Source of the DNA: Echinicola soli
GTDB taxonomy: Bacteria; Bacteroidota; Bacteroidia; Cytophagales; Cyclobacteriaceae
Reading direction: 5' to 3'
Length of the DNA: 64,000 nucleotides
Assembly: GCF_006575665.1 (NCBI RefSeq)
Contig: NZ_CP041253.1
Coordinates: 3,943,001 to 4,007,000 of the forward strand
The stretch's first letter is position 1. Each line of letters begins with the position of its first letter. Below the pieces are notes generated by a model. That model worked only from the letters and a program-made list of their open reading frames with translations, was not told the origin of the DNA and searched no databases. This document shows, piece by piece, positions 1 through 64,000 of the stretch. The position numbers were made by a program, and so were the translations under genes.

Positions 1-1
1 T

Positions 2-541
2 ATTGGGCCTGAAGGTGCTGCTGAATACTGGGAGGAATTAAAAAGTGACCTCACTTACGATGAACTCCGATGGAAAGGGCAAGAAATTTACGACCAAGTG
101 GTAGCCGATAGAGTGTCCATTGCCTATTCGCTCGGGAAAGGAGAGGCCGCTGAGATTTTCAAGGAAATCATTGCTCCCTATAAAGGAAAAATACTGTTTG
201 TGGATTTCTGGGCCACCAGTTGTGGTCCTTGCGTGTATACCATCGAGAAAATGAAGCCTATTCGCCAAAAATTTATAGATAATGAGGATGTGGAATTTAT
301 CTTTATTACCGAGCGTAGTAGTTCACCGGAAAAGAAATACCTTGAGTTTACAGCCGAACAGGAATTGACACACACCTATATGATTTCCGAAGACGATCTT
401 AACCAGCTGCGTCAGTTGTTTGAGTTTAATAGTATCCCCAGATATGTAGTGATTGATCGAGAAGGAAAGGTGTATGACGATAATTTTCCGATGCATAATT
501 TTACGTCAAGACTTCAGGATATTCTTGCAGCAAATCCTTAG
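2..541 (+). CDS. TlpA-like thioredoxin-fold protein (C-terminal part)
   Basis: The reading frame is open from the left edge of the window, so this is the C-terminal ~179 residues of a longer protein. It carries a thioredoxin fold with the redox motif FWATSCGPC (active-site pair CGPC), then the expected 'IPRYVVIDREGKV' strand containing the cis-proline. In Bacteroidota such domains usually sit at the end of exported TlpA/ResA-like proteins that reduce disulfides in the periplasm. The GTG inside the frame at 98 is not a believable start, because the coding pattern continues upstream (GAAEYWEELKSDLTYDELRW). The N-terminal domain and signal peptide lie outside the window. Confidence 0.85.
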   Translation: MGPEGAAEYWEELKSDLTYDELRWKGQEIYDQVVADRVSIAYSLGKGEAAEIFKEIIAPYKGKILFVDFWATSCGPCVYTIEKMKPIRQKFIDNEDVEFIFITERSSSPEKKYLEFTAEQELTHTYMISEDDLNQLRQLFEFNSIPRYVVIDREGKVYDDNFPMHNFTSRLQDILAANP

Positions 542-784
542 TAATTAGACTTGAGAGATATGAGTATTGAGATGTGAGACTTGAGAAATACCGGCTTGCA
601 GGGGGGTAGGTGGGGAAGATTGGAAAAAAGAGCAAAGAGAAAATGTAGATAGCAAAAATATAAGGTTGAGTCGGGAGACTCAGTATTTGCTGTCCAGCGT
701 CAGAGACCGAGGGACAACGCTAAGACGTGGTAGTACCGGTATATAATGAACTTTAGTAAAAACAAACAGTAAAATCTTAAAAAT
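542..784. other. Gene-free spacer with short inverted repeats
   Basis: No gene is seen here. The stretch holds near-direct repeats of GAGACTTGAGA/TAGACTTGAGA type (545-590) and a small hairpin with TGAGTC/GACTCA arms near 665-682, followed by GTCC/GGAC arms near 693-715. These look like degraded intergenic repeats rather than a clean terminator. Confidence 0.4.
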
Positions 785-1165
785 ATGGGAATATTTTCAT
801 CACTGCTGGGCAATGCCGGAGCAGTAGAACCTGAAAAACTTCGTGCAGATTTCGGTCAGCTGCTGATTAATGGGGAAGAGCTTGAGATAGGATTTAAGTT
901 GATACGCGATACTTTCATTTTCACCAGTAAACGATTGATTCTGGTGGACAAGCAAGGATTGACGGGTAAAAAAGTGGAATATAAATCCATCACCTATAAA
1001 AGCATTACGAGGTTTAGTATCGAGACTGCCGGAACCTTTGATCTGGATGCAGAACTGAAGATCTGGATCTCCGGTGAGCAGCACCCATCACTGGTGAAGA
1101 AATTTAATAAATCAGTCAATGTTTATGATGTGCAGAAAGTGCTTGCCCGCCACGTTTTAGGATGA
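785..1165 (+). CDS. Bacterial PH-domain protein
   Basis: This 126-residue protein matches the small single-domain bacterial PH family (bPH_1, PF08000 type). It has the N-terminal 'F.S.LG' segment, a central beta-rich core (LIRDTFIFTSKRLILVDKQG, residues ~39-58) and a closing helix (KSVNVYDVQKVLARHVL). There is no signal peptide or membrane segment, so it is probably cytoplasmic. Function in this family is poorly known; members are often described as stress- or membrane-associated. It has its own transcription unit, opposed by amt. The start ATG is the only reasonable one, preceded by an A-rich stretch rather than a Shine-Dalgarno sequence. Confidence 0.8.
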   Translation: MGIFSSLLGNAGAVEPEKLRADFGQLLINGEELEIGFKLIRDTFIFTSKRLILVDKQGLTGKKVEYKSITYKSITRFSIETAGTFDLDAELKIWISGEQHPSLVKKFNKSVNVYDVQKVLARHVLG

Positions 1166-1262
1166 TTGCTGAAGATATCATCACGAGCGGTATACCGAAA
1201 TGATAATCCTACAAAAGCCTATGCTCATTTTCCAGCCTGGCTTTTTATACCAATGACATAAA

Positions 1263-1291
1263 AAAGATCACCCGACAATCAGGTGATCTTT
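1263..1291 (-). terminator. Rho-independent terminator of amt
   Basis: Arms AAAGATCACC (1263-1272) and GGTGATCTTT (1282-1291) pair perfectly over 10 bp. On the minus strand the stem runs into a T-rich tract (complement of ATAAAAAA), placed 30 bases after the amt stop codon. Confidence 0.8.
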
Positions 1292-1320
1292 ATATGCTAT
1301 CTTGTTAAGATGAAAAGTCC

Positions 1321-2649
1321 TTATGCGGACTCTCCATGCTGGGAAATATCCAACCCGACTTCCTCGTATTCGTCACGTACCCTTAAGGTCACAAATTTGT
1401 TCAGGACAAAGAAAATGCCATAAGAAACCACAAAGGAAAAGACCGATACTCCTAGCAGTACTACCATATGGGAGCCAAAGATCGCCCAACCGCCATGCAA
1501 CAGGCTGGATCCTTCAGGGCTGGCAAAGATGGCGGTCAAAATCATCCCTACAATTCCACCTACGCCGTGGCAGGCAAATACATCCAGGGTATCGTCCATT
1601 TGCTTTAGGAATTTGGCCGATAAGGCCAAGTTAGACACAATAGCGCCGATAAATCCAAAGAACATACTTTGGGGGACGGTGATAAACCCGGCAGCTGGAG
1701 TGATCACCACCAAACCCACTACCGCACCGATGCAGGCACCCATGGCAGTGATCTTGCGCCCTTGCATCCTGTCAAAAAAGACCCAGGTCATCATGGCCGT
1801 GGCGGAGCTTATTGTGGTGGTTGCAAAGGCTACAGCGGCCGTTCCGTTGGCGGCCAGGGAAGAGCCTGCATTAAAACCAAACCAGCCAAACCAAAGCATG
1901 CCGGTCCCAAGCATGATGTAGGTAATATTAGAAGGAGCATGGTGTTGGTTTCGACGCTTGCCTATGAACATGGCACCCGCCAAAGAAGCTAACCCAGCAC
2001 TGATATGCACCACGGTACCTCCTGCAAAGTCCAACACCCCAAAATATGCACCGATCAGACCATTGGGGTGCCACACCATATGACAGAGTGGAGCATAGAC
2101 CAACACACAAAAAATACCAATGAAAAAGACATAGCCAATGAACCTTACGCGTTCCGCAAAAGAACCGGTGATAATGGCGGGTGTGATGACCGCAAATTTC
2201 ATTTGAAAAAGCGCAAATAATATAAATGGAATACTGCTGGCAATGTTTAGGTGAGGAAGCTTGTTGACCTGATCAAAGAACATATATTGAAATGGATTAC
2301 CTATCAGGCCGTACAATTCACCACCTATTTCTATCCCAATGGGGTCTCCAAATGCCAGGCTAAACCCAACGACTGCCCATACCATGGTCACCACACCCAG
2401 TGAGATAAAACTTTGGAGCATGGTAGAAATAAGGTTCTTTTTTCCGACCATTCCTCCGTAAAACAAAGAGAGGCCCGGAGTCATCAGGAGCACAAGGCAA
2501 GAGGCTGTCAAAAGCCAAGCGATGTCTGAAAAGACCAACTGGTCTTCTGTTCCAAAATTTCCGGGTGAAGGGGCTTCGACCTGCCAAAATAAACCAGCTA
2601 TTGAAGCTGCGATAATTGTCCCGAAGGCAACTTTCCACTTTTTCTTCAT
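1321..2649 (-). CDS. amt: Ammonium transporter (Amt/MEP/Rh)
   Basis: Inner-membrane ammonium channel of 442 residues, the normal length of the family. It begins with a cleavable leader (about residues 1-26), as in E. coli AmtB, followed by about 11 transmembrane segments. The two pore histidines are visible: one in GGTVVHISAG (around residue 213) and one in ACHGVGGIVG (around residue 360). The amphipathic start 'LTASCLVLLMTPGLSLFYGGMV' is diagnostic. No PII (glnK) gene is adjacent, which is unusual for amt, since amtB and glnK are often paired. A terminator follows, and a palindrome plus a promoter-like box precede it. Function is quite certain; in vivo regulation is inferred. Confidence 0.96.
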   Translation of the reverse strand: MKKKWKVAFGTIIAASIAGLFWQVEAPSPGNFGTEDQLVFSDIAWLLTASCLVLLMTPGLSLFYGGMVGKKNLISTMLQSFISLGVVTMVWAVVGFSLAFGDPIGIEIGGELYGLIGNPFQYMFFDQVNKLPHLNIASSIPFILFALFQMKFAVITPAIITGSFAERVRFIGYVFFIGIFCVLVYAPLCHMVWHPNGLIGAYFGVLDFAGGTVVHISAGLASLAGAMFIGKRRNQHHAPSNITYIMLGTGMLWFGWFGFNAGSSLAANGTAAVAFATTTISSATAMMTWVFFDRMQGRKITAMGACIGAVVGLVVITPAAGFITVPQSMFFGFIGAIVSNLALSAKFLKQMDDTLDVFACHGVGGIVGMILTAIFASPEGSSLLHGGWAIFGSHMVVLLGVSVFSFVVSYGIFFVLNKFVTLRVRDEYEEVGLDISQHGESA

Positions 2650-2671
2650 TGTAAATCTTAAAATTTGGCTA

Positions 2672-2703
2672 CAAAACTAAGTCAATTTTCTGAATTTTCA
2701 GAA
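2672..2703 (-). promoter_or_regulatory. amt promoter box and operator-like palindrome
   Basis: On the minus strand TAGTTTTG (2672-2679) fits the Bacteroidota -7 consensus TAnnTTTG, about 22 bases before the amt start codon. Just upstream lies a dyad with arms TTCTGAA (2688-2694) and TTCAGAA (2697-2703), well placed for a regulator. No binding protein can be named. The rest of the divergent gap to 2974 is AT-rich without other clear signals. Confidence 0.45.
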
Positions 2704-2974
2704 TTTAAATCAAAACTTAGCATAGTTCTTAATAATATTACGTTTTCATTATTTTTATATAAAAGTTCCAGGAGTGGGTAATAACTGAATGAAAATTTCT
2801 CAAATGGCTATAAGAAATAGTATAAACAGAGTCTTTTTTAGGTCAAAAACTTAATGGCCTGAATCATTAATAGTACTGAAACAAACTTTTGACTTTATTT
2901 ACGTAAAAAATAAATAAAACAGGTATAGGCACTGTTATTGTATTTTTAAGATTTTAAAATTATACATTCATTAT

Positions 2975-4054
2975 ATGCAGAAAATACAGATTCCCACATT
3001 TATACGAATACTTTTCGTATTGCTTTTAATCATTACCATCGCCTTTATCATGATTTTGGGAAAGAAGCTACTTGTTCCGCTAATGTTGGCGGGATTACTT
3101 TCCATGTTATTGACCCCTTTGTGCGAAAAGCTTGAAAAATGGAAAGTCCCTGAAACCGTAAGTGCATTGTTATCGCTTTTGAGTGGAATCATTATTGTGG
3201 GAGCGATTATAATGTTAGTGATCCTCCAAATCAAAGGAGTAAGTCAGGACCTTGGCAATGTGGGACAGCGAGTGGATGAGTTTTTTGCGAGCGTAGATCA
3301 ATTCTTTTCGGTATATCTGGGAATACATTTGGGGCTTGAAAATGGAATTAATAAAGAACAGGTCGTAAATGTACTCCAATCAGGCAATGAATCCATGCCC
3401 CAGTTATTACTCAGTGCCATTGGATCACTTACCGGATTGGTGTTTACGCCCGTATTTATCTTCTTTATGTTGATTTACCGCCGTCATTTAACGCATTTTT
3501 TGGTGCAGCTGTTCAAAAACCATAACCAACGGGAAGTAAAAAGAGAGGTGCTGCATATCAGAAGGATGGTCCAAGGCTACATCATCGGCTTACTTAAGGT
3601 CATGGCTATTTTGGCGGTGCTGAACACTGGGGCATTGTACATTCTCGGCATTAAACACGCCTTGTTTTTTGGGCTATTTGCGGCGATCTTAAACGTCATT
3701 CCGTACTTGGGTCCATTTCTGGGAGCTATTCTGCCTTTCAGCTATGCTATGCTCACTTCTGATTCTATGCTTTCACCGTTTATCATTATTATCTTATTTG
3801 CCATTATCCAATTGATAGAAAGTAATTTTCTTACGCCGAAGATTGTAGGCTCTAATGTTAACTTAAATGCTTTTATTACTTTGCTCGGGCTCTTACTGGG
3901 AGGGGCTGTATGGGGAATAGCCGGAATGATTGTGATTATTCCAAGTTTGGCCATCCTTAGAAGAATTTTCGAACTAAGCGATAGCACGAAGCCTTTCGCA
4001 TTTCTCTTAGCGGAAGAAAAAAACAATATTTTCACAAAAAATCCATCTAAATAG
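2975..4054 (+). CDS. AI-2E family transporter (PerM/UPF0118)
   Basis: Polytopic inner-membrane protein of 359 residues, about eight hydrophobic segments. The order fits the AI-2E transporter superfamily: N-terminal pair of helices (ILFVLLLIITIAFIMI), a soluble middle part (residues ~85-150), and a C-terminal block with GLFAAILNVIPYLGPFLGA (around residues 230-250), a family hallmark. Members include E. coli TqsA and PerM, but many transport unknown substrates or act as Na+/H+ antiporters, so autoinducer export should not be assumed. It is a single gene, divergent from amt. ATG at 2975 follows an AT-rich leader. Confidence 0.88.
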   Translation: MQKIQIPTFIRILFVLLLIITIAFIMILGKKLLVPLMLAGLLSMLLTPLCEKLEKWKVPETVSALLSLLSGIIIVGAIIMLVILQIKGVSQDLGNVGQRVDEFFASVDQFFSVYLGIHLGLENGINKEQVVNVLQSGNESMPQLLLSAIGSLTGLVFTPVFIFFMLIYRRHLTHFLVQLFKNHNQREVKREVLHIRRMVQGYIIGLLKVMAILAVLNTGALYILGIKHALFFGLFAAILNVIPYLGPFLGAILPFSYAMLTSDSMLSPFIIIILFAIIQLIESNFLTPKIVGSNVNLNAFITLLGLLLGGAVWGIAGMIVIIPSLAILRRIFELSDSTKPFAFLLAEEKNNIFTKNPSK

Positions 4055-4174
4055 ATGAAGGAGGCGAAAACCGCTAACAAAATTCACTTAAGGATTACTG
4101 ATTTAAGTAAATGAAAATCAGATATTTAACAATAGTCAATGGTGTTAAATAATAGTCAATATAAAGTAAAAAAG

Positions 4175-4204
4175 AAGCGCACCAGCTTAACCACCGGTGC
4201 GCTT
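4175..4204 (-). terminator. Terminator after DJ-1/PfpI gene
   Basis: Arms AAGCGCACC (4175-4183) and GGTGCGCTT (4196-4204) form a 9-bp GC-rich stem. On the minus strand it is followed by a T-rich run, 22 bases after the DJ-1/PfpI stop. A short direct repeat AATAGTCAAT lies just beyond (about 4132 and 4151). Confidence 0.75.
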
Positions 4205-4226
4205 TCCAGATGAGCTATTTCCTGGA

Positions 4227-4787
4227 TTATAATGTCTGTTTGGAGTGTCTGCCTTCGTAAACCTCTTCGATGAGCTTTTTGTTAAAGGCAGGTAAATCAC
4301 TTGGGCTTCTTGAGGTTACCAAGCCTTGGTCAACCACTACTTCTTCATTTAACCATTTGGCTCCGGCATTTTCCAAATCTTTACGGATGGAGTGGAAGGA
4401 GGTTAGCTTTCTTCCATTTACAGCATCCGCGTCGATGAGTATTTGAGGACCATGGCAAATGGCGGCCACTGGTTTATGGCTTCTGAAAAAGGACCTTACA
4501 AAGGCGATTGCCTTTTCATTCCTTCGGAGCTTGTCAGGATTTATAACTCCACCCGGCAGTACCAAGGCGTCATAATCATCTTCATATATAGCATCTATCG
4601 TATGATCTACGGCTATGTCCAAACTCCAATTGCCATCCTTCCAGCCGCGAATTCTCCCTTCTTCCAGCGAGATGATATCCACCGTAGCACCACTTTCTTC
4701 CAAGGCATTCTTGGGACTGGTAAGCTCTGATTCTTCAAATCCGTCAGTTGATAATATCGCAACTTTCCTATTTATTAAATCTTTCAT
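4227..4787 (-). CDS. DJ-1/PfpI family protein (type 1 glutamine amidotransferase-like)
   Basis: A 186-residue cytoplasmic protein of the DJ-1/PfpI superfamily. The nucleophile elbow AICHGP is present with Cys near residue 111, and YDALVLPGG (about residue 75) is the usual preceding strand. Sequence resembles the PfpI/YhbO branch, described as stress-response proteins, general proteases or protein/DNA deglycases; which activity applies here cannot be told. It is a monocistronic unit with its own terminator. Start ATG gives MKDLINRKVAILSTDGFEE, typical of the family. Confidence 0.9.
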   Translation of the reverse strand: MKDLINRKVAILSTDGFEESELTSPKNALEESGATVDIISLEEGRIRGWKDGNWSLDIAVDHTIDAIYEDDYDALVLPGGVINPDKLRRNEKAIAFVRSFFRSHKPVAAICHGPQILIDADAVNGRKLTSFHSIRKDLENAGAKWLNEEVVVDQGLVTSRSPSDLPAFNKKLIEEVYEGRHSKQTL

Positions 4788-5041
4788 GGTTACTGTGGTT
4801 TTTGGTTATAAATTTAAATGATAAATTATATAGTAAATCATGCAATGACCATTCCAACAACACATGTATTTATTATGTTTTTAATATTTTTAACATACAT
4901 TAAGGATATGTTTTCTAGTTAAATTTATAAATTGAACGTATATAAGAAACCATAGAAATGTATTGCTCCTCTAAAAGAATGGGCATATTGTGGTTTTCAT
5001 ATTGAAACTGTATGTTTACAAAAAAAAACCGGATCTCAACT

Positions 5042-5476
5042 ATGAGAAACACTCAACTAATAGCTGTCCTAATGATCATCATGGGTATTTATGGTTTTCA
5101 AACCAAGGAACCTTGGACTGCCAGTCAGCTGGTCTCTCCATATGATCTGAATAAACAGATGAAATCAGACCATGAAAATAACCCCATTTTACTCAGTGTT
5201 GGGCCCGAAGCAGTGATAAAGGGTTCCGTGGATATTGGGCCAGGACAAGAAGAAAAGAATATTGATAAACTGATCTCACAGGTGGAAAAGCTCGACAAGG
5301 ATCAAGAGATTATCATTTACTGCGGCTGCTGTCCGTTACAAAAATGCCCCAATGTGAGGCCTGCATTCGAAGCACTCAACGACCTGGATTTTACAAATCA
5401 TAAATTACTTGCCATCCTGAATAATATCAAGACTGACTGGATCGACAAAGGCTACCCCGTTAACATAATTGAATAA
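5042..5476 (+). CDS. Secreted rhodanese-like protein with Cys-rich loop
   Basis: The start chosen is the ATG at 5042 (MRNTQLIAVLMIIMGIYGF), giving 144 residues with a signal-like hydrophobic N-terminus; an in-frame ATG at 5012 adds ten polar residues. The fold fits a rhodanese domain: VSPYDLNKQM, 'PILLSVGPEAVIKGSVDIG' and the active-site strand IIYCGCCPLQKCPNVRPA. The loop holds four cysteines (C94, C96, C97, C102) where standard rhodaneses have one catalytic Cys followed by a short arginine-rich loop. It may therefore bind metal or carry out thiol chemistry in the periplasm. No partner is evident: neighbours are opposite-strand genes on both sides. Confidence 0.75.
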   Translation: MRNTQLIAVLMIIMGIYGFQTKEPWTASQLVSPYDLNKQMKSDHENNPILLSVGPEAVIKGSVDIGPGQEEKNIDKLISQVEKLDKDQEIIIYCGCCPLQKCPNVRPAFEALNDLDFTNHKLLAILNNIKTDWIDKGYPVNIIE

Positions 5477-5596
5477 ATATTGTTTAATAAAGTTGTTATA
5501 AATTACTGATAACAAGTTTATTAACATTGTTTAATTAAGTTAAATTTAAGTCAGTAATGGTGTTTTTTGTCGGGAATTTGAAGTACGGTTCTTTTC

Positions 5597-6481
5597 TTAA
5601 CTGGCCATATTATGGTTATGGGTGTGTGCTTTCAGGTATTCGGAAGGAGTATAACCGGTAATCAGCTTAAATTGCCTGTTAAAATAGGAAATATTGAAAT
5701 AGCCACTATCAAAAGCAACCTCCTTCACACTATATCCTTCCTCAATAAGTTGTTTGCAAGCATTACCGATTCGGACTTCATTCAAAAATTGGGAGAAGGT
5801 CTTGCGTGTGTGCTGTTTAAAATAGCGACAGAATGCATTGACACTGAGATTGGCCACATTGGCGGCATCGGATAGGGATATGTCCTTGGCAAAATTCTCC
5901 ATGATGAAGGTGATAATTGCATTTACCTTTTTCGTGTCATGTGGTGGTGTACATGGTTCAAAATTAATATGGCTAAGTACCTTTATCTCTTTGCTTTTGG
6001 ATATTTTGTCCAACTGCTTGACCAAACAAATTATCCGTTCTATTCCGTCTTTATGTGCTATTTTCTTGGCAGCTTTAAAGAGTTTCTTTTGGGTTTTGCC
6101 ATGTATCATCAATCCCTTTTTGCTGTAATACAGGAGTTTTTTGATGGCATGGAATTCTGGCAGATCCAGGATCTTTTCGCCCATGGTCTCCAAGGAAAAT
6201 AAGATAGAAATGTTCTTTGAGCGTAACCCCGATCCTTCACTGTAATAGTCCTTGTCACTTCTGAAAAAATGGGGAAGGTTTGACCCCAATATAAATATGT
6301 CCCCCGCACTGAAATTACCCATAGCATCTCCTATAAAATAGGTGCCTTTTCCTTCTAAAATCACCATGATCTGAGTTTCTGTATGGTAATGGAGATTATC
6401 ATAAAAGTATGGATAATCTTCCTGGAGGATCCTTACAGCTTCCTCTTCAGTTTTTGCAATTTTGAATAAAAGGGGTTTCAT
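5597..6481 (-). CDS. AraC family regulator (cupin + HTH_18)
   Basis: A 294-residue transcription factor. An N-terminal cupin sensor (residues ~25-75, motif HYHTETQIMVILEGKGTYFI) is followed by a C-terminal AraC DNA-binding domain (residues ~185-285) with the second-helix signature FDSGYFNISYFNRQFK. It is divergent from susC/susD with a 638-bp gap between start codons, which makes that pair its most likely target. Two ATTCGA-containing palindromes lie within 110 bases upstream of its start, suggesting autoregulation. The ligand is unknown; in this family the cupin binds a small molecule, often a sugar or related compound. Confidence 0.9.
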   Translation of the reverse strand: MKPLLFKIAKTEEEAVRILQEDYPYFYDNLHYHTETQIMVILEGKGTYFIGDAMGNFSAGDIFILGSNLPHFFRSDKDYYSEGSGLRSKNISILFSLETMGEKILDLPEFHAIKKLLYYSKKGLMIHGKTQKKLFKAAKKIAHKDGIERIICLVKQLDKISKSKEIKVLSHINFEPCTPPHDTKKVNAIITFIMENFAKDISLSDAANVANLSVNAFCRYFKQHTRKTFSQFLNEVRIGNACKQLIEEGYSVKEVAFDSGYFNISYFNRQFKLITGYTPSEYLKAHTHNHNMAS

Positions 6482-6541
6482 AGCTTTTGTGAGTTGATGT
6501 TGTCAGTGATTATGGTTAATTACTTTATACGTCGGTGGTAA

Positions 6542-6587
6542 ATCGAATAATTCGATGGCTAGTTATCCCATTGGTGTAAATTCGAAT
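6542..6587. promoter_or_regulatory. Palindromic sites upstream of AraC-type gene
   Basis: ATCGAATAATTCGAT (6542-6556) is a perfect dyad with 7-bp arms around one base; ATTCGAAT (6580-6587) is a second perfect palindrome sharing the ATTCGA core. The centres are about 34-35 bases apart, i.e. near three helical turns. They sit 61-106 bases before the AraC-type start codon and on the far side of the gap from susC. The rest of the gap (6590-7119) is very AT-rich with no other gene. Confidence 0.45.
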
Positions 6588-7119
6588 ACATTTTAATAAT
6601 GTAAATTTTACACTTTTATAACATTAACTATTATAATCATAATTCTTCACAAATACACTTGTCATGTTAATAGAGTATTAGAAATGAATAAATATGTATG
6701 ATTGATATAATAAACAAAGAATAATGTTTGGTTAAATTAAAGATATATATCTATTATAAACGACTTTTATTGTCGTATAAAAAATTGATTTGTTGGTGAT
6801 TTAAAGGTGATACATTATTAATCACACTGCATTTGGGGTATAACTTTTAAAAGCATGGGAGTTTTTCGGGTACCGATAGGCTGAACATTGAAAACCATAA
6901 ACAGCCATTAAACACCCCAAATAATTATGTAAAGGGTTCTAATTACCCTATAGTATTACGTTAAGCGATCGTTTTTGATAATCCTGTATAAGTATTGGGT
7001 ATTATGGTGAAATGAAAGGATAAATGGATAGCCTAATTTTATGAATGACTTAAATATAGTTGAAAATCAGCTGTTTAAGTACGATTTTTTACGCTAGTAT
7101 TCACCTTAACCCAATCTAT

Positions 7120-10100
7120 ATGAAACACTTTACTAAAAAGGCTGGACTGCTTTTGAGTTTGACGTTAGGAGGCTACATGCTTTCATCCGGAACGGCTTTC
7201 GGCATTTCGACGCATGAGTTGTCCACTGAATTAAGCCCTGAAATGACATCTTTTACGGAAGTAAGGGATCTTACCGTAACGGGGACGGTAATTAGCGGAG
7301 AGGATGGATTAACCCTTCCAGGTGTGTCTATACTGATCAAAGGTACTTCCAAAGGCGTAACAACTGACATGGATGGTAAATTCACCATAGATATTCCGGA
7401 TGAAGGAACCACCTTGGTATTCAGTTTTATAGGTTTTGCACAGCAGGAAGTGGACGTTTATACAGCCAAAGACCTATCGATCACCATGGAAGCAGAAATG
7501 ACCTCCATGACAGAAGTCGTCGTGGTAGGCTACGGTACCATGCGCAAAGGGGACGTTACCAGCTCTATTGGTGGCGTAAAGGAGGAAGATTTTGTAAAAG
7601 GAGCGGTACGTGATGCTGCGCAATTGGTACAGGGAAAGGTCGCCGGTCTTCGGGTCACTACGCCAAGTGGCGATCCAGGGGCATCCACAGAGATCAATCT
7701 CAGAGGGATCAACAGCATCAACGGTACTTCCAATCCTTTGGTGCTGATAGATGGGATACCCGGGGATCTGAACACCGTGCCACCAGAAGATATCGAGTCT
7801 GTAGATGTCCTGAAAGATGGTTCTGCAGCGGCCATTTATGGCACCCGAGCTACAGGAGGGGTGATCCTGATCACTACAAAGAAGAACAGCAGTGGAACCA
7901 AGAATTCCATAAATTATAACAGTTATGTCAGCTTACAGACCATCGCCCGCAAACCAGCGCTCCTTACTGGTGATGATTACAGGAGATTGATAGAAGAGGA
8001 GGGGATTGGTTATACCGATTATGACGGCAATACGGACTGGGTGGACGAAATGATCAGAAATCCCATTAGCCAAAACCATAATTTAAGCTTTTATGGGGGA
8101 GACCGTAAAACCAATTTTACCGCCTCGGTAAACTACAGAAACTGGCAAGGGATTTTTCTAAGATCAAATCAAGAAAGGTTCAATATCCGCGCTGATCTTA
8201 ACCACAGTATGTTTGATGATAAGCTTCGGGCCAATATCCAAGTGATCAACCGGGTGTTTACGCGTGAAGAAGGCGGGGCTGATGGTTACGCATATCGACA
8301 GGCCATTATCCGAAATCCGACCGATCGTGTGCGTACGGAAGACGGTGCTTGGCAGGAAAGGGACGGTTATTTTTACGAAAATCCGATTTCAAGGATTTAT
8401 GAAGCGGACGCTGAGTCCAAGTTCAAAGAAATGCGTGCCAATGGTAGCCTGAATTATAATCCAGTTGATAACCTGGACATAAAACTGATGGTTTCCAATG
8501 TACAAAATAGCAACCTATCAGGATATGCCACCAGTTTTGACCATACCAATACTCGATTAAATAACCAAAACGGCACCGCTTCGCGATCCACCAGTGCTTA
8601 TAATGAAAATTTGCTGGAATTTACGACCAATTATAACAAGACAGTAGGTGATCATTATTTCACCTTGCTGGGTGGCTATAGCTGGCAGGATGCCACTTAC
8701 GAGGATTTCTTTGCATCCAACTGGAATTTCCCTACGGATTTATACACTTGGAACAACTTGGGGGCGGGCGCTGCATTACAGTCCGGGCAGGCAGATATGG
8801 GAAGTTCCAAAAATAAATGGCAATTGGCCGGGTTCTTTGGTAGGGCCACATACAGCTACGATGACAAGTACCTTTTCATGGCCAGTGTGAGAAGAGAAGG
8901 TTCTTCCAGGTTTGGAGAAAACAGCCAGTGGGGAACTTTCCCTGCCGTCTCAGTGGGCTGGAGAATCAGCAATGAACCTTTCCTCAGCGGTATCAAAAAT
9001 GTTGGAGATATTAAGTTGAGAGCGGGATTTGGAGTGACCGGAACCATTGCCAATTCACCTTATCTTTCCCAGATCAGCTATGATTTTACCCGTACCGAAG
9101 GCGCTTTCATTGGTGGCCAATGGGTGCAGGGGTTTGTTCCCGCACGGAACTTTAACCCTGATCTGAGATGGGAGCGGAAGGAAGAATATAATTTCGGTGT
9201 GGACTACAGCTTCTTCAATGACCGATTGAGCGGTTCCATAGATGTGTACAGAAGGGATATCAAAGATTTGCTTTATAATTTTCCCGTACCTGTCCCTCCT
9301 TATTTGACCAGTTCTATGACCATTAATGCAGGAGTCCTTCAAAATGATGGTATAGAGGTACTGGTAAATGTAGTGCCCATCCAAAACAAGGATTTTAGCT
9401 GGAACACCAGCATTACTTATTCCACTAATAGGAACAAATTGGTTTCCCTTTCCAATGATCAGTTTGAAGCGACCAATGATTTCTTCACTGCCGGTTATAC
9501 CGGTGAACCTATACAGGATTATACCCACCGTGTAGAAGTAGGTGAACCCATTGGAAGATTTTATTTGTGGAAGACAGTGGGTGTTACTGAAGATGGCGAA
9601 TGGCTGATCGAAAACCAAGAGGGGACAGCCACTCCTATCAGTGAAGCCTCCCAAGAGGATCGGCAGTATTATGGCAACGGGATTCCACTACATATCCTAG
9701 GCTTTAACAATACCTTGAAGTATAAGAATTTTGACATGCAGGCCAACTTCCGTGGCGCTTTCGGACATGAAATACTGAATTTTCAGCGAATGTTCTACGA
9801 AAATCCTTATAACCCTGCTTACAATATGCTGAAAACAGCCTATGATCCAGTATATGGACAGCGACTAAACAGTGATTTGGCTTTGGTAAGCCATTATGTT
9901 GAAGATGGAGACTATTTTAAGTTGGATAACTTGACCATTGGCTACACCATTCCAAAGCTGGGTTTCTTGAAAAATGCACGGCTATATGCCTCAGGACTTA
10001 ACCTCTTCACTGTTACCAACTACAAAGGTATCGACCCAGAAGGGGTTAGCATCACCGGGTTTGACCCCGGAAATGACGAGCGGGACAAGTATCCCACGAC

Positions 10101-10137
10101 ACGCACCTATACCTTGGGCCTTAATGTTACATTCTAA
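7120..10137 (+). CDS. susC: SusC/RagA family TonB-dependent outer-membrane transporter
   Basis: An outer-membrane TonB-linked importer of 1005 residues, counted from the ATG at 7120 (MKHFTKKAGLLLSLTLGG, a signal peptide); an upstream TTG at 7060 in frame would add 20 unlikely residues. Order: signal peptide, CarboxypepD_reg-like Ig domain (VTGTVISGEDGLTLPGVSIL, about residues 70-145), the plug (starting VVVVGYGTMRKGDVTSSIG with the TonB-box-like segment), then a 22-strand barrel ending in the aromatic TYTLGLNVTF. Eleven bases separate it from susD, so the two are co-transcribed. There is no STN domain and no adjacent ECF sigma/anti-sigma pair, so control by the divergent AraC protein is more likely. 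The cargo is not shown by sequence; peptidase neighbours suggest peptides. Confidence 0.95.
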   Translation: MKHFTKKAGLLLSLTLGGYMLSSGTAFGISTHELSTELSPEMTSFTEVRDLTVTGTVISGEDGLTLPGVSILIKGTSKGVTTDMDGKFTIDIPDEGTTLVFSFIGFAQQEVDVYTAKDLSITMEAEMTSMTEVVVVGYGTMRKGDVTSSIGGVKEEDFVKGAVRDAAQLVQGKVAGLRVTTPSGDPGASTEINLRGINSINGTSNPLVLIDGIPGDLNTVPPEDIESVDVLKDGSAAAIYGTRATGGVILITTKKNSSGTKNSINYNSYVSLQTIARKPALLTGDDYRRLIEEEGIGYTDYDGNTDWVDEMIRNPISQNHNLSFYGGDRKTNFTASVNYRNWQGIFLRSNQERFNIRADLNHSMFDDKLRANIQVINRVFTREEGGADGYAYRQAIIRNPTDRVRTEDGAWQERDGYFYENPISRIYEADAESKFKEMRANGSLNYNPVDNLDIKLMVSNVQNSNLSGYATSFDHTNTRLNNQNGTASRSTSAYNENLLEFTTNYNKTVGDHYFTLLGGYSWQDATYEDFFASNWNFPTDLYTWNNLGAGAALQSGQADMGSSKNKWQLAGFFGRATYSYDDKYLFMASVRREGSSRFGENSQWGTFPAVSVGWRISNEPFLSGIKNVGDIKLRAGFGVTGTIANSPYLSQISYDFTRTEGAFIGGQWVQGFVPARNFNPDLRWERKEEYNFGVDYSFFNDRLSGSIDVYRRDIKDLLYNFPVPVPPYLTSSMTINAGVLQNDGIEVLVNVVPIQNKDFSWNTSITYSTNRNKLVSLSNDQFEATNDFFTAGYTGEPIQDYTHRVEVGEPIGRFYLWKTVGVTEDGEWLIENQEGTATPISEASQEDRQYYGNGIPLHILGFNNTLKYKNFDMQANFRGAFGHEILNFQRMFYENPYNPAYNMLKTAYDPVYGQRLNSDLALVSHYVEDGDYFKLDNLTIGYTIPKLGFLKNARLYASGLNLFTVTNYKGIDPEGVSITGFDPGNDERDKYPTTRTYTLGLNVTF

Positions 10138-10148
10138 AAGCGACCATT

Positions 10149-11750
10149 ATGAAATTTAATTATAGATCATTTCAGTGGCTTTTGACTGCTGGTATATTGA
10201 CAACAGGCTTATATTCATGCCTGGATTTGAACGAAGAAGTATATTCAGAAGTAGTAGCCAGTAATTTTCAGCCAACAGAAAAGGATATACCTTCTATTAT
10301 CGCTCCTGTCTATGGCTCCTTTAGAGGCTTGATGATGGGCTGGCAAGGGTATTTGGATACCCAGGAAGAATCGGCAGATTGTATCATCACGCCGGCCAGG
10401 CCAAATGGTTGGTACGATGGCGGTACTTATCTTAGGATGCACCAGCACAACTGGACCTCCCTGCAATGGCAGCCCACCAATATTTGGCAAAGTGCCTATC
10501 GCAGTATCACCACTGCCAATCGGGTGATGTCTCAAATTGAAGAGGGAGAAATCCCCATTACAGATGGAAGGGAAGCGGTGATCGCAGAACTGCGCGCTAC
10601 CAGGGCTTTTGCCTACTACCTATTATTGGACAATCATGGCAATGTCCCCATTGTGACCGACTTTAAGGATGTCTCCTTACCCGAGCAAAAAAGTCGTCAA
10701 GAGGTGTATGACTTTGTGGTCAGTGAGCTTCAGGAAGCGATGCCTTTGCTCAGCGAAGATGCCAGCTCCACTTACGGTCAGTTGAACAAATGGGGCGTAC
10801 AGACCCTTTTGGCCAAAATATTTCTTAATGCGGAAGTCTATACCGGCAGTCCTGAATGGGAAAAATGCATCGCTGCCTGTGATGCCGTGATCAATGGTAA
10901 TGGAGGATATGAATTGGACGACAATTATTCGGATGTCTTCAATTGGGAAAACCATACTTCTCCAGAGATCATTTTTGCGGTTCCTTATGATGAGATCTAT
11001 GGAACCGGCAATCTGGTGCATATGAAAACCTTGGATCCTCTTAGTAGGTTTGTATATGACATGCAAGCGGGGCCATGGGGCGGAAACTGTGCTGTCCCAC
11101 AGTTTATCGATACCTATGACGAGCAGGATGGAAGGCTCCAGGATACCTGGATCATGGGACCGCAGCACAGTGCCTCTACAGGTGAAGTGGTCATTGATTA
11201 TCAAAAAACAGTTCCCAGCATGAATGGTACGGCTTCCAATGATGGTTTTCGAATAGGAAAGTATGCCATCAAGCAAGGAGCCACCGGATCGCTGGACAAT
11301 GACTACCCCATGTTTCGGTATGCAGATGTTTTGATGATGAAAGCTGAGGCACTTTTGAGAACCGGAAGGGCGGATGAAGCGGCTACACTGGTGACCCAGG
11401 TAAGGGAGAGGGCATTTAGGGATACAGATCCCTCCAAAGCCCAAGTCACCGGAGCCGAACTGATGCAAGGCAGTAGCTATAACTATGGGATTCAAAATGA
11501 GGATGGATCAGTGGAAGGCACTGGTGGAGCTGATATCCCATTTGGTAGATTGCTGGATGAATTGGGCTGGGAATTTGCCGCTGAGGCACACCGGAGACAG
11601 GATTTGATCCGTTTTGGGGTATTTTATACCAAGAGCTGGTTTAATCACAGTCCACATGCCCAAGCCGAAACAAGGACCATTTTTCCGATTCCCAATGATG
11701 AGATCAACAAAAATCCTAATTTGACCCAAAATCCCGGGTATGCCAATTAA
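10149..11750 (+). CDS. susD: SusD/RagB family surface lipoprotein
   Basis: A 533-residue surface lipoprotein that caps the SusC barrel and captures substrate. The N-terminus is a lipoprotein signal with lipobox LYSC (Cys about residue 25). An N-terminal TPR-like part (residues ~90-220, TTANRVMSQIEEGE; ELRATRAFAYYLLLDNHGNVPIV) and the C-terminal SusD domain with 'PMFRYADVLMMKAEALLRTGR', 'ELGWEFAAEAHRRQDLIRFG' and the closing IFPIPNDEINKNPNLTQNPGY are all classical. It follows susC by 11 bases. No glycoside hydrolase is nearby; the S9 and DUF885 peptidases instead point to peptides, as for RagAB of Porphyromonas. The substrate is an inference. Confidence 0.95.
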   Translation: MKFNYRSFQWLLTAGILTTGLYSCLDLNEEVYSEVVASNFQPTEKDIPSIIAPVYGSFRGLMMGWQGYLDTQEESADCIITPARPNGWYDGGTYLRMHQHNWTSLQWQPTNIWQSAYRSITTANRVMSQIEEGEIPITDGREAVIAELRATRAFAYYLLLDNHGNVPIVTDFKDVSLPEQKSRQEVYDFVVSELQEAMPLLSEDASSTYGQLNKWGVQTLLAKIFLNAEVYTGSPEWEKCIAACDAVINGNGGYELDDNYSDVFNWENHTSPEIIFAVPYDEIYGTGNLVHMKTLDPLSRFVYDMQAGPWGGNCAVPQFIDTYDEQDGRLQDTWIMGPQHSASTGEVVIDYQKTVPSMNGTASNDGFRIGKYAIKQGATGSLDNDYPMFRYADVLMMKAEALLRTGRADEAATLVTQVRERAFRDTDPSKAQVTGAELMQGSSYNYGIQNEDGSVEGTGGADIPFGRLLDELGWEFAAEAHRRQDLIRFGVFYTKSWFNHSPHAQAETRTIFPIPNDEINKNPNLTQNPGYAN

Positions 11751-11845
11751 GCGCATTAAGGCATTGGGTACGATGAACGCTCAAATAGGGAAGAGACCAG
11801 TGCCTTTGCTCTTCGTGGATTGATCATTTTATTACCAAATTAACC

Positions 11846-11879
11846 ATTCATGCCATGGCATTTAAGCTATGGCATGAAT
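11846..11879. terminator. Strong hairpin after susD
   Basis: Arms ATTCATGCCAT (11846-11856) and ATGGCATGAAT (11869-11879) pair perfectly over 11 bp around a 12-base loop, 96 bases after the susD stop. There is no T run, so it may end the susCD transcript poorly or stabilise its 3' end. Confidence 0.45.
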
Positions 11880-11890
11880 AGTTTCATATT

Positions 11891-12178
11891 CTGACTGGGT
11901 TTTACCAAGTTTTAATGATTAACGGCATTAGTCAGAACACCTCTTTCACTATTTTAGCGAACAGAAGTGTCAGCTGTGATGCTCCTAACGGAGTATCAGC
12001 TTGGTATTAAAAGTGAATGCAGTATCCTAACAGCAGTGCTATAGGTACTGACCATGGGAAAGTAATTGTATGTATCAGAATAGACTGCATCAGGAGCAAA
12101 GGAACCGGATTCCATCTCTTCAGGTGTTTCTTCGGATCCCGATAGCCCGCTACCGCCCAACTTACCCACAGTAGATCA
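11891..12178 (+). repeat. Interspersed structured repeat B, copy 1 (5'-truncated)
   Basis: About 288 bp that align by eye, with many substitutions, to the later parts of two other copies at 38247-38638 and 40214-40616. Shared landmarks in order: TTTTACCA, GGCATtaGtCAG, CAGAAGTGTCAGC, GATGCTCC...TAT.AGCTTGGT, CAGTATCCTAA, GGTACTGACCA.GGG, GACTGCATCAGGA, CCCGCTACCGC. It lacks the 5' third found in the other copies. Hairpin arms ATGCTCC/GGAGTAT and CAGTGCT/GGTACTG are formed. It ends 23 bases before the S9 peptidase start, so any promoter or leader for that gene lies in the repeat. Confidence 0.8.
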
Positions 12179-12201
12179 TTTAAAACCAAAAACCATATCA
12201 C

Positions 12202-14433
12202 ATGAAAAGAATTTTTATCCTAGCTTGTTTTATGCTTGTCAGTTCAACCATCCTTGCACAAGGAACACTGGCAGATTATCAACGGGCAGATAGTATCAAG
12301 AAAGCTTTTAAAAAAGTGTACCATGCACCTGCACATTTTGAGTGGATTGAGGATACCGAAATGCTTTGGTATGTGATGAAAACAGAAAAAGGGCAGGTCT
12401 ATAAAAAAGTGGATGTCAAAAATAAACAAAAATCAGCGCTCTTTGATCAAGAGAAAATGGGAGATCAGCTGTCCAATACGCTAGAAGATACCATAAAACC
12501 ATATTCATTGCCCATCAGTAAGGTGACTGTCAAGGAGCATGGGAAGTTATTAACATTTATAGCAAAAGATTACCATTGGGAATATGATCTGGTAGCGGAA
12601 ACACTTAGCCAGAAAGAACCAATAAAAAAGCGCGAAAATGGCTATTGGGGAAACCGTTGGGATGATCGGAAAGGAGCCCCTGTACCTTCACCAGATAGCA
12701 GCAGACAAGCTTTTATTCGTGAACACAATGTTTGGATCAAGGATCTTTCTAGTGGTGAAGCCGAACAATTGACCTATGATGGTGCTCGAGGACTTTACTA
12801 CGCAGCCAATTTGCAGTGGTCTCCTGATGGTGAAAAACTGGCCGCCGTTAAGGTAAGGCCAACTGAAGTGAGGAAATTGACCTTGATCAGCTCATCACCC
12901 GATGATCAACTCCAGCCAAAGATGGAAACCCGGGATTACCCAAAACCTGGAGATGCCTTGCCTCAAAAGACACCTGTCCTGTTGAACTTGAACAATGGTC
13001 AATTCTATGAAGTGGATCAGCAGCTTATCCCAAACCAGTTCAATCTTTCTAAAATAAACTGGCGTGAAAACAGTCGTGCGTTTACCTTTGAATATAACCA
13101 GCGCGGTCATCAGGTTTACCGAGTCCTTGAAGTAAATGCCAAAAATGGAACAGTTAAGTCCATTATTGAAGAAACAAGTGATACGTTTATCGACTATTCG
13201 GGAAAGCAATACCGAAAAGACTTGAATGACGGTCAAGAGGTTATTTGGGCTTCGGAACGGGATGGCTGGCGGCATCTGTACCTATATGATGGCCTTACGG
13301 GTAAGGTCAAACACCAAATAACACAAGGCGACTGGGTGGTCAGGGATGTACTGGATGTGGATGAAAAGGCGCGAATAGTCTATTTTTTGGCCAGCGGCCG
13401 ATCAAAGGACGAAGATCCCTATCATCTTCATTTATGCATGGTTAGTTTAGATGGAGGGAGTGTAAAGCAGCTCACATCGGAAAATGCTTATCATCAGGTA
13501 ACCTTGTCTCCTGATTACCGGTATTTTGTGGATAACTATTCCAGACAAGACCTTGGCCCTGTCAGTGTCTTAAAGTCCTTATCTACCGGAAAAGTTGTCT
13601 TGGAATTGGAAAAGGCAGATATCCACACAATAGAACGTGCCGGATGGAAGGCCCCCGAGATTTTTACCGCCAAAGGCAGGGACGGAACCACCGATATTTG
13701 GGGCCTGATCATTAAACCAACGAACTTTGATCCCAATAAAAGTTATCCAGTGCTGGAGTATATTTATGCCGGCCCACACAGTTCCTTTGTGCCAAAATCC
13801 TTTGCGCCAAACTATGGTGGATTGCAGGAAATGGCAGAATTAGGCTTTATTGTCGTCCAAATTGACGGCATGGGAACCTCCAACCGCAGCAAGGCATTTC
13901 ATGATGTATGCTGGAAAAACCTTAAAGATGCAGGCTTTCCAGACCGTATTTTATGGATGAAAGCTGCTGCCAAAACAAGACCCTATATGAATGTGGATAA
14001 AGTAGGCATCTTTGGTACATCTGCAGGTGGACAGAGTTCAACGGGAGCCTTATTGTTTCATCCGGAATTTTATAAAGTGGGTGTTTCTTCCTGCGGCTGT
14101 CATGACAACAGGATGGATAAGATCTGGTGGAATGAGCAGTGGATGGGGTATCCCATTGGCAAGCACTATGAAGCCTGCTCTAATGTGGTCAACGCCCATA
14201 GGCTGGAAGGAAAGCTTATGCTCATCGTAGGAGAGGTGGATGACAATGTAGATCCTTCCTCAACTTATCAGCTGGTGGATCAACTGATCAAGCACAATAA
14301 GGATTTTGAATTTTTGATGGTTCCTGGCATGGGACACAGTTCAGGTGGTGAATATGGTGAGCATAAAAGAAGGGATTTCTTTGTGGAAAACTTACTAGGT
14401 GTCGATCCTCCAACATGGACTGCCTTTGAATAA
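12202..14433 (+). CDS. S9 family dipeptidyl-peptidase IV-like serine peptidase
   Basis: A secreted or periplasmic peptidase of 743 residues with a signal peptide (MKRIFILACFMLVSSTILAQG). An N-terminal beta-propeller of the DPP IV type (residues ~30-490; LQWSPDGEKLA, TLSPDYRYFVDNYS) precedes the alpha/beta-hydrolase domain. The catalytic set is visible: Ser607 in GTSAGGQ, Asp680 in GEVDDNVD and His712 in GMGHSSGG. The family removes dipeptides from N-termini, often after proline. It is in the same orientation as susCD but separated by 451 bp with a repeat, so it is likely a separate transcript. It converges with a DUF885 peptidase; together they fit extracellular peptide breakdown. Confidence 0.93.
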   Translation: MKRIFILACFMLVSSTILAQGTLADYQRADSIKKAFKKVYHAPAHFEWIEDTEMLWYVMKTEKGQVYKKVDVKNKQKSALFDQEKMGDQLSNTLEDTIKPYSLPISKVTVKEHGKLLTFIAKDYHWEYDLVAETLSQKEPIKKRENGYWGNRWDDRKGAPVPSPDSSRQAFIREHNVWIKDLSSGEAEQLTYDGARGLYYAANLQWSPDGEKLAAVKVRPTEVRKLTLISSSPDDQLQPKMETRDYPKPGDALPQKTPVLLNLNNGQFYEVDQQLIPNQFNLSKINWRENSRAFTFEYNQRGHQVYRVLEVNAKNGTVKSIIEETSDTFIDYSGKQYRKDLNDGQEVIWASERDGWRHLYLYDGLTGKVKHQITQGDWVVRDVLDVDEKARIVYFLASGRSKDEDPYHLHLCMVSLDGGSVKQLTSENAYHQVTLSPDYRYFVDNYSRQDLGPVSVLKSLSTGKVVLELEKADIHTIERAGWKAPEIFTAKGRDGTTDIWGLIIKPTNFDPNKSYPVLEYIYAGPHSSFVPKSFAPNYGGLQEMAELGFIVVQIDGMGTSNRSKAFHDVCWKNLKDAGFPDRILWMKAAAKTRPYMNVDKVGIFGTSAGGQSSTGALLFHPEFYKVGVSSCGCHDNRMDKIWWNEQWMGYPIGKHYEACSNVVNAHRLEGKLMLIVGEVDDNVDPSSTYQLVDQLIKHNKDFEFLMVPGMGHSSGGEYGEHKRRDFFVENLLGVDPPTWTAFE

Positions 14434-14546
14434 AAATAGTGGGAGAGATGATTGACATCACCATTGAATGGCAATTTTCCCGCATGGATTGTGATAGCAG
14501 TAAGCAATTTGTGTGGCAGCTCCTTGAATCGGAGGATACTCAGGAC

Positions 14547-14580
14547 TAAGCAGTTCGGGGCCAAGACCCCGAACTGCTTA
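14547..14580. terminator. Bidirectional hairpin between convergent peptidase genes
   Basis: Arms TAAGCAGTTCGGGG (14547-14560) and CCCCGAACTGCTTA (14567-14580) pair over 14 bp with a 6-base loop. It sits 114 bases after the S9 stop and 11 bases after the DUF885 stop. There is little U-tract on either side. Confidence 0.65.
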
Positions 14581-14590
14581 AACTCAATAC

Positions 14591-16288
14591 TTACCAATTA
14601 TTTTTATCCAAAAACCTCCAACTCGTGCGGTGGTCTTTGGATAGCGTTTTGCCTTTGATTCGGGCTCGGATCAGTTCGATGGGAAGGGTGTTTTGGGTCA
14701 TGATAAAATCATGGAATTCCTTTTCGCCCATGTCCCCATTATCCACCATTTCAGCCTTGAGCGCATAGAACTGTAAGCCACCGACCATATAGGCAATTTG
14801 GTAAAGTGGCCCATAATTCCCTTCAAAGGATCTTCTTACTTCCGCTTCAGCATTGGCATATTCATGGCCTACTTTATCCACCAGGAAATCGATGCATTCC
14901 TGTGGCGTCATGTTACCAAGGTGATAGTTGAGTGAAAAGATGATGCGCGCACAACGGTGCATTCGCCAGAACAGCATGCCCACCTTATCCTCTGCATTTC
15001 CAGGGAAATTTTTGTCCCAAAGGTTAAGCTCCCAGTAAAGTGCCCAGCCTTCGATCCAAAATGGCGTATAGAACATCCTTCGGTAGGGCTTGTGCCGCTG
15101 ATTCATAAAACCTTGGAGATGGTGGCCAGGAATAATCTCGTGCTGGACTGTCGCCCGGCTGAAGTGTGGATTATTACCGCGCATGCTCATCAGCTTTTCC
15201 GCTTGGGTCATCGTGCTGGTAGGATAGGAGATGATGATCGCCTCACCACCAAGGAAAAAAGGGTTGACCCGTTGGGCTTCAGGGCTCATCATTTTGGTTC
15301 GCCATGTTTCCTTGGCCAGCTCAGGAACGGTGATCAGGTCATGCTTTTCCACGTATTGGGTGGCTTCTACCGCGAGGTCATAGACGTCGCCAGGCCATTC
15401 ACCGGCAGGGACATAGGTGTTCTTCACATGCTCTAAGGCTGCTTTCCAGTCATTGCCATAGCCCAGTTCTTGACTTGCTTTTAGCATCTCCTTTTCGCAA
15501 AAGGCAAATTGCTTTTCGGCTTCATCAATGAGCTCTAGGGCGGTATAGGGGATCAATTCAAACTCAAGTTCTTTTTTTATCGCTTCCGCTCCAATGGGCT
15601 TTCCGATGATCCCACTGCCATCGTCCTTTACAATGGTATTTTCATAATGGTCCGTTAAGGCTTTCTCATAATCTTCCAGTGAGGTCGCCAGCAGCTCCCA
15701 AGGTTTCTTCACCCACCAAGTAAACGAAGGGTCATAGTCATAGTAAAACAGGTATGCTTCCTCTAGTGTTACTTTAAGTTCCTTGATGATGTTAGCAGCC
15801 AATTCCGCCTTTTGCCAACTTGTATATGGAGTTGTTTCCTTTAGCTTTTCCAACTTCGATTGGACGGATCGCTGAGCCGTTGTAAATTGCTTGGCGATGG
15901 CCTTGGCATTTGGTTTTTGGGCACTTCTTCTGAAGATATAAAATGCTTCCAGTTCACTGGCAAAATCCTTTACATCTTCCACTTCCTTATAATCAGCAAA
16001 TTCTTTTTCATGAAAAAACAGTTGCTTCTGAAGGTAATTCCGGAAAGCCAGGTAATCGATTTTTCCATCGTCACTGAGAGCAGCGTAATCTAGGTTTTGA
16101 ACCTTGTCCAGCCAATTCTTATAAAGTCTCCCAAATCGCTCAAAATACTCTTCCGAGAGGTGGTTGGAATACTTCCTGCTCAAAGCCGATCGATCGGCCT
16201 GAAAAGTTTGTATAGGTTCGTAAAGTTCACTGGATTGGGCCAAAAAGGGCATTATCAACAGGAACAGACATGCTAGGACTATTTTCAT
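14591..16288 (-). CDS. DUF885 family secreted peptidase
   Basis: A 565-residue protein with an N-terminal signal peptide (MKIVLACLFLLIMPFLAQS). The DUF885 signature is clear: QHEIIPGHHLQ (His about residue 383), followed by YTPFWIEGWALYWELNLWD. This HExxxGH-type arrangement with a downstream Glu is what DUF885 proteins share with zinc carboxypeptidase/oligopeptidase-type enzymes. Export and the opposing S9 peptidase suggest a role in peptide catabolism. Substrate and metal are inferred from the family. It is its own transcription unit; the 323-bp gap upstream (16289-16611) holds AT-rich sequence without a visible gene. Confidence 0.85.
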   Translation of the reverse strand: MKIVLACLFLLIMPFLAQSSELYEPIQTFQADRSALSRKYSNHLSEEYFERFGRLYKNWLDKVQNLDYAALSDDGKIDYLAFRNYLQKQLFFHEKEFADYKEVEDVKDFASELEAFYIFRRSAQKPNAKAIAKQFTTAQRSVQSKLEKLKETTPYTSWQKAELAANIIKELKVTLEEAYLFYYDYDPSFTWWVKKPWELLATSLEDYEKALTDHYENTIVKDDGSGIIGKPIGAEAIKKELEFELIPYTALELIDEAEKQFAFCEKEMLKASQELGYGNDWKAALEHVKNTYVPAGEWPGDVYDLAVEATQYVEKHDLITVPELAKETWRTKMMSPEAQRVNPFFLGGEAIIISYPTSTMTQAEKLMSMRGNNPHFSRATVQHEIIPGHHLQGFMNQRHKPYRRMFYTPFWIEGWALYWELNLWDKNFPGNAEDKVGMLFWRMHRCARIIFSLNYHLGNMTPQECIDFLVDKVGHEYANAEAEVRRSFEGNYGPLYQIAYMVGGLQFYALKAEMVDNGDMGEKEFHDFIMTQNTLPIELIRARIKGKTLSKDHRTSWRFLDKNNW

Positions 16289-16611
16289 AATTGATTCTGG
16301 TGATATGGATAATTTGATGTAAGATCGGTTTCCCTCTATTATTATATGAAGAAATAACTTAATATGCTCACCTAGGTTGATATAGTATAGACAATCATTA
16401 ATCTGGTATTATAAAAGTAGACAGTACACATGTGATCGGTAATCAGAGTTTGAAGAGCAAAGAACCGACTGACTAAAAGATTTCCTGAGTGCTGGGCTTC
16501 ACCACAAAACAGCTCGACCTAAGGCAACTGACTCAACTAGATTTACTATATATACATATATAACTGAATAACAAGTATTTACAAAACTTAACTGAATCAT
16601 TTTGTTTAAGC
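16289..16611. other. Gene-free AT-rich spacer
   Basis: No ORF with coding character, no clear repeat. The stretch lies between the start of the DUF885 gene and the end of the SLC13 gene (both minus strand), and so should contain the DUF885 promoter near its left side. Confidence 0.5.
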
Positions 16612-18114
16612 CTAAAAAGGATACACTTTCAGGTCAATCCCCCACAGAAGTGGCATGATGTAGTAAACAAATAACGTAATAAAGAAAATGGAAAGGATAT
16701 TCATCCATAGCCCAGCTTTGGCCATGGCGGGAATGGTCAGGTAGCCGGAGCCAAATACCACTGCATTGGGAGGAGTGGCCACGGGGAGCATAAAGGCACA
16801 GCTTGCTGCCATCGTGGCTGCTACCATCAGTCCGTAAGGATGCACGCCCAATGCCAAGGCAACAGCTCCCAAAATGGGCAACAGCATGGAGGCAGTGGCT
16901 ACGTTGGAGGTGATTTCGGTGAGGAAATTGACGGAAGCTACGATGATCAGGACAAAGAACAGGAAATGGATACCTTGCAGTGCTTCAAAATGGCTCCCAA
17001 GCCAAGCGGCTAAGCCTGTATCCTTAAAGCCTGCTGCCAGTGACAGTCCTCCTCCAAAGAGCAGCAGTATGCCCCATGGGATACGTTCAGCCGTTTTCCA
17101 GTCCAGCAATTGCTTTTGTTCTCGCGCAGCAGGGATCATAAACAAGGCAATAACACCTGCAAGGGCAATAATGGTATCATTCAAAAAGGGGAGGAGGTCC
17201 TCTAATAAAAACACCCGGCTGATCCAACAAAAACTGACCAATAAAAAGACGATCAATACGCGTACTTCAGGCTTACTTATCGTTCCCAAAGCCTTTAATT
17301 GACGTTGAATTTCTGCTTTTCCACCAGCCAAGGCCATATTTTTAGGAAAAGGATAAGCTATGCGCACCAAATACCACCAACAAATTCCCAATAAACACAA
17401 GGAAATAGGCAATCCCACCAACATCCATTCTGCAAAACCAATCTCAATGCCATAAAGTTCTTTTACGATACCCACCAAGACGATATTGGTAGGCGTTCCA
17501 ATGATTGTCGCCAAGCCGCCAATAGAAGCACTGTAAGCAATTCCAAGCATCAATGCTTGACCGATCATTGTATCAGTAACTTCATTATTGGCAATACCCG
17601 AAGAGAGTTGATTGACCACGGCTACGGCAATGGGCAGCATCATTAAACTAGTGGCCGTATTGGAAATCCACATGGACAGCAGGGCAGTGGCCAGCATAAA
17701 TCCCAGAACGATAAAACGCATGTCCGTACCGATCAAACTGATGATAGAGAGGGCAATACGTTTGTGAAGGTTCCATTTTTCGATGGTCACTGCGATCATA
17801 AAACCGCCCATGTAAAGTAACACCATAGGGTCAGCATAAGCCGCCGCGGTATCGTCCATTGGCAGTGCACCTGTCAATGGCAAAACCAACAAAGGCAATA
17901 GCGCCGTGGCAGCAATGGGAATCACCTCCAGAATCCACCAAATCGACATCCATATAGCCAAAGCCATTACGGCCAAAGCTTCGTGAGACAATCCCTCAGG
18001 ACGTAAAAACAGTATAATAAATATAAAAGCCAATGGCCCCAGCACTAAGCCAGAACGCTTCCATAACAAATGGTCCATAAAGTCAGCAAGGATAGTTTCT
18101 TGCCAAGTCACCAA
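16612..18114 (-). CDS. SLC13/DASS family Na+-coupled anion transporter
   Basis: Inner-membrane transporter of 500 residues with about 12 hydrophobic segments. The divalent anion:sodium symporter (DASS) hallmarks are present: SNT motif in MWISNTATSLMMLP (about residue 148) and a second one in the inverted repeat, TEITSNVATASMLLP (around residue 400). VdI/CitT/NadC-like members move dicarboxylates, citrate, phosphate or sulfate; substrate cannot be told from the sequence. It stands alone, with no adjacent TCA enzymes or sulfate genes. The ATG used is preceded by weak context; MDHLLWKRSG, 12 residues in, is a possible alternative start. Confidence 0.9.
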   Translation of the reverse strand: MVTWQETILADFMDHLLWKRSGLVLGPLAFIFIILFLRPEGLSHEALAVMALAIWMSIWWILEVIPIAATALLPLLVLPLTGALPMDDTAAAYADPMVLLYMGGFMIAVTIEKWNLHKRIALSIISLIGTDMRFIVLGFMLATALLSMWISNTATSLMMLPIAVAVVNQLSSGIANNEVTDTMIGQALMLGIAYSASIGGLATIIGTPTNIVLVGIVKELYGIEIGFAEWMLVGLPISLCLLGICWWYLVRIAYPFPKNMALAGGKAEIQRQLKALGTISKPEVRVLIVFLLVSFCWISRVFLLEDLLPFLNDTIIALAGVIALFMIPAAREQKQLLDWKTAERIPWGILLLFGGGLSLAAGFKDTGLAAWLGSHFEALQGIHFLFFVLIIVASVNFLTEITSNVATASMLLPILGAVALALGVHPYGLMVAATMAASCAFMLPVATPPNAVVFGSGYLTIPAMAKAGLWMNILSIFFITLFVYYIMPLLWGIDLKVYPF

Positions 18115-18800
18115 AAAACACAGTGCCTCGGCATTGGATACATTTATCCAATAATAACAAATCTTAAGGAGCTTTTACGCGGATTGGAAAAAATTGTAAG
18201 ATATAGCGGATTTATAATGCCAAGTATTCCTTTTAGCTTACTCAGATCTAAGCTGAGCTTAACATTATTTTGATTTTTCTGTTGGCCATTTCATCTGCAA
18301 AAGCAGGAAGATAGGGGAAGATATAAAACCGTAATGAATGAAGTTTATGACAATTGACATTTCTTTATTTAACATAATGTAAATTATATAACAATGAATC
18401 ATGTTACTATTATTAACCATCACTTTTTGTCCCATAGACTTTGGTGAGAATATCATCCCCTGGATCATATTTTATTCCCACGGCAGCGTTCAGGTTTTCC
18501 GAAAGGAATTTAACCTATATTCTAGATCAAACAACCTACTTATAGCTTTAAACAGAGCAAATCATCTGTAATCAGTTGGTATGACGGATTCAAGAAACAA
18601 TTAGTCCTACAGGACTATTTTGGTAAGTTTGTTTTTTCATGAACACAGGCATTAAAAGCTTCTCATTTATTATTGCTTTAATCTTGGATTTTCCCTTAAA
18701 AGTGTTCCGTCTAGTTTTATAAAAATCCAATCCGGCAGGTTTACCCAAAGAGTGTCTACGTAAATTATCCCAGCTCTGGACAATGATCGTCTATCTGTAT
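18115..18800. other. 686-bp gene-free stretch
   Basis: No credible gene: the frames present have no coding character. A short perfect hairpin AGTCCT-AC-AGGACT is at about 18603-18616, followed by a T-rich stretch, and could be a plus-strand terminator-like relic. Otherwise it is AT-rich and nothing recognisable is seen. Confidence 0.45.
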
Positions 18801-19061
18801 TTAATTCTCCAAAATCACCCTGGACTCAGAATACAAATCAAAAATGGCCACTAATCCCTCTTGTCCAGTGTTATGGGGATATGTCTCAAAACTCTTTAAT
18901 TCTTCGCGGTTTTCCACATATGTCGGGCGGTAGACTTCATCCAACACATTCCAGATAATCAAGAGGTAATTGTAAGCGATCTTTTTATCCCGACCTTCTT
19001 CAAACCAGGTTTCAAAAAGTGCTTCATCAAGGGGTTTAGGGTAATCTGAACTATCAAACAT
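18801..19061 (-). CDS. Small acidic hypothetical protein
   Basis: An 86-residue protein (MFDSSDYPKPLDEALFETWFEEGRD...) without signal peptide or membrane segment, strongly acidic and rich in aromatic residues. I do not recognise the family. Its composition and codon use look like those of real genes here, and the ATG is followed by a well-behaved frame to the stop. The neighbours are a SLC13 transporter gene and a TPR lipoprotein gene on the same strand, both at a distance, so it is likely monocistronic. Confidence 0.6.
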   Translation of the reverse strand: MFDSSDYPKPLDEALFETWFEEGRDKKIAYNYLLIIWNVLDEVYRPTYVENREELKSFETYPHNTGQEGLVAIFDLYSESRVILEN

Positions 19062-19222
19062 AGCTGTGTGAGAGGGTTTTTAATTTTCCTGGAAAATTAG
19101 TTAAGTAACAAGAAAAGGCAAAGGCAATAAATTCGAAAAGCAGAAATCATCTGGCAAAAAGAGTCTTGGAAAAATTGAAAAGCAGGATACCTGACATCCA
19201 GCCTTATATAGTCCTTAAACAG

Positions 19223-19262
19223 GCGGAAGAGCGTACTTTCCTCCTCCTGTCTTCCGCTCTTC
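19223..19262 (-). terminator. Hairpin after TPR lipoprotein gene
   Basis: Two overlapping pairings are possible: GCGGAAGA (19223-19230) with TCTTCCGC (19250-19257), or GAAGAGCG (19226-19233) with CGCTCTTC (19255-19262). Located 21 bases past the stop of the TPR lipoprotein. A U-tract is missing. Confidence 0.4.
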
Positions 19263-19282
19263 ACAAGCCTTTCCTGCCCATA

Positions 19283-19882
19283 TCATTCACAATACTTTTC
19301 TAGAGCAGTATCAGCTGCTTTATAGCCCAATCCTGATGCTTTTTTGAAATCGTCGCAGGCTCCACGCTGCTTTTTGGTGGCATATTTTAGCACACCGCGG
19401 TAATAATAAGCCTGGCCAAACTGATCATCTATTTCGATCGCTGCCGTATATTCCTTCATGGCTTCTTCCGTATTGCCGATCTGCTGTAGCGCTCTGGCTT
19501 TAAGAAAATACGCCATGGCCGGTGCCCCTGCCACTGATGTAGCATACTCCGCATAGAGCAGAGAGCGGTCAAAATTGCCTTGTTTCTGATACACGTTTGA
19601 CAGGGCAAGCAAAAGCTTCACATTTTTTTCATCCTGTTTATAGCCAGCTTCAAAGTCCTTTTTGGCACTTTCCAAGTCTCCTAACTCTTCATAAGCCCGC
19701 CCCCTACTGTACAGTGCTTCCACATCTTTGGGCTTGGTTGCCAGCTTATCTGAATACACTGCAATGGCCTCTTTATAGTTGCCTTGCTTGAATAAAGTGT
19801 CACCTTTGGAATCCCCCTTATTACTGCATCCCGAAAAAAGGGCTGTACAAATGCACAGCCCCAAAATTGATTTCTTAAACAT
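19283..19882 (-). CDS. TPR-repeat lipoprotein
   Basis: A 199-residue protein with a lipoprotein signal (ICTALFSGC, Cys about residue 20) and four to five tetratricopeptide repeats (for example NYKEAIAVYSDKLATKPKDVEALYSRGRAYEELGD). It ends with QRGACDDFKKASGLGYKAADTALEKYC, a Sel1/TPR-like tail common in Bacteroidota. It is probably a periplasmic scaffold anchored to a membrane. dapD lies 91 bases upstream on the same strand, so the two could share a transcript; a functional link is not evident. Confidence 0.85.
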   Translation of the reverse strand: MFKKSILGLCICTALFSGCSNKGDSKGDTLFKQGNYKEAIAVYSDKLATKPKDVEALYSRGRAYEELGDLESAKKDFEAGYKQDEKNVKLLLALSNVYQKQGNFDRSLLYAEYATSVAGAPAMAYFLKARALQQIGNTEEAMKEYTAAIEIDDQFGQAYYYRGVLKYATKKQRGACDDFKKASGLGYKAADTALEKYCE

Positions 19883-19973
19883 ATTTCTTTGTTTGTATTT
19901 TCCTCTTTATCCACTATGTTTGGTCGTGGGCCTTTCTGATGATACCTACCTTACTCAAGTGGATCCTGGCAAG

Positions 19974-20789
19974 CTAGACAGCTACATTGTTTTCACGCAG
20001 TGCCTCATTTAGTGAGGTTTTGCGGTCTGTCGACTCCTTGCGCTGGCCAATGATCAAGGCACATGGTACTTGATATTCCCCAGCAGCAAATTGCTTGGTG
20101 ATAGACCCTGGTATCACTACGGATCTTGGAGGTACAAAACCTCTGTATTCTTTCGGTTCGTCACCCGTCACATCGATGATCTTGGAGCTGGCTGTCAACG
20201 TCACCCCGGCACCGATAACGGCTTCTTTGCCTACACGGACACCTTCCACGATAATGGCTCTGGATCCAACGAAGGCGCCATCCTCAATGATCACAGGTGC
20301 TGCTTGGATAGGCTCTAATACACCTCCAATTCCCACACCACCACTGAGGTGTACATCTTTGCCAATCTGGGCACAAGAGCCGACTGTTGCCCATGTATCT
20401 ACCATCGTGCCACCGTCGACATAAGCGCCGATGTTCACATAAGAAGGCATCATCACCACACCTTTTGCAAGAAACGCGCCATAACGGGCCACCGCATGAG
20501 GAACTACCCGTACGCCTTGCTTAGCATAATCGGATTTAAGGGCCATTTTGTCATGAAATTCAAATGGTCCCACTTCTATGGTACGCATTTTTTGGATCGG
20601 GAAATAAAGGATTACAGCCTTCTTTACCCAGTCATTTACCTGCCATTCGCCGTTTTCCAATGGCTCTGCAACTCGGATTTTACCTTTGTCCAAGTCTTCA
20701 ATGACCGTCTTGATGGCGATTTCAACATCCTTTTCCTTTAACAATTCCCGGTTTTCCCAGGCGTTTTCGATGATAGTCTTTAATTCCAT
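19974..20789 (-). CDS. dapD: 2,3,4,5-tetrahydropyridine-2,6-dicarboxylate N-succinyltransferase
   Basis: Cytoplasmic enzyme of the lysine/meso-diaminopimelate pathway that transfers a succinyl group from succinyl-CoA to tetrahydrodipicolinate. The protein has 271 residues, the standard DapD length. An N-terminal helical domain (MELKTIIENAWENRELLKEKD) is followed by a left-handed beta-helix of hexapeptide repeats (MMPSYVNIGAYVDGGTMVDTWATVGSCAQIG...), with the conserved GGVLEPIQAAPVIIEDGAFVGSRA. It is alone among neighbours, as dap genes often are in Bacteroidota. It is divergent from the glycosyltransferase with a 44-bp gap between start codons, so their promoters must overlap. Confidence 0.96.
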   Translation of the reverse strand: MELKTIIENAWENRELLKEKDVEIAIKTVIEDLDKGKIRVAEPLENGEWQVNDWVKKAVILYFPIQKMRTIEVGPFEFHDKMALKSDYAKQGVRVVPHAVARYGAFLAKGVVMMPSYVNIGAYVDGGTMVDTWATVGSCAQIGKDVHLSGGVGIGGVLEPIQAAPVIIEDGAFVGSRAIIVEGVRVGKEAVIGAGVTLTASSKIIDVTGDEPKEYRGFVPPRSVVIPGSITKQFAAGEYQVPCALIIGQRKESTDRKTSLNEALRENNVAV

Positions 20790-20833
20790 AAATTTATATT
20801 AGATTCGCTCTAGTTAAGCACACCAAGTTTTAC

Positions 20834-21946
20834 ATGAAAAAAACCAAAATTGTCATTGCTTCAGTATTAAAGCCACTTACCGATAGCAGGGCTTTTTACA
20901 AGCTGGCAATTTCACTGCGTGAAACAAATAAATACCACATTAACATCATAGGATTTTTAGAAAAAAATCCGCCAAAACTGGAAAATATTGAATTTATGTC
21001 AATCTTCGGAAGGGACAGGTTGCATCCTAAACGACTTTTAGTGCCTTTTCGATTTCTTTCCCAGCTACTCCACATTCGACCAGAGTTAGTTATCATTACC
21101 ACCTATGAACTCCTTTTACCTGCACTGATCCTAAAACCCTTTATAGGATATAAACTAGTCTATGATCTGCAGGAAAATTATGTAAAAAACATTCTCTTTA
21201 ACCGGACATTAAACAAATGGCTCAAGTACCCAGCGGCGGCTTATGTACAGATTGTGGAAAAAATCGGCAAGTCCTTCGTCAACCATTATTTCATGGCTGA
21301 GAAATGTTTTCAGCAGGAATTTCCCAGTATCAAAAATTATACGGTTTTGGAAAATAAGCATCATGGAAATGTGAATAACAAACCAGCTTTTTATCTTCCA
21401 ACAACAGCTATTAAATTTATCCTGACAGGAACCCTCACAAAAGTCTATGGCATCGAAGAAGGCATCCAATGGTTCAAGAGTATAAAACCCTATTTCCCCC
21501 ATGCACAACTGCACATCGTGGGTTATGCCCCGATGGCTGACTTCAGGTCAAGGATCAGGGAGTTATCCGCCAGTTCACCTGATATCTACCTCCAGGTCAG
21601 TGATCGCCCTCTCCGCCAACAAGCCATTTTTTCAGCAATGGACAAAGCCGATGTTCTGCTCCTACCTTATCACTCCATCCCCAGTATTTGGTCCAAGATT
21701 CCTACCAAAATCTATGAAGCCCTGGCCATAAAAATCCCCATGATCATTCCCGAAAATCCGTTGTGGACGGCATTGATATCATCACATCCTGCGGGCACTG
21801 CATTGGACTATTCACACCCAAACCTCAATCGGCTCCGATCCATGATCGCCCAACAGCAATTTACACAGCCTGTTGATGAAGAAGTCACATGGGAAAGTGA
21901 AAAACCTAAGCTCCTTCAGCTTGTGGAAAACTTGATAAAACCATAA
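20834..21946 (+). CDS. Glycosyltransferase (GT4-like)
   Basis: A 370-residue cytoplasmic or membrane-associated glycosyltransferase of GT-B fold. The N-terminal half starts MKKTKIVIASVLKPLTDSRAF and has the typical 'ELVIITTYELLLPALILK...LVYDLQENY' segment; the C-terminal half has FILTGTLTKVYGIEEGIQWF, 'LHIVGYAP' and the nucleotide-sugar end motif IPTKIYEALAIKIPMIIPE. Substrate and acceptor are unknown. It is not part of a polysaccharide cluster here: dapD is divergent, and a gene-free stretch of 867 bp follows. Confidence 0.82.
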   Translation: MKKTKIVIASVLKPLTDSRAFYKLAISLRETNKYHINIIGFLEKNPPKLENIEFMSIFGRDRLHPKRLLVPFRFLSQLLHIRPELVIITTYELLLPALILKPFIGYKLVYDLQENYVKNILFNRTLNKWLKYPAAAYVQIVEKIGKSFVNHYFMAEKCFQQEFPSIKNYTVLENKHHGNVNNKPAFYLPTTAIKFILTGTLTKVYGIEEGIQWFKSIKPYFPHAQLHIVGYAPMADFRSRIRELSASSPDIYLQVSDRPLRQQAIFSAMDKADVLLLPYHSIPSIWSKIPTKIYEALAIKIPMIIPENPLWTALISSHPAGTALDYSHPNLNRLRSMIAQQQFTQPVDEEVTWESEKPKLLQLVENLIKP

Positions 21947-22138
21947 TCAACTCAGTACAAATAGCCCCAAGCAGCCTTGAAAAGAAATTTCTTCCTGGAA
22001 TTGATTGGCTGAATTTCACGTTTTAATACAGACACCCCTATTTTGGCCATTTTTCTATTGCCCATACCTGGCAGGTTTAAATTAAGAGTAGATCGAATTA
22101 AACCACTCCTTCGATAGTGTGCAGAGAAATCGTTTTTA

Positions 22139-22398
22139 GATGCTCAGTTCGTTTAGATAAAGCCTTTTTTTTAAAACGATTTGTCCCCGATATCCATCGG
22201 GGCAGGCTATTCCGAGGTCACGAGGAATATCTTTCCGATAACGCATCAGGTAAAGGCCCTTCATTGCATCAGCATAACAGGACGCCTGTCATTCCGAGGA
22301 ACAGCCTGTCCGGATACATCGGAAGCAATCTTTCTTACCATTACGCAGGTTTTAGAGATCACGACTTCGCCTGTCTGTCTTGATGGAGATGAATGACA
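22139..22398 (+). repeat. Interspersed repeat A, copy 1
   Basis: The first part (22139-22215) aligns with 28606-28683: GATG.TC.GTTCGTT.AGATAAAG, then ACGATTTGTCCCCGATATC, C.GGGGCAGGCTATTCCGA, including a CCCCGAT/ATCGGGG hairpin. The remainder (22287-22398) is a large imperfect inverted repeat with TGTCATTC/GAATGACA ends, typical of the intergenic palindromic elements of Bacteroidota. Frames inside have no coding character. Confidence 0.7.
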
Positions 22399-22530
22399 AT
22401 TGCAGCATGCATAGCATAAAACCACTCAACGTTAGCAGAGATTCCTGCCGAACCGGTCCATTCCGACAAACACCAAAGCCATATTATAACATAACAGCCA
22501 CCCTATCCATATCAATTTTATGGACAGTAG

Positions 22531-22732
22531 TTATCCACATTTTTGGAATGTGTAAACTGAAGGACTGGTTTTGGAAACGCTGACCAACTGCCCTAACAAG
22601 AATTTTTCAACCGTGTGGATAACTATACAAATGCTTATATAACAGTGATATATAGTAATTTTAAGATATAAACGTAACTTATTTTTAGTCTACACTAAAA
22701 CCGTAATCACATATCAAGATCAGTTATCCACA
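22531..22732. other. DnaA-box cluster (candidate replication origin)
   Basis: Three perfect DnaA boxes: TTATCCACA at 22531-22539, its reverse complement TGTGGATAA at 22614-22622, and TTATCCACA at 22724-22732. They lie within 202 bp of gene-free sequence that is AT-rich between the second and third boxes (TATATAACAGTGATATATAG). A random 64-kb window is expected to hold about 0.5 perfect boxes in total. dnaA itself is not nearby, as is common in Bacteroidota. An origin is a candidate reading; DnaA-controlled transcription of the metal operon is an alternative. Confidence 0.5.
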
Positions 22733-22760
22733 GCTGTTTTAGTTTATATTGAAATATTTT

Positions 22761-22789
22761 TTTAGTATTACCTAAAGTTTGTATATTTG
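22761..22789 (+). promoter_or_regulatory. Promoter and DtxR/MntR-type operator of metal operon
   Basis: TATATTTG (22782-22789) fits the Bacteroidota -7 box TAnnTTTG, 25 bases before the regulator's start. Directly upstream is the dyad TTTAGTATTACCTAAA (22761-22776), with TTTAG/CTAAA arms resembling DtxR/MntR operators (A+T-rich, TTAGGnnnnnnCCTAA-like). The overlap would fit metal-dependent autorepression of the operon. Confidence 0.5.
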
Positions 22790-22813
22790 TGTCAATAACA
22801 TTAGAGAAAAGAA

Positions 22814-23482
22814 ATGCCATCATTGACCTACGCAGAAGAGAATTACCTTAAGGCTATCTACCACCTATCGGATGGTGGCCAGCATAATGTATCCACCAAT
22901 GACCTCTCTAAGGAGATGAAAACGAAGCCGGCCTCGGTGAGTGACATGCTTAGGAGGTTGTCCGAAAAAGCAGTGATCAACTACCGGAAATATTATGGTG
23001 TGACCATCACTGAAGAGGGTAAAAAATCAGCCCTACAGATCATACGGAAGCACCGTCTTTGGGAGGTTTTTCTAGTGGAAAAACTGATGTTCAGTTGGGA
23101 TGAAGTACACGAGGTAGCCGAGGAATTAGAGCACATAAAATCCAACTTGCTTATCCAACGCTTGGATGATTTCTTGGGCAATCCCAAATATGATCCTCAT
23201 GGTGATCCTATTCCTGACGAATACGGTGATGTAAAAGCCCGCCCGAGAATACCACTGAATGAACTCAATATTAATGATGGAGGACAGATCGTAGCAGTAA
23301 AGGATAGCAGTGCTGCCTTTCTTCGGTATTTGGATAAAGTGGGAGCTTACATCGGTGCCCGGATAAAGATCCTCGATAAAGTGGAATTTGACGGTTCATT
23401 GGAAATATTAGTCGACAATAAAAAGACATTGTTTATGTCAAAAGACGTAGCTGCAAACATCTTAATCATTCATACTTCATGA
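22814..23482 (+). CDS. DtxR/MntR family metal-dependent repressor
   Basis: A 222-residue regulator with three domains: winged helix (residues ~3-65; YAEENYLKAIYHL, SVSDMLRRLSEKAVI), metal-binding dimerisation helices (KHRLWEVFLVEKLMFSWDEVHEVAEELEH, with the conserved His and the Glu/Glu-His cluster), and a C-terminal FeoA/SH3-like domain (residues ~150-220). It is the first gene of the metal-transport operon; its stop overlaps the next gene's start by four bases (ATGA). A promoter with an operator-like palindrome precedes it. Whether the effector is Mn2+, Fe2+ or Zn2+ is not decidable by eye; residues resemble the Mn/Fe branch. Confidence 0.93.
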   Translation: MPSLTYAEENYLKAIYHLSDGGQHNVSTNDLSKEMKTKPASVSDMLRRLSEKAVINYRKYYGVTITEEGKKSALQIIRKHRLWEVFLVEKLMFSWDEVHEVAEELEHIKSNLLIQRLDDFLGNPKYDPHGDPIPDEYGDVKARPRIPLNELNINDGGQIVAVKDSSAAFLRYLDKVGAYIGARIKILDKVEFDGSLEILVDNKKTLFMSKDVAANILIIHTS

Positions 23483-24423
23483 AGACGCGGATTTGGCTTT
23501 TAGTAGGCCTCGCATTTCTGACTGCCTGTAAATTTGAAAATGACGAGGACAAGAATAAGTTTCACATTACCGCCACCACCAATATCATGGCCGATGGTGT
23601 CAGGGCATTGGTAGGTGACAGTGCTGTGGTGACCCCGATCATGGCCGTAGGCGTGGATCCTCACCTTTACAAGGCTTCCCAACGTGACTTGGACTTACTC
23701 TTCGAAGCAGACTTGGTCGTTTACCATGGCTTGCACTTAGAGGGCAAAATGGTACAAGTCCTCCATAAATTTTCACGCACTCATCCAGTGGTAGATGTGG
23801 GAGCTACACTCCCCCCTACTCTATTGATCGCAAGTCCGGATTATGCCAATACGGTAGATCCTCACATTTGGTTTGATGTGCATCTTTGGAGCATCGCCAT
23901 GCGCAATCTCAAAGATGAAATCATCGAAAGGAAGCCTGAATGGGAACCTTATGTCAATGCCAACTGGGAAAAGCTTAATGCGCAACTCAATGAGCTTGAC
24001 CAGTATACCGCCCAAAAGGTCAAATCAATCACCAACCAAGGACAAGTACTAATCACTGCCCATGACGCCTTTTCTTACTTTGGCAAAGCCTACCAGATAG
24101 AGGTAAAAGGACTCCAAGGACTGTCTACGCTTAGTGAACCAGGACTGAATGACGTATCCAGTTTGGTCAGCTTTATTATAGAAAAAGACATTAAAGCCAT
24201 ATTTATAGAACAATCCATTTCACCACGAGCCATTAAAGCGGTAATCGAAGGGTGTAGGCGAAGAGGGCATCAAGTAACACTTGCAGGCCCACTATACACT
24301 GATAGCTTGGGAGACCCCAAAGGCTCCGCAGGGACTTATGTGGGCATGGTAAAAACCAACGTGGATGAGATTGTAAGTAACCTGAAACAGCATGATACAA
24401 CAAATAGAGAACCCGGTAGTTGA
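23479..24423 (+). CDS. Metal ABC transporter substrate-binding lipoprotein (ZnuA/TroA/MntA family)
   Basis: A 314-residue periplasmic metal-binding lipoprotein of cluster A-I. The lipobox is LTAC (Cys about residue 14). Metal ligands of the family are visible: VDPHLYKASQ (first His), YHGLHLEGKM (second His), the third region DPHIWFDVHLW and the Glu/Asp region SISPRAIKAVIEGC. The long His-rich loop of ZnuA is missing, which favours Mn/Fe over Zn transport. It overlaps the start of the ABC ATPase gene by 32 bases, so the genes are translationally coupled. Confidence 0.92.
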   Translation: MKTRIWLLVGLAFLTACKFENDEDKNKFHITATTNIMADGVRALVGDSAVVTPIMAVGVDPHLYKASQRDLDLLFEADLVVYHGLHLEGKMVQVLHKFSRTHPVVDVGATLPPTLLIASPDYANTVDPHIWFDVHLWSIAMRNLKDEIIERKPEWEPYVNANWEKLNAQLNELDQYTAQKVKSITNQGQVLITAHDAFSYFGKAYQIEVKGLQGLSTLSEPGLNDVSSLVSFIIEKDIKAIFIEQSISPRAIKAVIEGCRRRGHQVTLAGPLYTDSLGDPKGSAGTYVGMVKTNVDEIVSNLKQHDTTNREPGS

Positions 24424-25180
24424 GGTCCATGACCTAATGGTCAGCTATGGACAAAATCCGGTGCTTTGGAATATAGACCTTACCCTGCCATCGGGATCAT
24501 TAATTGGTATTTTAGGACCAAATGGTGCAGGGAAATCCACCCTCATTAAGGCCATTATGGGCTTGGTAGAGGCGAATAGCGGCTATTCCAGACTGTTTGA
24601 CCAGGAGTTAAACCAAGTCAGAAATAGGGTAAGCTATGTTCCTCAGCGTGAGTCTGTGGACTGGGACTTTCCTGCATCTGCACTGGACATCGTCATGATG
24701 GGCACCTATCATCATTTGGGGCTGTTCAAAAGGCCTGGCAAAAAGGAAAAGGAATTGGCTATGGAGTGCCTGGAAAAAGTAAACATGAAAGCCTTTGCCA
24801 AAAGACAGATCAGTGAGCTTTCCGGTGGCCAACAGCAACGGGTGTTTATCGCCCGAGCCTTGGCCCAGCAGGCAGACATCTATTTTATGGACGAGCCCTT
24901 TGCCGGTGTGGACATGAGCACCGAAAAAGCCTTGGTGGAGCTGTTCAGAGAAATGACCGCCAGTGGAAAAACGGTGATTGTGGTCCACCATGATATTTAT
25001 TCAGCTGGAAGCTATTTCGACTGGTTGATCATGCTCAATATGCACTTGGTGGCTTCTGGTCCGACCAAGGAAGTACTGACCGAAGAACTATTGACCAAAA
25101 CCTACGGCGGTAAGTTATCCACACTGACAGATATTGGCGAAGTGATCAAGAAAAGTGATTTTAACCCATTAAAGAGCTGA
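24392..25180 (+). CDS. Metal ABC transporter ATP-binding protein
   Basis: A 262-residue ABC ATPase. Walker A GPNGAGKS is at about residues 42-49, the signature LSGGQQQR near 143, Walker B IYFMDEP near 165 and the switch VVHHD near 195. It resembles ZnuC/MntB/TroB. The ATG at 24392 lies inside the end of the binding-protein gene; the next ATG would remove the first strand of the domain, so the overlap is accepted. The stop is followed one base later by the permease-fusion start. Confidence 0.95.
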   Translation: MIQQIENPVVEVHDLMVSYGQNPVLWNIDLTLPSGSLIGILGPNGAGKSTLIKAIMGLVEANSGYSRLFDQELNQVRNRVSYVPQRESVDWDFPASALDIVMMGTYHHLGLFKRPGKKEKELAMECLEKVNMKAFAKRQISELSGGQQQRVFIARALAQQADIYFMDEPFAGVDMSTEKALVELFREMTASGKTVIVVHHDIYSAGSYFDWLIMLNMHLVASGPTKEVLTEELLTKTYGGKLSTLTDIGEVIKKSDFNPLKS

Positions 25181-25181
25181 T

Positions 25182-26474
25182 ATGGAAGAATTTATTTACT
25201 TCTTTTCCTTTCAGGACCCTAACGTCTTAATGGTCGTCACAGGCATTGTTTTGCTGTCCATTAGTGCTGCCATGGTGGGAACATTTACATTTCTGGACAA
25301 AAAGGCATTGGTTGGCGATGCCATTTCCCATGCGGTACTACCCGGGGTCTGTTTGGCCTTTATGATTTCTGGCAACAAGAATCCCTATTGGATCGTATCA
25401 GGAGCGTTTGTTACGGGCGCTTTGTCCACTTATACCATCACTTGGGTAGCTAATTACACCAAACTGAAAGAAGACACTGTCATCGCTTCGGTTTTGTCAA
25501 TTTTCTTTGGTGTAGGGATCGTGATGATGACCCAGCTGCAACAAACCGGTAATGCCTCCCTTTCAGGATTGGACCATTTTATTTTTGGTAATGCCATTTC
25601 CATTGTAGGCCAGGACCTTTGGGTCTATGGCTTTTTGGCCTTGGCCATTATCATAGTGATCTTGGTTTTCTACAAGGAATTCCAACTCATGGTTTTCAAC
25701 CGCTCTTTTGCAGAAAGTGTTGGACTTCCAGTCAAACGACTTGAATTCTTGTTTAATTCATTAATGGTCCTGGCAGTGGTAACAGGCATTCAGGCCATTG
25801 GTGTGGTGCTAATGGCTGCGTTGTTGATCACACCTGCAGCGGCCGCTAAATTCTGGACCAACCGCCTAAGCCTAATGCTGCTGATCGCGGTCATCTTTTC
25901 GGTGGTCTCTGGAATTGTAGGTGCCTATATTTCATTTGTACTGCCTCATATGCCTACGGGACCATGGGTAGTGATTGTGTTGTCGCTAATTGCCTTTCTA
26001 TCTTTTTTCTTTTCTACGAAAAAAGGAATCCTCACCAAATGGATCTCCAAAAGAAACTATCAGCGAAAAATTCATCGGGACCATATTCTGAAAGCATTAT
26101 TTTCCGCAAATGAACAAGGCCATGAAGGACTTTCATCTAGTGAGGTCTATGCGAATTTTCCCGGTAAAAGCTTTCGGACACAATATGCCATAAACAAGTT
26201 AGGAAAAGAAGGTTATATTTATGAAAAACAGCTAGTTATATCGTTGACCAAAAAAGGAATTAAAGAGGCTGGGAGGATCGTAAGGCTCCACAGGCTGTGG
26301 GAATTATACATGACTGAATACATGAACATAGCACCGGACCATGTGCACGACAGTGCCGAAAAGCTGGAACATATTATTACCCCTGAACTGGAAAGACAGT
26401 TGGACAAAAACCTGAATTTTCCACAAGAAGATCCCCATCAGTCCATTATACCACGAGATAAAGATAAATCATGA
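25182..26474 (+). CDS. Metal ABC permease fused to DtxR-like C-terminal domain
   Basis: Residues 1-~280 are a cluster A-I ABC permease (about eight membrane helices; DKKALVGDAISHAVLPGVCLAF, VVTGIQAIGVVLMAALLITPAAAA). After a basic linker (KKGILTKWISKRNYQRK) residues ~295-430 form a soluble winged-helix and dimerisation domain like the neighbouring repressor: RLHRLWELYMTEYMNIAPDH, then HDSAEKLEHI, which keeps the paired Glu and His. The FeoA-like domain is missing. Chlamydial YtgCR has the same architecture and is cleaved to release the repressor. Here the operon also encodes a free repressor. The fusion end overlaps the next gene by ATGA. Confidence 0.9.
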   Translation: MEEFIYFFSFQDPNVLMVVTGIVLLSISAAMVGTFTFLDKKALVGDAISHAVLPGVCLAFMISGNKNPYWIVSGAFVTGALSTYTITWVANYTKLKEDTVIASVLSIFFGVGIVMMTQLQQTGNASLSGLDHFIFGNAISIVGQDLWVYGFLALAIIIVILVFYKEFQLMVFNRSFAESVGLPVKRLEFLFNSLMVLAVVTGIQAIGVVLMAALLITPAAAAKFWTNRLSLMLLIAVIFSVVSGIVGAYISFVLPHMPTGPWVVIVLSLIAFLSFFFSTKKGILTKWISKRNYQRKIHRDHILKALFSANEQGHEGLSSSEVYANFPGKSFRTQYAINKLGKEGYIYEKQLVISLTKKGIKEAGRIVRLHRLWELYMTEYMNIAPDHVHDSAEKLEHIITPELERQLDKNLNFPQEDPHQSIIPRDKDKS

Positions 26475-27364
26475 ATTTTGACCCTAATGCATTTCTGATC
26501 ATCACCACTGGATCAATGATCGCCATTTCATGCGGACTATTGGGGGTTTTTCTTATGCTCCGCAAAATGGCCATGACAGGAGACGCCATTTCTCATGCGG
26601 TACTACCGGGAATTGTCATCGCCTTTCTGGTATCCGGAAGCCGCCATGGATTGACCATGGTCATCGGTGCTGGGTTAGTGGGAATCCTTGCCACCGTATT
26701 TATTGAATACCTGAGCAATAAAGTAAAACTACAATCCGATGCTTCCATTGGCATTACGTTCACTTCACTTTTTGCGATCGGAATCATCATGATTACTTTT
26801 TTGGCAAACGAAATTGACCTTGACCAGGACTGTGTGCTGTACGGTGAAATTGCATATGTGCCCATTGACTTGTGGATCACGGGTGCCGGTAAGATTATGG
26901 GGCCCAGGGTAACCTATCTTTCCCTAATAAACATGGCTCTGGTAATTGGGTTTATCACCCTGTTTTTCAAGGAGTTAAAGATAAGCACTTTTGATAAAGA
27001 ATTTGCCGCCACCATTGGCTTAAATACTGTTTTGGTAAATTATGGCTTGATGGGCATGGTGTCCTATACCACAGTGAGTTCCTTTGAAGCAGTGGGAGCT
27101 ATTCTAGTGGTAGCGCTGATGGTAGTGCCTCCCGCCACTGCTTATCTCTGGACAAAGAATCTTTATAAACTGATCCGATTGACCGTATTACTGGGCATTA
27201 TTATCTCGTTTTTGGGGTATTACTTAGCCTATTTCCTTAACAGTTCAATCGCCGGAGCCATGGCTTCAGTGGCAGGTGTATTTTTCTTTACCACCGTCGT
27301 ATTACAGCGAAAACAAATCCCCCGCATCAAAAAGAAGCTATCCACCATGAAATTAAATGATTAA
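26471..27364 (+). CDS. Metal ABC transporter permease
   Basis: A 297-residue polytopic membrane protein of cluster A-I (about eight helices), with KMAMTGDAISHAVLPGIVIAF, the family's conserved helix 2 region, and SFEAVGAILVVALMVVPPATA. It is the second permease of the operon, so the transporter is probably a heterodimeric channel made with the fused permease, like MntCD or TroCD. It starts with ATG overlapping the previous stop. It has no soluble C-terminal extension. Confidence 0.93.
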   Translation: MNFDPNAFLIITTGSMIAISCGLLGVFLMLRKMAMTGDAISHAVLPGIVIAFLVSGSRHGLTMVIGAGLVGILATVFIEYLSNKVKLQSDASIGITFTSLFAIGIIMITFLANEIDLDQDCVLYGEIAYVPIDLWITGAGKIMGPRVTYLSLINMALVIGFITLFFKELKISTFDKEFAATIGLNTVLVNYGLMGMVSYTTVSSFEAVGAILVVALMVVPPATAYLWTKNLYKLIRLTVLLGIIISFLGYYLAYFLNSSIAGAMASVAGVFFFTTVVLQRKQIPRIKKKLSTMKLND

Positions 27365-27464
27365 ACCCGCATTTAAATTACAATACTAATGAAGACGGAT
27401 ATATGCAGAATAGACCAAGATACCTGTGTTTATCCTCTTCATCTGTGGTCAACTCATATTTTAG

Positions 27465-27860
27465 CTAACGATCCCTTGCCTCGTAAATCCTCAAAAACAA
27501 AATACTGGCCATATTTCGGGCGTGTTCTTTGGCATGGTCGGCTACTCTTCCTTCAAACAACATGTCCAAAGTGGTAAACCACAACTCCAGCCAGTTTCCA
27601 AAGTGTACTTGGCTGAGTCCCTGTCCTGTTTTCTGATCTACCTCTTTGTGTGCTTTCAGTGGATTGAATTTATTCTTACCAGGCCCTGATTGCAGCAGGA
27701 TCATTTCCCAAAAATCCGATAATCTTTCCAGGTGTTCCGGCCAATTGGTCACTATTCCATTAAAAATTGGCCCTAAATCCGGGTGTTGGCGTACTTGTCC
27801 ATAAAATGTATGCACCAGTTTTTCCACATCTTCCCTATTACTGATATCCTGCTTCGTCAT
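27465..27860 (-). CDS. Group III truncated hemoglobin
   Basis: A 131-residue heme protein of group III (trHb P). The family's marks are visible: VEKLVHTFYGQVRQHPDLGPIF with helix B/CD residues, ERLSDFWEMILL, HFGNWLELWFTTLDMLFEG and the C-terminal HARNMASILFLRI. The proximal His falls in AHKEVDQKTGQGLSQVHFGNWLELW. Such proteins bind O2 or NO and may act in NO detoxification, though group III function is little known. It converges with the metal-importer operon; no flavohemoprotein or reductase partner is near. Confidence 0.92.
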   Translation of the reverse strand: MTKQDISNREDVEKLVHTFYGQVRQHPDLGPIFNGIVTNWPEHLERLSDFWEMILLQSGPGKNKFNPLKAHKEVDQKTGQGLSQVHFGNWLELWFTTLDMLFEGRVADHAKEHARNMASILFLRIYEARDR

Positions 27861-28027
27861 ACTACAAAGTTACGGTATAGCAGGAAAGGTTAAAAATACC
27901 AGGCCATAATTTGATTACTTGGATTTAATTTGGGCAAGGGTAATTATTCATGCTTAGATTTAAGTATCTTGGTAAGAAGATTGCTTCGATAATAAGTATA
28001 GTTTTTAACCATAAAATCACTAATAAT

Positions 28028-28444
28028 ATGAAATTTTCAAGAAAAGGATCAGCTAACTGGAAAGGCAGTGGAAAAGAAGGCAAAGGCACTGTCAGCACCG
28101 AAACCACGGTTTTGGATAATACGCCATATTCTTTCAAATCACGTTTTGAAGAGGGAAAAGGTACCAATCCTGAAGAACTGCTGGGTGCTGCCCATGCAGG
28201 GTGTTTCTCGATGAAGCTGAGTTTTGTGCTCAATGAAATGGGCTTTACTGCTGATAACATCGATACTACCGCAAAAGTAACCATGCAGGATGGCAAGATC
28301 ACCAATGTGCATTTGGATCTTAGCGCCAAAGTTCCAGATATCAGTGACGACGATTTCCAAAAAGCTGCTAAAGACGCTAAAGAAAACTGTCCTGTTTCCG
28401 CCCTCTTCAGCACGGAGATAACCATGGATGCCAAATTAGGGTAA
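28028..28444 (+). CDS. OsmC family peroxiredoxin
   Basis: The start chosen is ATG at 28028 (MKFSRKGSANWKGSGKEGKG), giving 138 residues, the normal OsmC length; an upstream in-frame start at 27950 adds a run of non-homologous residues. The two redox cysteines are present: C59 in GAAHAGCFSM and C121 in KENCPVSALF. OsmC/Ohr proteins reduce organic hydroperoxides. The arrangement is monocistronic with a perfect inverted repeat downstream. Confidence 0.92.
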   Translation: MKFSRKGSANWKGSGKEGKGTVSTETTVLDNTPYSFKSRFEEGKGTNPEELLGAAHAGCFSMKLSFVLNEMGFTADNIDTTAKVTMQDGKITNVHLDLSAKVPDISDDDFQKAAKDAKENCPVSALFSTEITMDAKLG

Positions 28445-28471
28445 AATATTCCATCTAGTCAAGCACTAAGA

Positions 28472-28541
28472 AGTTTCTCACGGAATTTCACCAATGTACA
28501 CTAATTTGAAAAGTGTCATTTTGTGATTACCGTGAGAAACT
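28472..28541. repeat. 70-bp inverted-repeat element downstream of osmC-type gene
   Basis: Perfect 12-bp arms AGTTTCTCACGG (28472-28483) and CCGTGAGAAACT (28530-28541) enclose 46 bases, with inner arms ACACT/AGTGT. It begins 27 bases past the OsmC stop. It could end transcription or be a tiny non-autonomous element; no second copy is seen in the window. Confidence 0.6.
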
Positions 28542-28605
28542 CTCGTTTAATCCGCTTTTGTTAGATCAAGTAATATTCCTGAGGGAAGATTAGGGAATTG
28601 TTTAA

Positions 28606-28683
28606 GATGTTCTGTTCGTTAAGATAAAGAAATCTTTTTCAGGACGATTTGTCCCCGATATCCACCGGGGCAGGCTATTCCGA
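28606..28683 (+). repeat. Interspersed repeat A, copy 2
   Basis: Aligns with 22139-22215 (repeat A copy 1): GATG.TC.GTTCGTT.AGATAAAG, ACGATTTGTCCCCGATATC, C.GGGGCAGGCTATTCCGA. It is then followed by a different tail (28684-28775) rich in ATCCCGATACATCGGGA-type palindromes. No gene lies in 28445-28832. Confidence 0.7.
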
Positions 28684-28832
28684 TCCCGATACATCGGGAA
28701 GGAATCGCTTACATCATGCTAGTTTGGAAAGCGACTCCTCTTTCGCTTGTCCGCCTTGGTGGAGCACGGTGACTGTTAGCTAGAAATGGTGATTTACAAC
28801 AGTTATGCTAAAAACGATTTCCCCTTTTTTGA

Positions 28833-29792
28833 TTAGGAATATTCTTCCCAGAAATCAGAAAATTCGTAAGGACTGTTATGCGCTGTCCATAATTTACCGT
28901 CGGTAAAGCGGTAAGGGCCTTCAAGTTGGTTGAGTTGATCCATTTCCTCTTGACTCAAGGTTAATAGATTTGACTTAAAGTTTTCCTCAATCCTAGAAGG
29001 GGTTACTGACTTGGGAATCACAGCTATATCCCGTTGAAGATTCCAGGCCAGCACTACTTGAGCGGTACTGGCATTTAGCTTATTGGCTATATCTTTTACA
29101 TGTTCGTTTTCTAAAAGGATGGGAAGGTCTACCCCACCTTGCCCCTGAGTTCTATATGCAGCACCAAGTGGCGCATAAGCAGTAAGATGTATGTCCTCAT
29201 TTTTGCAGAAATCTACCAATCCCTGCTGGGGTAAAAATGGATGCATTTCGACTTGGTTGACTTCAGGCTTTACCTTTGCTTTGGAGAGAACTTCCTTAAG
29301 CTTATTGATTTTAAAATTGGAAACACCGATATGTTTTACTTTTCCAGTTTCCAAAAGTCCTTCCATGGCCGTCCAGGTGGTGGATAACGGAATGCTCTCC
29401 AAGGATTCAAAATCCGCATTGGATTCAGGGAAGTCCACCCCATACTTCAGGGCCAATGGCCAATGTACCAAATAGAGATCCAGATAGTCGAGCTGAAGGT
29501 CCTTTAGCGTGTTTTCTAAAGCAGGAAGGACGTGTTCGGGTTTATGACTGTCATTCCAAAGCTTAGACGTAACCCAAATATCACTTCTTTTGATAGTTTT
29601 ATCTGCAAATGCCTTAGCAAATGCATCCCCTATTTCTTTTTCGTTTTTATAGATATATGCACAATCAAAGTGACGGTAGCCCACTTCGATGGCTTTTAAA
29701 ACTGCTTCATAAACCTCTCCTGGCTTTGATTGCCAAGTGCCCAGACCTAAAATGGGCATTTTATCCCCATTACTAAAAGTTAGTGATTTCAT
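28833..29792 (-). CDS. Aldo/keto reductase
   Basis: A 319-residue NAD(P)H-dependent reductase of TIM-barrel fold. The tetrad is visible: Asp and Tyr in HFDCAYIYKNEKEIG (about residues 43-48), Lys in WVTSKLWND (about 77) and His in LYLVHWPLALK (about 110). The coenzyme-binding end IPKSVTPSRIEENFKS is also present. The best resemblance is to aldose/aldehyde reductases (AKR1-like); substrate unknown. It begins 39 bases left of the terminator that follows dodecin, so is likely transcribed alone. Confidence 0.93.
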   Translation of the reverse strand: MKSLTFSNGDKMPILGLGTWQSKPGEVYEAVLKAIEVGYRHFDCAYIYKNEKEIGDAFAKAFADKTIKRSDIWVTSKLWNDSHKPEHVLPALENTLKDLQLDYLDLYLVHWPLALKYGVDFPESNADFESLESIPLSTTWTAMEGLLETGKVKHIGVSNFKINKLKEVLSKAKVKPEVNQVEMHPFLPQQGLVDFCKNEDIHLTAYAPLGAAYRTQGQGGVDLPILLENEHVKDIANKLNASTAQVVLAWNLQRDIAVIPKSVTPSRIEENFKSNLLTLSQEEMDQLNQLEGPYRFTDGKLWTAHNSPYEFSDFWEEYS

Positions 29793-29830
29793 ACGTTTGC
29801 TTGATTTTGAAAATTATTGATGAAAGTAAC

Positions 29831-29869
29831 CCCTTTGAAAAGGTACCATAAATATACCTTTTCAAAGGG
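29831..29869 (-). terminator. Long hairpin between dodecin and aldo/keto reductase genes
   Basis: 15-bp perfect arms CCCTTTGAAAAGGTA (29831-29845) and TACCTTTTCAAAGGG (29855-29869) with a 9-base loop, 27 bases past the dodecin stop. Little U-tract follows. Confidence 0.65.
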
Positions 29870-29895
29870 TAATTGGAAAACAAAAGTTCCGAAGA

Positions 29896-30096
29896 TCAAT
29901 TCACTTCAAAGGAGACCTTTGCATTTATCCCATAAGAAACGATTTGGTTGTTTTCCACATTGGCTTTCATGTTTTCTACATAAACGGACTTAATGTTTTT
30001 TACCGTTTTGGAAGCTTCAGTGACGGCATTTTTGACGGCATCATCAAAGCTTTTTTCAGAACTGGCAATAACTTCAATAATCTTCACTATAGACAT
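29896..30096 (-). CDS. Dodecin (flavin-binding)
   Basis: The start is the ATG giving MSIVKIIEVIASSEKSFDDA; a long upstream extension of the frame (to 30228) is not homologous and overlaps thiH. The protein has 66 residues, as is usual for dodecins, and shows the conserved pattern VIASSEKSFDDAVKNAVTEASKTVKNIKSVYV...V..Y.. .VSFEVN. Dodecins form hollow 12-mers that bind flavins (FMN, riboflavin) and store or shield them. It lies just downstream of thiH on the same strand with an 89-bp gap and could be part of the thi transcript. Confidence 0.85.
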   Translation of the reverse strand: MSIVKIIEVIASSEKSFDDAVKNAVTEASKTVKNIKSVYVENMKANVENNQIVSYGINAKVSFEVN

Positions 30097-30185
30097 AACA
30101 TTAGAATTTTGGGTTAACAAATGAATGTTGGTCATTTTGACCGATGTCCAAATAGATGCAAAACATCTGCCAAGATAGCGTTTAT

Positions 30186-31310
30186 TTACCCAAAAGTACC
30201 TTGTAAAATAGGATCCCAGTCCTTCCAAACCGGTTGATAACCATTCCTTTCCAATAAATCCGCTACTTTCCTGGGACTCCGTTCGTCTGAAATCTCGAAT
30301 TGCTCCAAGGACTCCTTGCCTGCGGCATATCCTCCTGGATTGGTTTTGGAGCCCGCGCTCATGGACGTAATGCCCAGCTTGATCACATGGTTTCTGAAGT
30401 GCTCTGTTTCACGCGTGGATAATGACAACTCTACATCAGGATCCATAAGGCGATATGCGCAGATAAGCTGTACCAATTCCCTGTCACTCATGGCTACCTT
30501 GGGTTCTTGACCGCCCGAAAATGGCCTCAGTCGGGGAAAAGAGATGGCATATTTTGTCTGCCAATATTTCTTCTCTAAATAGCGCAAGTGCATGGCGGTG
30601 TAAAAACTGTCTACCCGCCAGTCTTCCAGACCGATCAGCGAACCAATGCCAATCTTGTGTATACCCGCTCTTCCTAGTCGGTCGGGCGTTTCGAGCCGAT
30701 AGTCAAAGTTAGACTTTTTGCCTTTTGGATGGTGGATTTTGTAGGTTTCGCGGTAATAGGTCTCCTGGTAAACCAATACACTGTGAAGGCCACTGCTGAT
30801 CAGCCGCTCGTATTCATCCTGGTCAAGCGGCTGTACTTCCATACTGACATTGGCAAAATGAGGCTTGATGAGCTGAATGGCATGCGCTAGATAGTCCACC
30901 CCCACCGTTCTGTTTGCCTCACCGGTTACTAGGAGAATATGTTCAAAACCCATTCCCTTAAGCACTTCCACTTCCTTCATGATTTCTTTGTCAGAAAGGG
31001 TTTTACGTGGGATTTTATTGTCCAGACTGAACCCGCAATAGGTGCAGATATTTTGGCATTCATTGGAAAGGTACAGTGGGGCAAAAAGTTGCATATTGTT
31101 ACCAAACCGTTGCAGTGTCAATTGACGGCTCTTTTGCGCCATCACCTCTAGATAGGGAGCTGCTGCTGGAGAAATCATGACCAAGAAGTCTTCCAGGTCC
31201 CTTTCTTTTTTGGCCAAGGTTTGCTCTACTCTTGTAGCAGTAACATTGGTTAAAGCTTGATGTACTTTTTCTGGTGGATATTGAGATAGAAGGTCTTTAA
31301 ATTCACTCAT
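30186..31310 (-). CDS. thiH: 2-iminoacetate synthase ThiH
   Basis: Radical SAM enzyme that splits tyrosine into 2-iminoacetate (dehydroglycine) and p-cresol for thiazole formation. The protein has 374 residues, the normal length. The [4Fe-4S] motif CX3CX2C is C85-C89-C92 in [12 protein letters not shown], followed by the classic ThiH end ([21 protein letters not shown]). The first codons overlap the thiG end by eight bases. It is the last thi gene. Use of ThiH in place of ThiO marks an anaerobe-type branch of thiazole synthesis. Confidence 0.97.
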
Positions 31311-32070
31311 AGGATAAGAATTCTGTTAATGGACTACTTGGATTTGCTTGGGTACTGATAGCTCCTTTACCACACGCATAGGCCATTCTACCTGCTTCAA
31401 CAGCCATCTTAAAAGCTTTTGCCATTTCTACGGGATTTTGGGCTACGGCAATGGCCGTATTGACCAAAACCGCGTCAGCCCCTATTTCCATGGCTTGGGC
31501 AGCATGGGATGGAACGCCCAGCCCCGCATCTATGACCACCGGAACGTTACTTTGTTCAATAATTATTTTGAGGAAATCAAGGGTTTTGAGGCCATTATTG
31601 CTGCCAATGGGAGAACCTAGCGGCATCACTGCAGCTGCCCCTGCTTCCTCAAGCCTTTTACATAGCACCGGGTCTGCATGGACATAGGGCAATACCACAA
31701 AGCCTTCCTTCACCAATTCTTCCGTAGCTTTTAGTGTCTCTATAGGGTCGGGCAATAAATATTTGGGATCCGGATGTATTTCCAGCTTCACCCATTGGGT
31801 TTCCAATGCCTCTCTGGCCAGTTGAGCCGCAAAAACGGCTTCTTTAGCTGTTCGTACACCCGAAGTATTCGGAAGCAAGTTAATTCTGGGATGGGATAAG
31901 TGAGCCAACATATCATCATCTTTGTCCTTGACATTTACTCTTCTCAGTGCCACTGTCACTAGTTCGGATCCCGAAGCCTCGAGCGAATCCTGCATGGATT
32001 GGTAAGTAGGGAATTTTCCAGTTCCTGTAAAGAGCCTGGATGTAAATGTTTTATTGGCAATGGTCAACAT
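31303..32070 (-). CDS. thiG: Thiazole synthase ThiG
   Basis: A 255-residue TIM-barrel enzyme that condenses DXP, 2-iminoacetate and ThiS-thiocarboxylate into the thiazole. The Schiff-base lysine lies in WVKLEIHPD (around residue 98), and the phosphate-binding loops [27 protein letters not shown] are intact. It overlaps the thiE end by 20 bases and thiH by 8 bases, showing translational coupling within the operon. Confidence 0.97.
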
Positions 32071-32698
32071 AGTCGAATGTATTTTTAATTTCTTTGATTA
32101 ATTCTTGTGGCGTCTCGCTTTGGTGAAGCAAACCGCTGACGGCCACTCCATCCAAACCGATCGCTTTTAGAGAAGCGAGGTCTTCACTGATTATTCCTCC
32201 TATGGCAATGATGGGGAGATCAGGAAACATCGTCTTCACTTTATCCATAATAACTTGATAACCAGTTATTCCAAGTATTTTACTTAAATCTTTTTTGGTA
32301 CTGGTAAAACGAAATGGTCCCAGACCGATATAGTCAGCAGTATTGGCAGCGGCCAGGATGTCTTCCAGCGTATTGGCAGTCGCGCCAATGACCATTCGGT
32401 TACCATATCGCTCCCTGATATCCTCAACTGATTTATCATTTTTGCCCACATGTACGCCATAAGCACCTGACTTATGGGCGATCTCAGGATGATCATTGAT
32501 GATCAAAGAACACCCAAATACATCGCAAATTTCTTTGGCCCTATATGCTGTTCTTAGGATAACCGATTTTGGAAATGCTTTCATTCTCAGCTGAACCCAT
32601 TTTCCACCCGCCTCACCATACGTCTGTATGGTGTCCAGATAGTCTTTTGGATGGTCTAGATTGGGTGTGATATAATGTAAAAAACTGATCGTGCTCAT
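32051..32698 (-). CDS. thiE: Thiamine-phosphate synthase ThiE
   Basis: A 215-residue TIM-barrel enzyme that joins HMP-pyrophosphate and thiazole phosphate to TMP. WVQLRMK (QLR/K motif, about residue 34), the [23 protein letters not shown] segment and the [12 protein letters not shown] motif (about residue 137) with the phosphate-binding loop IIAIGGI are complete, so it is the catalytically competent ThiE of the two neighbours. The start overlaps the end of the preceding TenI-like gene by ATGA. Confidence 0.92.
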
Positions 32699-33290
32699 TT
32701 TAGGGCTGTATTTTTATAGTTCAAGAACCGCTTTAGTCGTATTTCAGTATTTTCCCCGTTCCAAATACCTCCCATTATAGCTGCCCCGTCAAATCCAATC
32801 GAGTCTAGATAAGGTAAATGTTCAGGAGTAATCCCGCCGAGGGCAAATAATTGGAAAGGTAAATCTCCTTTATAAGCTGCAGTCCATTCGCTGAGTTTAT
32901 GGGTAGTAAAGGCTTGTCGGTAACCGGGTTTTGAGATGCTATCAAAAACCGGGCTTATAAATGAATAATCCAGTGCTGCATTTGGGGATTCTTGCAAATC
33001 TTCCAGTTTGTGAAAGGACTTACTGGTCACGACCGACCCTGGACAAATGAGCTGGTCACTTTTAAAATGCGTTCCTCCCACCCCATATTGATGAACCAAC
33101 TCATGGTGCTCATGAAATGAAATTTTAGAATAATAGACAGTAGGCACTTGTTCGATTAATTCTTCCATTTGGGCTTTTGACCAACTTGGCTTTCGGATGT
33201 GCAGGCGATAAAGGCCATGGTCCAAGAGCCGGACCATGGTTTGGATTTCCTCTTTTTCTTTATTGGGAGAACTGATTAAAATCAGCTTCA

Positions 33291-33291
<1 letters not shown>
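32695..33291 (-). CDS. TenI/ThiE-like protein
   Basis: A 198-residue shorter ThiE homologue. The QLR.K motif is changed to YRLHIRKP, and the GPxxxTxTK motif is changed to FISPVFDSISKPGY; GTHF, FQLFALGGI and FDGAAIMGGIW remain. This pattern fits TenI, which isomerises the thiazole carboxylate tautomer rather than making TMP. Its start codon shares a base with the thiC stop (TAATG), and it ends on the thiE start. Assignment as thiazole tautomerase (tenI) is an inference; a second ThiE with altered specificity is the alternative. Confidence 0.8.
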
Positions 33292-35285
<1,994 letters not shown>

Positions 35286-35548
35286 TCATTCGCTACCCTA
35301 CCAGTGACCATCAGCCCAATTCCCGAAGTCGGGCTGTCCTGGACACTGATATCCACATCAAGCGGACTTGGGGGATTACGATCTCGACCAGCGAGCAAAT
35401 AGCGTAGGATGGTCAAAATTTGGCGTCACCGAAACAACGTGAATTTACAATCCACCTTATCACAAGTTCTGGATTGCAAATCCGAAACAGCTCAATAACT
35501 ATAGACCTTAGTTCGACTATGAAAGCAGTATTAAACCGTCATTGCAAG

Positions 35549-35633
35549 CCTGCCTGGCGCAGACAGGCCTGCCTTTGGCTCCAGACAGGCCTGCCTTTGG
35601 CTGTAGACAGGCCTGCCTCTGGCTGTAGACAGG
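35549..35633 (+). repeat. Tandem 19-22 bp repeat array between thiS and thiC
   Basis: Four units: CCTGCCTGGCGCAGACAGG (35549-35567), then three 22-bp units CCTGCCT(T/C)TGGCT(CC/GT)AGACAGG (35568-35589, 35590-35611, 35612-35633). Each unit has CCTG.CT and AGACAGG ends that pair, so every unit can fold. The surrounding gap (35163-35710) also has a CCCGA-AGTC-GGG hairpin near 35322, and shows no gene. A related string occurs in the loop of repeat B copy 3. Confidence 0.8.
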
Positions 35634-35710
35634 CTCGTAGTGATGATTTTTAAATTGAACTGAGGTTTATAGGGACTGACAGCTGATAACGTCTATCTTC
35701 GTATTTCCCC

Positions 35711-35917
35711 TCACCCGCCTTGTGTAGCTTTTATGATGAGGATTTGATCGTTTTCGGAGAGTTTGTAATGATCCCATTCAGATTTGGGGATTACCTGATC
35801 ATTGACGGCCAAGGCCATGCCACGAGTCGGGTGGATTTCCTTTTTATGGAGCATTCCTGACAATGACAAATCCCCGTCTGTAAGCTCAAAGGGCTCATCG
35901 TTAAGGAGAAAATTCAT
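35711..35917 (-). CDS. thiS: Sulfur carrier protein ThiS
   Basis: A 68-residue beta-grasp protein ending in the diagnostic Gly-Gly (IIKATQGG), which becomes a thiocarboxylate and donates sulfur to ThiG. MNFLLNDEPFELTDG starts it. It is the first gene after the riboswitch. No ThiF or MoeB-like activating gene is in the window, so the adenylyltransferase must be elsewhere. Confidence 0.93.
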   Translation of the reverse strand: MNFLLNDEPFELTDGDLSLSGMLHKKEIHPTRGMALAVNDQVIPKSEWDHYKLSENDQILIIKATQGG

Positions 35918-35989
35918 AAGAACTTAATTTTTGTGAATAAATAAAAAAACTTCAGGAATGAAGATAATCGCTCGGAAGGACGCTTCACT

Positions 35990-36068
35990 TTTCCCTTCGC
36001 CCGCATTACCGGGATCAGGTTCAGAGGGTATGTCTCAGTCCCGATGGATCATCGGAACACCCCTAAAG
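35990..36068 (-). ncRNA. TPP riboswitch (THI element)
   Basis: On the minus strand the THI box is complete: GGGGTG at the 5' arm, CTGAGA, ACCCTCTGAACCTGATC, then the CCCGGTAATGCGGGCGAAGGG closing element (in pieces: CGGGTAAT-like GGTAATGC, GGGCGAAGGGA). It lies 73-151 bases before the thiS start and so controls the whole operon when thiamine pyrophosphate is bound. In the intervening 73 bases no strong stem is obvious by eye, so whether control is by termination or translation is open. Confidence 0.95.
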
Positions 36069-36214
36069 TCTTGTACGTACTTGCAAAGGTAGAATGATAG
36101 CGGAATTTTAAAAGCTATTGGTGAATTTTATTTGGATTGAACAGTCATTCCAACTTATAATCTACCTGGAGGCAGGAAATAGAGGATAGCGGCACTATTT
36201 TCCTTATTAATTTT

Positions 36215-36872
36215 TACTGGCGTTCGACCAAATTTCAAATATGATCAAAAACTGTCTTTAAATAGAAATTTGAGGATTTTTATTCCAATCCCTAAAATGA
36301 CCTTCAACACAGGGCAAACGCATTTACCAAGCATGAGCAAAATTAATGGATTTATGAATAATAGGCCTAATTGCCGATCCTCAAGGGTTGGACAGCTGAA
36401 CATTGGTTGTGCATATTAGCCCTTGCTGCGGTTATAGGAATATATCAACTTACTGAAAAGGATCAGGCAAATTGTTTTTGGATCACTCCCCTGAAAGGGG
36501 TGTTTAATCCAGCCCAATGAAACGCATTGGGCCAATAGGTGATGATGGGACTACCTGCGGCCTGTAAGGCCAGCTAAAAATCTTCCCGTGCATATTGTTT
36601 GACTTGATGGAAGAACTGAGCTGGGCTTTCAGCCTTAATGGCTACAAGCGATTTTCTGATAATAGGACTCATTAACAAGGGATTAGATGGTATTTAACCA
36701 TTCCTCGTCCAAGGATCGATCCTTGGACGAGGAAAACACGGCTAGATTTAGCAACCCCAAAGGGAATGATTTTTTTAAAATGCGTTCGCCTTGCCCCATC
36801 CCCTAAAGGGGATTTAGGGGTGAAAACAGTTGCTTTTTTTCCATTTAACGATCGTTTTCCAGGACGCCAGTA
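36215..36872 (+). mobile_element. MITE-like element, copy 1 (with inserted or cargo sequence)
   Basis: The ends are perfect inverted hexamers TACTGG...CCAGTA, with near-inverted TACTGGCGTTC/GGACGCCAGTA. Both sides carry the 9-bp duplication ATTAATTTT (36206-36214 and 36873-36881). The left 90 bp (to ~36304) and right 97 bp (from ~36776) align with copies 2 and 3; the middle ~470 bp is extra and has no transposase. The CCCCTAAA/TTTAGGGG hairpin of the family is near 36800-36822. Confidence 0.8.
36701..36734. repeat. 34-bp perfect palindrome within MITE copy 1
   Basis: Left half TTCCTCGTCCAAGGATC (36701-36717) is followed without spacer by its exact reverse complement (36718-36734). Near it, a GCCCAATG/CATTGGGC stem (36512-36519/36525-36532) also lies in the extra middle part. 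A string CTCCCCTGAAAGGGG...CCCAATGAAA at 36486-36522 recurs at 50522-50558 (repeat C). Confidence 0.85.
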
Positions 36873-36930
36873 ATTAATTTTCCGATATCGAATGTGTCAA
36901 AATCGCATCCAGTATGGTATAAATGGCAGA

Positions 36931-38013
36931 TCAAGGAAACCGATATAAGATCGCATTGACATTCATGCCGGCCCCAACGGAAGCGAAGATCACATGGTCA
37001 CCCGAATTGATATTGTGTCTTTCTATCTCTCCACGGAGCAGCATATCCAATAAAATCGGTATTGTTGCCACAGAATTGTTGCCCAGTTTACTGATGGTAA
37101 TCGGCATGATCTTTCTCGGGTCTTCTTGCATGTCATAAAGTTTGAAGACCCGGTGGATAATGGCATCATCCATTTTGGCATTTGCCTGATGAATAAGGAC
37201 TTTTTTTATATCCCTAATGTCCAAACCTGCCTTATCAATGGTGGCCTTGACCAAACCTGGAACTGTATTCAAGGCATATTCGTAAAGTTTACGCCCATTC
37301 ATTTTCATGAACAAGGTATCATCTTTGTAATCTGTATTATAAGACAGGTCCATTCGTAACAGCATGGCTTCATTCAGGGTGTCTGTCCGGGTTTTATGGG
37401 TCAGTATCCCGACAGGGGTGTTACTTTCCTGGGACTGCAAGATAATGGCTCCTGCCCCATCGGAATAGATCATGCTATCTATATCATGTGGATCAGAAAT
37501 CCTGCTAAGCGTTTCCGCACCGATCACTAGGATGTTTTTGGCATCACCGGATTTGATATAATAATCCCCTTGGATAAGCCCCTGCACCAAACCAGGACAG
37601 CCAAAGGGCAGGTCATAAGCGACGCAATCAGGGTTTTTGATTTGAAGCTTATATTTTACTCGGGAAGCCAGACTGGGAACCATGTCGGATTTTTGGTTGT
37701 CCTTAAGGACATCACCAAAATTATGCGCCACAATGATGTAGTCCAATGTTTCTTTATCCAATAAGGCTGATTTCAATGCTTCTTCTGCGGCAAAGAATGC
37801 CATATCAGAAGTAACATAATCATCCTCGATATATCTTCTTTCGGCTATTTCTGTTATTTCTTGGAATTTCCTGACAATCTCCTCATTGGATTTAGTGAGC
37901 TTTCCACCATCCTTATTATAAAATTGAGCATTTAGAAAATCCTTATTTTTAATCACTTTTGAGGGAACATACTTGCCAGTTCCCTTAATAACAGAATAAT
38001 GCGGATCGGGCAT
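36931..38013 (-). CDS. 3-oxoacyl-ACP synthase III family protein
   Basis: A 360-residue condensing enzyme, taking the ATG that gives MPDPHYSVIKGTGKYVPSKV (38013); a longer frame exists but reads into unrelated sequence. The thiolase-fold catalytic triad is present: Cys139 in DLPFGCPGLV, His in VLIHQANAKM and Asn in KLGNNSVATIP. The N-terminal region (40 residues) differs from textbook FabH, as is usual for Bacteroidota KAS III paralogs. It stands alone, outside a fab cluster, with repeats on both sides. Role: either initiation of fatty acid synthesis or a specialised lipid; not decidable. Confidence 0.85.
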   Translation of the reverse strand: MPDPHYSVIKGTGKYVPSKVIKNKDFLNAQFYNKDGGKLTKSNEEIVRKFQEITEIAERRYIEDDYVTSDMAFFAAEEALKSALLDKETLDYIIVAHNFGDVLKDNQKSDMVPSLASRVKYKLQIKNPDCVAYDLPFGCPGLVQGLIQGDYYIKSGDAKNILVIGAETLSRISDPHDIDSMIYSDGAGAIILQSQESNTPVGILTHKTRTDTLNEAMLLRMDLSYNTDYKDDTLFMKMNGRKLYEYALNTVPGLVKATIDKAGLDIRDIKKVLIHQANAKMDDAIIHRVFKLYDMQEDPRKIMPITISKLGNNSVATIPILLDMLLRGEIERHNINSGDHVIFASVGAGMNVNAILYRFP

Positions 38014-38246
38014 ATAATTTTTTTTTAAAGTGACTTTGATTGATAAACCTATTAATATAAAGGGGGAATTTACTAAAACCATTAATTGGAACAATACAAA
38101 AAGAGAATTTTCGGCCCAAAATGAAAAAACGTAATTAAGGATAACGGAAATACCGACATAGGTACAACAGATCCATCTGCCAAGCTAGAAGTTATTGGAC
38201 ACATTAAGGTAGCTGAAATTGCAGAAATCAATAGGGAATCTAATGG

Positions 38247-38638
38247 TTCTATATGGAATACTGTGGATAAATTATCCACGGGACTGTCCCACTTGTGCGG
38301 ATAGATCAGGGGAATAGTTTTGTTCCTATGGCACAAAGCCCCTGGAGGCAACCTGATTTTACCAGGCTTAAATGCCTAGAGGCATCGGCCAGGACTCCCT
38401 TCTCACTATTTTAGCCGACAGAAGTGTCAGCAGGGATGCTCCGTTAGGTGTATTAGCTTGGTAACAGAAATTGGATACAGCATCCTAACAGTGCCGTAGG
38501 TACTGACCATGGGCAAGGAAAACATATATCATTATCGACTGCATCAGGAGCATGGGCACCCAAATTCATCCGTCCACGCGATGCTTCGATCTCCATAGCC
38601 CGCTAGCGCTCCGTTTACCTATAGTAAATCATATAGAA
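38247..38638 (+). repeat. Interspersed structured repeat B, copy 2 (full)
   Basis: A 392-bp copy with inverted ends TTCTATATG (38247-38255) and CATATAGAA (38630-38638). Near the 5' end is GTGGATAA-A-TTATCCAC (38263-38279), a perfect dyad. Hairpins GACA-GAAG-TGTC, ATGCTCC/GGTGTAT and CAGTGCC/GGTACTG follow. It aligns almost end to end with 40214-40616, and its 3' two thirds align with 11891-12178. No gene is in 38014-38670. Confidence 0.85.
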
Positions 38639-38670
38639 TCTAATTTAGATTCTATTGCCTGGCATTATTT

Positions 38671-39936
38671 TTATTTCTGCTCGTACGGGTGGGAGGCCAT
38701 TTTCTCCTCCAATAAAACAGGCTCTAAAACTTTCACCTGCCCATCAATATCTTTGGGAATCGGAAGCCCCAACAACCGACAGATTAGCGGATAAACATGA
38801 ATGTTTTCAAAAGCTTTTATTTCATGACCGGACTTGACCCGGGGGCCATTGGCGTAGAAAATGGCATGCATGTCTTTTAGCGAAGGATGGAATCCATGCT
38901 CGCCAAAAGTATCGGTATCAAACATGGCTGCCCTGTTTTGATATTTTATGAATCCTGAAGTAGCCACTAAATAATACCCTGGGTCGGGAATAATCAGTAA
39001 ATCCCCTACTCTTTCCGAATAATTGATATGCTTGCCGTAATAATTTTTGGATAGTGGATCGACCACCGAAAAATGATCTTCCAATTTTCGTAATTCTCTC
39101 CTAATTTCCCCCATATCCTTTGTATCTTTCAAGTGAAGGTGTGCCAGTGCCCCATCATTATAGTAATCAAGGGGAAATGGAGCCAGCAGCTTTTCCAGGT
39201 CTATCAACCGATCCTGTGTAATATTGGTCATCCCATGATCCGATACTATAATGATGTTAACAGGAAGACCTGACTTTTTTACTCCATCAAATAATATCCC
39301 CAGTTCTTCATCTAACTTGAATAGGGCCTCTTTAAGTTTTAGATCATTATTAGGACCATATTTATGCCCAGTATCATCCATGTCCGAAAAGTATAAAGTA
39401 ATCATCCTGGGCCGCTCTTCATCCGGAAGCCGTAGCCACTCCAGCACTTGGTCAATTCGTGTAGTGTTGGGTATGGTACCATTATAATCATAATAATAAC
39501 TGGGACGAATTCCCTGAATGGCTGCTTCAGAGCCTACAAAGAAGTAGCTTGCAGATTTCACTCCATGCTTCTCGGCTTGAACCCAAATGGGAGTTCCTCC
39601 ATACCAACTTCCGTCCTGTACCACAGAACGGTCACTAATACGATACGTTTTACTTTTCTGTGAACTAAAAAAAGTATTATCCACCAATCCATGATTACCC
39701 GGTTTCATACCTGTCGCAATAGTATAATGGTTTGGAAAGGTTTTGGAGGGAAATGAAGGAATCATAGAAGTCGCTGCAGTGCCCGAGGAAATAAATGCTT
39801 CGATATGCGGAGGATGAAAACGCTCGGTATAATCGTGGCGATAGCCATCCAATGAAATTAGCATTACATATTGATCCTGGGCAAATCCCTGAAAAATGGT
39901 TGTGATCAAAAAGATGATGAATAAAAGCAATCTCAT
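38671..39936 (-). CDS. ENPP-type alkaline phosphatase superfamily phosphodiesterase
   Basis: The start is the ATG at 39936 (MRLLLFIIFLITTIFQGFAQ, a signal peptide), giving 421 residues; the longer frame adds 13 residues. Nucleotide pyrophosphatase/phosphodiesterase signatures: LISLDGYRHDY (first metal Asp), SFPSKTFPNHYTIATG (nucleophile Thr near residue 65), MDDTGHKYGP, IVSDHGM and GEHGFHP (metal-binding Asp/His residues). The enzyme is exported and probably hydrolyses phosphodiesters outside the cytoplasm. It is flanked by two direct copies of repeat B and one MITE-like element. Confidence 0.92.
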   Translation of the reverse strand: MRLLLFIIFLITTIFQGFAQDQYVMLISLDGYRHDYTERFHPPHIEAFISSGTAATSMIPSFPSKTFPNHYTIATGMKPGNHGLVDNTFFSSQKSKTYRISDRSVVQDGSWYGGTPIWVQAEKHGVKSASYFFVGSEAAIQGIRPSYYYDYNGTIPNTTRIDQVLEWLRLPDEERPRMITLYFSDMDDTGHKYGPNNDLKLKEALFKLDEELGILFDGVKKSGLPVNIIIVSDHGMTNITQDRLIDLEKLLAPFPLDYYNDGALAHLHLKDTKDMGEIRRELRKLEDHFSVVDPLSKNYYGKHINYSERVGDLLIIPDPGYYLVATSGFIKYQNRAAMFDTDTFGEHGFHPSLKDMHAIFYANGPRVKSGHEIKAFENIHVYPLICRLLGLPIPKDIDGQVKVLEPVLLEEKMASHPYEQK

Positions 39937-40010
39937 TTGGCTCAATTTATAAGTGACACACCAAAAATAAATCAATCAACACGATATTAGATCAATTACA
40001 TGTTAAATTA

Positions 40011-40200
40011 TACTGTCGTCCGACTAAATTTCAAATATGATCTAAAACTGTCTTTAAATAAAAATTTGAGGTTTTTTATTCCAATCCCTAAAATGCCCCC
40101 CATCCCCTAAAGGGGAGCTTTAGAAAGTCCCCTTTAGGGGATTTAGGGGTGGATTTCGACGAATTTCCTTCGAAAGCAAAATCTTTACTGGGACGCCAAT
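40011..40200 (+). mobile_element. MITE-like element, copy 2
   Basis: A 190-bp copy beginning TACTGTCGTCCGAC and ending TGGGACGCCAAT. It is flanked by a perfect 9-bp duplication GTTAAATTA (40002-40010 and 40201-40209). Inside are AAATTTCAAATATGATC, a run AAATTTGAGG and two copies of the CCCCTAAAGGGG palindrome. No coding capacity. It lies immediately left of repeat B copy 3. Confidence 0.9.
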
Positions 40201-40213
40201 GTTAAATTATGGC

Positions 40214-40616
40214 TCTATATGGAATACTGTGGGTAAATTATTCACGGGATTGTCCAACTTGTGCGGAAAGAGCAGGGAAATGGTTTTGTTCCTACGCCCC
40301 CCTGGAGGCATCCTGATCTTACCAAACTTAGATGCCCAGCGGTATTGGCCAGGACTCCCGCCTCACGGTTTTAGCCGACAGAAATGTCAGCAGTTATGCT
40401 CCGCTAGGTGCATTAGCTTGGTAACAGAAAGTGAATACAGTATCCTAATAGTGCCGCAGGCCTGCCTCGCCCTGGGCGGGTACTGACCACGGGAAAGAAA
40501 AGTATGTATGATTATCGACTGCATCAGGAACTTGCCAGACAAATCCATCTGTCAACCAGCTTCTTCGATCCCCATTGCCCGCTACCGCTCAACTTACCCA
40601 AAGAAATCATATAGAA
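40214..40616 (+). repeat. Interspersed structured repeat B, copy 3 (full)
   Basis: A 403-bp copy with ends TCTATATG and CATATAGAA. Hairpins: GTGGGTAA-A-TTATTCAC (wobble-paired), GACA-GAAA-TGTC, ATGCTCC/GGTGCAT, and TAGTGCC/GGTACTG whose loop carries a ~20-base insertion containing GGCCTGCCTCGCCCTGGGCG. It is in the same orientation as copy 2, 1.6 kb away, with the phosphodiesterase gene between. Confidence 0.85.
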
Positions 40617-40625
40617 CAAAAAAAA

Positions 40626-40649
40626 GGCTGTCAATGCAAATTGGCAGCC
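40626..40649 (-). terminator. Terminator after the gyrA-TPR unit
   Basis: Stem GGCTGTCAA (40626-40634) with TTGGCAGCC (40641-40649), one wobble pair, six-base loop, followed on the minus strand by a run of T (complement of the A-rich 40617-40625). Confidence 0.8.
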
Positions 40650-40675
40650 TTTTCTTTCAAGAGAAACTTTCTGTA

Positions 40676-41893
40676 TTAATTTCCACCTTCTATCCAATCA
40701 GGCCCGATCAGTTCTTGCAGTTTTTGATCGTATTCTGCAGCTTTGTCTTCATTTTTAAGACGCGTGTGGATAGAATGCAGGATTCTCAAAATTTCAGTGT
40801 TGTCAGGCTTGAGCTCTACAGCTTTCTCAAACAGAGGGATAGCATTTTCATAAAGGCTATCGGCCTCTGCAAGCATATCTTCAGATTTAGCTTCCCACTC
40901 ATCATCAGGAAGGTTGTTTACTTCATTGATGATATCCCTTGCTTTATCAATGTAAACCGCTCCTGCATAATAGTTACCTTCGAAGAAGTCAGGATCAATT
41001 TCCACCGTTTTCAGGTATTCTTCCAGTGCCCCATCCATATCACCAGATTGCTCTTTTAGGTAACCGTATCTCAACCGGATAGGCGCATTGTTTGGATCTT
41101 GGTCAAGGGATTCTTTGATAGAAGCCATGGCCTCGTCCATTTTCTCAAGCTGGAGCAAAAGCTGGATTTCAAATTCAGATAGCCCTTTATCGTTAGGATA
41201 TTCTTCACGTGCTTGTTTTACTAGACGGTAAGCTTCTTCTTGATCATCCTCTTGCTGGTTAGCAATTTGGATAAGGAAGTAATATGCGTTTAGTTTATTG
41301 TATTCAGGTACATCAAGCAACATGGTCAAATACTTCTTGGCTGCATCATAATCTTCCGCCATGTTTGCAGTATATCCAGCATTAAATACAATAGAAGTAT
41401 CTTTAGGGTCAATATCAGCCGCAATAGCAAAGAACTTGGATGCCAATGCATTATCATCAGTCTCATATCTACTGATCGCTTTATTTACGGAAGCAGTTTT
41501 TAGTTTGAATATACCTTCTCCTTGTAGATTCTCTGGAAGACCAGCAACTACTTCTTTATAAATTTCTTTACCAATCTTACTGGTAGAATCATTGCCGTCC
41601 ATGTCCAGTGATTTTCTGAAGGCATCAAGGGCATTTCTCCCCTTATCCACTGTAGTCTCAGTATTAGAGGAATCAGCTGCAAATTGAATAGTAAGGATTT
41701 TACCTTTGATTAAAAACGTTTCCGGATCAGCTCCAGTTTCTGCATCTTGTGTTGCCGCTTCTATGTCCGTAAGTGCTTCTGAAATATTACCCTTTCGTAG
41801 GTTTTTTTCAGCTGATTTTACAACCTTTTTTTGGCCAAAGGCTACTGTTGAAGCCACACCGACCAAAGCCAATGATAAAATTAATTTCTTCAT
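40676..41893 (-). CDS. TPR-repeat protein, exported
   Basis: A 405-residue protein with a signal peptide (MKKLILSLALVGVASTVAFGQ) and seven or more tetratricopeptide-type repeats through residue ~400, for example NAPIRLRYGYLKEQSGDMDG and PDFFEGNYYAGAVYIDKARD. It probably mediates protein contacts in the periplasm. The gene starts ten bases after gyrA ends, so it is co-transcribed. A link to gyrase function is not obvious; co-transcription could be historical. Confidence 0.85.
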   Translation of the reverse strand: MKKLILSLALVGVASTVAFGQKKVVKSAEKNLRKGNISEALTDIEAATQDAETGADPETFLIKGKILTIQFAADSSNTETTVDKGRNALDAFRKSLDMDGNDSTSKIGKEIYKEVVAGLPENLQGEGIFKLKTASVNKAISRYETDDNALASKFFAIAADIDPKDTSIVFNAGYTANMAEDYDAAKKYLTMLLDVPEYNKLNAYYFLIQIANQQEDDQEEAYRLVKQAREEYPNDKGLSEFEIQLLLQLEKMDEAMASIKESLDQDPNNAPIRLRYGYLKEQSGDMDGALEEYLKTVEIDPDFFEGNYYAGAVYIDKARDIINEVNNLPDDEWEAKSEDMLAEADSLYENAIPLFEKAVELKPDNTEILRILHSIHTRLKNEDKAAEYDQKLQELIGPDWIEGGN

Positions 41894-41903
41894 TTTTGTC
41901 TAA

Positions 41904-44432
41904 TTATTCCTCTTTTGGTTTTTCGCTATCGTTTGATTCGTCTTGATTTTCATCAGTAATATCCTGAATGTCCTCGATCTCCTCTTCCACTTGCTCTACT
42001 TTCGCAACGGAAGAAATTTCATCGTTTTCATTCAGTTTGATAAGGCGCACACCTTGTGTCGCGCGGCCCATGATTCGCAAACCAGCTACTGGGGTTCGGA
42101 TGATTATTCCTGATTTGTTGATGATCATTAAGTCGTCTGAATCGATTACTGACTTAATGGCCACTAAGTTGCCGGTCTTTTCAGTGACGTTCATCGCCTT
42201 GACTCCTTTTCCGCCTCTATTGGTAATGCGGTATTCTTCTACTGCACTCCGCTTTCCATAACCTTTCTCCGAAACAACCAATAAAGTGGCTTCTTCCCTA
42301 TTAACACAAACCATGCCAACAACTTCATCTTTAGCGTCACTTAAGGTGATGGCTTTCACCCCTGTAGCCGTCCTGCCCATTGGTCTAACTACTGATTCAT
42401 GGAAGTGGATCGCCCTTCCGGATTTGGCAGCAATGATAATGTGGGAATCCCCATGGGTAAATTCCACATTTAACAGCTGATCATCTTCCCGGATATTAAG
42501 GGCAATGATCCCGTTAGAGCGTGGTCTTGAGTATTGCTCCAAGGTCGTCTTCTTGATCACCCCCTTTTTAGTGGTCATGACCAGGTAGTTATTTTGGATG
42601 TAATCCTCATCATTGAGATCAGCTACTTGGATAATGGAACGGATCTTATCATCACTTTCGATATTGATCAGGTTCTGAATAGGTCGACCTTTGGAAGTCT
42701 TGCTGCCTTCAGGAATCGCATAGGTTTTCAGCCAGAACAATTTCCCCTTGTCGGTAAAGATCAACAGATAATTATGTGTCAAAGCAGAAAACAGGTATTC
42801 GGTGTAGTCATCATCCTTAGTCTTTACTCCTCTGGATCCTACTCCTCCTCTACCCTGTGTACGGTATTCCTTCAGCGCAGTCCTTTTGACATAGCCTTGA
42901 TGAGAAACGGTGATGATTACCTCTTCGTTTGGAATCATATCTTCGTAACTGAAGTCTTCAGCGTTATGCTCGATGGTCGTTCTTCTGTCATCGTTATAAC
43001 GTTCCTTGATTTCAGCCAATTCTGATTTGATGATTTCCATCCTTCTTTCCTTCTTCTCAAGGATGTCTTTTAGGTCTTCTATAAGGATCATTAACTCCTC
43101 GTACTCTTTCAGGATCTTCTCACGCTCCATACCTGTCAGTCGCTGGAGACGCATATCCAGGATGGCACGGGCTTGAATTTCGGTCAATTCGAATTTCTCC
43201 ATCAAGCTTGTACGTGCTGTTTCAGGATCCCTTGAATTTCTGATAAGGCTGATCACCTCGTCCAAATTATCCAGTGCAATCAAGTACCCCTGCAGGATAT
43301 GAGCTCGCTTTTCTGCCTCTTTTAGCTCATACTCTGTCCTTCTGGTGACCACTTCATGACGGTGGTTCACATAGTGGACGATCAGTTCTTTTAGGTTAAG
43401 TGTATATGGACGTCCTTTTACCAGTGCCACATTATTGATGCTGAAGGAAGTCTGTAGTTGTGTCTGCTTATAAAGGTTATTCAGGACGACATTGGCAATG
43501 GCATCACGCTTGAGTTCGTAAACGACGCGCATTCCGCGACGATCGGACTCGTCTCGAATTGCCGAAATTCCTTCCAATTTTTTCTCTTGGATCAATTGGG
43601 CCGTTTTCTCAATCATATTGGCTTTATTGACCAAATAAGGAATTTCGTTGATGATGATCATCTCCCTGCCGGTGTCCTTGGTTTCGATGGTGGCTTTTCC
43701 GCGCATGACGACTCTTCCTCGTCCGGTTTCATAAGCGGATTTCACACCATTATAACCATAAATGATCCCGCCTGTTGGGAAATCTGGAGCAATGACGTGC
43801 TTCATCAATTCCTCCACAGTGATGTCATTGTTTTCAATATAGGCAATGGTACCATCTATGACTTCTCCCAGCTGATGAGGAGCCATATTGGTGGCCATAC
43901 CCACGGCGATACCGGATGCTCCATTCAACAATAAAGCCGGAATTTTAGCAGGCAGTACCACTGGCTCTTTCAGTGAATCATCGAAGTTTAGCTGGAAGTC
44001 AACCGTCTCCTTATTAATATCAGTCAATAATTCCTCAGCGATTCTCTTTAGTCTCGCTTCGGTATAACGCATGGCAGCGGCATTATCACCGTCAATGGAC
44101 CCGAAGTTTCCTTGTGGATCTACCAATGGATACCTTAAGGACCAGTCCTGGGCCATTCTTACCATGGTCTCGTACACGGCACTGTCACCATGCGGGTGAT
44201 ACTTACCGAGTACTTCCCCTACGATCCTTGCTGATTTTTTGTAGGGCTTGTTATGATGCACTCCCAGTTCCTGCATTCCAAAAAGAATTCTGCGGTGAAC
44301 TGGCTTCATCCCATCTCTTACATCTGGAAGTGCTCTGGAAACAATGACCGACATCGAATAGTCGATGTAGGCACCACGCATTTCTTCCTCAATGTTAATC
44401 GGTATTATGTTCTCGTTTTCTCCTTCGGCCAT
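41904..44432 (-). CDS. gyrA: DNA gyrase subunit A
   Basis: An 842-residue type IIA topoisomerase subunit, cytoplasmic. The catalytic Tyr sits in [16 protein letters not shown] (about residue 122), and the GQQTHNRHD-like sequence is replaced by the Bacteroidota [30 protein letters not shown]. The six-bladed C-terminal domain with GyrA-box residues ([12 protein letters not shown]) follows, then a very acidic tail (about residues 815-842). It shares a transcript with the downstream TPR gene. gyrB is not in the window. Confidence 0.98.
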
Positions 44433-44526
44433 ATGTTGAATATCTCAATATAAGGTTGCAAGATAGTAAAAAGAATAAGGTTTTAAAATACTATTTTAGC
44501 TTTCAAAAGGGTTTTCTACTCGCTTT

Positions 44527-45570
44527 TTAATACCATTGCCCTACCTTTCGATTTTGCATGTGCCAGATGGAGCTTCCACGGTATCCTACCCCGTTGTGTA
44601 AGTGTTTCATTTTCACCCCACATCCGGGAATTTTGCACCTCTTGGTTCCAGGAAGGCGAAGGGCCACACCTAGATTTATGGTGAATAACTTTTGCTCAAG
44701 CATTTGGCTTTCTTCCAATCCCTCCAGCTGGTAATTAAACTTCCTGAATGATGCGTTTGGTTTTAGGAATATCTTGGTATATTCAGAGAATTCCCTCTCG
44801 ATCCTCAAACCGATGGCATAATAAGGTTCTGTAGCGGTCAGGGCATCGTCATAACTCTCCTGGACTTTTATTGACCCATATTCCCCCTCTAAGGTAAACC
44901 TCCAAGGGTAGTTTTGTTCCATTCTTAGTTTCCGCTGTGCCTGCATATAGTGATTGTTACCACTGTACTTTCTGTATTTCCAATTGAGAAATGCCCTTCT
45001 TCTTTTGGCATCATACAGCACGAGTCCCAGCGTACCGTACATTTTATCAAAGACATATTTGTCACTTGAAAAGGTAAATTGATGAGAATCGCCTTCCAAA
45101 GCTGCCATGCTCCCCATTTCTCTGCCGTATCCACCACCTATTGCGAACAACCCAAAAAGATCAATTCTAACACCTGCATCGAACGGAATAGCACTGCTAT
45201 TTGATTTAAAAGTCCTGGTCTCACCAGCTAAAATGTCTTGGGAACTGCCATCATCACTTATTATGGAAATAGGATAATTATCAGGCATGCCGCTATTAAA
45301 ATCCATCGCATTTAGGTGCATTCCATATCCTCCACCCAACTCTAAGGAGATTTTACTCATGATTCCTCTGGTAATGTTCCCCACCCCACTTTCACTTCTT
45401 CGGGTTTTATCAGGCCTAGCTTTCGTGTCTATTCCGAAAATATCCTCCTCTTGCGCATGAACTATTCCACTAGAAATAAGAAGGATTAATACCCCTATAA
45501 ACCTGTGCTTTATAAGGCTCACTAATACTGGGCATTTAACAAAAAAAGATGAGTGTCTACTGTTGGTCAT
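44527..45570 (-). CDS. Predicted outer-membrane beta-barrel protein, unknown function
   Basis: A 347-residue protein with a signal peptide region (IGVLILLISSGIVHAQEED, residues ~24-42) followed by a beta-rich body (LELGGGYGMHLN, FGLFAIGGGYG, FLNWKYRKYSG, ALRLPGTKRC). The conserved tail has CKIPGCGVKMKHLHNGVGYRG, with two Cys and two His, a combination I associate only with uncharacterised Cytophagia proteins. No enzymatic motif is visible. It is 94 bases upstream of gyrA's start codon on the same strand but likely separately transcribed. Confidence 0.6.
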   Translation of the reverse strand: MTNSRHSSFFVKCPVLVSLIKHRFIGVLILLISSGIVHAQEEDIFGIDTKARPDKTRRSESGVGNITRGIMSKISLELGGGYGMHLNAMDFNSGMPDNYPISIISDDGSSQDILAGETRTFKSNSSAIPFDAGVRIDLFGLFAIGGGYGREMGSMAALEGDSHQFTFSSDKYVFDKMYGTLGLVLYDAKRRRAFLNWKYRKYSGNNHYMQAQRKLRMEQNYPWRFTLEGEYGSIKVQESYDDALTATEPYYAIGLRIEREFSEYTKIFLKPNASFRKFNYQLEGLEESQMLEQKLFTINLGVALRLPGTKRCKIPGCGVKMKHLHNGVGYRGSSIWHMQNRKVGQWY

Positions 45571-45692
45571 GGGTAGTTATTGATTTACGTAGTTTCCTTG
45601 TCGGTTGCTGCCTAAATTTAAGTAATTCAACTTGTATCTTCACGGCATCCATTATTATTCTTCCATTGAAGAATTTACAAAACGAAAAAAAA

Positions 45693-45712
45693 CCCTCCAA
45701 TTAATTAGAGGG
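45693..45712 (-). terminator. Terminator after small secreted protein gene
   Basis: Stem CCCTC (45693-45697)/GAGGG (45708-45712), extended by an AATTAATT inner palindrome, followed on the minus strand by eight T residues. Clean intrinsic terminator, 31 bases past the stop. Confidence 0.8.
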
Positions 45713-45743
45713 CTTTGGGAAGTTATTTTTACCAATTTAAGTA

Positions 45744-46250
45744 TTAAGCACCGTCGCCTTCCTCTTCAGGAGCTCTTGCGCTTGTTTTTTCAGCGATCAA
45801 TGCATCAACTTTCGCTTTTACTTCTGGATCTGCTTTCATAGCTGCATTTACCTTATTATAAGTAGCAGCACCCAAAACCTCATCGTCTTTGATAAGGGCG
45901 ATCATTCTTTCCTTGATCACGTCAGAAAGAGAGTTTTTGGTGTCCAGAATTTCTTGGTATTCGGCTTTTTCTTCGTCTGTAATGTTGATCTCGGCGAGCT
46001 TGGCATCATCGCCCCAAGCTTCTTTGATCTCATTGTATCTTCCTACATCAAACACCTCATTATCTTTGATCATGCTTTCTAAATCTGCTTGCTTTACTTC
46101 CATAAAATGATTCACAGAGTCTTTCATGCTTGCAAATTTTTCGATCTCTTCGTCAGTAACTGCTTCAGCTTCACTGTTTTCTTGCTGAGCTTGTACAGCT
46201 ACACTCATTAAACACATCATTAACAATGCCCATCCAAATAAACGCTTCAT
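45744..46250 (-). CDS. Secreted helical protein (DUF4168-like)
   Basis: A 168-residue protein with a signal peptide (MKRLFGWALLMMCLMSVAVQAQQ), then a strongly charged alpha-helical body with two similar parts: YNEIKEAWGDDAKLAEINIT and YNKVNAAMKADPEVKAKVDAL. The pattern resembles DUF4168, found in many envelopes and of unknown function. It ends in an acidic tail (APEEEGDGA). It has its own promoter region and terminator. Confidence 0.65.
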   Translation of the reverse strand: MKRLFGWALLMMCLMSVAVQAQQENSEAEAVTDEEIEKFASMKDSVNHFMEVKQADLESMIKDNEVFDVGRYNEIKEAWGDDAKLAEINITDEEKAEYQEILDTKNSLSDVIKERMIALIKDDEVLGAATYNKVNAAMKADPEVKAKVDALIAEKTSARAPEEEGDGA

Positions 46251-46407
46251 CTTTCTTAATCTTTTTAGTGAATATTCTTAAAATAAACTAAATTCCAATA
46301 AAAGGTATTACAGCTAATTAAGCAAGGAAATTACCTTAAAAAACCTTAATTTTTTCACTTAAAAACATTTCTATTGGAAAAAAACAAGTGTTAACTACCT
46401 GATAGTT

Positions 46408-47058
46408 TTATAGTTTTTTAAGCTCCGAGATGGTAGCTTTAGGATCATCCGCATTAAATACAAAACTACCGGCCACGAGGATATCTGCACCAGCATCGAT
46501 CAGCTTGTATGCATTTCCCATGTTTACGCCACCATCGATTTCAATTTTTGCTTGAGAACCTGAAGCAGTAATGATGGCCTTCAGATTTCGCACTTTCTCA
46601 TATGTATGCTCTATGAACTTTTGTCCGCCAAACCCAGGATTTACGGACATGATGATTACCGTGTCCAGCTCCCGGATGATATCCCTTAGCAATTCCACAT
46701 TAGTATGTGGATTAATGGCCACGCCAGCTTTGCAATCCAACTCATGGATGGCTTGGATAGTTCTGTGCAAATGCTGGCAAGCTTCGAAGTGTACTGTTAT
46801 GGTTTCTGCACCTACTTCCTTAAATGCTTCTAAATACTGATCAGGATTTACGATCATCAGATGGACATCAAGGGGCTTTTTAGCGTGCCCTTGGATGGCT
46901 TCCACCACAGGAAACCCGAAAGAAATATTGGGCACAAAGACGCCATCCATAATATCGACATGAATGAGATCTGCCTCTGAATCATTTATCATTTCAATTG
47001 CTGATTGAAGATTGGCAAAATCAGCGGCCAGCACCGATGGGGCAATTAGGGTATCCAT
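46408..47058 (-). CDS. rpe: Ribulose-phosphate 3-epimerase
   Basis: A 216-residue cytoplasmic TIM-barrel enzyme of the pentose phosphate pathway. The start is the ATG at 47058 (MDTLIAPSVLAADFANL); the longer frame is not homologous. Metal and catalytic residues are in LIHVDIMDGVFVPN, MSVNPGFGGQKF and IEIDGGVN. It stands alone. Length and motifs are standard. Confidence 0.96.
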   Translation of the reverse strand: MDTLIAPSVLAADFANLQSAIEMINDSEADLIHVDIMDGVFVPNISFGFPVVEAIQGHAKKPLDVHLMIVNPDQYLEAFKEVGAETITVHFEACQHLHRTIQAIHELDCKAGVAINPHTNVELLRDIIRELDTVIIMSVNPGFGGQKFIEHTYEKVRNLKAIITASGSQAKIEIDGGVNMGNAYKLIDAGADILVAGSFVFNADDPKATISELKKL

Positions 47059-47162
47059 AGTAACAATTGGGGTTAACTCGTACAAAATGAAGCATAAAGA
47101 AAACAAAAAATATGCAAAATCAGGACTACATGGACAACCTTTTCAAAATTTACCACCAATAG

Positions 47163-48815
47163 TTACTTAATGATTATCTTATGTCGCTCGATATTGAGTC
47201 CCTCCATTAGCTGCACAATATAAAAGCCACTGGTTATTTTAGCTATTTCCACTTCGTATGGAACATCGTTGGAAGTCCTGACCAATTTGTCCTGATTGAT
47301 CACTTGACCGCTTTTATTGATCATGGTAAATTCACATGCCTTTTTACTGCCAAATTGGATAAAAAGTTCTTTACCATCGGTCGGATTGGGATAGATCTTG
47401 GTGTTGGCTACTTCTGGCCTGGCCACGACATCGAGGATTTCCCCATAATAGGCCAATTCAAAATCAGGAATGCCATAGCCAAGCTGACTGTCAGGATCCT
47501 TAAATTGACTGCTGCTCTGTAAAATGTAATGGATAAGTTGGTCTTTTGTCCACTCAGGTCTTCCTTGCCACAACCCTGCCGCCAAAGCCGAAATCTGAGG
47601 GGCAGAAAATGAGGTTCCGTTTGCGGTACTGGTAGTGTTAGCACCTTGCCATAGCCGTACCCCCCTGCCCAGGGCGACTACATCCGGTTTGATACGTCCA
47701 TCCGCTGTCGGCCCTACCGAGCTGAAACTTGCTTTGGTGAGGTCTTTACTTACTGCACCCACTGATAAGATGCCATCCGCATCCGCCGGAGCTGAAATGG
47801 TCATTTCTGAGCCACTTCCTTCGTTACCGGCGCTATTTATTACCAGAATTCCCCTTTCAGCAGCCATGACAGCTCCTTGTGTGATAGTGGCTGTTTTGCC
47901 ATCCAGGTCGGATTTGGTGTAATCCATGGACGATTCAGTGAACGTAGCATAACCAAGGGAACTACTAATAATATCCACTCCCAAACTGTCTGCAAATTCT
48001 GCAGCCCTTACCCAGTTGTATTCTTCTATACGATACTCAGAGGCCACATCTTCTGTGATGCACAAGACATAATCGGCATCATACGCACCCGCCACGAGGG
48101 TACTGGCATCATTTGATGCAATCAATGACAGCGCGGCTGTACCATGGGTTTCTGATCTGTACACATTCTCCGACCACGGCATGACAAAATCCCTGGTGGC
48201 GAGAATCTGATTATTGTCAAAGAGATGCTTCATCCCTCCTATCTTATCTGTATTCAAGAACCCACCATCAAAAACGGCTATGGTCACTCCTTTTCCAGTA
48301 AGTCCTTCTGCATGCATGGCGGGAATACCGATCAGGTTATTTTGAAATGCATAATCTTCTTCGTCGTTGGTTTTGGACAATAAACGAATGCTAACAGGAT
48401 GATTTAGGATATTGGTTTTCTGTTCTTTACCATCTGTATAAAAACCCTTCGCAATCTGTTCAATGCCCTCTTCTTTTATAAAGGGAAGCTCTTTTATAGC
48501 GGAAATCTGCTCATCTGTGGCCACGACAATGGAAGCATTCATCCACTTACTGCTGTACTGTACATTAATGACAATATCCTTGACAGCATCAACATACTTT
48601 TGGGATACGGGCAGATCAGTGCTGTCCAATACCACTGCATTGCGCTCACGTCTTGCGATTGCTTTCTGGCTTAAAAAAGTAGCTGGTTCGTCTAGATGAT
48701 AAATTTCTTGCGGCTTATACTTGTAATGAATCGCATACCTATCCTGCCCTTTTACCGCAGCTGCAGAAAGGATGATTAAGCCGACAGCAGCGATAAATTT
48801 CCTAATATTGTCCAT
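47163..48815 (-). CDS. S8 family subtilase with type IX secretion C-terminal domain
   Basis: A 550-residue secreted serine protease. Signal peptide, propeptide (to about residue 140), then the catalytic Asp in VFDGGFL (about 181), His in SETHGTAALS (about 223) and Ser in NGTSFSAPQISAL (about 401). The C-terminal ~80 residues (TKIYPNPTDGKELFIQF ... YIVQLMEG) form a Por-type sorting domain recognised by the type IX secretion system, so the enzyme is exported to the surface or medium. Overlap of 14 bases with the upstream lipoprotein gene suggests co-expression. Confidence 0.92.
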   Translation of the reverse strand: MDNIRKFIAAVGLIILSAAAVKGQDRYAIHYKYKPQEIYHLDEPATFLSQKAIARRERNAVVLDSTDLPVSQKYVDAVKDIVINVQYSSKWMNASIVVATDEQISAIKELPFIKEEGIEQIAKGFYTDGKEQKTNILNHPVSIRLLSKTNDEEDYAFQNNLIGIPAMHAEGLTGKGVTIAVFDGGFLNTDKIGGMKHLFDNNQILATRDFVMPWSENVYRSETHGTAALSLIASNDASTLVAGAYDADYVLCITEDVASEYRIEEYNWVRAAEFADSLGVDIISSSLGYATFTESSMDYTKSDLDGKTATITQGAVMAAERGILVINSAGNEGSGSEMTISAPADADGILSVGAVSKDLTKASFSSVGPTADGRIKPDVVALGRGVRLWQGANTTSTANGTSFSAPQISALAAGLWQGRPEWTKDQLIHYILQSSSQFKDPDSQLGYGIPDFELAYYGEILDVVARPEVANTKIYPNPTDGKELFIQFGSKKACEFTMINKSGQVINQDKLVRTSNDVPYEVEIAKITSGFYIVQLMEGLNIERHKIIIK

Positions 48816-49479
48816 TATTGATCAGTTTCAAATGAGATAAACGACCATTCTCAATTATTTGTTCGCCGAGGCAGTCATTTCTAGAGCAATAGGTCAAATT
48901 TTCACTATATTGCTCTACCAAGCCTACTCCTTTGGCATATATTTCATAGCGATTGTCCCTGATGGTTATTTGGTCATCTTCCTTTTCCTGTAGCACTTTT
49001 ACGACAGCTTGGTAAGTGTTGCCATTTACCTCATAAGCTCCCGTTTGTTCCGAGGAATATAGATCTTCTGCTTGGGAATTATAAACATTGGAATCCCAGG
49101 ATTTTTGGACTGATGGCGGAAAAACCAATGGTACGGTAGTAATATTTTCACTCGATCTTAAGAGGGCACTCTTTTTTACCTGCAAAGTATATACCGAATG
49201 GTCTAGCCAAGTGGATTGGTCATCTGATTTTTCTCTTATGACGCGATAAACCAGGACTCCTTCTTCATCAATATAGCTGTCTGCAATAATATCCCGATAA
49301 TAAAAAGTGGATGTCTCACTATCTCCTTCACCAAAATACACCGTTTCTTCCACCGCATATACCCAAAAACGGGATACTTGTAAAGGCATATAATCATGCC
49401 CCAATTCTGTCGGTGCTGTACCGTCGGACTGGCATCCAGTGATAACTATAAATAGAAAATAATGTAGAAACTTCCTCAT
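48802..49479 (-). CDS. Hypothetical lipoprotein upstream of subtilase
   Basis: A 225-residue protein with lipoprotein signal MRKFLHYFLFIVITGCQSD (Cys about residue 16) and a beta-rich body (FWVYAVEETVYFG, YEVNGNTYQAVVKVLQEK). I do not recognise a family. Three consecutive features (YCSRNDCLGE with two Cys at the end) suggest a disulfide. It overlaps the subtilase start by 14 bases, so both are likely from one transcript; a role as inhibitor or chaperone of the protease is only a guess. Confidence 0.75.
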   Translation of the reverse strand: MRKFLHYFLFIVITGCQSDGTAPTELGHDYMPLQVSRFWVYAVEETVYFGEGDSETSTFYYRDIIADSYIDEEGVLVYRVIREKSDDQSTWLDHSVYTLQVKKSALLRSSENITTVPLVFPPSVQKSWDSNVYNSQAEDLYSSEQTGAYEVNGNTYQAVVKVLQEKEDDQITIRDNRYEIYAKGVGLVEQYSENLTYCSRNDCLGEQIIENGRLSHLKLINNGQY

Positions 49480-49733
49480 TCAGTTCTTTTTCGCCACGTT
49501 GCAAAAATACAATTTCCCTTGATATCTTCATGATTGTTACCTCAAAAAAGATTATCGAATGAAACTATTCAAGGAAAAAACTGTCAATTTTCCTTTCCAC
49601 GACCGTCAAGAACTTTTTCCTTGAGGCAGTTTAAGTCTCATTTTTGGTTCAGTGTGGCCGGGGTTTAGAAATCGTGGCTTTTCTACTTATCTTTGGCTCG
49701 GTAAAAACAAAAAAAAGAAAATAACAGACAAGA

Positions 49734-50360
49734 ATGGCCCTCAAGACATTTGTAAAGATCAGCACTGTAAACAACCTTAGTGATGCGCGATACTGTGCAG
49801 GCATGTATGTAAACCTTATGGGATTTAACATGGAGGAAGGAAATAAGGATTACATGGCTCCAGAGAAATACCAAGAACTGACAGAATGGCTATCCGGATT
49901 AGAATATGTGGGCGAATTTGAGGCTTCCCATCCCGACGGCATTTTGGAAACTGTCAAAAACTATAAGGGTCTAAGTTACCTTCAAGTAAATGAGGAGGCA
50001 TTGCTGCAAATGTTGGTCAACACGTCCTATAAGCTTATCCTAAAGCAAGAAATACAATCCCTTGGTGAGTTGGAGAATCTCGTGACCAAGGCCCAGACTT
50101 ATCAAGAAAATGACGTTTTGCTATTGCTCGAATCTGAGAATTTGGAACTTAATGGAGATGCAAGCAACCTGGTAAAAGAAATTGCAGAAAAATGCGAGGT
50201 CTTACTTGGTTTTGGACTAGAGGCTAACACGGTCGAAAATGTGCTCAAGGATACAGGTGTAAAAGGAATTGCCATCAAAGGAGGCGATGAGATTAAGCCT
50301 GGTCTCAAGGACTTTGATGAATTAGCAGACATTTTGGAAGCATTGGAAGAGGAAGATTAA
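49734..50360 (+). CDS. TrpF-like protein lacking the catalytic cysteine
   Basis: A 208-residue protein starting MALKTFVKISTVNNLSDARYCAGMYVNLMGF, which matches the beginning of phosphoribosylanthranilate isomerase (KICGITxxEDA...GADxxGF). The Cys of KICG, the general base in TrpF, is missing (KIST). The C-terminal part (LLGFGLEANTVENVLKDTGVKGIAIKGGDEIKPGLKDFD) keeps the TIM-barrel phosphate-loop region in altered form. No trp genes are adjacent, so it is probably a paralog with another role. Confidence 0.75.
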   Translation: MALKTFVKISTVNNLSDARYCAGMYVNLMGFNMEEGNKDYMAPEKYQELTEWLSGLEYVGEFEASHPDGILETVKNYKGLSYLQVNEEALLQMLVNTSYKLILKQEIQSLGELENLVTKAQTYQENDVLLLLESENLELNGDASNLVKEIAEKCEVLLGFGLEANTVENVLKDTGVKGIAIKGGDEIKPGLKDFDELADILEALEEED

Positions 50361-50898
50361 CATAATATAACTATTGTTTAATCCAAAGGCTGGTATCATC
50401 GAAGTTGTGAACTGGATGATGCCAGCCTTCTTTATTGAATACCTTCCTGAAAATAAATTTTAGCCTCAGTTCGACTCTATAATCAGGCTTGAAGGGTTGG
50501 TTTAGATGTTTTTTTAGAACGCTCCCCTGAAAGGGGGACTTCATCCAACCCAATGAAAGATCAAGCCATATTTCTAGAGGCGGATTCAGGTTTCCATTCA
50601 TGTGGGATGTCGCCACGAAGTTTTTTGGAATAGGAGCCAAGTGCACGGCCCCCCTATCAATCTGCTTCGGGCCTTTGTGGCAGAAAAAGTCAAGTCACCA
50701 AGACACGAAGTTTTTGATTTGTATAAATCAACACCCCCTGTTGTTTCGACAGCTGTGCTGCGGAACCACGAAGGATCTACTTCGACAGCTAGGATTTTTT
50801 AAATCGAAAAGAGGTTTTTATCTAAGTCCATTCCCCGATCAGCTTTTATTTGACCGTTAATTTTAGTATGTTATAAATTGTATAAACCATTATATTGT
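50361..50898. other. 538-bp gene-free stretch with repeat C
   Basis: No convincing gene. It includes a 37-bp string (50522-50558, CTCCCCTGAAAGGGG...CCCAATGAAA) also seen at 36486-36522 (repeat C), with a CCCCTGAAAGGGG palindrome. The segment 50730-50800 contains two TTCGACAGCT copies. ORFs here show no coding character. Confidence 0.5.
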
Positions 50899-51327
50899 AT
50901 GAAAAATAGCATTTTCCTTCTCTGCATACTTTGTTTTATGTGTACTGCATGTGGTACGGATGACATGGAGCCAGAAGCCATGACTAAAAAGGACATGAAA
51001 GATGATACGATCAGTGGTGAGGTCGCCTATTTGGGTGACTTTATGAATGATGCGCATCCCACCAGCGGTATCGCTTCCATTGGGAAAAGTGAGACTTCGC
51101 TAAACTTCACGGACTTTAAAACTGATAATGGGCCGTTACTGGAAGTATACCTGGCCACTGATAAAGAAGCTTCTGATTATATCACTTTGGGTGAGTTAAA
51201 GGGCATAGAAGGGGATTTTTCGTATAGCATACCTAAAAATGTAAATTTGGACAAACATAAGTATGTGCTGATTTGGTGTGTAGACTTTTCGGTGAACTTT
51301 GGATACGCAGTACTTGAGATGCCATAA
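50899..51327 (+). CDS. DM13-domain lipoprotein
   Basis: The start chosen is ATG at 50899 (MKNSIFLLCILCFMCTAC), giving 142 residues; the preceding in-frame ATG adds seven residues. Lipobox MCTAC gives a lipid-anchored Cys near residue 18. The body is a DM13 domain: GEVAYLGDFMNDAHPTSGIA, then FKTDNGPLLEVYLATD and VLIWCVDFSVNFGYAVL with a conserved Cys near the end. DM13 has been proposed to act in redox or electron-transfer chemistry. A single gene. Confidence 0.85.
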   Translation: MKNSIFLLCILCFMCTACGTDDMEPEAMTKKDMKDDTISGEVAYLGDFMNDAHPTSGIASIGKSETSLNFTDFKTDNGPLLEVYLATDKEASDYITLGELKGIEGDFSYSIPKNVNLDKHKYVLIWCVDFSVNFGYAVLEMP

Positions 51328-51412
51328 CGGTAGCCAAGTCGGTTTATGAACATTTTCAAAAAAGCAACCATTACAATCAGGGAAATCGTTTTTAAACTAT
51401 CAGTGAAGTGAT

Positions 51413-51490
51413 GTCAGCCTGAGCGGACCTATCTGTCCGCCAAGTAGAGTCGAAGGCTAGACATTATACCTCGACTCCGCTCGGTCTGGC
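51413..51490. repeat. GTCAG-CTGAGCGGA palindromic repeat
   Basis: Imperfect inverted arms GTCAGCCTGAGCGGA (51413-51427) and TCCGCTCGGTCTGGC (51476-51490), enclosing a GAGTCGAAGG/CCTCGACTC pair. This style of intergenic palindrome is common in Bacteroidota genomes. No gene. Confidence 0.65.
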
Positions 51491-51564
51491 ACCATATTTC
51501 TTGAATTGAATAACACCATTAGCTAAAACCAATTTCCCTGCCATTACAATTAAAAAAATCAACA

Positions 51565-51731
51565 TACTGGCGTCCGACTAAATTTCAAATATGATCAAAA
51601 ACTGTCTCTAAATAGAAATTGGAGGGTTTTTATTCCAATTCCTAAAATGACCCCATCCCCTAAAGGGGATTTAGGGGTGAAAAAAGTTGATTGTTTTTTC
51701 AATTTGACGATTGTTTTCTTGAACGCCGGTA
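51565..51731 (+). mobile_element. MITE-like element, copy 3
   Basis: A 167-bp copy, TACTGGCGTCCGAC...CTTGAACGCCGGTA. The flanks AAATCAACA (51556-51564) and AAATCAATT (51732-51740) match at 7 of 9 positions, as expected from an older 9-bp target duplication. The right flank contains the ATPase stop codon (51735-51737), so insertion happened exactly at the gene's end. CCCCTAAA/TTTAGGGG hairpin inside. No coding capacity. Confidence 0.8.
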
Positions 51732-51734
51732 AAA

Positions 51735-53042
51735 TCAATTCACCATTTTACCTTCTTTTACCAACTCCTTTTTTATCCCGGTAAGAAGGTCATCTTGACC
51801 AAGTTCCTTTTTAGCTTTGCTCAGTGCTTTTAAGCTGGCATATTGGATAACATTAACAATATTGGCTCCGGTAAGCTCATATTTTTTGGCAAAAATGGAT
51901 AGATCAAGGTCTTTGGCGAGCTTTGCCTTTGGTGGGATATTTTTTTCCCACAGGATAAGTCTTTCTGCCGCCACAGGAAGGGGAAACTCAATGATACTTT
52001 GAAATCTCCTAGTAAAAGCCATGTCGATATTACTCTTGAAATTGGACGCTAAAATCACCAGCCCAGGATGATTTTCGATGCGTTGTAATAGATAGGACAC
52101 TTCTTGGTTCGCGTATTTGTCATGGGCATCCCGCACATTGGTTCGTTTCCCAAAGATGGCATCCGCCTCATCAAAAAACAGAATCCAATCTTTATTGGCT
52201 GCCTTGTCAAAAAGGGATGACAGGTTTTTCTCTGTTTCCCCGATGTATTTGGAAGTGACCAGTGAAAGATCAATTCTGTAAACATCCTTTTTGGTGTATT
52301 TTCCCAATAGGCCTGCCGTAAGTGTTTTACCAGTACCGGGAGGGCCAAAAAACATCACACGATAACCTGGTTTCAATCTTTTGTACATTCCCCAGTCATG
52401 CAGTAACGCATGCTCATGCTGGAGCCACTCTTCTATTTCTTGAATTTGGTTTAATGTTTTTGAATTTAAGACAAGATCATCCCATTCCAATTCGGTATTG
52501 ATCAGTTGCGCTGGAAAATTGGAACTTAATTTGGGCTTACTGATACGCTCAGTGGTAAATAATTCAGCATATTCTCCGTCTAGCACCAATGCACCTGACC
52601 AGTGCGGTTCATTTCTGCTACTTTCTTCAAGGAAAATGATCCCTTTCTGGAATAGAAAAGATGTATTGAAAAGCGATAAATATCTTTTTCGGGTATTGGC
52701 GTCATTGCCTGCCAGAATGTACAGCGCAGTTTCCCCCGTGGGAATGATTCCGCGATGGTTTTTTGCTTTTACACCGCCAAACTCAGGAAACTCCCCTCCT
52801 TTTGGGAAGTATTCTTGAATGATACGATTAAAGAAACCAGGGTCTATATGTGGAACCAGTGCCAAAATCAATAATAACAACTCTTGGTTTTTGACTTGGT
52901 TGTCAAATATAAACTTGCCCAGTGCTTCATTCTTATTGAGGTGCAAGTCCATCTGTGGTTTCTGGAGCTGTTTGACTTTGCCCGTTTCAAAATCCATGCG
53001 GGCACAAATGGCAATCTTTAAAAAATGGAGTAATTCATTCAT
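51735..53042 (-). CDS. AAA+ ATPase of eCIS cluster (Pvc15/Afp15-like)
   Basis: A 435-residue protein whose C-terminal half is an AAA+ domain: Walker A GPPGTGKT (near residue 235), Walker B ILFFDEADAIFG (near 290), sensor LVILASN, and arginine finger region FTRRFQSIIEFPLP. The N-terminal ~200 residues are unrelated to known domains by eye. This type is a standard member of extracellular contractile injection system clusters, where its function in assembly or cargo handling is not settled. It is the last gene of the cluster here, with a MITE-like element ending at its stop codon. Confidence 0.9.
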   Translation of the reverse strand: MNELLHFLKIAICARMDFETGKVKQLQKPQMDLHLNKNEALGKFIFDNQVKNQELLLLILALVPHIDPGFFNRIIQEYFPKGGEFPEFGGVKAKNHRGIIPTGETALYILAGNDANTRKRYLSLFNTSFLFQKGIIFLEESSRNEPHWSGALVLDGEYAELFTTERISKPKLSSNFPAQLINTELEWDDLVLNSKTLNQIQEIEEWLQHEHALLHDWGMYKRLKPGYRVMFFGPPGTGKTLTAGLLGKYTKKDVYRIDLSLVTSKYIGETEKNLSSLFDKAANKDWILFFDEADAIFGKRTNVRDAHDKYANQEVSYLLQRIENHPGLVILASNFKSNIDMAFTRRFQSIIEFPLPVAAERLILWEKNIPPKAKLAKDLDLSIFAKKYELTGANIVNVIQYASLKALSKAKKELGQDDLLTGIKKELVKEGKMVN

Positions 53043-53106
53043 GGGTTGAGGTTGTAAAGTTATAATGTTTCAAGGTTTGCAAGTCGAATTGTTTAACTGG
53101 TCCACC

Positions 53107-53168
53107 GCCTGTGGTATGTACCAAACGAGCCTGTCTGGTGCCAAACAGGCTTGTCTGGTGCCAAACAA
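53107..53168 (+). repeat. 20-bp tandem repeat
   Basis: Units GCCTGTCTGGTGCCAAACAG (53129-53148) and GCTTGTCTGGTGCCAAACAA (53149-53168), and a degenerate unit before them (53107-53128). It lies in a 270-bp gap between the muramidase and ATPase genes. Repeats are too few and without spacers for CRISPR. Confidence 0.75.
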
Positions 53169-53312
53169 GGAGGAACCACGAGGCAGTCTTGTTTCAAGAA
53201 AAGGAGATTGCTTCACTCCGTTTCTCTGCATTCACAATAGCCTGCCGCGATACTTTCGGGGACGTAACCGACAAGGCACCTAATTTGTACCTCTCGCCTT
53301 TAATTTCGTCCT

Positions 53313-54134
53313 TCATTTGTACCTTTCATAGGCTCGTTGTAGTTTGACATCATAATGATTTTGGGCATAGGCAGGGCCATTATATCCTCTTGCGAATTTT
53401 GCCCAATCTTTTTGCTTCAGGTACCTGATAAGGTTGTTGGTCTCAAGAAACCTCCCAAAGGCATTCAAATGCTCCCGCTCATGTTTTTGCATCCTTTGCA
53501 CAAAATCCGTCACGGAAGAATAGCCAAGGTTTTCGGCATGATACCCCATGATCTGAAAGGCTCCCCAAGAGGCAGCTGAATAAGCCGCATCTTCAAACTC
53601 AGGCTTTCTGTCGATATTAATTGCTTTTTGCAATCGATCATATTCAGCACCTCCTCCTTTGTAATGGTTACGGGTCCATTCTGGATAGAGCACATTGCTC
53701 GTTTGCTGATTATAGTAAGCATTGGGATCGATTCCTCTTTGTTTCAGCTGTCGCCAAAATACATGTCCCTCAAAAAGGATTTTTGCCCTTCCATCAGCCA
53801 AAAAGCCTTTGCCACTACTTTCTACTTCATTTACAGCTTTTACTGTAGCCAGTTCCAGGTCATATTCCTTTCCGAAGGTTATCAAGTCCTGTTCAGCGAG
53901 TAGTTTGCTGTTCTGTTTGAGTACGTCAGGGTTTTGTTCCAGCAATTTACTCCAGGTTTTCAGTCCGACGATTCCATCTACCACCAAATCATTTTTCTGC
54001 TGATAGTCCCAGATAGCATTATGGGTATCCATTCCAAAATAATTGGAAACATAGACTTGATAGCCCAAGTCTGACAGGATTTCCTCCAAAAAACGTACTT
54101 CAGGTCCTCGAGAACGGTATTTGATGGTTTTCAT
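53313..54134 (-). CDS. N-acetylmuramidase with peptidoglycan-binding domain (eCIS cluster)
   Basis: A 273-residue protein starting MKTIKYRSRGPEVRFLEEI (54134); the start lies four bases after the TPR stop. Residues 1-~65 are a PG_binding_1-like domain (WDYQQKNDLVVDGIVGLKTWSKLL). Residues ~85-273 are an N-acetylmuramidase (DUF3380-type) domain with the catalytic Glu in VNEVESSGKGFL and SWGAFQIMGYHAENLGY. No signal peptide, so it would leave the cell through cell lysis or as part of the particle. In eCIS it may cut the wall for release or act as cargo. Confidence 0.88.
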   Translation of the reverse strand: MKTIKYRSRGPEVRFLEEILSDLGYQVYVSNYFGMDTHNAIWDYQQKNDLVVDGIVGLKTWSKLLEQNPDVLKQNSKLLAEQDLITFGKEYDLELATVKAVNEVESSGKGFLADGRAKILFEGHVFWRQLKQRGIDPNAYYNQQTSNVLYPEWTRNHYKGGGAEYDRLQKAINIDRKPEFEDAAYSAASWGAFQIMGYHAENLGYSSVTDFVQRMQKHEREHLNAFGRFLETNNLIRYLKQKDWAKFARGYNGPAYAQNHYDVKLQRAYERYK

Positions 54135-54138
54135 AGTT

Positions 54139-55008
54139 TCAGGATGTTTGGTTTTCGATGAGGTTCTTGTAATGCTTTGCTTTGGGAAATTCCGGCTTGA
54201 TTTCCAAAGCCCTTTCAAATAGCGATAAGGCTTCATCATACTGGTGCAAACTGCTAAGAATAACTCCCTTTTCAGTTAAGATATCCGGATTTTCGGCATC
54301 GTATTTTAGTATAATATCGAATTGTTCCAAGCCTTTTTGGGTATCTCCTTTGGCAAGATGGTTTAAGGCTAGATAGTACCGGAAGTCAGCATGATCAGGA
54401 GAGGTAGCCAATGCCCTCATTAAAGCCTTTTCTGCTAGCCCATGATTCCGGAGCTGAAATTCACATCTGCCGATCTGAAACCAAATTTCTGGATTTTCAC
54501 TTTTGGCGGAAGTAGAATACAACAGCTCCAGTGCAGGTTCAAGGTCCTTTTGAAGGATCATTAGCTTGGCCAGTTCCATGAAATTCTCAGGCTTGGGAGC
54601 CAGCTGGACTACTTCATTCCAATAGGCCCTGGCATCTCCCAAACGGTTTTGGTGAGCTGCTAAACGCGCCAAACTGACCCAAGCACCCAATGCCTTAGGG
54701 AATCTTTTTACGGTATTTTGGTACTGCTTTCGGGCTTCTTCGAGTTTGCCCTGCATCGCTAGCGCATTTCCTGCATTTACCATATAACTGGACTTTTCTT
54801 CCAGATCAATGGCTTTTTGGAAAAATGACAGGGCTTTGTCGAAATCCTGCTGCTGATGATAGTACAATCCCATGTTATTAAGAAGAGATGTATTTTCCGG
54901 ATGAAGCTTGTACGCTTCTTCATAGCAGGAAACCGCCTGGTCAAATTTTCCATTAAGGAAATACCTGGCTCCCTGATTGTTAAGTTCGATAGCTCTTTTG
55001 GTTTCCAT
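54139..55008 (-). CDS. TPR protein in eCIS cluster
   Basis: A 289-residue protein of about eight tetratricopeptide repeats from end to end (for example GARYFLNGKFDQAVSCYEEA, HQYDEALSLFERALEIKPEF). No signal peptide. It sits between the large DUF4157 gene (9 bases upstream) and the muramidase, so it is probably translated with them. TPR proteins of such loci could act as adaptors or chaperones for cargo. This is an inference from position. Confidence 0.85.
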   Translation of the reverse strand: METKRAIELNNQGARYFLNGKFDQAVSCYEEAYKLHPENTSLLNNMGLYYHQQQDFDKALSFFQKAIDLEEKSSYMVNAGNALAMQGKLEEARKQYQNTVKRFPKALGAWVSLARLAAHQNRLGDARAYWNEVVQLAPKPENFMELAKLMILQKDLEPALELLYSTSAKSENPEIWFQIGRCEFQLRNHGLAEKALMRALATSPDHADFRYYLALNHLAKGDTQKGLEQFDIILKYDAENPDILTEKGVILSSLHQYDEALSLFERALEIKPEFPKAKHYKNLIENQTS

Positions 55009-55017
55009 AGTAGTAAT

Positions 55018-58000
55018 TTAAGAAAATATATCGTTTTTAACATCGCTGGCGAGTCCTTTCGCCATGTCCACTACATCTAAATCGGGATAGATGACTTCAA
55101 TATCATCGAAGGACATATCGAAAGCTTCCCCTTCTCTGTAGTGAACCGGAAATACCACACCAAACTGAATGTCTGGTCCCCATTCATACGAGGCAAGATT
55201 GTGACGCCACGTCTCAGAAATAGAAAACCATCCGATTCCCAGACTGGCCCGGGCAAAGGCATTCAGGTCGAAGGTGAATTTCGGATTGACCGTAACCCGT
55301 CCTTCCGCATCCAAGGCCAAACCAGTCTGGGGACTCCAATTGACATCTACTTCTGCGGCAGCCTCACCTTCCAATCCCAAAGAGCCCGCTAGCTCAATTC
55401 CCCCTGTCAAACTGGCAATACCGATACTCACGCCTAAGCTCAAGTCACCACGCAAGGTCAATCCTGCATCTGCCGGAATAGCAAATTCACCATGGCCTGT
55501 CACCGTAGTTTCTTCTTCCCGTTCAGGGTTATAAGTAACCTCCGCAGACATATTACGCAGTTCCCCGGGGCCAAATCCTGCGGTAAAATCCAAACCACCT
55601 CCAATTTGCGCCACCAAGCCAATACTACGTGGTCCCAGCGGAATGGCAAACAAGGGAATCTCGATGGTAGGAACCGTGAATAGATTGCGGTTTACCTCTC
55701 TTCTGCTGAATACCTCGTAGCTGTCAGCAGCCAATCGGGCAGTGACTTCTATTTCTCCTTCTGGTGTAAATGTGACTCCGGCGGTAGCCTCCAGCCAAGG
55801 GGTCAGCTGTAGCGTCAGGCTGCCACCCCCATATACCCGCATGGTATCGTCAGGTTCGCCTGTAGGCTCTCCATCCTCGCCGATGGCACGATTGGTGGCG
55901 CCGACCTCAATGGTACCGCTGAGCATGCCCCGTTCGTAGGAAGCGCGCCCCTCAATGGTCAGGGCTCCGTTATCATAAGTGACCGTCAAGCTGGAAGAAA
56001 TGCCCGGAATATCCGGCTGGGCCGTACCGGAAACGAAAACACTGTATTCTTCCGCTCCGGATTCCTTGGATACACGGGCCTCTACATTTCCTCCAGAGAT
56101 TCCCGGAATGTCACTGCTCAGGTCAAAATTACCACCAATGGAAAAGCCCTCTTCCCCGTATTCGATGGACATGGAGCCACGCTCAATACCCGGAATGTCC
56201 AGTTCAGCTTCCCCTGTGGCACTGAAAGTGTTTTCACTATAGGTGGCATTGATGGTCGCACTTTTAACTCCGCGGACTTTGCCTTCGGGAATTTCTATGG
56301 TTCCACCAATCGTCCAAATATTATCCCGGTAAGCAACATCAATTTCCGCATTGTCAAAAAGGTTAGGGTCGAAAGTAAAATTCCCTTCCAGCTCAAGACC
56401 ACCTGAGGTTGATGCTGTAGCACTTATATTCCCATCTCCTACTTGATCAATGCCAAAATCTGTTTCTCCAGTTAATCCTAATCCATTTTCAGTGCTGGCA
56501 AAAATCGTTAATGAGGTATTGGATATTTCAAATGGAGGAGGGACATTAATTTGTTCAATTGGAAAGGTCTTGGAAACTCTTAACTCACCATTGGAAATAA
56601 AGAACTCAATCGGATTCCCTTCAAAAACCGGAATACTAGGTAAAATATGTCCATAGACCTCAATGCCATTTGGAGTTAGCTCCAATTCAATGATGTCTAT
56701 TGGACTGGCTTTCTTAACACGGAGTCCATATAAACTGAATTTTACAGATTGTTTACTAATATATCCAGCATATTTTGATCCAATAAAGCGATTAACAGGT
56801 ATCACTTTGTCTTCAGACCAAGGATGCCAGGTTTTATCACTTGAAGGTATATTTACAGAAATACTTCCCAAGGATTCTGTATTTTCAACCCCTTCTCCCG
56901 AAGTGTTAAATTGTTTATTTGTTATTCTAAATGGATTACCCAGCCATGTTCTCTCATTACTTGTCAAGGCTGTGTCGGCTCCGTTCCAAACAAATTTCTT
57001 TCCAAGACCACCAGCTTCACTGGGAAATATCCGAACCTCTCCTTCTCCTCCAATGTCCGCAAGATTAGCAACTTCTATTGCATTGAGATGTTCTCCTGAC
57101 TCAATTTGTTCTTTTTTCCAATATTCATTTTCAGTAATCTCTCCATTACCACTTAAAGCTTCTGCTTCGTTGAAAACAAGCGTATAATTATTTTTGAAAT
57201 GTCCATCCCCTCCTGGATATTCCTCTCCATGCCGCTCTCTAAAGCTATCTAACTTTTTCGTGATTTTGCTTTTTATTGTTGATCCACTTGAACTGTTCTT
57301 TGAAGAATCCAAAAGCTCCATATTTAACATAGTATTTGGCCAAGTTTCATTTCCCCAATTGGCCAATTGCAATTCTACAATATGATCAACATCAAATCGT
57401 CGATAAGCTTTATCTTTTCCCCATGTTGGAGTGGACAACTCCATTGCAACGTCGTCTATGTTACCTATAAAAGTTGGAGGTACATTCCTACCTGTTATAT
57501 TAGCTTGGAATACATGAGTAGTATTTGGTGTCGGGGGAGTATGATGATGACTTTCATACAATTCATTAAGCTGAGATACAATATTTGATTTATCTATTTC
57601 AGGTTTCCAAACTCCGCTTCTCTGATTAGTAGTTCCTCGGGTATAGTTGTTCTTTCGTTTTAATGGCTTTTTACTGTTATAAAGTGAGCTTCGATGCTCC
57701 AATAATTTAAATCCAGGAACCGGTATTTTATCAAAAGTTATGGTCTTGGCTGTTTCATCTATTATTCCCGTTTCTAATTCCATTTCTGGACTCTCTCCAT
57801 CCTCCCCTTCCTTCTGCACCATTTTACCTTGCACGGCACTGCTGCTTCCCTGCTGGATGGTGTGGGTCAGCTCATGGGCCAGAAGATGCTGTCCTGACGG
57901 GCTGCTGGGATTATACTTTCCTTCGTTGAAATAGATGTCATTACCATGGGTAAAGGCCTGTGCACCCAGATCACTGCTCATCTGTACTGCTGAGCTGTCT

Positions 58001-58566
58001 GTGTGGATGTTGACTCCGCTAAAGTCTGCTCCAAAACCACTTTCCATGTTGGATTGGGTGTTCGTATCCATCGGACTGCCTCCACTGCTGGATTTTATTT
58101 GGCTTTCGAGTTGGGGAATTACGGAATTGGTATGCTCGGACTGGGCTTGTACATTTCCTTCATTGGGATCATCGTCATCACTGGCAGCGGGGCTTTTCTG
58201 AAGTTCCTCGTCATCCTGCATTTGGAGCTCCTCTTCCTCTTCTTTTTCCTGTACCTGTTCTTCTTCCACTTGTGCCTGTACCACTGGCGTGACTGACTCT
58301 GCGAGCGGTTTTTCCTGTATTTCCGGCTCTCCGCTTCCTTCTTGCTGCATTTCTTCTTCCTGCTGGCTTTGAATCGGGGTATCGGCGGTAGTAGCGACGG
58401 GGACATCGTTTATACCGTTGACTACCTGATCGGCCATCTGGTCAGCTTCCATTTCGTATTTATCCCCAGGTTGACCCACGTTCAATTTGGCCTGAAAGAA
58501 ATTTTCGGGCTGCTTTTGAGCAGGATTGCCTTTGGGTTGATTCGTTTTGGAGCTGAAGTGTTTCAT
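55018..58566 (-). CDS. Large eCIS-associated DUF4157 protein, candidate cargo toxin
   Basis: An 1182-residue protein. Residues ~1-60 hold FFQAKLNVGQPGDKYEMEAD, a motif shared with the other DUF4157 protein in the cluster. Residues ~65-150 are a disordered Glu/Gln-rich stretch. DUF4157 (about 165-245) contains HELTH (about residue 232). Residues ~388-430 hold FDVDHIVELQLANWG followed by N and ELLDSSKNSSSG, resembling HNH endonuclease-type motifs. From ~690 to ~1150 there are beta-rich repeats with three DIPGI copies (about 789, 823, 853). No signal peptide. Known for DUF4157: core-domain of eCIS-associated toxins. The nuclease reading is inferred. Confidence 0.85.
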   Translation of the reverse strand: MKHFSSKTNQPKGNPAQKQPENFFQAKLNVGQPGDKYEMEADQMADQVVNGINDVPVATTADTPIQSQQEEEMQQEGSGEPEIQEKPLAESVTPVVQAQVEEEQVQEKEEEEELQMQDDEELQKSPAASDDDDPNEGNVQAQSEHTNSVIPQLESQIKSSSGGSPMDTNTQSNMESGFGADFSGVNIHTDSSAVQMSSDLGAQAFTHGNDIYFNEGKYNPSSPSGQHLLAHELTHTIQQGSSSAVQGKMVQKEGEDGESPEMELETGIIDETAKTITFDKIPVPGFKLLEHRSSLYNSKKPLKRKNNYTRGTTNQRSGVWKPEIDKSNIVSQLNELYESHHHTPPTPNTTHVFQANITGRNVPPTFIGNIDDVAMELSTPTWGKDKAYRRFDVDHIVELQLANWGNETWPNTMLNMELLDSSKNSSSGSTIKSKITKKLDSFRERHGEEYPGGDGHFKNNYTLVFNEAEALSGNGEITENEYWKKEQIESGEHLNAIEVANLADIGGEGEVRIFPSEAGGLGKKFVWNGADTALTSNERTWLGNPFRITNKQFNTSGEGVENTESLGSISVNIPSSDKTWHPWSEDKVIPVNRFIGSKYAGYISKQSVKFSLYGLRVKKASPIDIIELELTPNGIEVYGHILPSIPVFEGNPIEFFISNGELRVSKTFPIEQINVPPPFEISNTSLTIFASTENGLGLTGETDFGIDQVGDGNISATASTSGGLELEGNFTFDPNLFDNAEIDVAYRDNIWTIGGTIEIPEGKVRGVKSATINATYSENTFSATGEAELDIPGIERGSMSIEYGEEGFSIGGNFDLSSDIPGISGGNVEARVSKESGAEEYSVFVSGTAQPDIPGISSSLTVTYDNGALTIEGRASYERGMLSGTIEVGATNRAIGEDGEPTGEPDDTMRVYGGGSLTLQLTPWLEATAGVTFTPEGEIEVTARLAADSYEVFSRREVNRNLFTVPTIEIPLFAIPLGPRSIGLVAQIGGGLDFTAGFGPGELRNMSAEVTYNPEREEETTVTGHGEFAIPADAGLTLRGDLSLGVSIGIASLTGGIELAGSLGLEGEAAAEVDVNWSPQTGLALDAEGRVTVNPKFTFDLNAFARASLGIGWFSISETWRHNLASYEWGPDIQFGVVFPVHYREGEAFDMSFDDIEVIYPDLDVVDMAKGLASDVKNDIFS

Positions 58567-58596
58567 CTAATGGACGTTCGATTTTTTCGGAGAAAA

Positions 58597-59166
58597 TTAT
58601 TCACTTGGGGAATGTTTTACAGGTACTGTATTGGTGTGGAAAGGATTACTCTTTTTTGTGTCCAGCCCCGTAGTAAAGGGCACAAGATTGCCTAAAACCC
58701 GTAGGTAACCTATTGCTCCTTTTTGATGATTGATAGCCGGGAATGCCAATGTAAACTGATACCTGGATTCTGGTGCGAAATTGAGGGTAGTCTGGTTGAC
58801 CACTTCGGTTATATCACATTGGTTTTGATTATAGGTTACCTTTTTGACGACAAAGGAAAAGTCCCGTTCTGGATCCAGCGACCGGTTAAGATTAAGCAAA
58901 AGCACTGGCACCTTATCTTCCATTGGGATCACATTTTGTTCTTTGTCGATCCATTCTATTTTTAAGTAATATAAAGGGTTGATTATTTCTAAAGGAGCCT
59001 CACTGATATAGTTCAAGGTAATTTCTAATGGACGAGATTTTGGGTTCCAAAACACCTCTTCAGCAATCACGGTAAACGCTCTTTTATTTCTTGGTTGCGC
59101 TGAGTCTGCTTGGCCAAGTATTTCTTGGAGAGGGATGTCAATGGTATTTTTCACAATTGTGTTCAT
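58597..59166 (-). CDS. eCIS cluster protein of unknown function
   Basis: The ATG at 59166 (MNTIVKNTIDIPLQEILGQAD) gives 189 residues; the frame can be extended 20 residues upstream but into AT-rich spacer. The protein is beta-rich with no signal peptide. It has no recognised domain: LEITLNYISEAPLEIINPLYYLKIEW is a likely beta-sandwich core, and CDITEVVNQTTLNFAPESRYQF follows. Position between the two DUF4157 genes suggests a cargo-specific adaptor, chaperone or immunity function. All three are guesses. Confidence 0.7.
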   Translation of the reverse strand: MNTIVKNTIDIPLQEILGQADSAQPRNKRAFTVIAEEVFWNPKSRPLEITLNYISEAPLEIINPLYYLKIEWIDKEQNVIPMEDKVPVLLLNLNRSLDPERDFSFVVKKVTYNQNQCDITEVVNQTTLNFAPESRYQFTLAFPAINHQKGAIGYLRVLGNLVPFTTGLDTKKSNPFHTNTVPVKHSPSE

Positions 59167-59238
59167 AGTATTTTTATAAAAGCTAATCCAAACAATGACA
59201 TATAAATATACGGTCAAGGTATTCATTCACCGTACTAT

Positions 59239-61062
59239 TTAAGTACACAAAGGAGGGCAGGATGGCCATCTGTTTGCCTTTGCGTGATGACAGATTCTTC
59301 TGATCATGGGATTGAGAATTTCCCTTTCTGCACTATAGGTTGGCCCGGTACCTCTTGGCGCGCCATGATCTCCTCCCACTAGCACCAAAATCTGGTTCAG
59401 CCAATTGGTTTGTGCGTCGCTCAGGGCAGTTAAGTACGTTGGGCTTACCCTTATCATGAGCTCTGCAAATCCGGCATTGGGGGCAAAGTGCTTGGGAATA
59501 GTGACGCCTTCAATCGCTGTTTCTAAGGGAGTGAGTACTGATGGATCGATCAGTGCATCCCTGAACTTTTCAGCATGTACTCTTTCATGGGCCACTACCG
59601 CAGATTCCATAAACCAGTTGCCTCCTGCCAACGTCAAGCTGTTCATATCATTGATTTGATTGCAGTAATTGGCTGCAGTAGCATTACCTCCTGGTCCGGT
59701 CACCTCAGACACACCTGGAAGAAGACGTGTCTGTAGGCTATAATTTCCCGTAACACCTACTATTACTGGTTGCCATACTGCCCCATTGTCAATTACCTCA
59801 AGGTTTACCTGGACATTTTCAGGAAATGTCAGTCCCCAAACACCCGCCCCGAGTGCTCGTGATGGTGCTGCTCCAGGCTGCGCTATGACATTATCAAGGT
59901 TAATAGGTGCGTTGGCAACTACCGGTAACGGGGCTGGATCTACATCCTGACCGCGGTCTCTTTTATCCAAAAAGTCTATCGTATTGGTTCCTACAATACC
60001 ATCCACTTTGATCCCTACATCTTCTTGAAAAGCTTTGACGGCACGTTGCGTCTCATCACCAAAAGAGCCATCCACACCAAAACGAGGTAGTGGATAATCA
60101 AGCCCTACAAGGGCATTTTGGATCATGGTCACATGAGTACCGTTACTTCCGGACTGTACGGTTCTGAAATTGTCAAAGGTGGATTCCAAAATGGCATTTC
60201 TAGAAAACCTGCTGGTAGCAGGAAAGTCGTGCCCATCTCCTAACCTGGCTTGGATTTTTTTTTGTACCATTCCTTTTTGCTGGATGGTATGGGTAAGCTC
60301 ATGTGCCAACAGGTGCTTTCCTTTAGAGGAATCAGGTTTGTATTTTCCTTTGTTAAAGTAAATGTCATGCCCATGAGTGAATGCCTGTGCACCAATTTTG
60401 CTACTCATCTCCTCCGCTTTCTTATCCGTGTGGATATTGACCTTGCTGAAATCTGCCTCAAAACCGCTTTCCATCTCGTGTTTTGTAGCTTTGTCCAATT
60501 GACTTCCCCTTCCCTTACTTTCTCTTAAGGTGCCTTCTATACCTTGGAGGGCTCCGTCTGTTTTGGATTCGAGCTTCTCTTCCTCAGTTCTCTGTTGGAG
60601 AGAATTTTCTTTTTCTACCTCCTTAGCCTTTAGCGGCTCTTCACTGTCTTCTGTGGCCGCCATTGTAGCCTCATCCTTTTCACATTCTGCGCATTTTGAT
60701 TGCACGGTTTCTTCTTCCTCTGCCTTTTGGACTGGTTCTTCCATTTCCTCATTGGATTTGGTTTGTAATGGTTCCTCCTCTTCCATTTCCTGTTTCTGGA
60801 CTTTGTTAATGGTTTCTGCCAATGGTTGCTTTTGTACTTCTTCTTCCTCTCCCGCTTGCGCCTGGATAGGCTCTGATGGATTTGATTTAGACACTACCTG
60901 ATCGGCCACGGCATCTGCTTCTCTTTCGTATGGGTCACCTGGTTGTCCCATTTCCAGTTTTGCCTGGACACCAAAAAAATCTTTGGGTTGGTCATCTGCT
61001 TTTTTGAAAAGCTGGTTATTGTTTTGCTGGCCGGCTATATTTTTCTTCTTTAATTCTCTCAT
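59239..61062 (-). CDS. DUF4157 protein with peptidoglycan-binding and second HExxH motif
   Basis: A 607-residue protein. Its first ~55 residues match the other DUF4157 protein: FFGVQAKLEMGQPGDPYERE. Acidic low-complexity region (residues ~65-180), including CAECEKDEA. DUF4157 domain (about 187-265) with HELTH near 254. PG_binding_1-like domain about 314-366 (FGVDGSFGDETQRAVKAFQE). The C-terminal part has AHERVHAEKF (near 495), another HExxH, with DPSVL and PKHFAP after it, so a zinc peptidase or its relic is possible. No signal peptide. A eCIS cargo with wall-targeting potential is inferred from these domains. Confidence 0.87.
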   Translation of the reverse strand: MRELKKKNIAGQQNNNQLFKKADDQPKDFFGVQAKLEMGQPGDPYEREADAVADQVVSKSNPSEPIQAQAGEEEEVQKQPLAETINKVQKQEMEEEEPLQTKSNEEMEEPVQKAEEEETVQSKCAECEKDEATMAATEDSEEPLKAKEVEKENSLQQRTEEEKLESKTDGALQGIEGTLRESKGRGSQLDKATKHEMESGFEADFSKVNIHTDKKAEEMSSKIGAQAFTHGHDIYFNKGKYKPDSSKGKHLLAHELTHTIQQKGMVQKKIQARLGDGHDFPATSRFSRNAILESTFDNFRTVQSGSNGTHVTMIQNALVGLDYPLPRFGVDGSFGDETQRAVKAFQEDVGIKVDGIVGTNTIDFLDKRDRGQDVDPAPLPVVANAPINLDNVIAQPGAAPSRALGAGVWGLTFPENVQVNLEVIDNGAVWQPVIVGVTGNYSLQTRLLPGVSEVTGPGGNATAANYCNQINDMNSLTLAGGNWFMESAVVAHERVHAEKFRDALIDPSVLTPLETAIEGVTIPKHFAPNAGFAELMIRVSPTYLTALSDAQTNWLNQILVLVGGDHGAPRGTGPTYSAEREILNPMIRRICHHAKANRWPSCPPLCT

Positions 61063-61204
61063 GGCTGTTTACAGTTTTTCTTTCCCAATCTATTTCCGGA
61101 AACATTCCGCTCTGTGCAATATAAATCTACCTCATAAGTAACCCAGTATTTATATTCGGTTGATCCATAGCTCCTTCATAGGATTTACCAAGGAAATTGC
61201 CAGC

Positions 61205-62881
61205 TTATGCCCACTCCACAAAGAGCAATTGCTTTTTCCACGGGAACTTTACCAGTCCGATATTCCAAGGCAACCGATCCAAGAGGATATCCTGCGTTTT
61301 GCGTTCAATGATCAACTTATGGTAGTTTCCTTGTGTGACCAATTTTCCTTTCCTATTAAGGTATTCCGCTCTCAGGGTATTCCCCTGTGTGTTTTTTAAA
61401 GCTGTCCAATGTCCTATCGCCGCTTCCAACAATTCTTCTGCGGCACCTTTCATCTTTTGGGATAAGGAAACCTCCCTTTCCAGAGAAGTCTCCAGTCCTA
61501 CATTACAGCAGTACTTTTCAAATACCATTTCCTGTTCAAAGGCATTCTCCTGTTTGGTCGCTAAGTAATGCAATAGGTGTACTGCCTGGGTTTTGTTTTG
61601 TATATTTTTATCCTGATCCAATAGATTGGTGGATTGAAACAATTGACAGATGAATGGATGTAAGAGCACCAAACCCGCCTGATCTACATGGATTCCTTCG
61701 GAAAGCCTGGCCTCATCTGTTTCGGGAGTAGAAGGAGCGGGCTCTTCCTCTTGCCTCTTTTCTTCGCTAAGCCTCTCCCTCACCGTAATGTTATCCTTGG
61801 TCTCCCAAAGCTGACCTAACTGATTTATCAAGTCCTTTTTGTTAGTTTCAGTTGTCGATTTATCAATTGAATTGTTTTTTTTAAGCTTTAAACTGTTGTA
61901 ATTTGATTTAAATTGGCTAAAGGTTCTTGGGTTACTCCAGCTTTCCTGATGGTGAAACTGACTCGCTGTAAGTACGATTTGGTCTATGATGCGGAAAATC
62001 ATCTCATGACTTTTTGGATGTTCCTCCATGCCTATCTTCCAAAGATGCTGTGCATCGTCTATATAATTTTTGTCAAAATAGGTCTTCGATAGCGCTCCGA
62101 ATACCATTTGCCAAAACGCCATCCTAAACTTACTTGATGAAAAGCTATTGACTAAAGTTTTATAAAATTGAACAAAAGTTAATTCACTGTTGTAATTAAT
62201 CAATTCATGGTATATTTTTTCCAATTGATGATTAGAAAACTGGTAAATTAGCCGTTTAAGGATAATGGGTTGATGGACGATGCCTCTAAGGAAAACTTGA
62301 AGTTTAGGTTTTTTAATGCTCTCTTTTAAAGAACCATCCATTGTATTCCAGTCAGAAAAAAACAACACTTTTTCATTCTCCCTTAGCCACCATGGCCTGT
62401 GACCGTGTTCCAATATATAGATGATCGATTCCACCGTCCGTTGACTCGGAGTCATGTTTGAGGGAGCATCTTCAGATGGCTTCTTCCTACCGTCCAATGC
62501 ATTTAGCGAACGAGCTCGATTGACCATGCTATCCTTGGTGACTGGACTGGACAGGATTTCTCTGTTCCATTGCTGTAGTTGCTGCTCTACCTGCTGCCGA
62601 AATTGGTTCAGAAGATGATCTACAGCCAGCATATTGGTGGACCGTCCTAAGGAATCAAATATCCGTTTGGTGGTATGAAGCTGGATAGTGAGCGCTGGAA
62701 GCTGCAAATGATTTCCCTGGAATTGTTGCTCCAGTTCATTAAAGTATTCCTCCAGTAGTGGAAATAGCTCTTTTTGGACAAATACTGCGATTTGATTTTT
62801 AATACCAAGCGCTGTTTGCTGATCGTCAATATTGAGCTGTACCAGTACTTTATGAACAATATGGTTGGTCAGCGTGCTCAC
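61205..62881 (-). CDS. Contractile injection system tape measure protein
   Basis: A 558-residue protein beginning MSTLTNHIVHKVLVQLNIDD and ending NIGLVKFPWKKQLLFVEWA, both typical of the tape-measure-type protein of eCIS (Pvc14/Afp14-like) found in Bacteroidota. Helical body, two zones with HLLHYLATKQENAFEQEMVFEK near residue 455. It sets tube length in related systems. The start overlaps the end of the preceding PKD/Ig-like gene by ATGA. This gene is the clearest structural marker that the cluster is an eCIS and not a phage. Confidence 0.9.
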   Translation of the reverse strand: MSTLTNHIVHKVLVQLNIDDQQTALGIKNQIAVFVQKELFPLLEEYFNELEQQFQGNHLQLPALTIQLHTTKRIFDSLGRSTNMLAVDHLLNQFRQQVEQQLQQWNREILSSPVTKDSMVNRARSLNALDGRKKPSEDAPSNMTPSQRTVESIIYILEHGHRPWWLRENEKVLFFSDWNTMDGSLKESIKKPKLQVFLRGIVHQPIILKRLIYQFSNHQLEKIYHELINYNSELTFVQFYKTLVNSFSSSKFRMAFWQMVFGALSKTYFDKNYIDDAQHLWKIGMEEHPKSHEMIFRIIDQIVLTASQFHHQESWSNPRTFSQFKSNYNSLKLKKNNSIDKSTTETNKKDLINQLGQLWETKDNITVRERLSEEKRQEEEPAPSTPETDEARLSEGIHVDQAGLVLLHPFICQLFQSTNLLDQDKNIQNKTQAVHLLHYLATKQENAFEQEMVFEKYCCNVGLETSLEREVSLSQKMKGAAEELLEAAIGHWTALKNTQGNTLRAEYLNRKGKLVTQGNYHKLIIERKTQDILLDRLPWNIGLVKFPWKKQLLFVEWA

Positions 62882-63999
62882 TGGCTAAGGATATTTGCTT
62901 GTTCCCGTATTGCTTCCAAAAGGAAAACCACTTTTTCAAAGGACGATGAGATCTCTTCATAAAAGGATAGCATGGTATTTTTGGGATCCCAGTTAACCTT
63001 GCTTTCTGCCAGTAAATTGAAATCATTGGTGATTTTATCAGCTGTTTCCTGTAAAACCTTTACTGATTCCTCCAGGATGCTTGGCTCCTGACATTTCAAT
63101 ACCAAATAGAACAGACGAACGTAATCTCTATATAAATCCTTCATTGGGACATCAATTGCCCCATCTCCACGGTGCATTTCACGGAGGTAAGAAACCAAAT
63201 TGGTAAACTGCTTATCGAAAATTCCCTGCAAGCTACTATTAGCATTTCCTTTTTGGAATTCATCAATTTCTCCGGTGATTGAATTCATCACTTCGACTGC
63301 CTCCTTCATGGTATCCTGACCCCAACGGCCCATTTCCTTAAACTGTTCCGACTCGATAAATTCATGATGCTTACGGTTCATTGCTTCGACATTTGCTTTA
63401 CCAAGGGATAGGCAGTTTTCCTCTAGCGTCACCGTAATTTCATCAGAAGAAGCGACCTCGCATATATTGTCGAGATTGGCCTTCACACTTATCCTTATAG
63501 ATGATATACCTGGCTGGAACGTCTGACTATAGCTGGGTTTATTGGTGGATTCCTGTTCCTGACCATCAATGATCCATTGGTATTCTTTGGCTGAATTGGG
63601 TGGATTGGTAATGGTGAAGGTTAGCGTTTTTCCTTCATTAGGACCGTGATCTTCAGTTTTTGTATCGATAAGCAAAGTAGGTTTTTGGTAAACCCTGACC
63701 ACCAAATCCACCGCTTGGCCATTTACGGTAAAATCAGTGATGTCTTTTCCCAGTTGACTTTGCGGTACTGTATTGGGGGCAAACACAAACTTCCCTTCCT
63801 GACTGGTCGTAACACCGGTACCTTCTACTCTTCCATCCTCCGGTACCACGTCAAAGGGAACTGGTGTACTTTCCCTGCCACGGCAGAATTCATTGGGTTC
63901 GAGGGCCAAATCAACAGTGTCATCGATAATAATATGGCCAATTTCAAGTTCTTCCGTCACAGTGCGTGGACATGTGCCATTTTCGGGAGTGACCGTTAG
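62878..63999 (-). CDS. eCIS cluster protein with Ig/PKD-like domain (partial)
   Basis: The frame remains open to the right edge, so the N-terminus is missing; the GTG at 63960 is internal. Residues before ~190 contain a PKD/Ig-like beta domain (PPNSAKEYQWIIDGQEQEST ... ISIRVKANL-like strand) and a repeat unit with LEENCLSLGK. The C-terminal ~170 residues are helical (EAMNRKHHEFIESEQFKEMG). Its end overlaps the tape measure start. I associate the arrangement with eCIS surface or fibre proteins, but the function is unproven. Confidence 0.75.
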   Translation of the reverse strand, partial: LTVTPENGTCPRTVTEELEIGHIIIDDTVDLALEPNEFCRGRESTPVPFDVVPEDGRVEGTGVTTSQEGKFVFAPNTVPQSQLGKDITDFTVNGQAVDLVVRVYQKPTLLIDTKTEDHGPNEGKTLTFTITNPPNSAKEYQWIIDGQEQESTNKPSYSQTFQPGISSIRISVKANLDNICEVASSDEITVTLEENCLSLGKANVEAMNRKHHEFIESEQFKEMGRWGQDTMKEAVEVMNSITGEIDEFQKGNANSSLQGIFDKQFTNLVSYLREMHRGDGAIDVPMKDLYRDYVRLFYLVLKCQEPSILEESVKVLQETADKITNDFNLLAESKVNWDPKNTMLSFYEEISSSFEKVVFLLEAIREQANILSQ

Positions 64000-64000
64000 T

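Follow-up and report, generated by a model that had tools for sequence, protein, structure and literature searches.

A repeat that occurs three times in the window, i.e., the whole 64,000-nucleotide stretch of the Echinicola soli genome that was analyzed, is in our reading an ISL3-family MITE that has captured, as its core, a unit of a REP-like repeat flanking subclass 1.2-type TnpA genes, and we give this reading a probability of roughly 0.87. The ISL3 transposase of a 1,287-bp element in the same genome would recognize the terminal repeats of the 397-bp MITE and would have moved it into A/T-rich sites under duplication of 8 bp. The REP-like repeat would consist of a hairpin with the tip CC-(N)NNA-GG, a GTAG-like word ca. 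20 nt after the start of this tip, and a second hairpin with the tip CC-RNA-GG ca. 50 nt downstream. Its units are most likely single-stranded DNA substrates of an IS200-like TnpA with the subclass 1.2 signature.

A mobile repeat with ISL3-type ends

The three copies that a sequence-only reading of the window had pointed out are real and lie where it had placed them (Table 1). Copy 2 finds matches in 47 blastn pieces of the window's own genome (G000; 5,550,304 bases in one contig, ca. 5.55 Mb), which merge into at least 40 places, a lower bound because 40 of the 77 first-look candidates were scored; one additional partial copy lies at locus L136. From 25 copies of 360–430 bp among the 39 loci examined we built a family consensus of 397 bp, in which the longest stretch between stops is 55 codons, so that the earlier statement that no coding frame is shared holds. 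Searches with copy 2 in plasmids and phages and with the core pattern in GTDB contigs and viral contigs gave no match, though these collections may omit the window's genome and its nearest kin.

Table 1. MITE copies in the window and features of copy 2 (window positions)
Feature	Position	Strand	Remarks
MITE copy 1	11900..12187	+	lacks consensus positions 1-113; matches only 114-397
MITE copy 2, complete	38245..38640	+	97.7% to the 397-bp consensus over its length
MITE copy 3, complete, older	40211..40618	+	ca. 80% to the consensus; an insertion splits the second hairpin
Left terminal inverted repeat, copy 2	38245..38271	+	one mismatch to the TIR pattern
Right terminal inverted repeat, copy 2	38614..38640	-	two mismatches to the TIR pattern
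Hairpin 1 of the sequence-only reading, copy 2	38263..38279	+	beside the left end; outside the REP-like unit
Further hairpin with the same kind of tip, opposite strand	38370..38386	-	CC-TCTA-GG in copy 2; CC-GCTA-GG in the consensus
Hairpin 4 (GACA-GAAG-TGTC), copy 2	38417..38428	+	directly ahead of the REP-like unit
First hairpin of the captured REP-like unit (earlier hairpin 2)	38436..38453	+	tip CC-GTTA-GG
GTAA word, copy 2	38461..38464	+	20 nt after the start of the first tip
Second hairpin of the unit (earlier hairpin 3)	38489..38505	+	tip CC-GTA-GG; 53 nt after the first tip

The ends of the repeat follow a TIR pattern that, with up to three mismatches, is found at 79 sites in G000 and at none when it is reversed as a control. 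ISL3-family elements duplicate 8 bp of their target, and the 8-bp flanks are identical in nine of 26 MITE copies (the 25 consensus copies plus a shorter one that has both ends), with three more showing a single mismatch, so that 12 match to within one base. No exact duplications of 5, 6, 7, 9, 10, or 11 bp were seen among these 26 copies, and 5,000 flank shuffles yielded at most three exact 8-bp duplications and at most five within one mismatch. In the remaining 14 copies two or more of the eight flanking bases differ, and neither copy 2 nor copy 3 of the window has an exact target duplication. The duplicated bases of the 12 copies are 90% A/T, compared to 68% in the 60-nt flanks of all 26.

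A single gene of G000 scores above the Pfam ISL3 cut-off. It lies within a 1,287-bp element at 5250363-5251649 whose ends match and which is itself flanked by a perfect 8-bp duplication (TAAAAAAT), and its 405-aa product reaches 305.3 bits with the NCBIfam ISL3 model (cut-off 180). A second ISL3 transposase gene of this genome is present as broken pieces at 3662888-3663438. Of 30 bases compared at each end, the MITE shares 27 with the complete element on the left and 24 on the right, and the first 26 bases of its consensus are the left end of the element; the two interiors show no likeness at E 1, so that only the ends are common to both. With termini, target duplication, and a helper gene all in evidence, the repeat is a non-coding ISL3-family MITE, which by itself is ordinary; decayed parts of a transposase gene, the alternative that the sequence-only reading had named, are not what we found. 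That exactly this helper moved the MITE in trans is what we infer.

ISL3-type ends of this kind are shared more widely than the MITE interior. Among seven longer ISL3 relatives in named GTDB records (L211-L217) that we compared for the end repeat, L211 and L212 carry it at both ends with one to two mismatches and L214 at both ends with five, L213, L216, and L217 have it at one end, and L215 at neither. Six of 18 further TIR-bearing stretches of G000 (L131, L132, L141, L142, L147, and L148) have the TIR at both ends and no interior of this family, and L241 in the sister genome G005 and L240 in G008 are MITEs that combine these ISL3-type ends with a different interior. TIR matches occur in eight of the 11 genomes of the genus, including 72 sites in G005. 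Among these 11, a helper-like ISL3 transposase was found in G000 and in G004 (76% alike, with one stop) and a weak match in G003; G005 has no ISL3 transposase match at present despite its 72 TIR sites. One other candidate was rejected, namely that we were looking at the remains of an IS200 element: the Y1 gene beside one MITE copy (L090, G000 4336273-4336632) belongs to an IS200 insertion into that copy, and the same IS200 is also present at 4949855 in G000 without the MITE.

The window holds several other features. These comprise a TPP riboswitch at 35975-36074 on the minus strand (72.1 bits versus a gathering score of 54.3), another interspersed repeat family with three copies (36200-36302, 39996-40098, and 51550-51652), each close to a palindrome CCCCTAAAGGGG..TTTAGGGG, a 49-nt direct repeat with 92% likeness (22167-22215 and 28635-28683), and genes for SusC- and SusD-type proteins. 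As SusD is a marker of the Bacteroidota, a host from this phylum is most likely.

Hairpins inside the MITE

The sequence-only reading had described four hairpins that it considered to be kept across the three copies, and all four can be read as described if corrections are made to hairpins 1, 3, and 4. In hairpin 1, the differences between copies 2 and 3 had been taken as changes under which pairing persists; measured against the 25-copy consensus they are separate one-sided changes, and neither is compensatory. Copy 2 has an A, and thereby an A-T pair, at a position where G-T is the state in 21 of 25 copies; this A is seen in one copy of the 25, and the G-T pair of copy 3 in five. The two arms of hairpin 3 are split by an insertion in copy 3, and the tight hairpin is therefore lost there. 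The sequence GACA-GAAR-TGTC of hairpin 4, said to be constant in copies 2 and 3, can indeed be read in both but is not constant in the family, since 16 of the 25 copies have G-C as the outer pair.

These hairpins had been interpreted as a sign of either selection on RNA structure or a structured mobile element. The second half of this proposal stands, as the repeat is a MITE with core hairpins of a kind that covaries elsewhere (see below); selection on RNA structure finds no support for this repeat in the changes among copies, covariation, folding, or Rfam. In the four named hairpins, 20 of the one-sided changes across the 25 copies preserve pairing and 32 disrupt it, and of the two-sided changes one preserves it and five disrupt it, with a divergence from the consensus of 4.9% at stem sites and 6.3% in the rest of the interior. 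Stems chosen automatically gave the same picture for one-sided (73 kept, 123 broken) and two-sided changes (four kept, nine broken). In an alignment of 44 core copies (four of 48 sequences were dropped as cut or ill-aligned), none of the 30 best covarying column pairs falls on a pair of the two core hairpins. RNA folding z-scores for the interior of copy 2 are -1.05 and -0.98, so its folding energy is unremarkable, and no Rfam family matches the MITE of the window or its module.

We therefore consider it highly improbable that the repeat is a structured non-coding or cis-regulatory RNA family that is kept by RNA-structure selection and spread as a cassette: breaking changes outnumber keeping ones among the copies, the core alignment shows no covariation, the folding energy is ordinary, and Rfam is silent on element and module alike. 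The hairpins do exist, of course, and two further observations would fit an RNA. One is that hairpin 2 has four double pair-keeping changes in the core copies outside the MITE, a count reached by one of 1,000 shuffles, though two of the four come from alike copies and the split into MITE and non-MITE copies was made by hand. The other is a strand asymmetry in the automatically chosen stems, where 95 transitions keep pairing on the minus strand versus 46 that keep it on the plus strand (unpaired sites, 91 versus 117); this may be due to the base composition of the stems and to changes common to related copies. As part of our reading as a captured unit, we propose that the hairpins within the MITE are passengers that drift.

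REP-like units and their TnpA genes

The REP-like unit in the MITE has the tips CC-GTTA-GG and CC-GTA-GG 53 nt apart with GTAA between them. In the consensus, the tips lie 53 nt apart at positions 198 and 251, with GTAA at offset 20, and the MITE therefore carries one whole unit. This core, module M1 (consensus positions 185-266), has matches without MITE ends in G010 and G005, and where it occurs in G000 outside the MITE (L150 and L155) it adjoins a module M3 that the MITE lacks. The G010 element is found in 65 blastn pieces of that genome, with modules dispersed without a gene. We infer that M1 was captured by the MITE and not the reverse. In principle, the MITE could instead have originated as a REP-like element that multiplied by means of its hairpins, the TIR likeness being secondary, given that it contains a whole two-hairpin unit and that the unit also occurs without TIRs. 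Yet the 8-bp duplications adjoin the TIRs and not the hairpins, and the same ends enclose other interiors in G000, G005, and G008, which makes this account barely credible.

Among M1 and its relatives, the stems of the hairpin ahead of the anchor AGCTTGG covary, with 31 distinct arm pairs and none of 1,000 shuffles as high, and the second hairpin has 32 distinct arm pairs with one of 1,000 shuffles as high. Repeats of this kind surround genes of Y1 transposases: the TnpA gene L253 (G010, 2847632-2847976) sits within arrayed M1- and M2-like repeats that point in both directions, the TnpA gene L256 (G005, 1225497-1225841) among CC-TAC-GG words, and L263 in G005, whose product scores above the cut-off of the REP-transposase model, among M3 repeats. 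Most of the 19 Y1 loci of the genus that we compared had no match to the modules at E 1e-3. G000 has no close L253-like TnpA at E 1e-15, and its units are therefore orphans. A genome-wide excess of CC-GTA-GG hairpins was not seen in samples of 464, 400, and 400 kb.

The modules also appear in other arrangements. A 30-nt fragment of M3, the module found among the flanks of the RAYT gene L263, is present in the window at 50740-50769 on the minus strand. The L058-type element of G010 (L101, L107, L110, L113, and L088) is a mosaic repeat of ca. 326–348 nt built of M1, M2, and M3, and thus of modules that are tied to two kinds of Y1 gene. Locus L149 (G000 852600-854700) is a tandem array with units of ca. 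293 bp, each comprising an M3-like hairpin and a GTTACCAAGCTGG..CC-TAAC-GG hairpin, and at L087 in G010 a group II intron match lies between two M1 copies.

The L253 and L256 proteins score above the cut-off of 55 bits of the IS200 model (74.3 and 64.7 bits) and stay below that of 80 bits of the model for REP-associated tyrosine transposases (29.9 and 25.6 bits). Both carry Y---Q--HH, the signature of TnpA-Y1 subclass 1.2, for which the table in PMC6006769 has "no" under REP. Searches for L253-like TnpA found matches in 82 of 148 genomes at the level of the family (1e-15) and in 87 of 198 at the level of the phylum (1e-20). From these we compiled 97 loci, which were picked by score and do not include every homologue and for which subclass 1.2 was assigned by motif and not by tree: set A (30, family search), set B (40 further, more distant ones), and set C (27 new ones, phylum search). 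Y---Q--HH is present in 68 and WQ in 71 of the 72 proteins of sets A and B including L253 and L256, and each is present in all 27 proteins of set C.

A first tip rule, CC-G(Y)TA-GG, was discarded as too narrow with 29 of 70 loci (A 16/30, B 13/40). It was widened because an enumeration of loops with CC/GG closing had put GAA, ATA, AGA, and AAA beside GTA. The wider rule asks for CC-NN(N)A-GG with at least three more pairs no more than 700 nt from the gene, and two such tips on one strand 44–62 nt apart count as a spaced pair; it was chosen on sets A and B, so that set C, fetched after the rule was fixed, serves as an independent test. Tips are found in 89 of the 97 loci (A 29/30, B 33/40, C 27/27) and a spaced pair in 48 (18, 12, and 18, respectively); 49 loci have no spaced pair, with set B being the poorest. 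Tip density near the genes is 3.34, 2.42, and 3.66 per kb in sets A, B, and C. Near 16 other Y1 genes it is 0.18 per kb, with tips in four loci and no spaced pair, and 400-kb samples of G000, G010, and G006 have 0.29, 0.23, and 0.19 tips per kb and four, zero, and zero pairs. Stretches of set C more than 900 nt from the gene contain no spaced pair. Around the TnpA genes of sets A and B, triloop hairpins closed by CC..GG (stem of at least 6, any loop) number 1.00 per kb and occur in 27 of 70 loci; their density is 0.195 per kb more than 900 nt away, 0.015–0.020 per kb in the genome samples, and 0.045 per kb around other Y1 genes.

For covariation near the TnpA genes we took every CC-RNA-GG word whatever its neighbors. 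The arms form 134 distinct arm pairs, and those of set C alone form 51; in both cases none of 2,000 shuffles is as high. CC-RNA-GG words in the G006 and G000 samples show no excess pairing (1,065 and 1,334 of 2,000 shuffles as high), nor do GG-RNA-CC words near the genes (240 of 2,000). The spacing of tips peaks at 47–55 nt, with many pairs supplied by the tandem-array locus L287. Of 122 distinct units, 91 have a [GA]TAG or GTAA that begins 19–25 nt after the start of the first tip, compared to nine of 122 in a window 10 nt further on and 14 of 122 for the reversed word.

These hairpins could be nothing more than ends of ordinary IS200/IS605 insertion sequences or deletion derivatives of them. 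The L253 and L256 scores with the two models would agree with this, as would the subterminal hairpins that IS200 elements use according to PMC6006769. However, many units in both orientations surround one gene, the modules are dispersed without the gene in G010, and subclass 1.2 is described in PMC6006769 as low-copy and generally devoid of IS200 end structures. We thus regard this explanation as unlikely.

The association of units with TnpA genes, the fixed tip and spacing, and the covarying stems are plain observations. That TnpA recognizes and cleaves the unit would follow by analogy with TnpA-REP and IS200/IS605 enzymes, which bind single-stranded DNA hairpins by features of loop and stem and cleave via a guide word (PMC8266576). 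Beyond the MITE itself, it appears rather likely that subclass 1.2 TnpA has its own REP-like system across the window's phylum, in which the enzyme would read tip and word on single-stranded DNA. Such a system would link IS200 insertion sequences with RAYT/REP, and its units would be picked up and spread by unrelated transposons, here an ISL3 MITE. It is probably unreported: we found no description in the one open-access library that was searched.

The cargo of a MITE has in this way pointed to a likely substrate of Y1 enzymes whose group is listed without one in the table of PMC6006769, and the substrate rule of tip, spacing, and word is simple and can be checked with oligonucleotides. If this holds, an unrelated transposase can disperse REP-like sequences, and well-formed hairpins in a repeat are not in themselves a sign of RNA.

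Comparison with known systems

Like other ISL3 MITEs, the repeat has ends resembling those of an ISL3 element of the same genome, an 8-bp duplication, and no coding frame. It differs in that its interior is foreign and holds the REP-like unit, i.e., it is not a deletion derivative of the element; MITEs that resemble their partner only at the ends are known as such (PMC3852290). The BrickBuilt MITE of Porphyromonas gingivalis is likewise a Bacteroidota MITE with repeat DNA inside inverted-repeat ends, but its cargo is a 23-nt minisatellite (PMC4596501).

With REP/BIME sequences and the REPtrons of RAYT (TnpA-REP) genes, the units share short hairpins in many copies, arrays in two orientations around a Y1 transposase gene, and stems that vary while pairing is kept (PMC3733652, PMC6006769, and PMC8266576). 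However, what stays constant here is the tip of the hairpin, and the GTAG-like word is placed between two hairpins instead of at the hairpin foot. Canonical REPs have a GTAG foot (PMC3733652), and because the unit lacks it we use the term REP-like and do not count the unit among the REPs. The partner also differs, being IS200-like with Y---Q--HH and below the REP-transposase cut-off. This partner matches TnpA-Y1 subclass 1.2 as described in PMC6006769 in its length of ca. 150 aa, WQ, and Y---Q--HH; it departs from that source's "no" under REP in the hairpin units that we find at many such loci.
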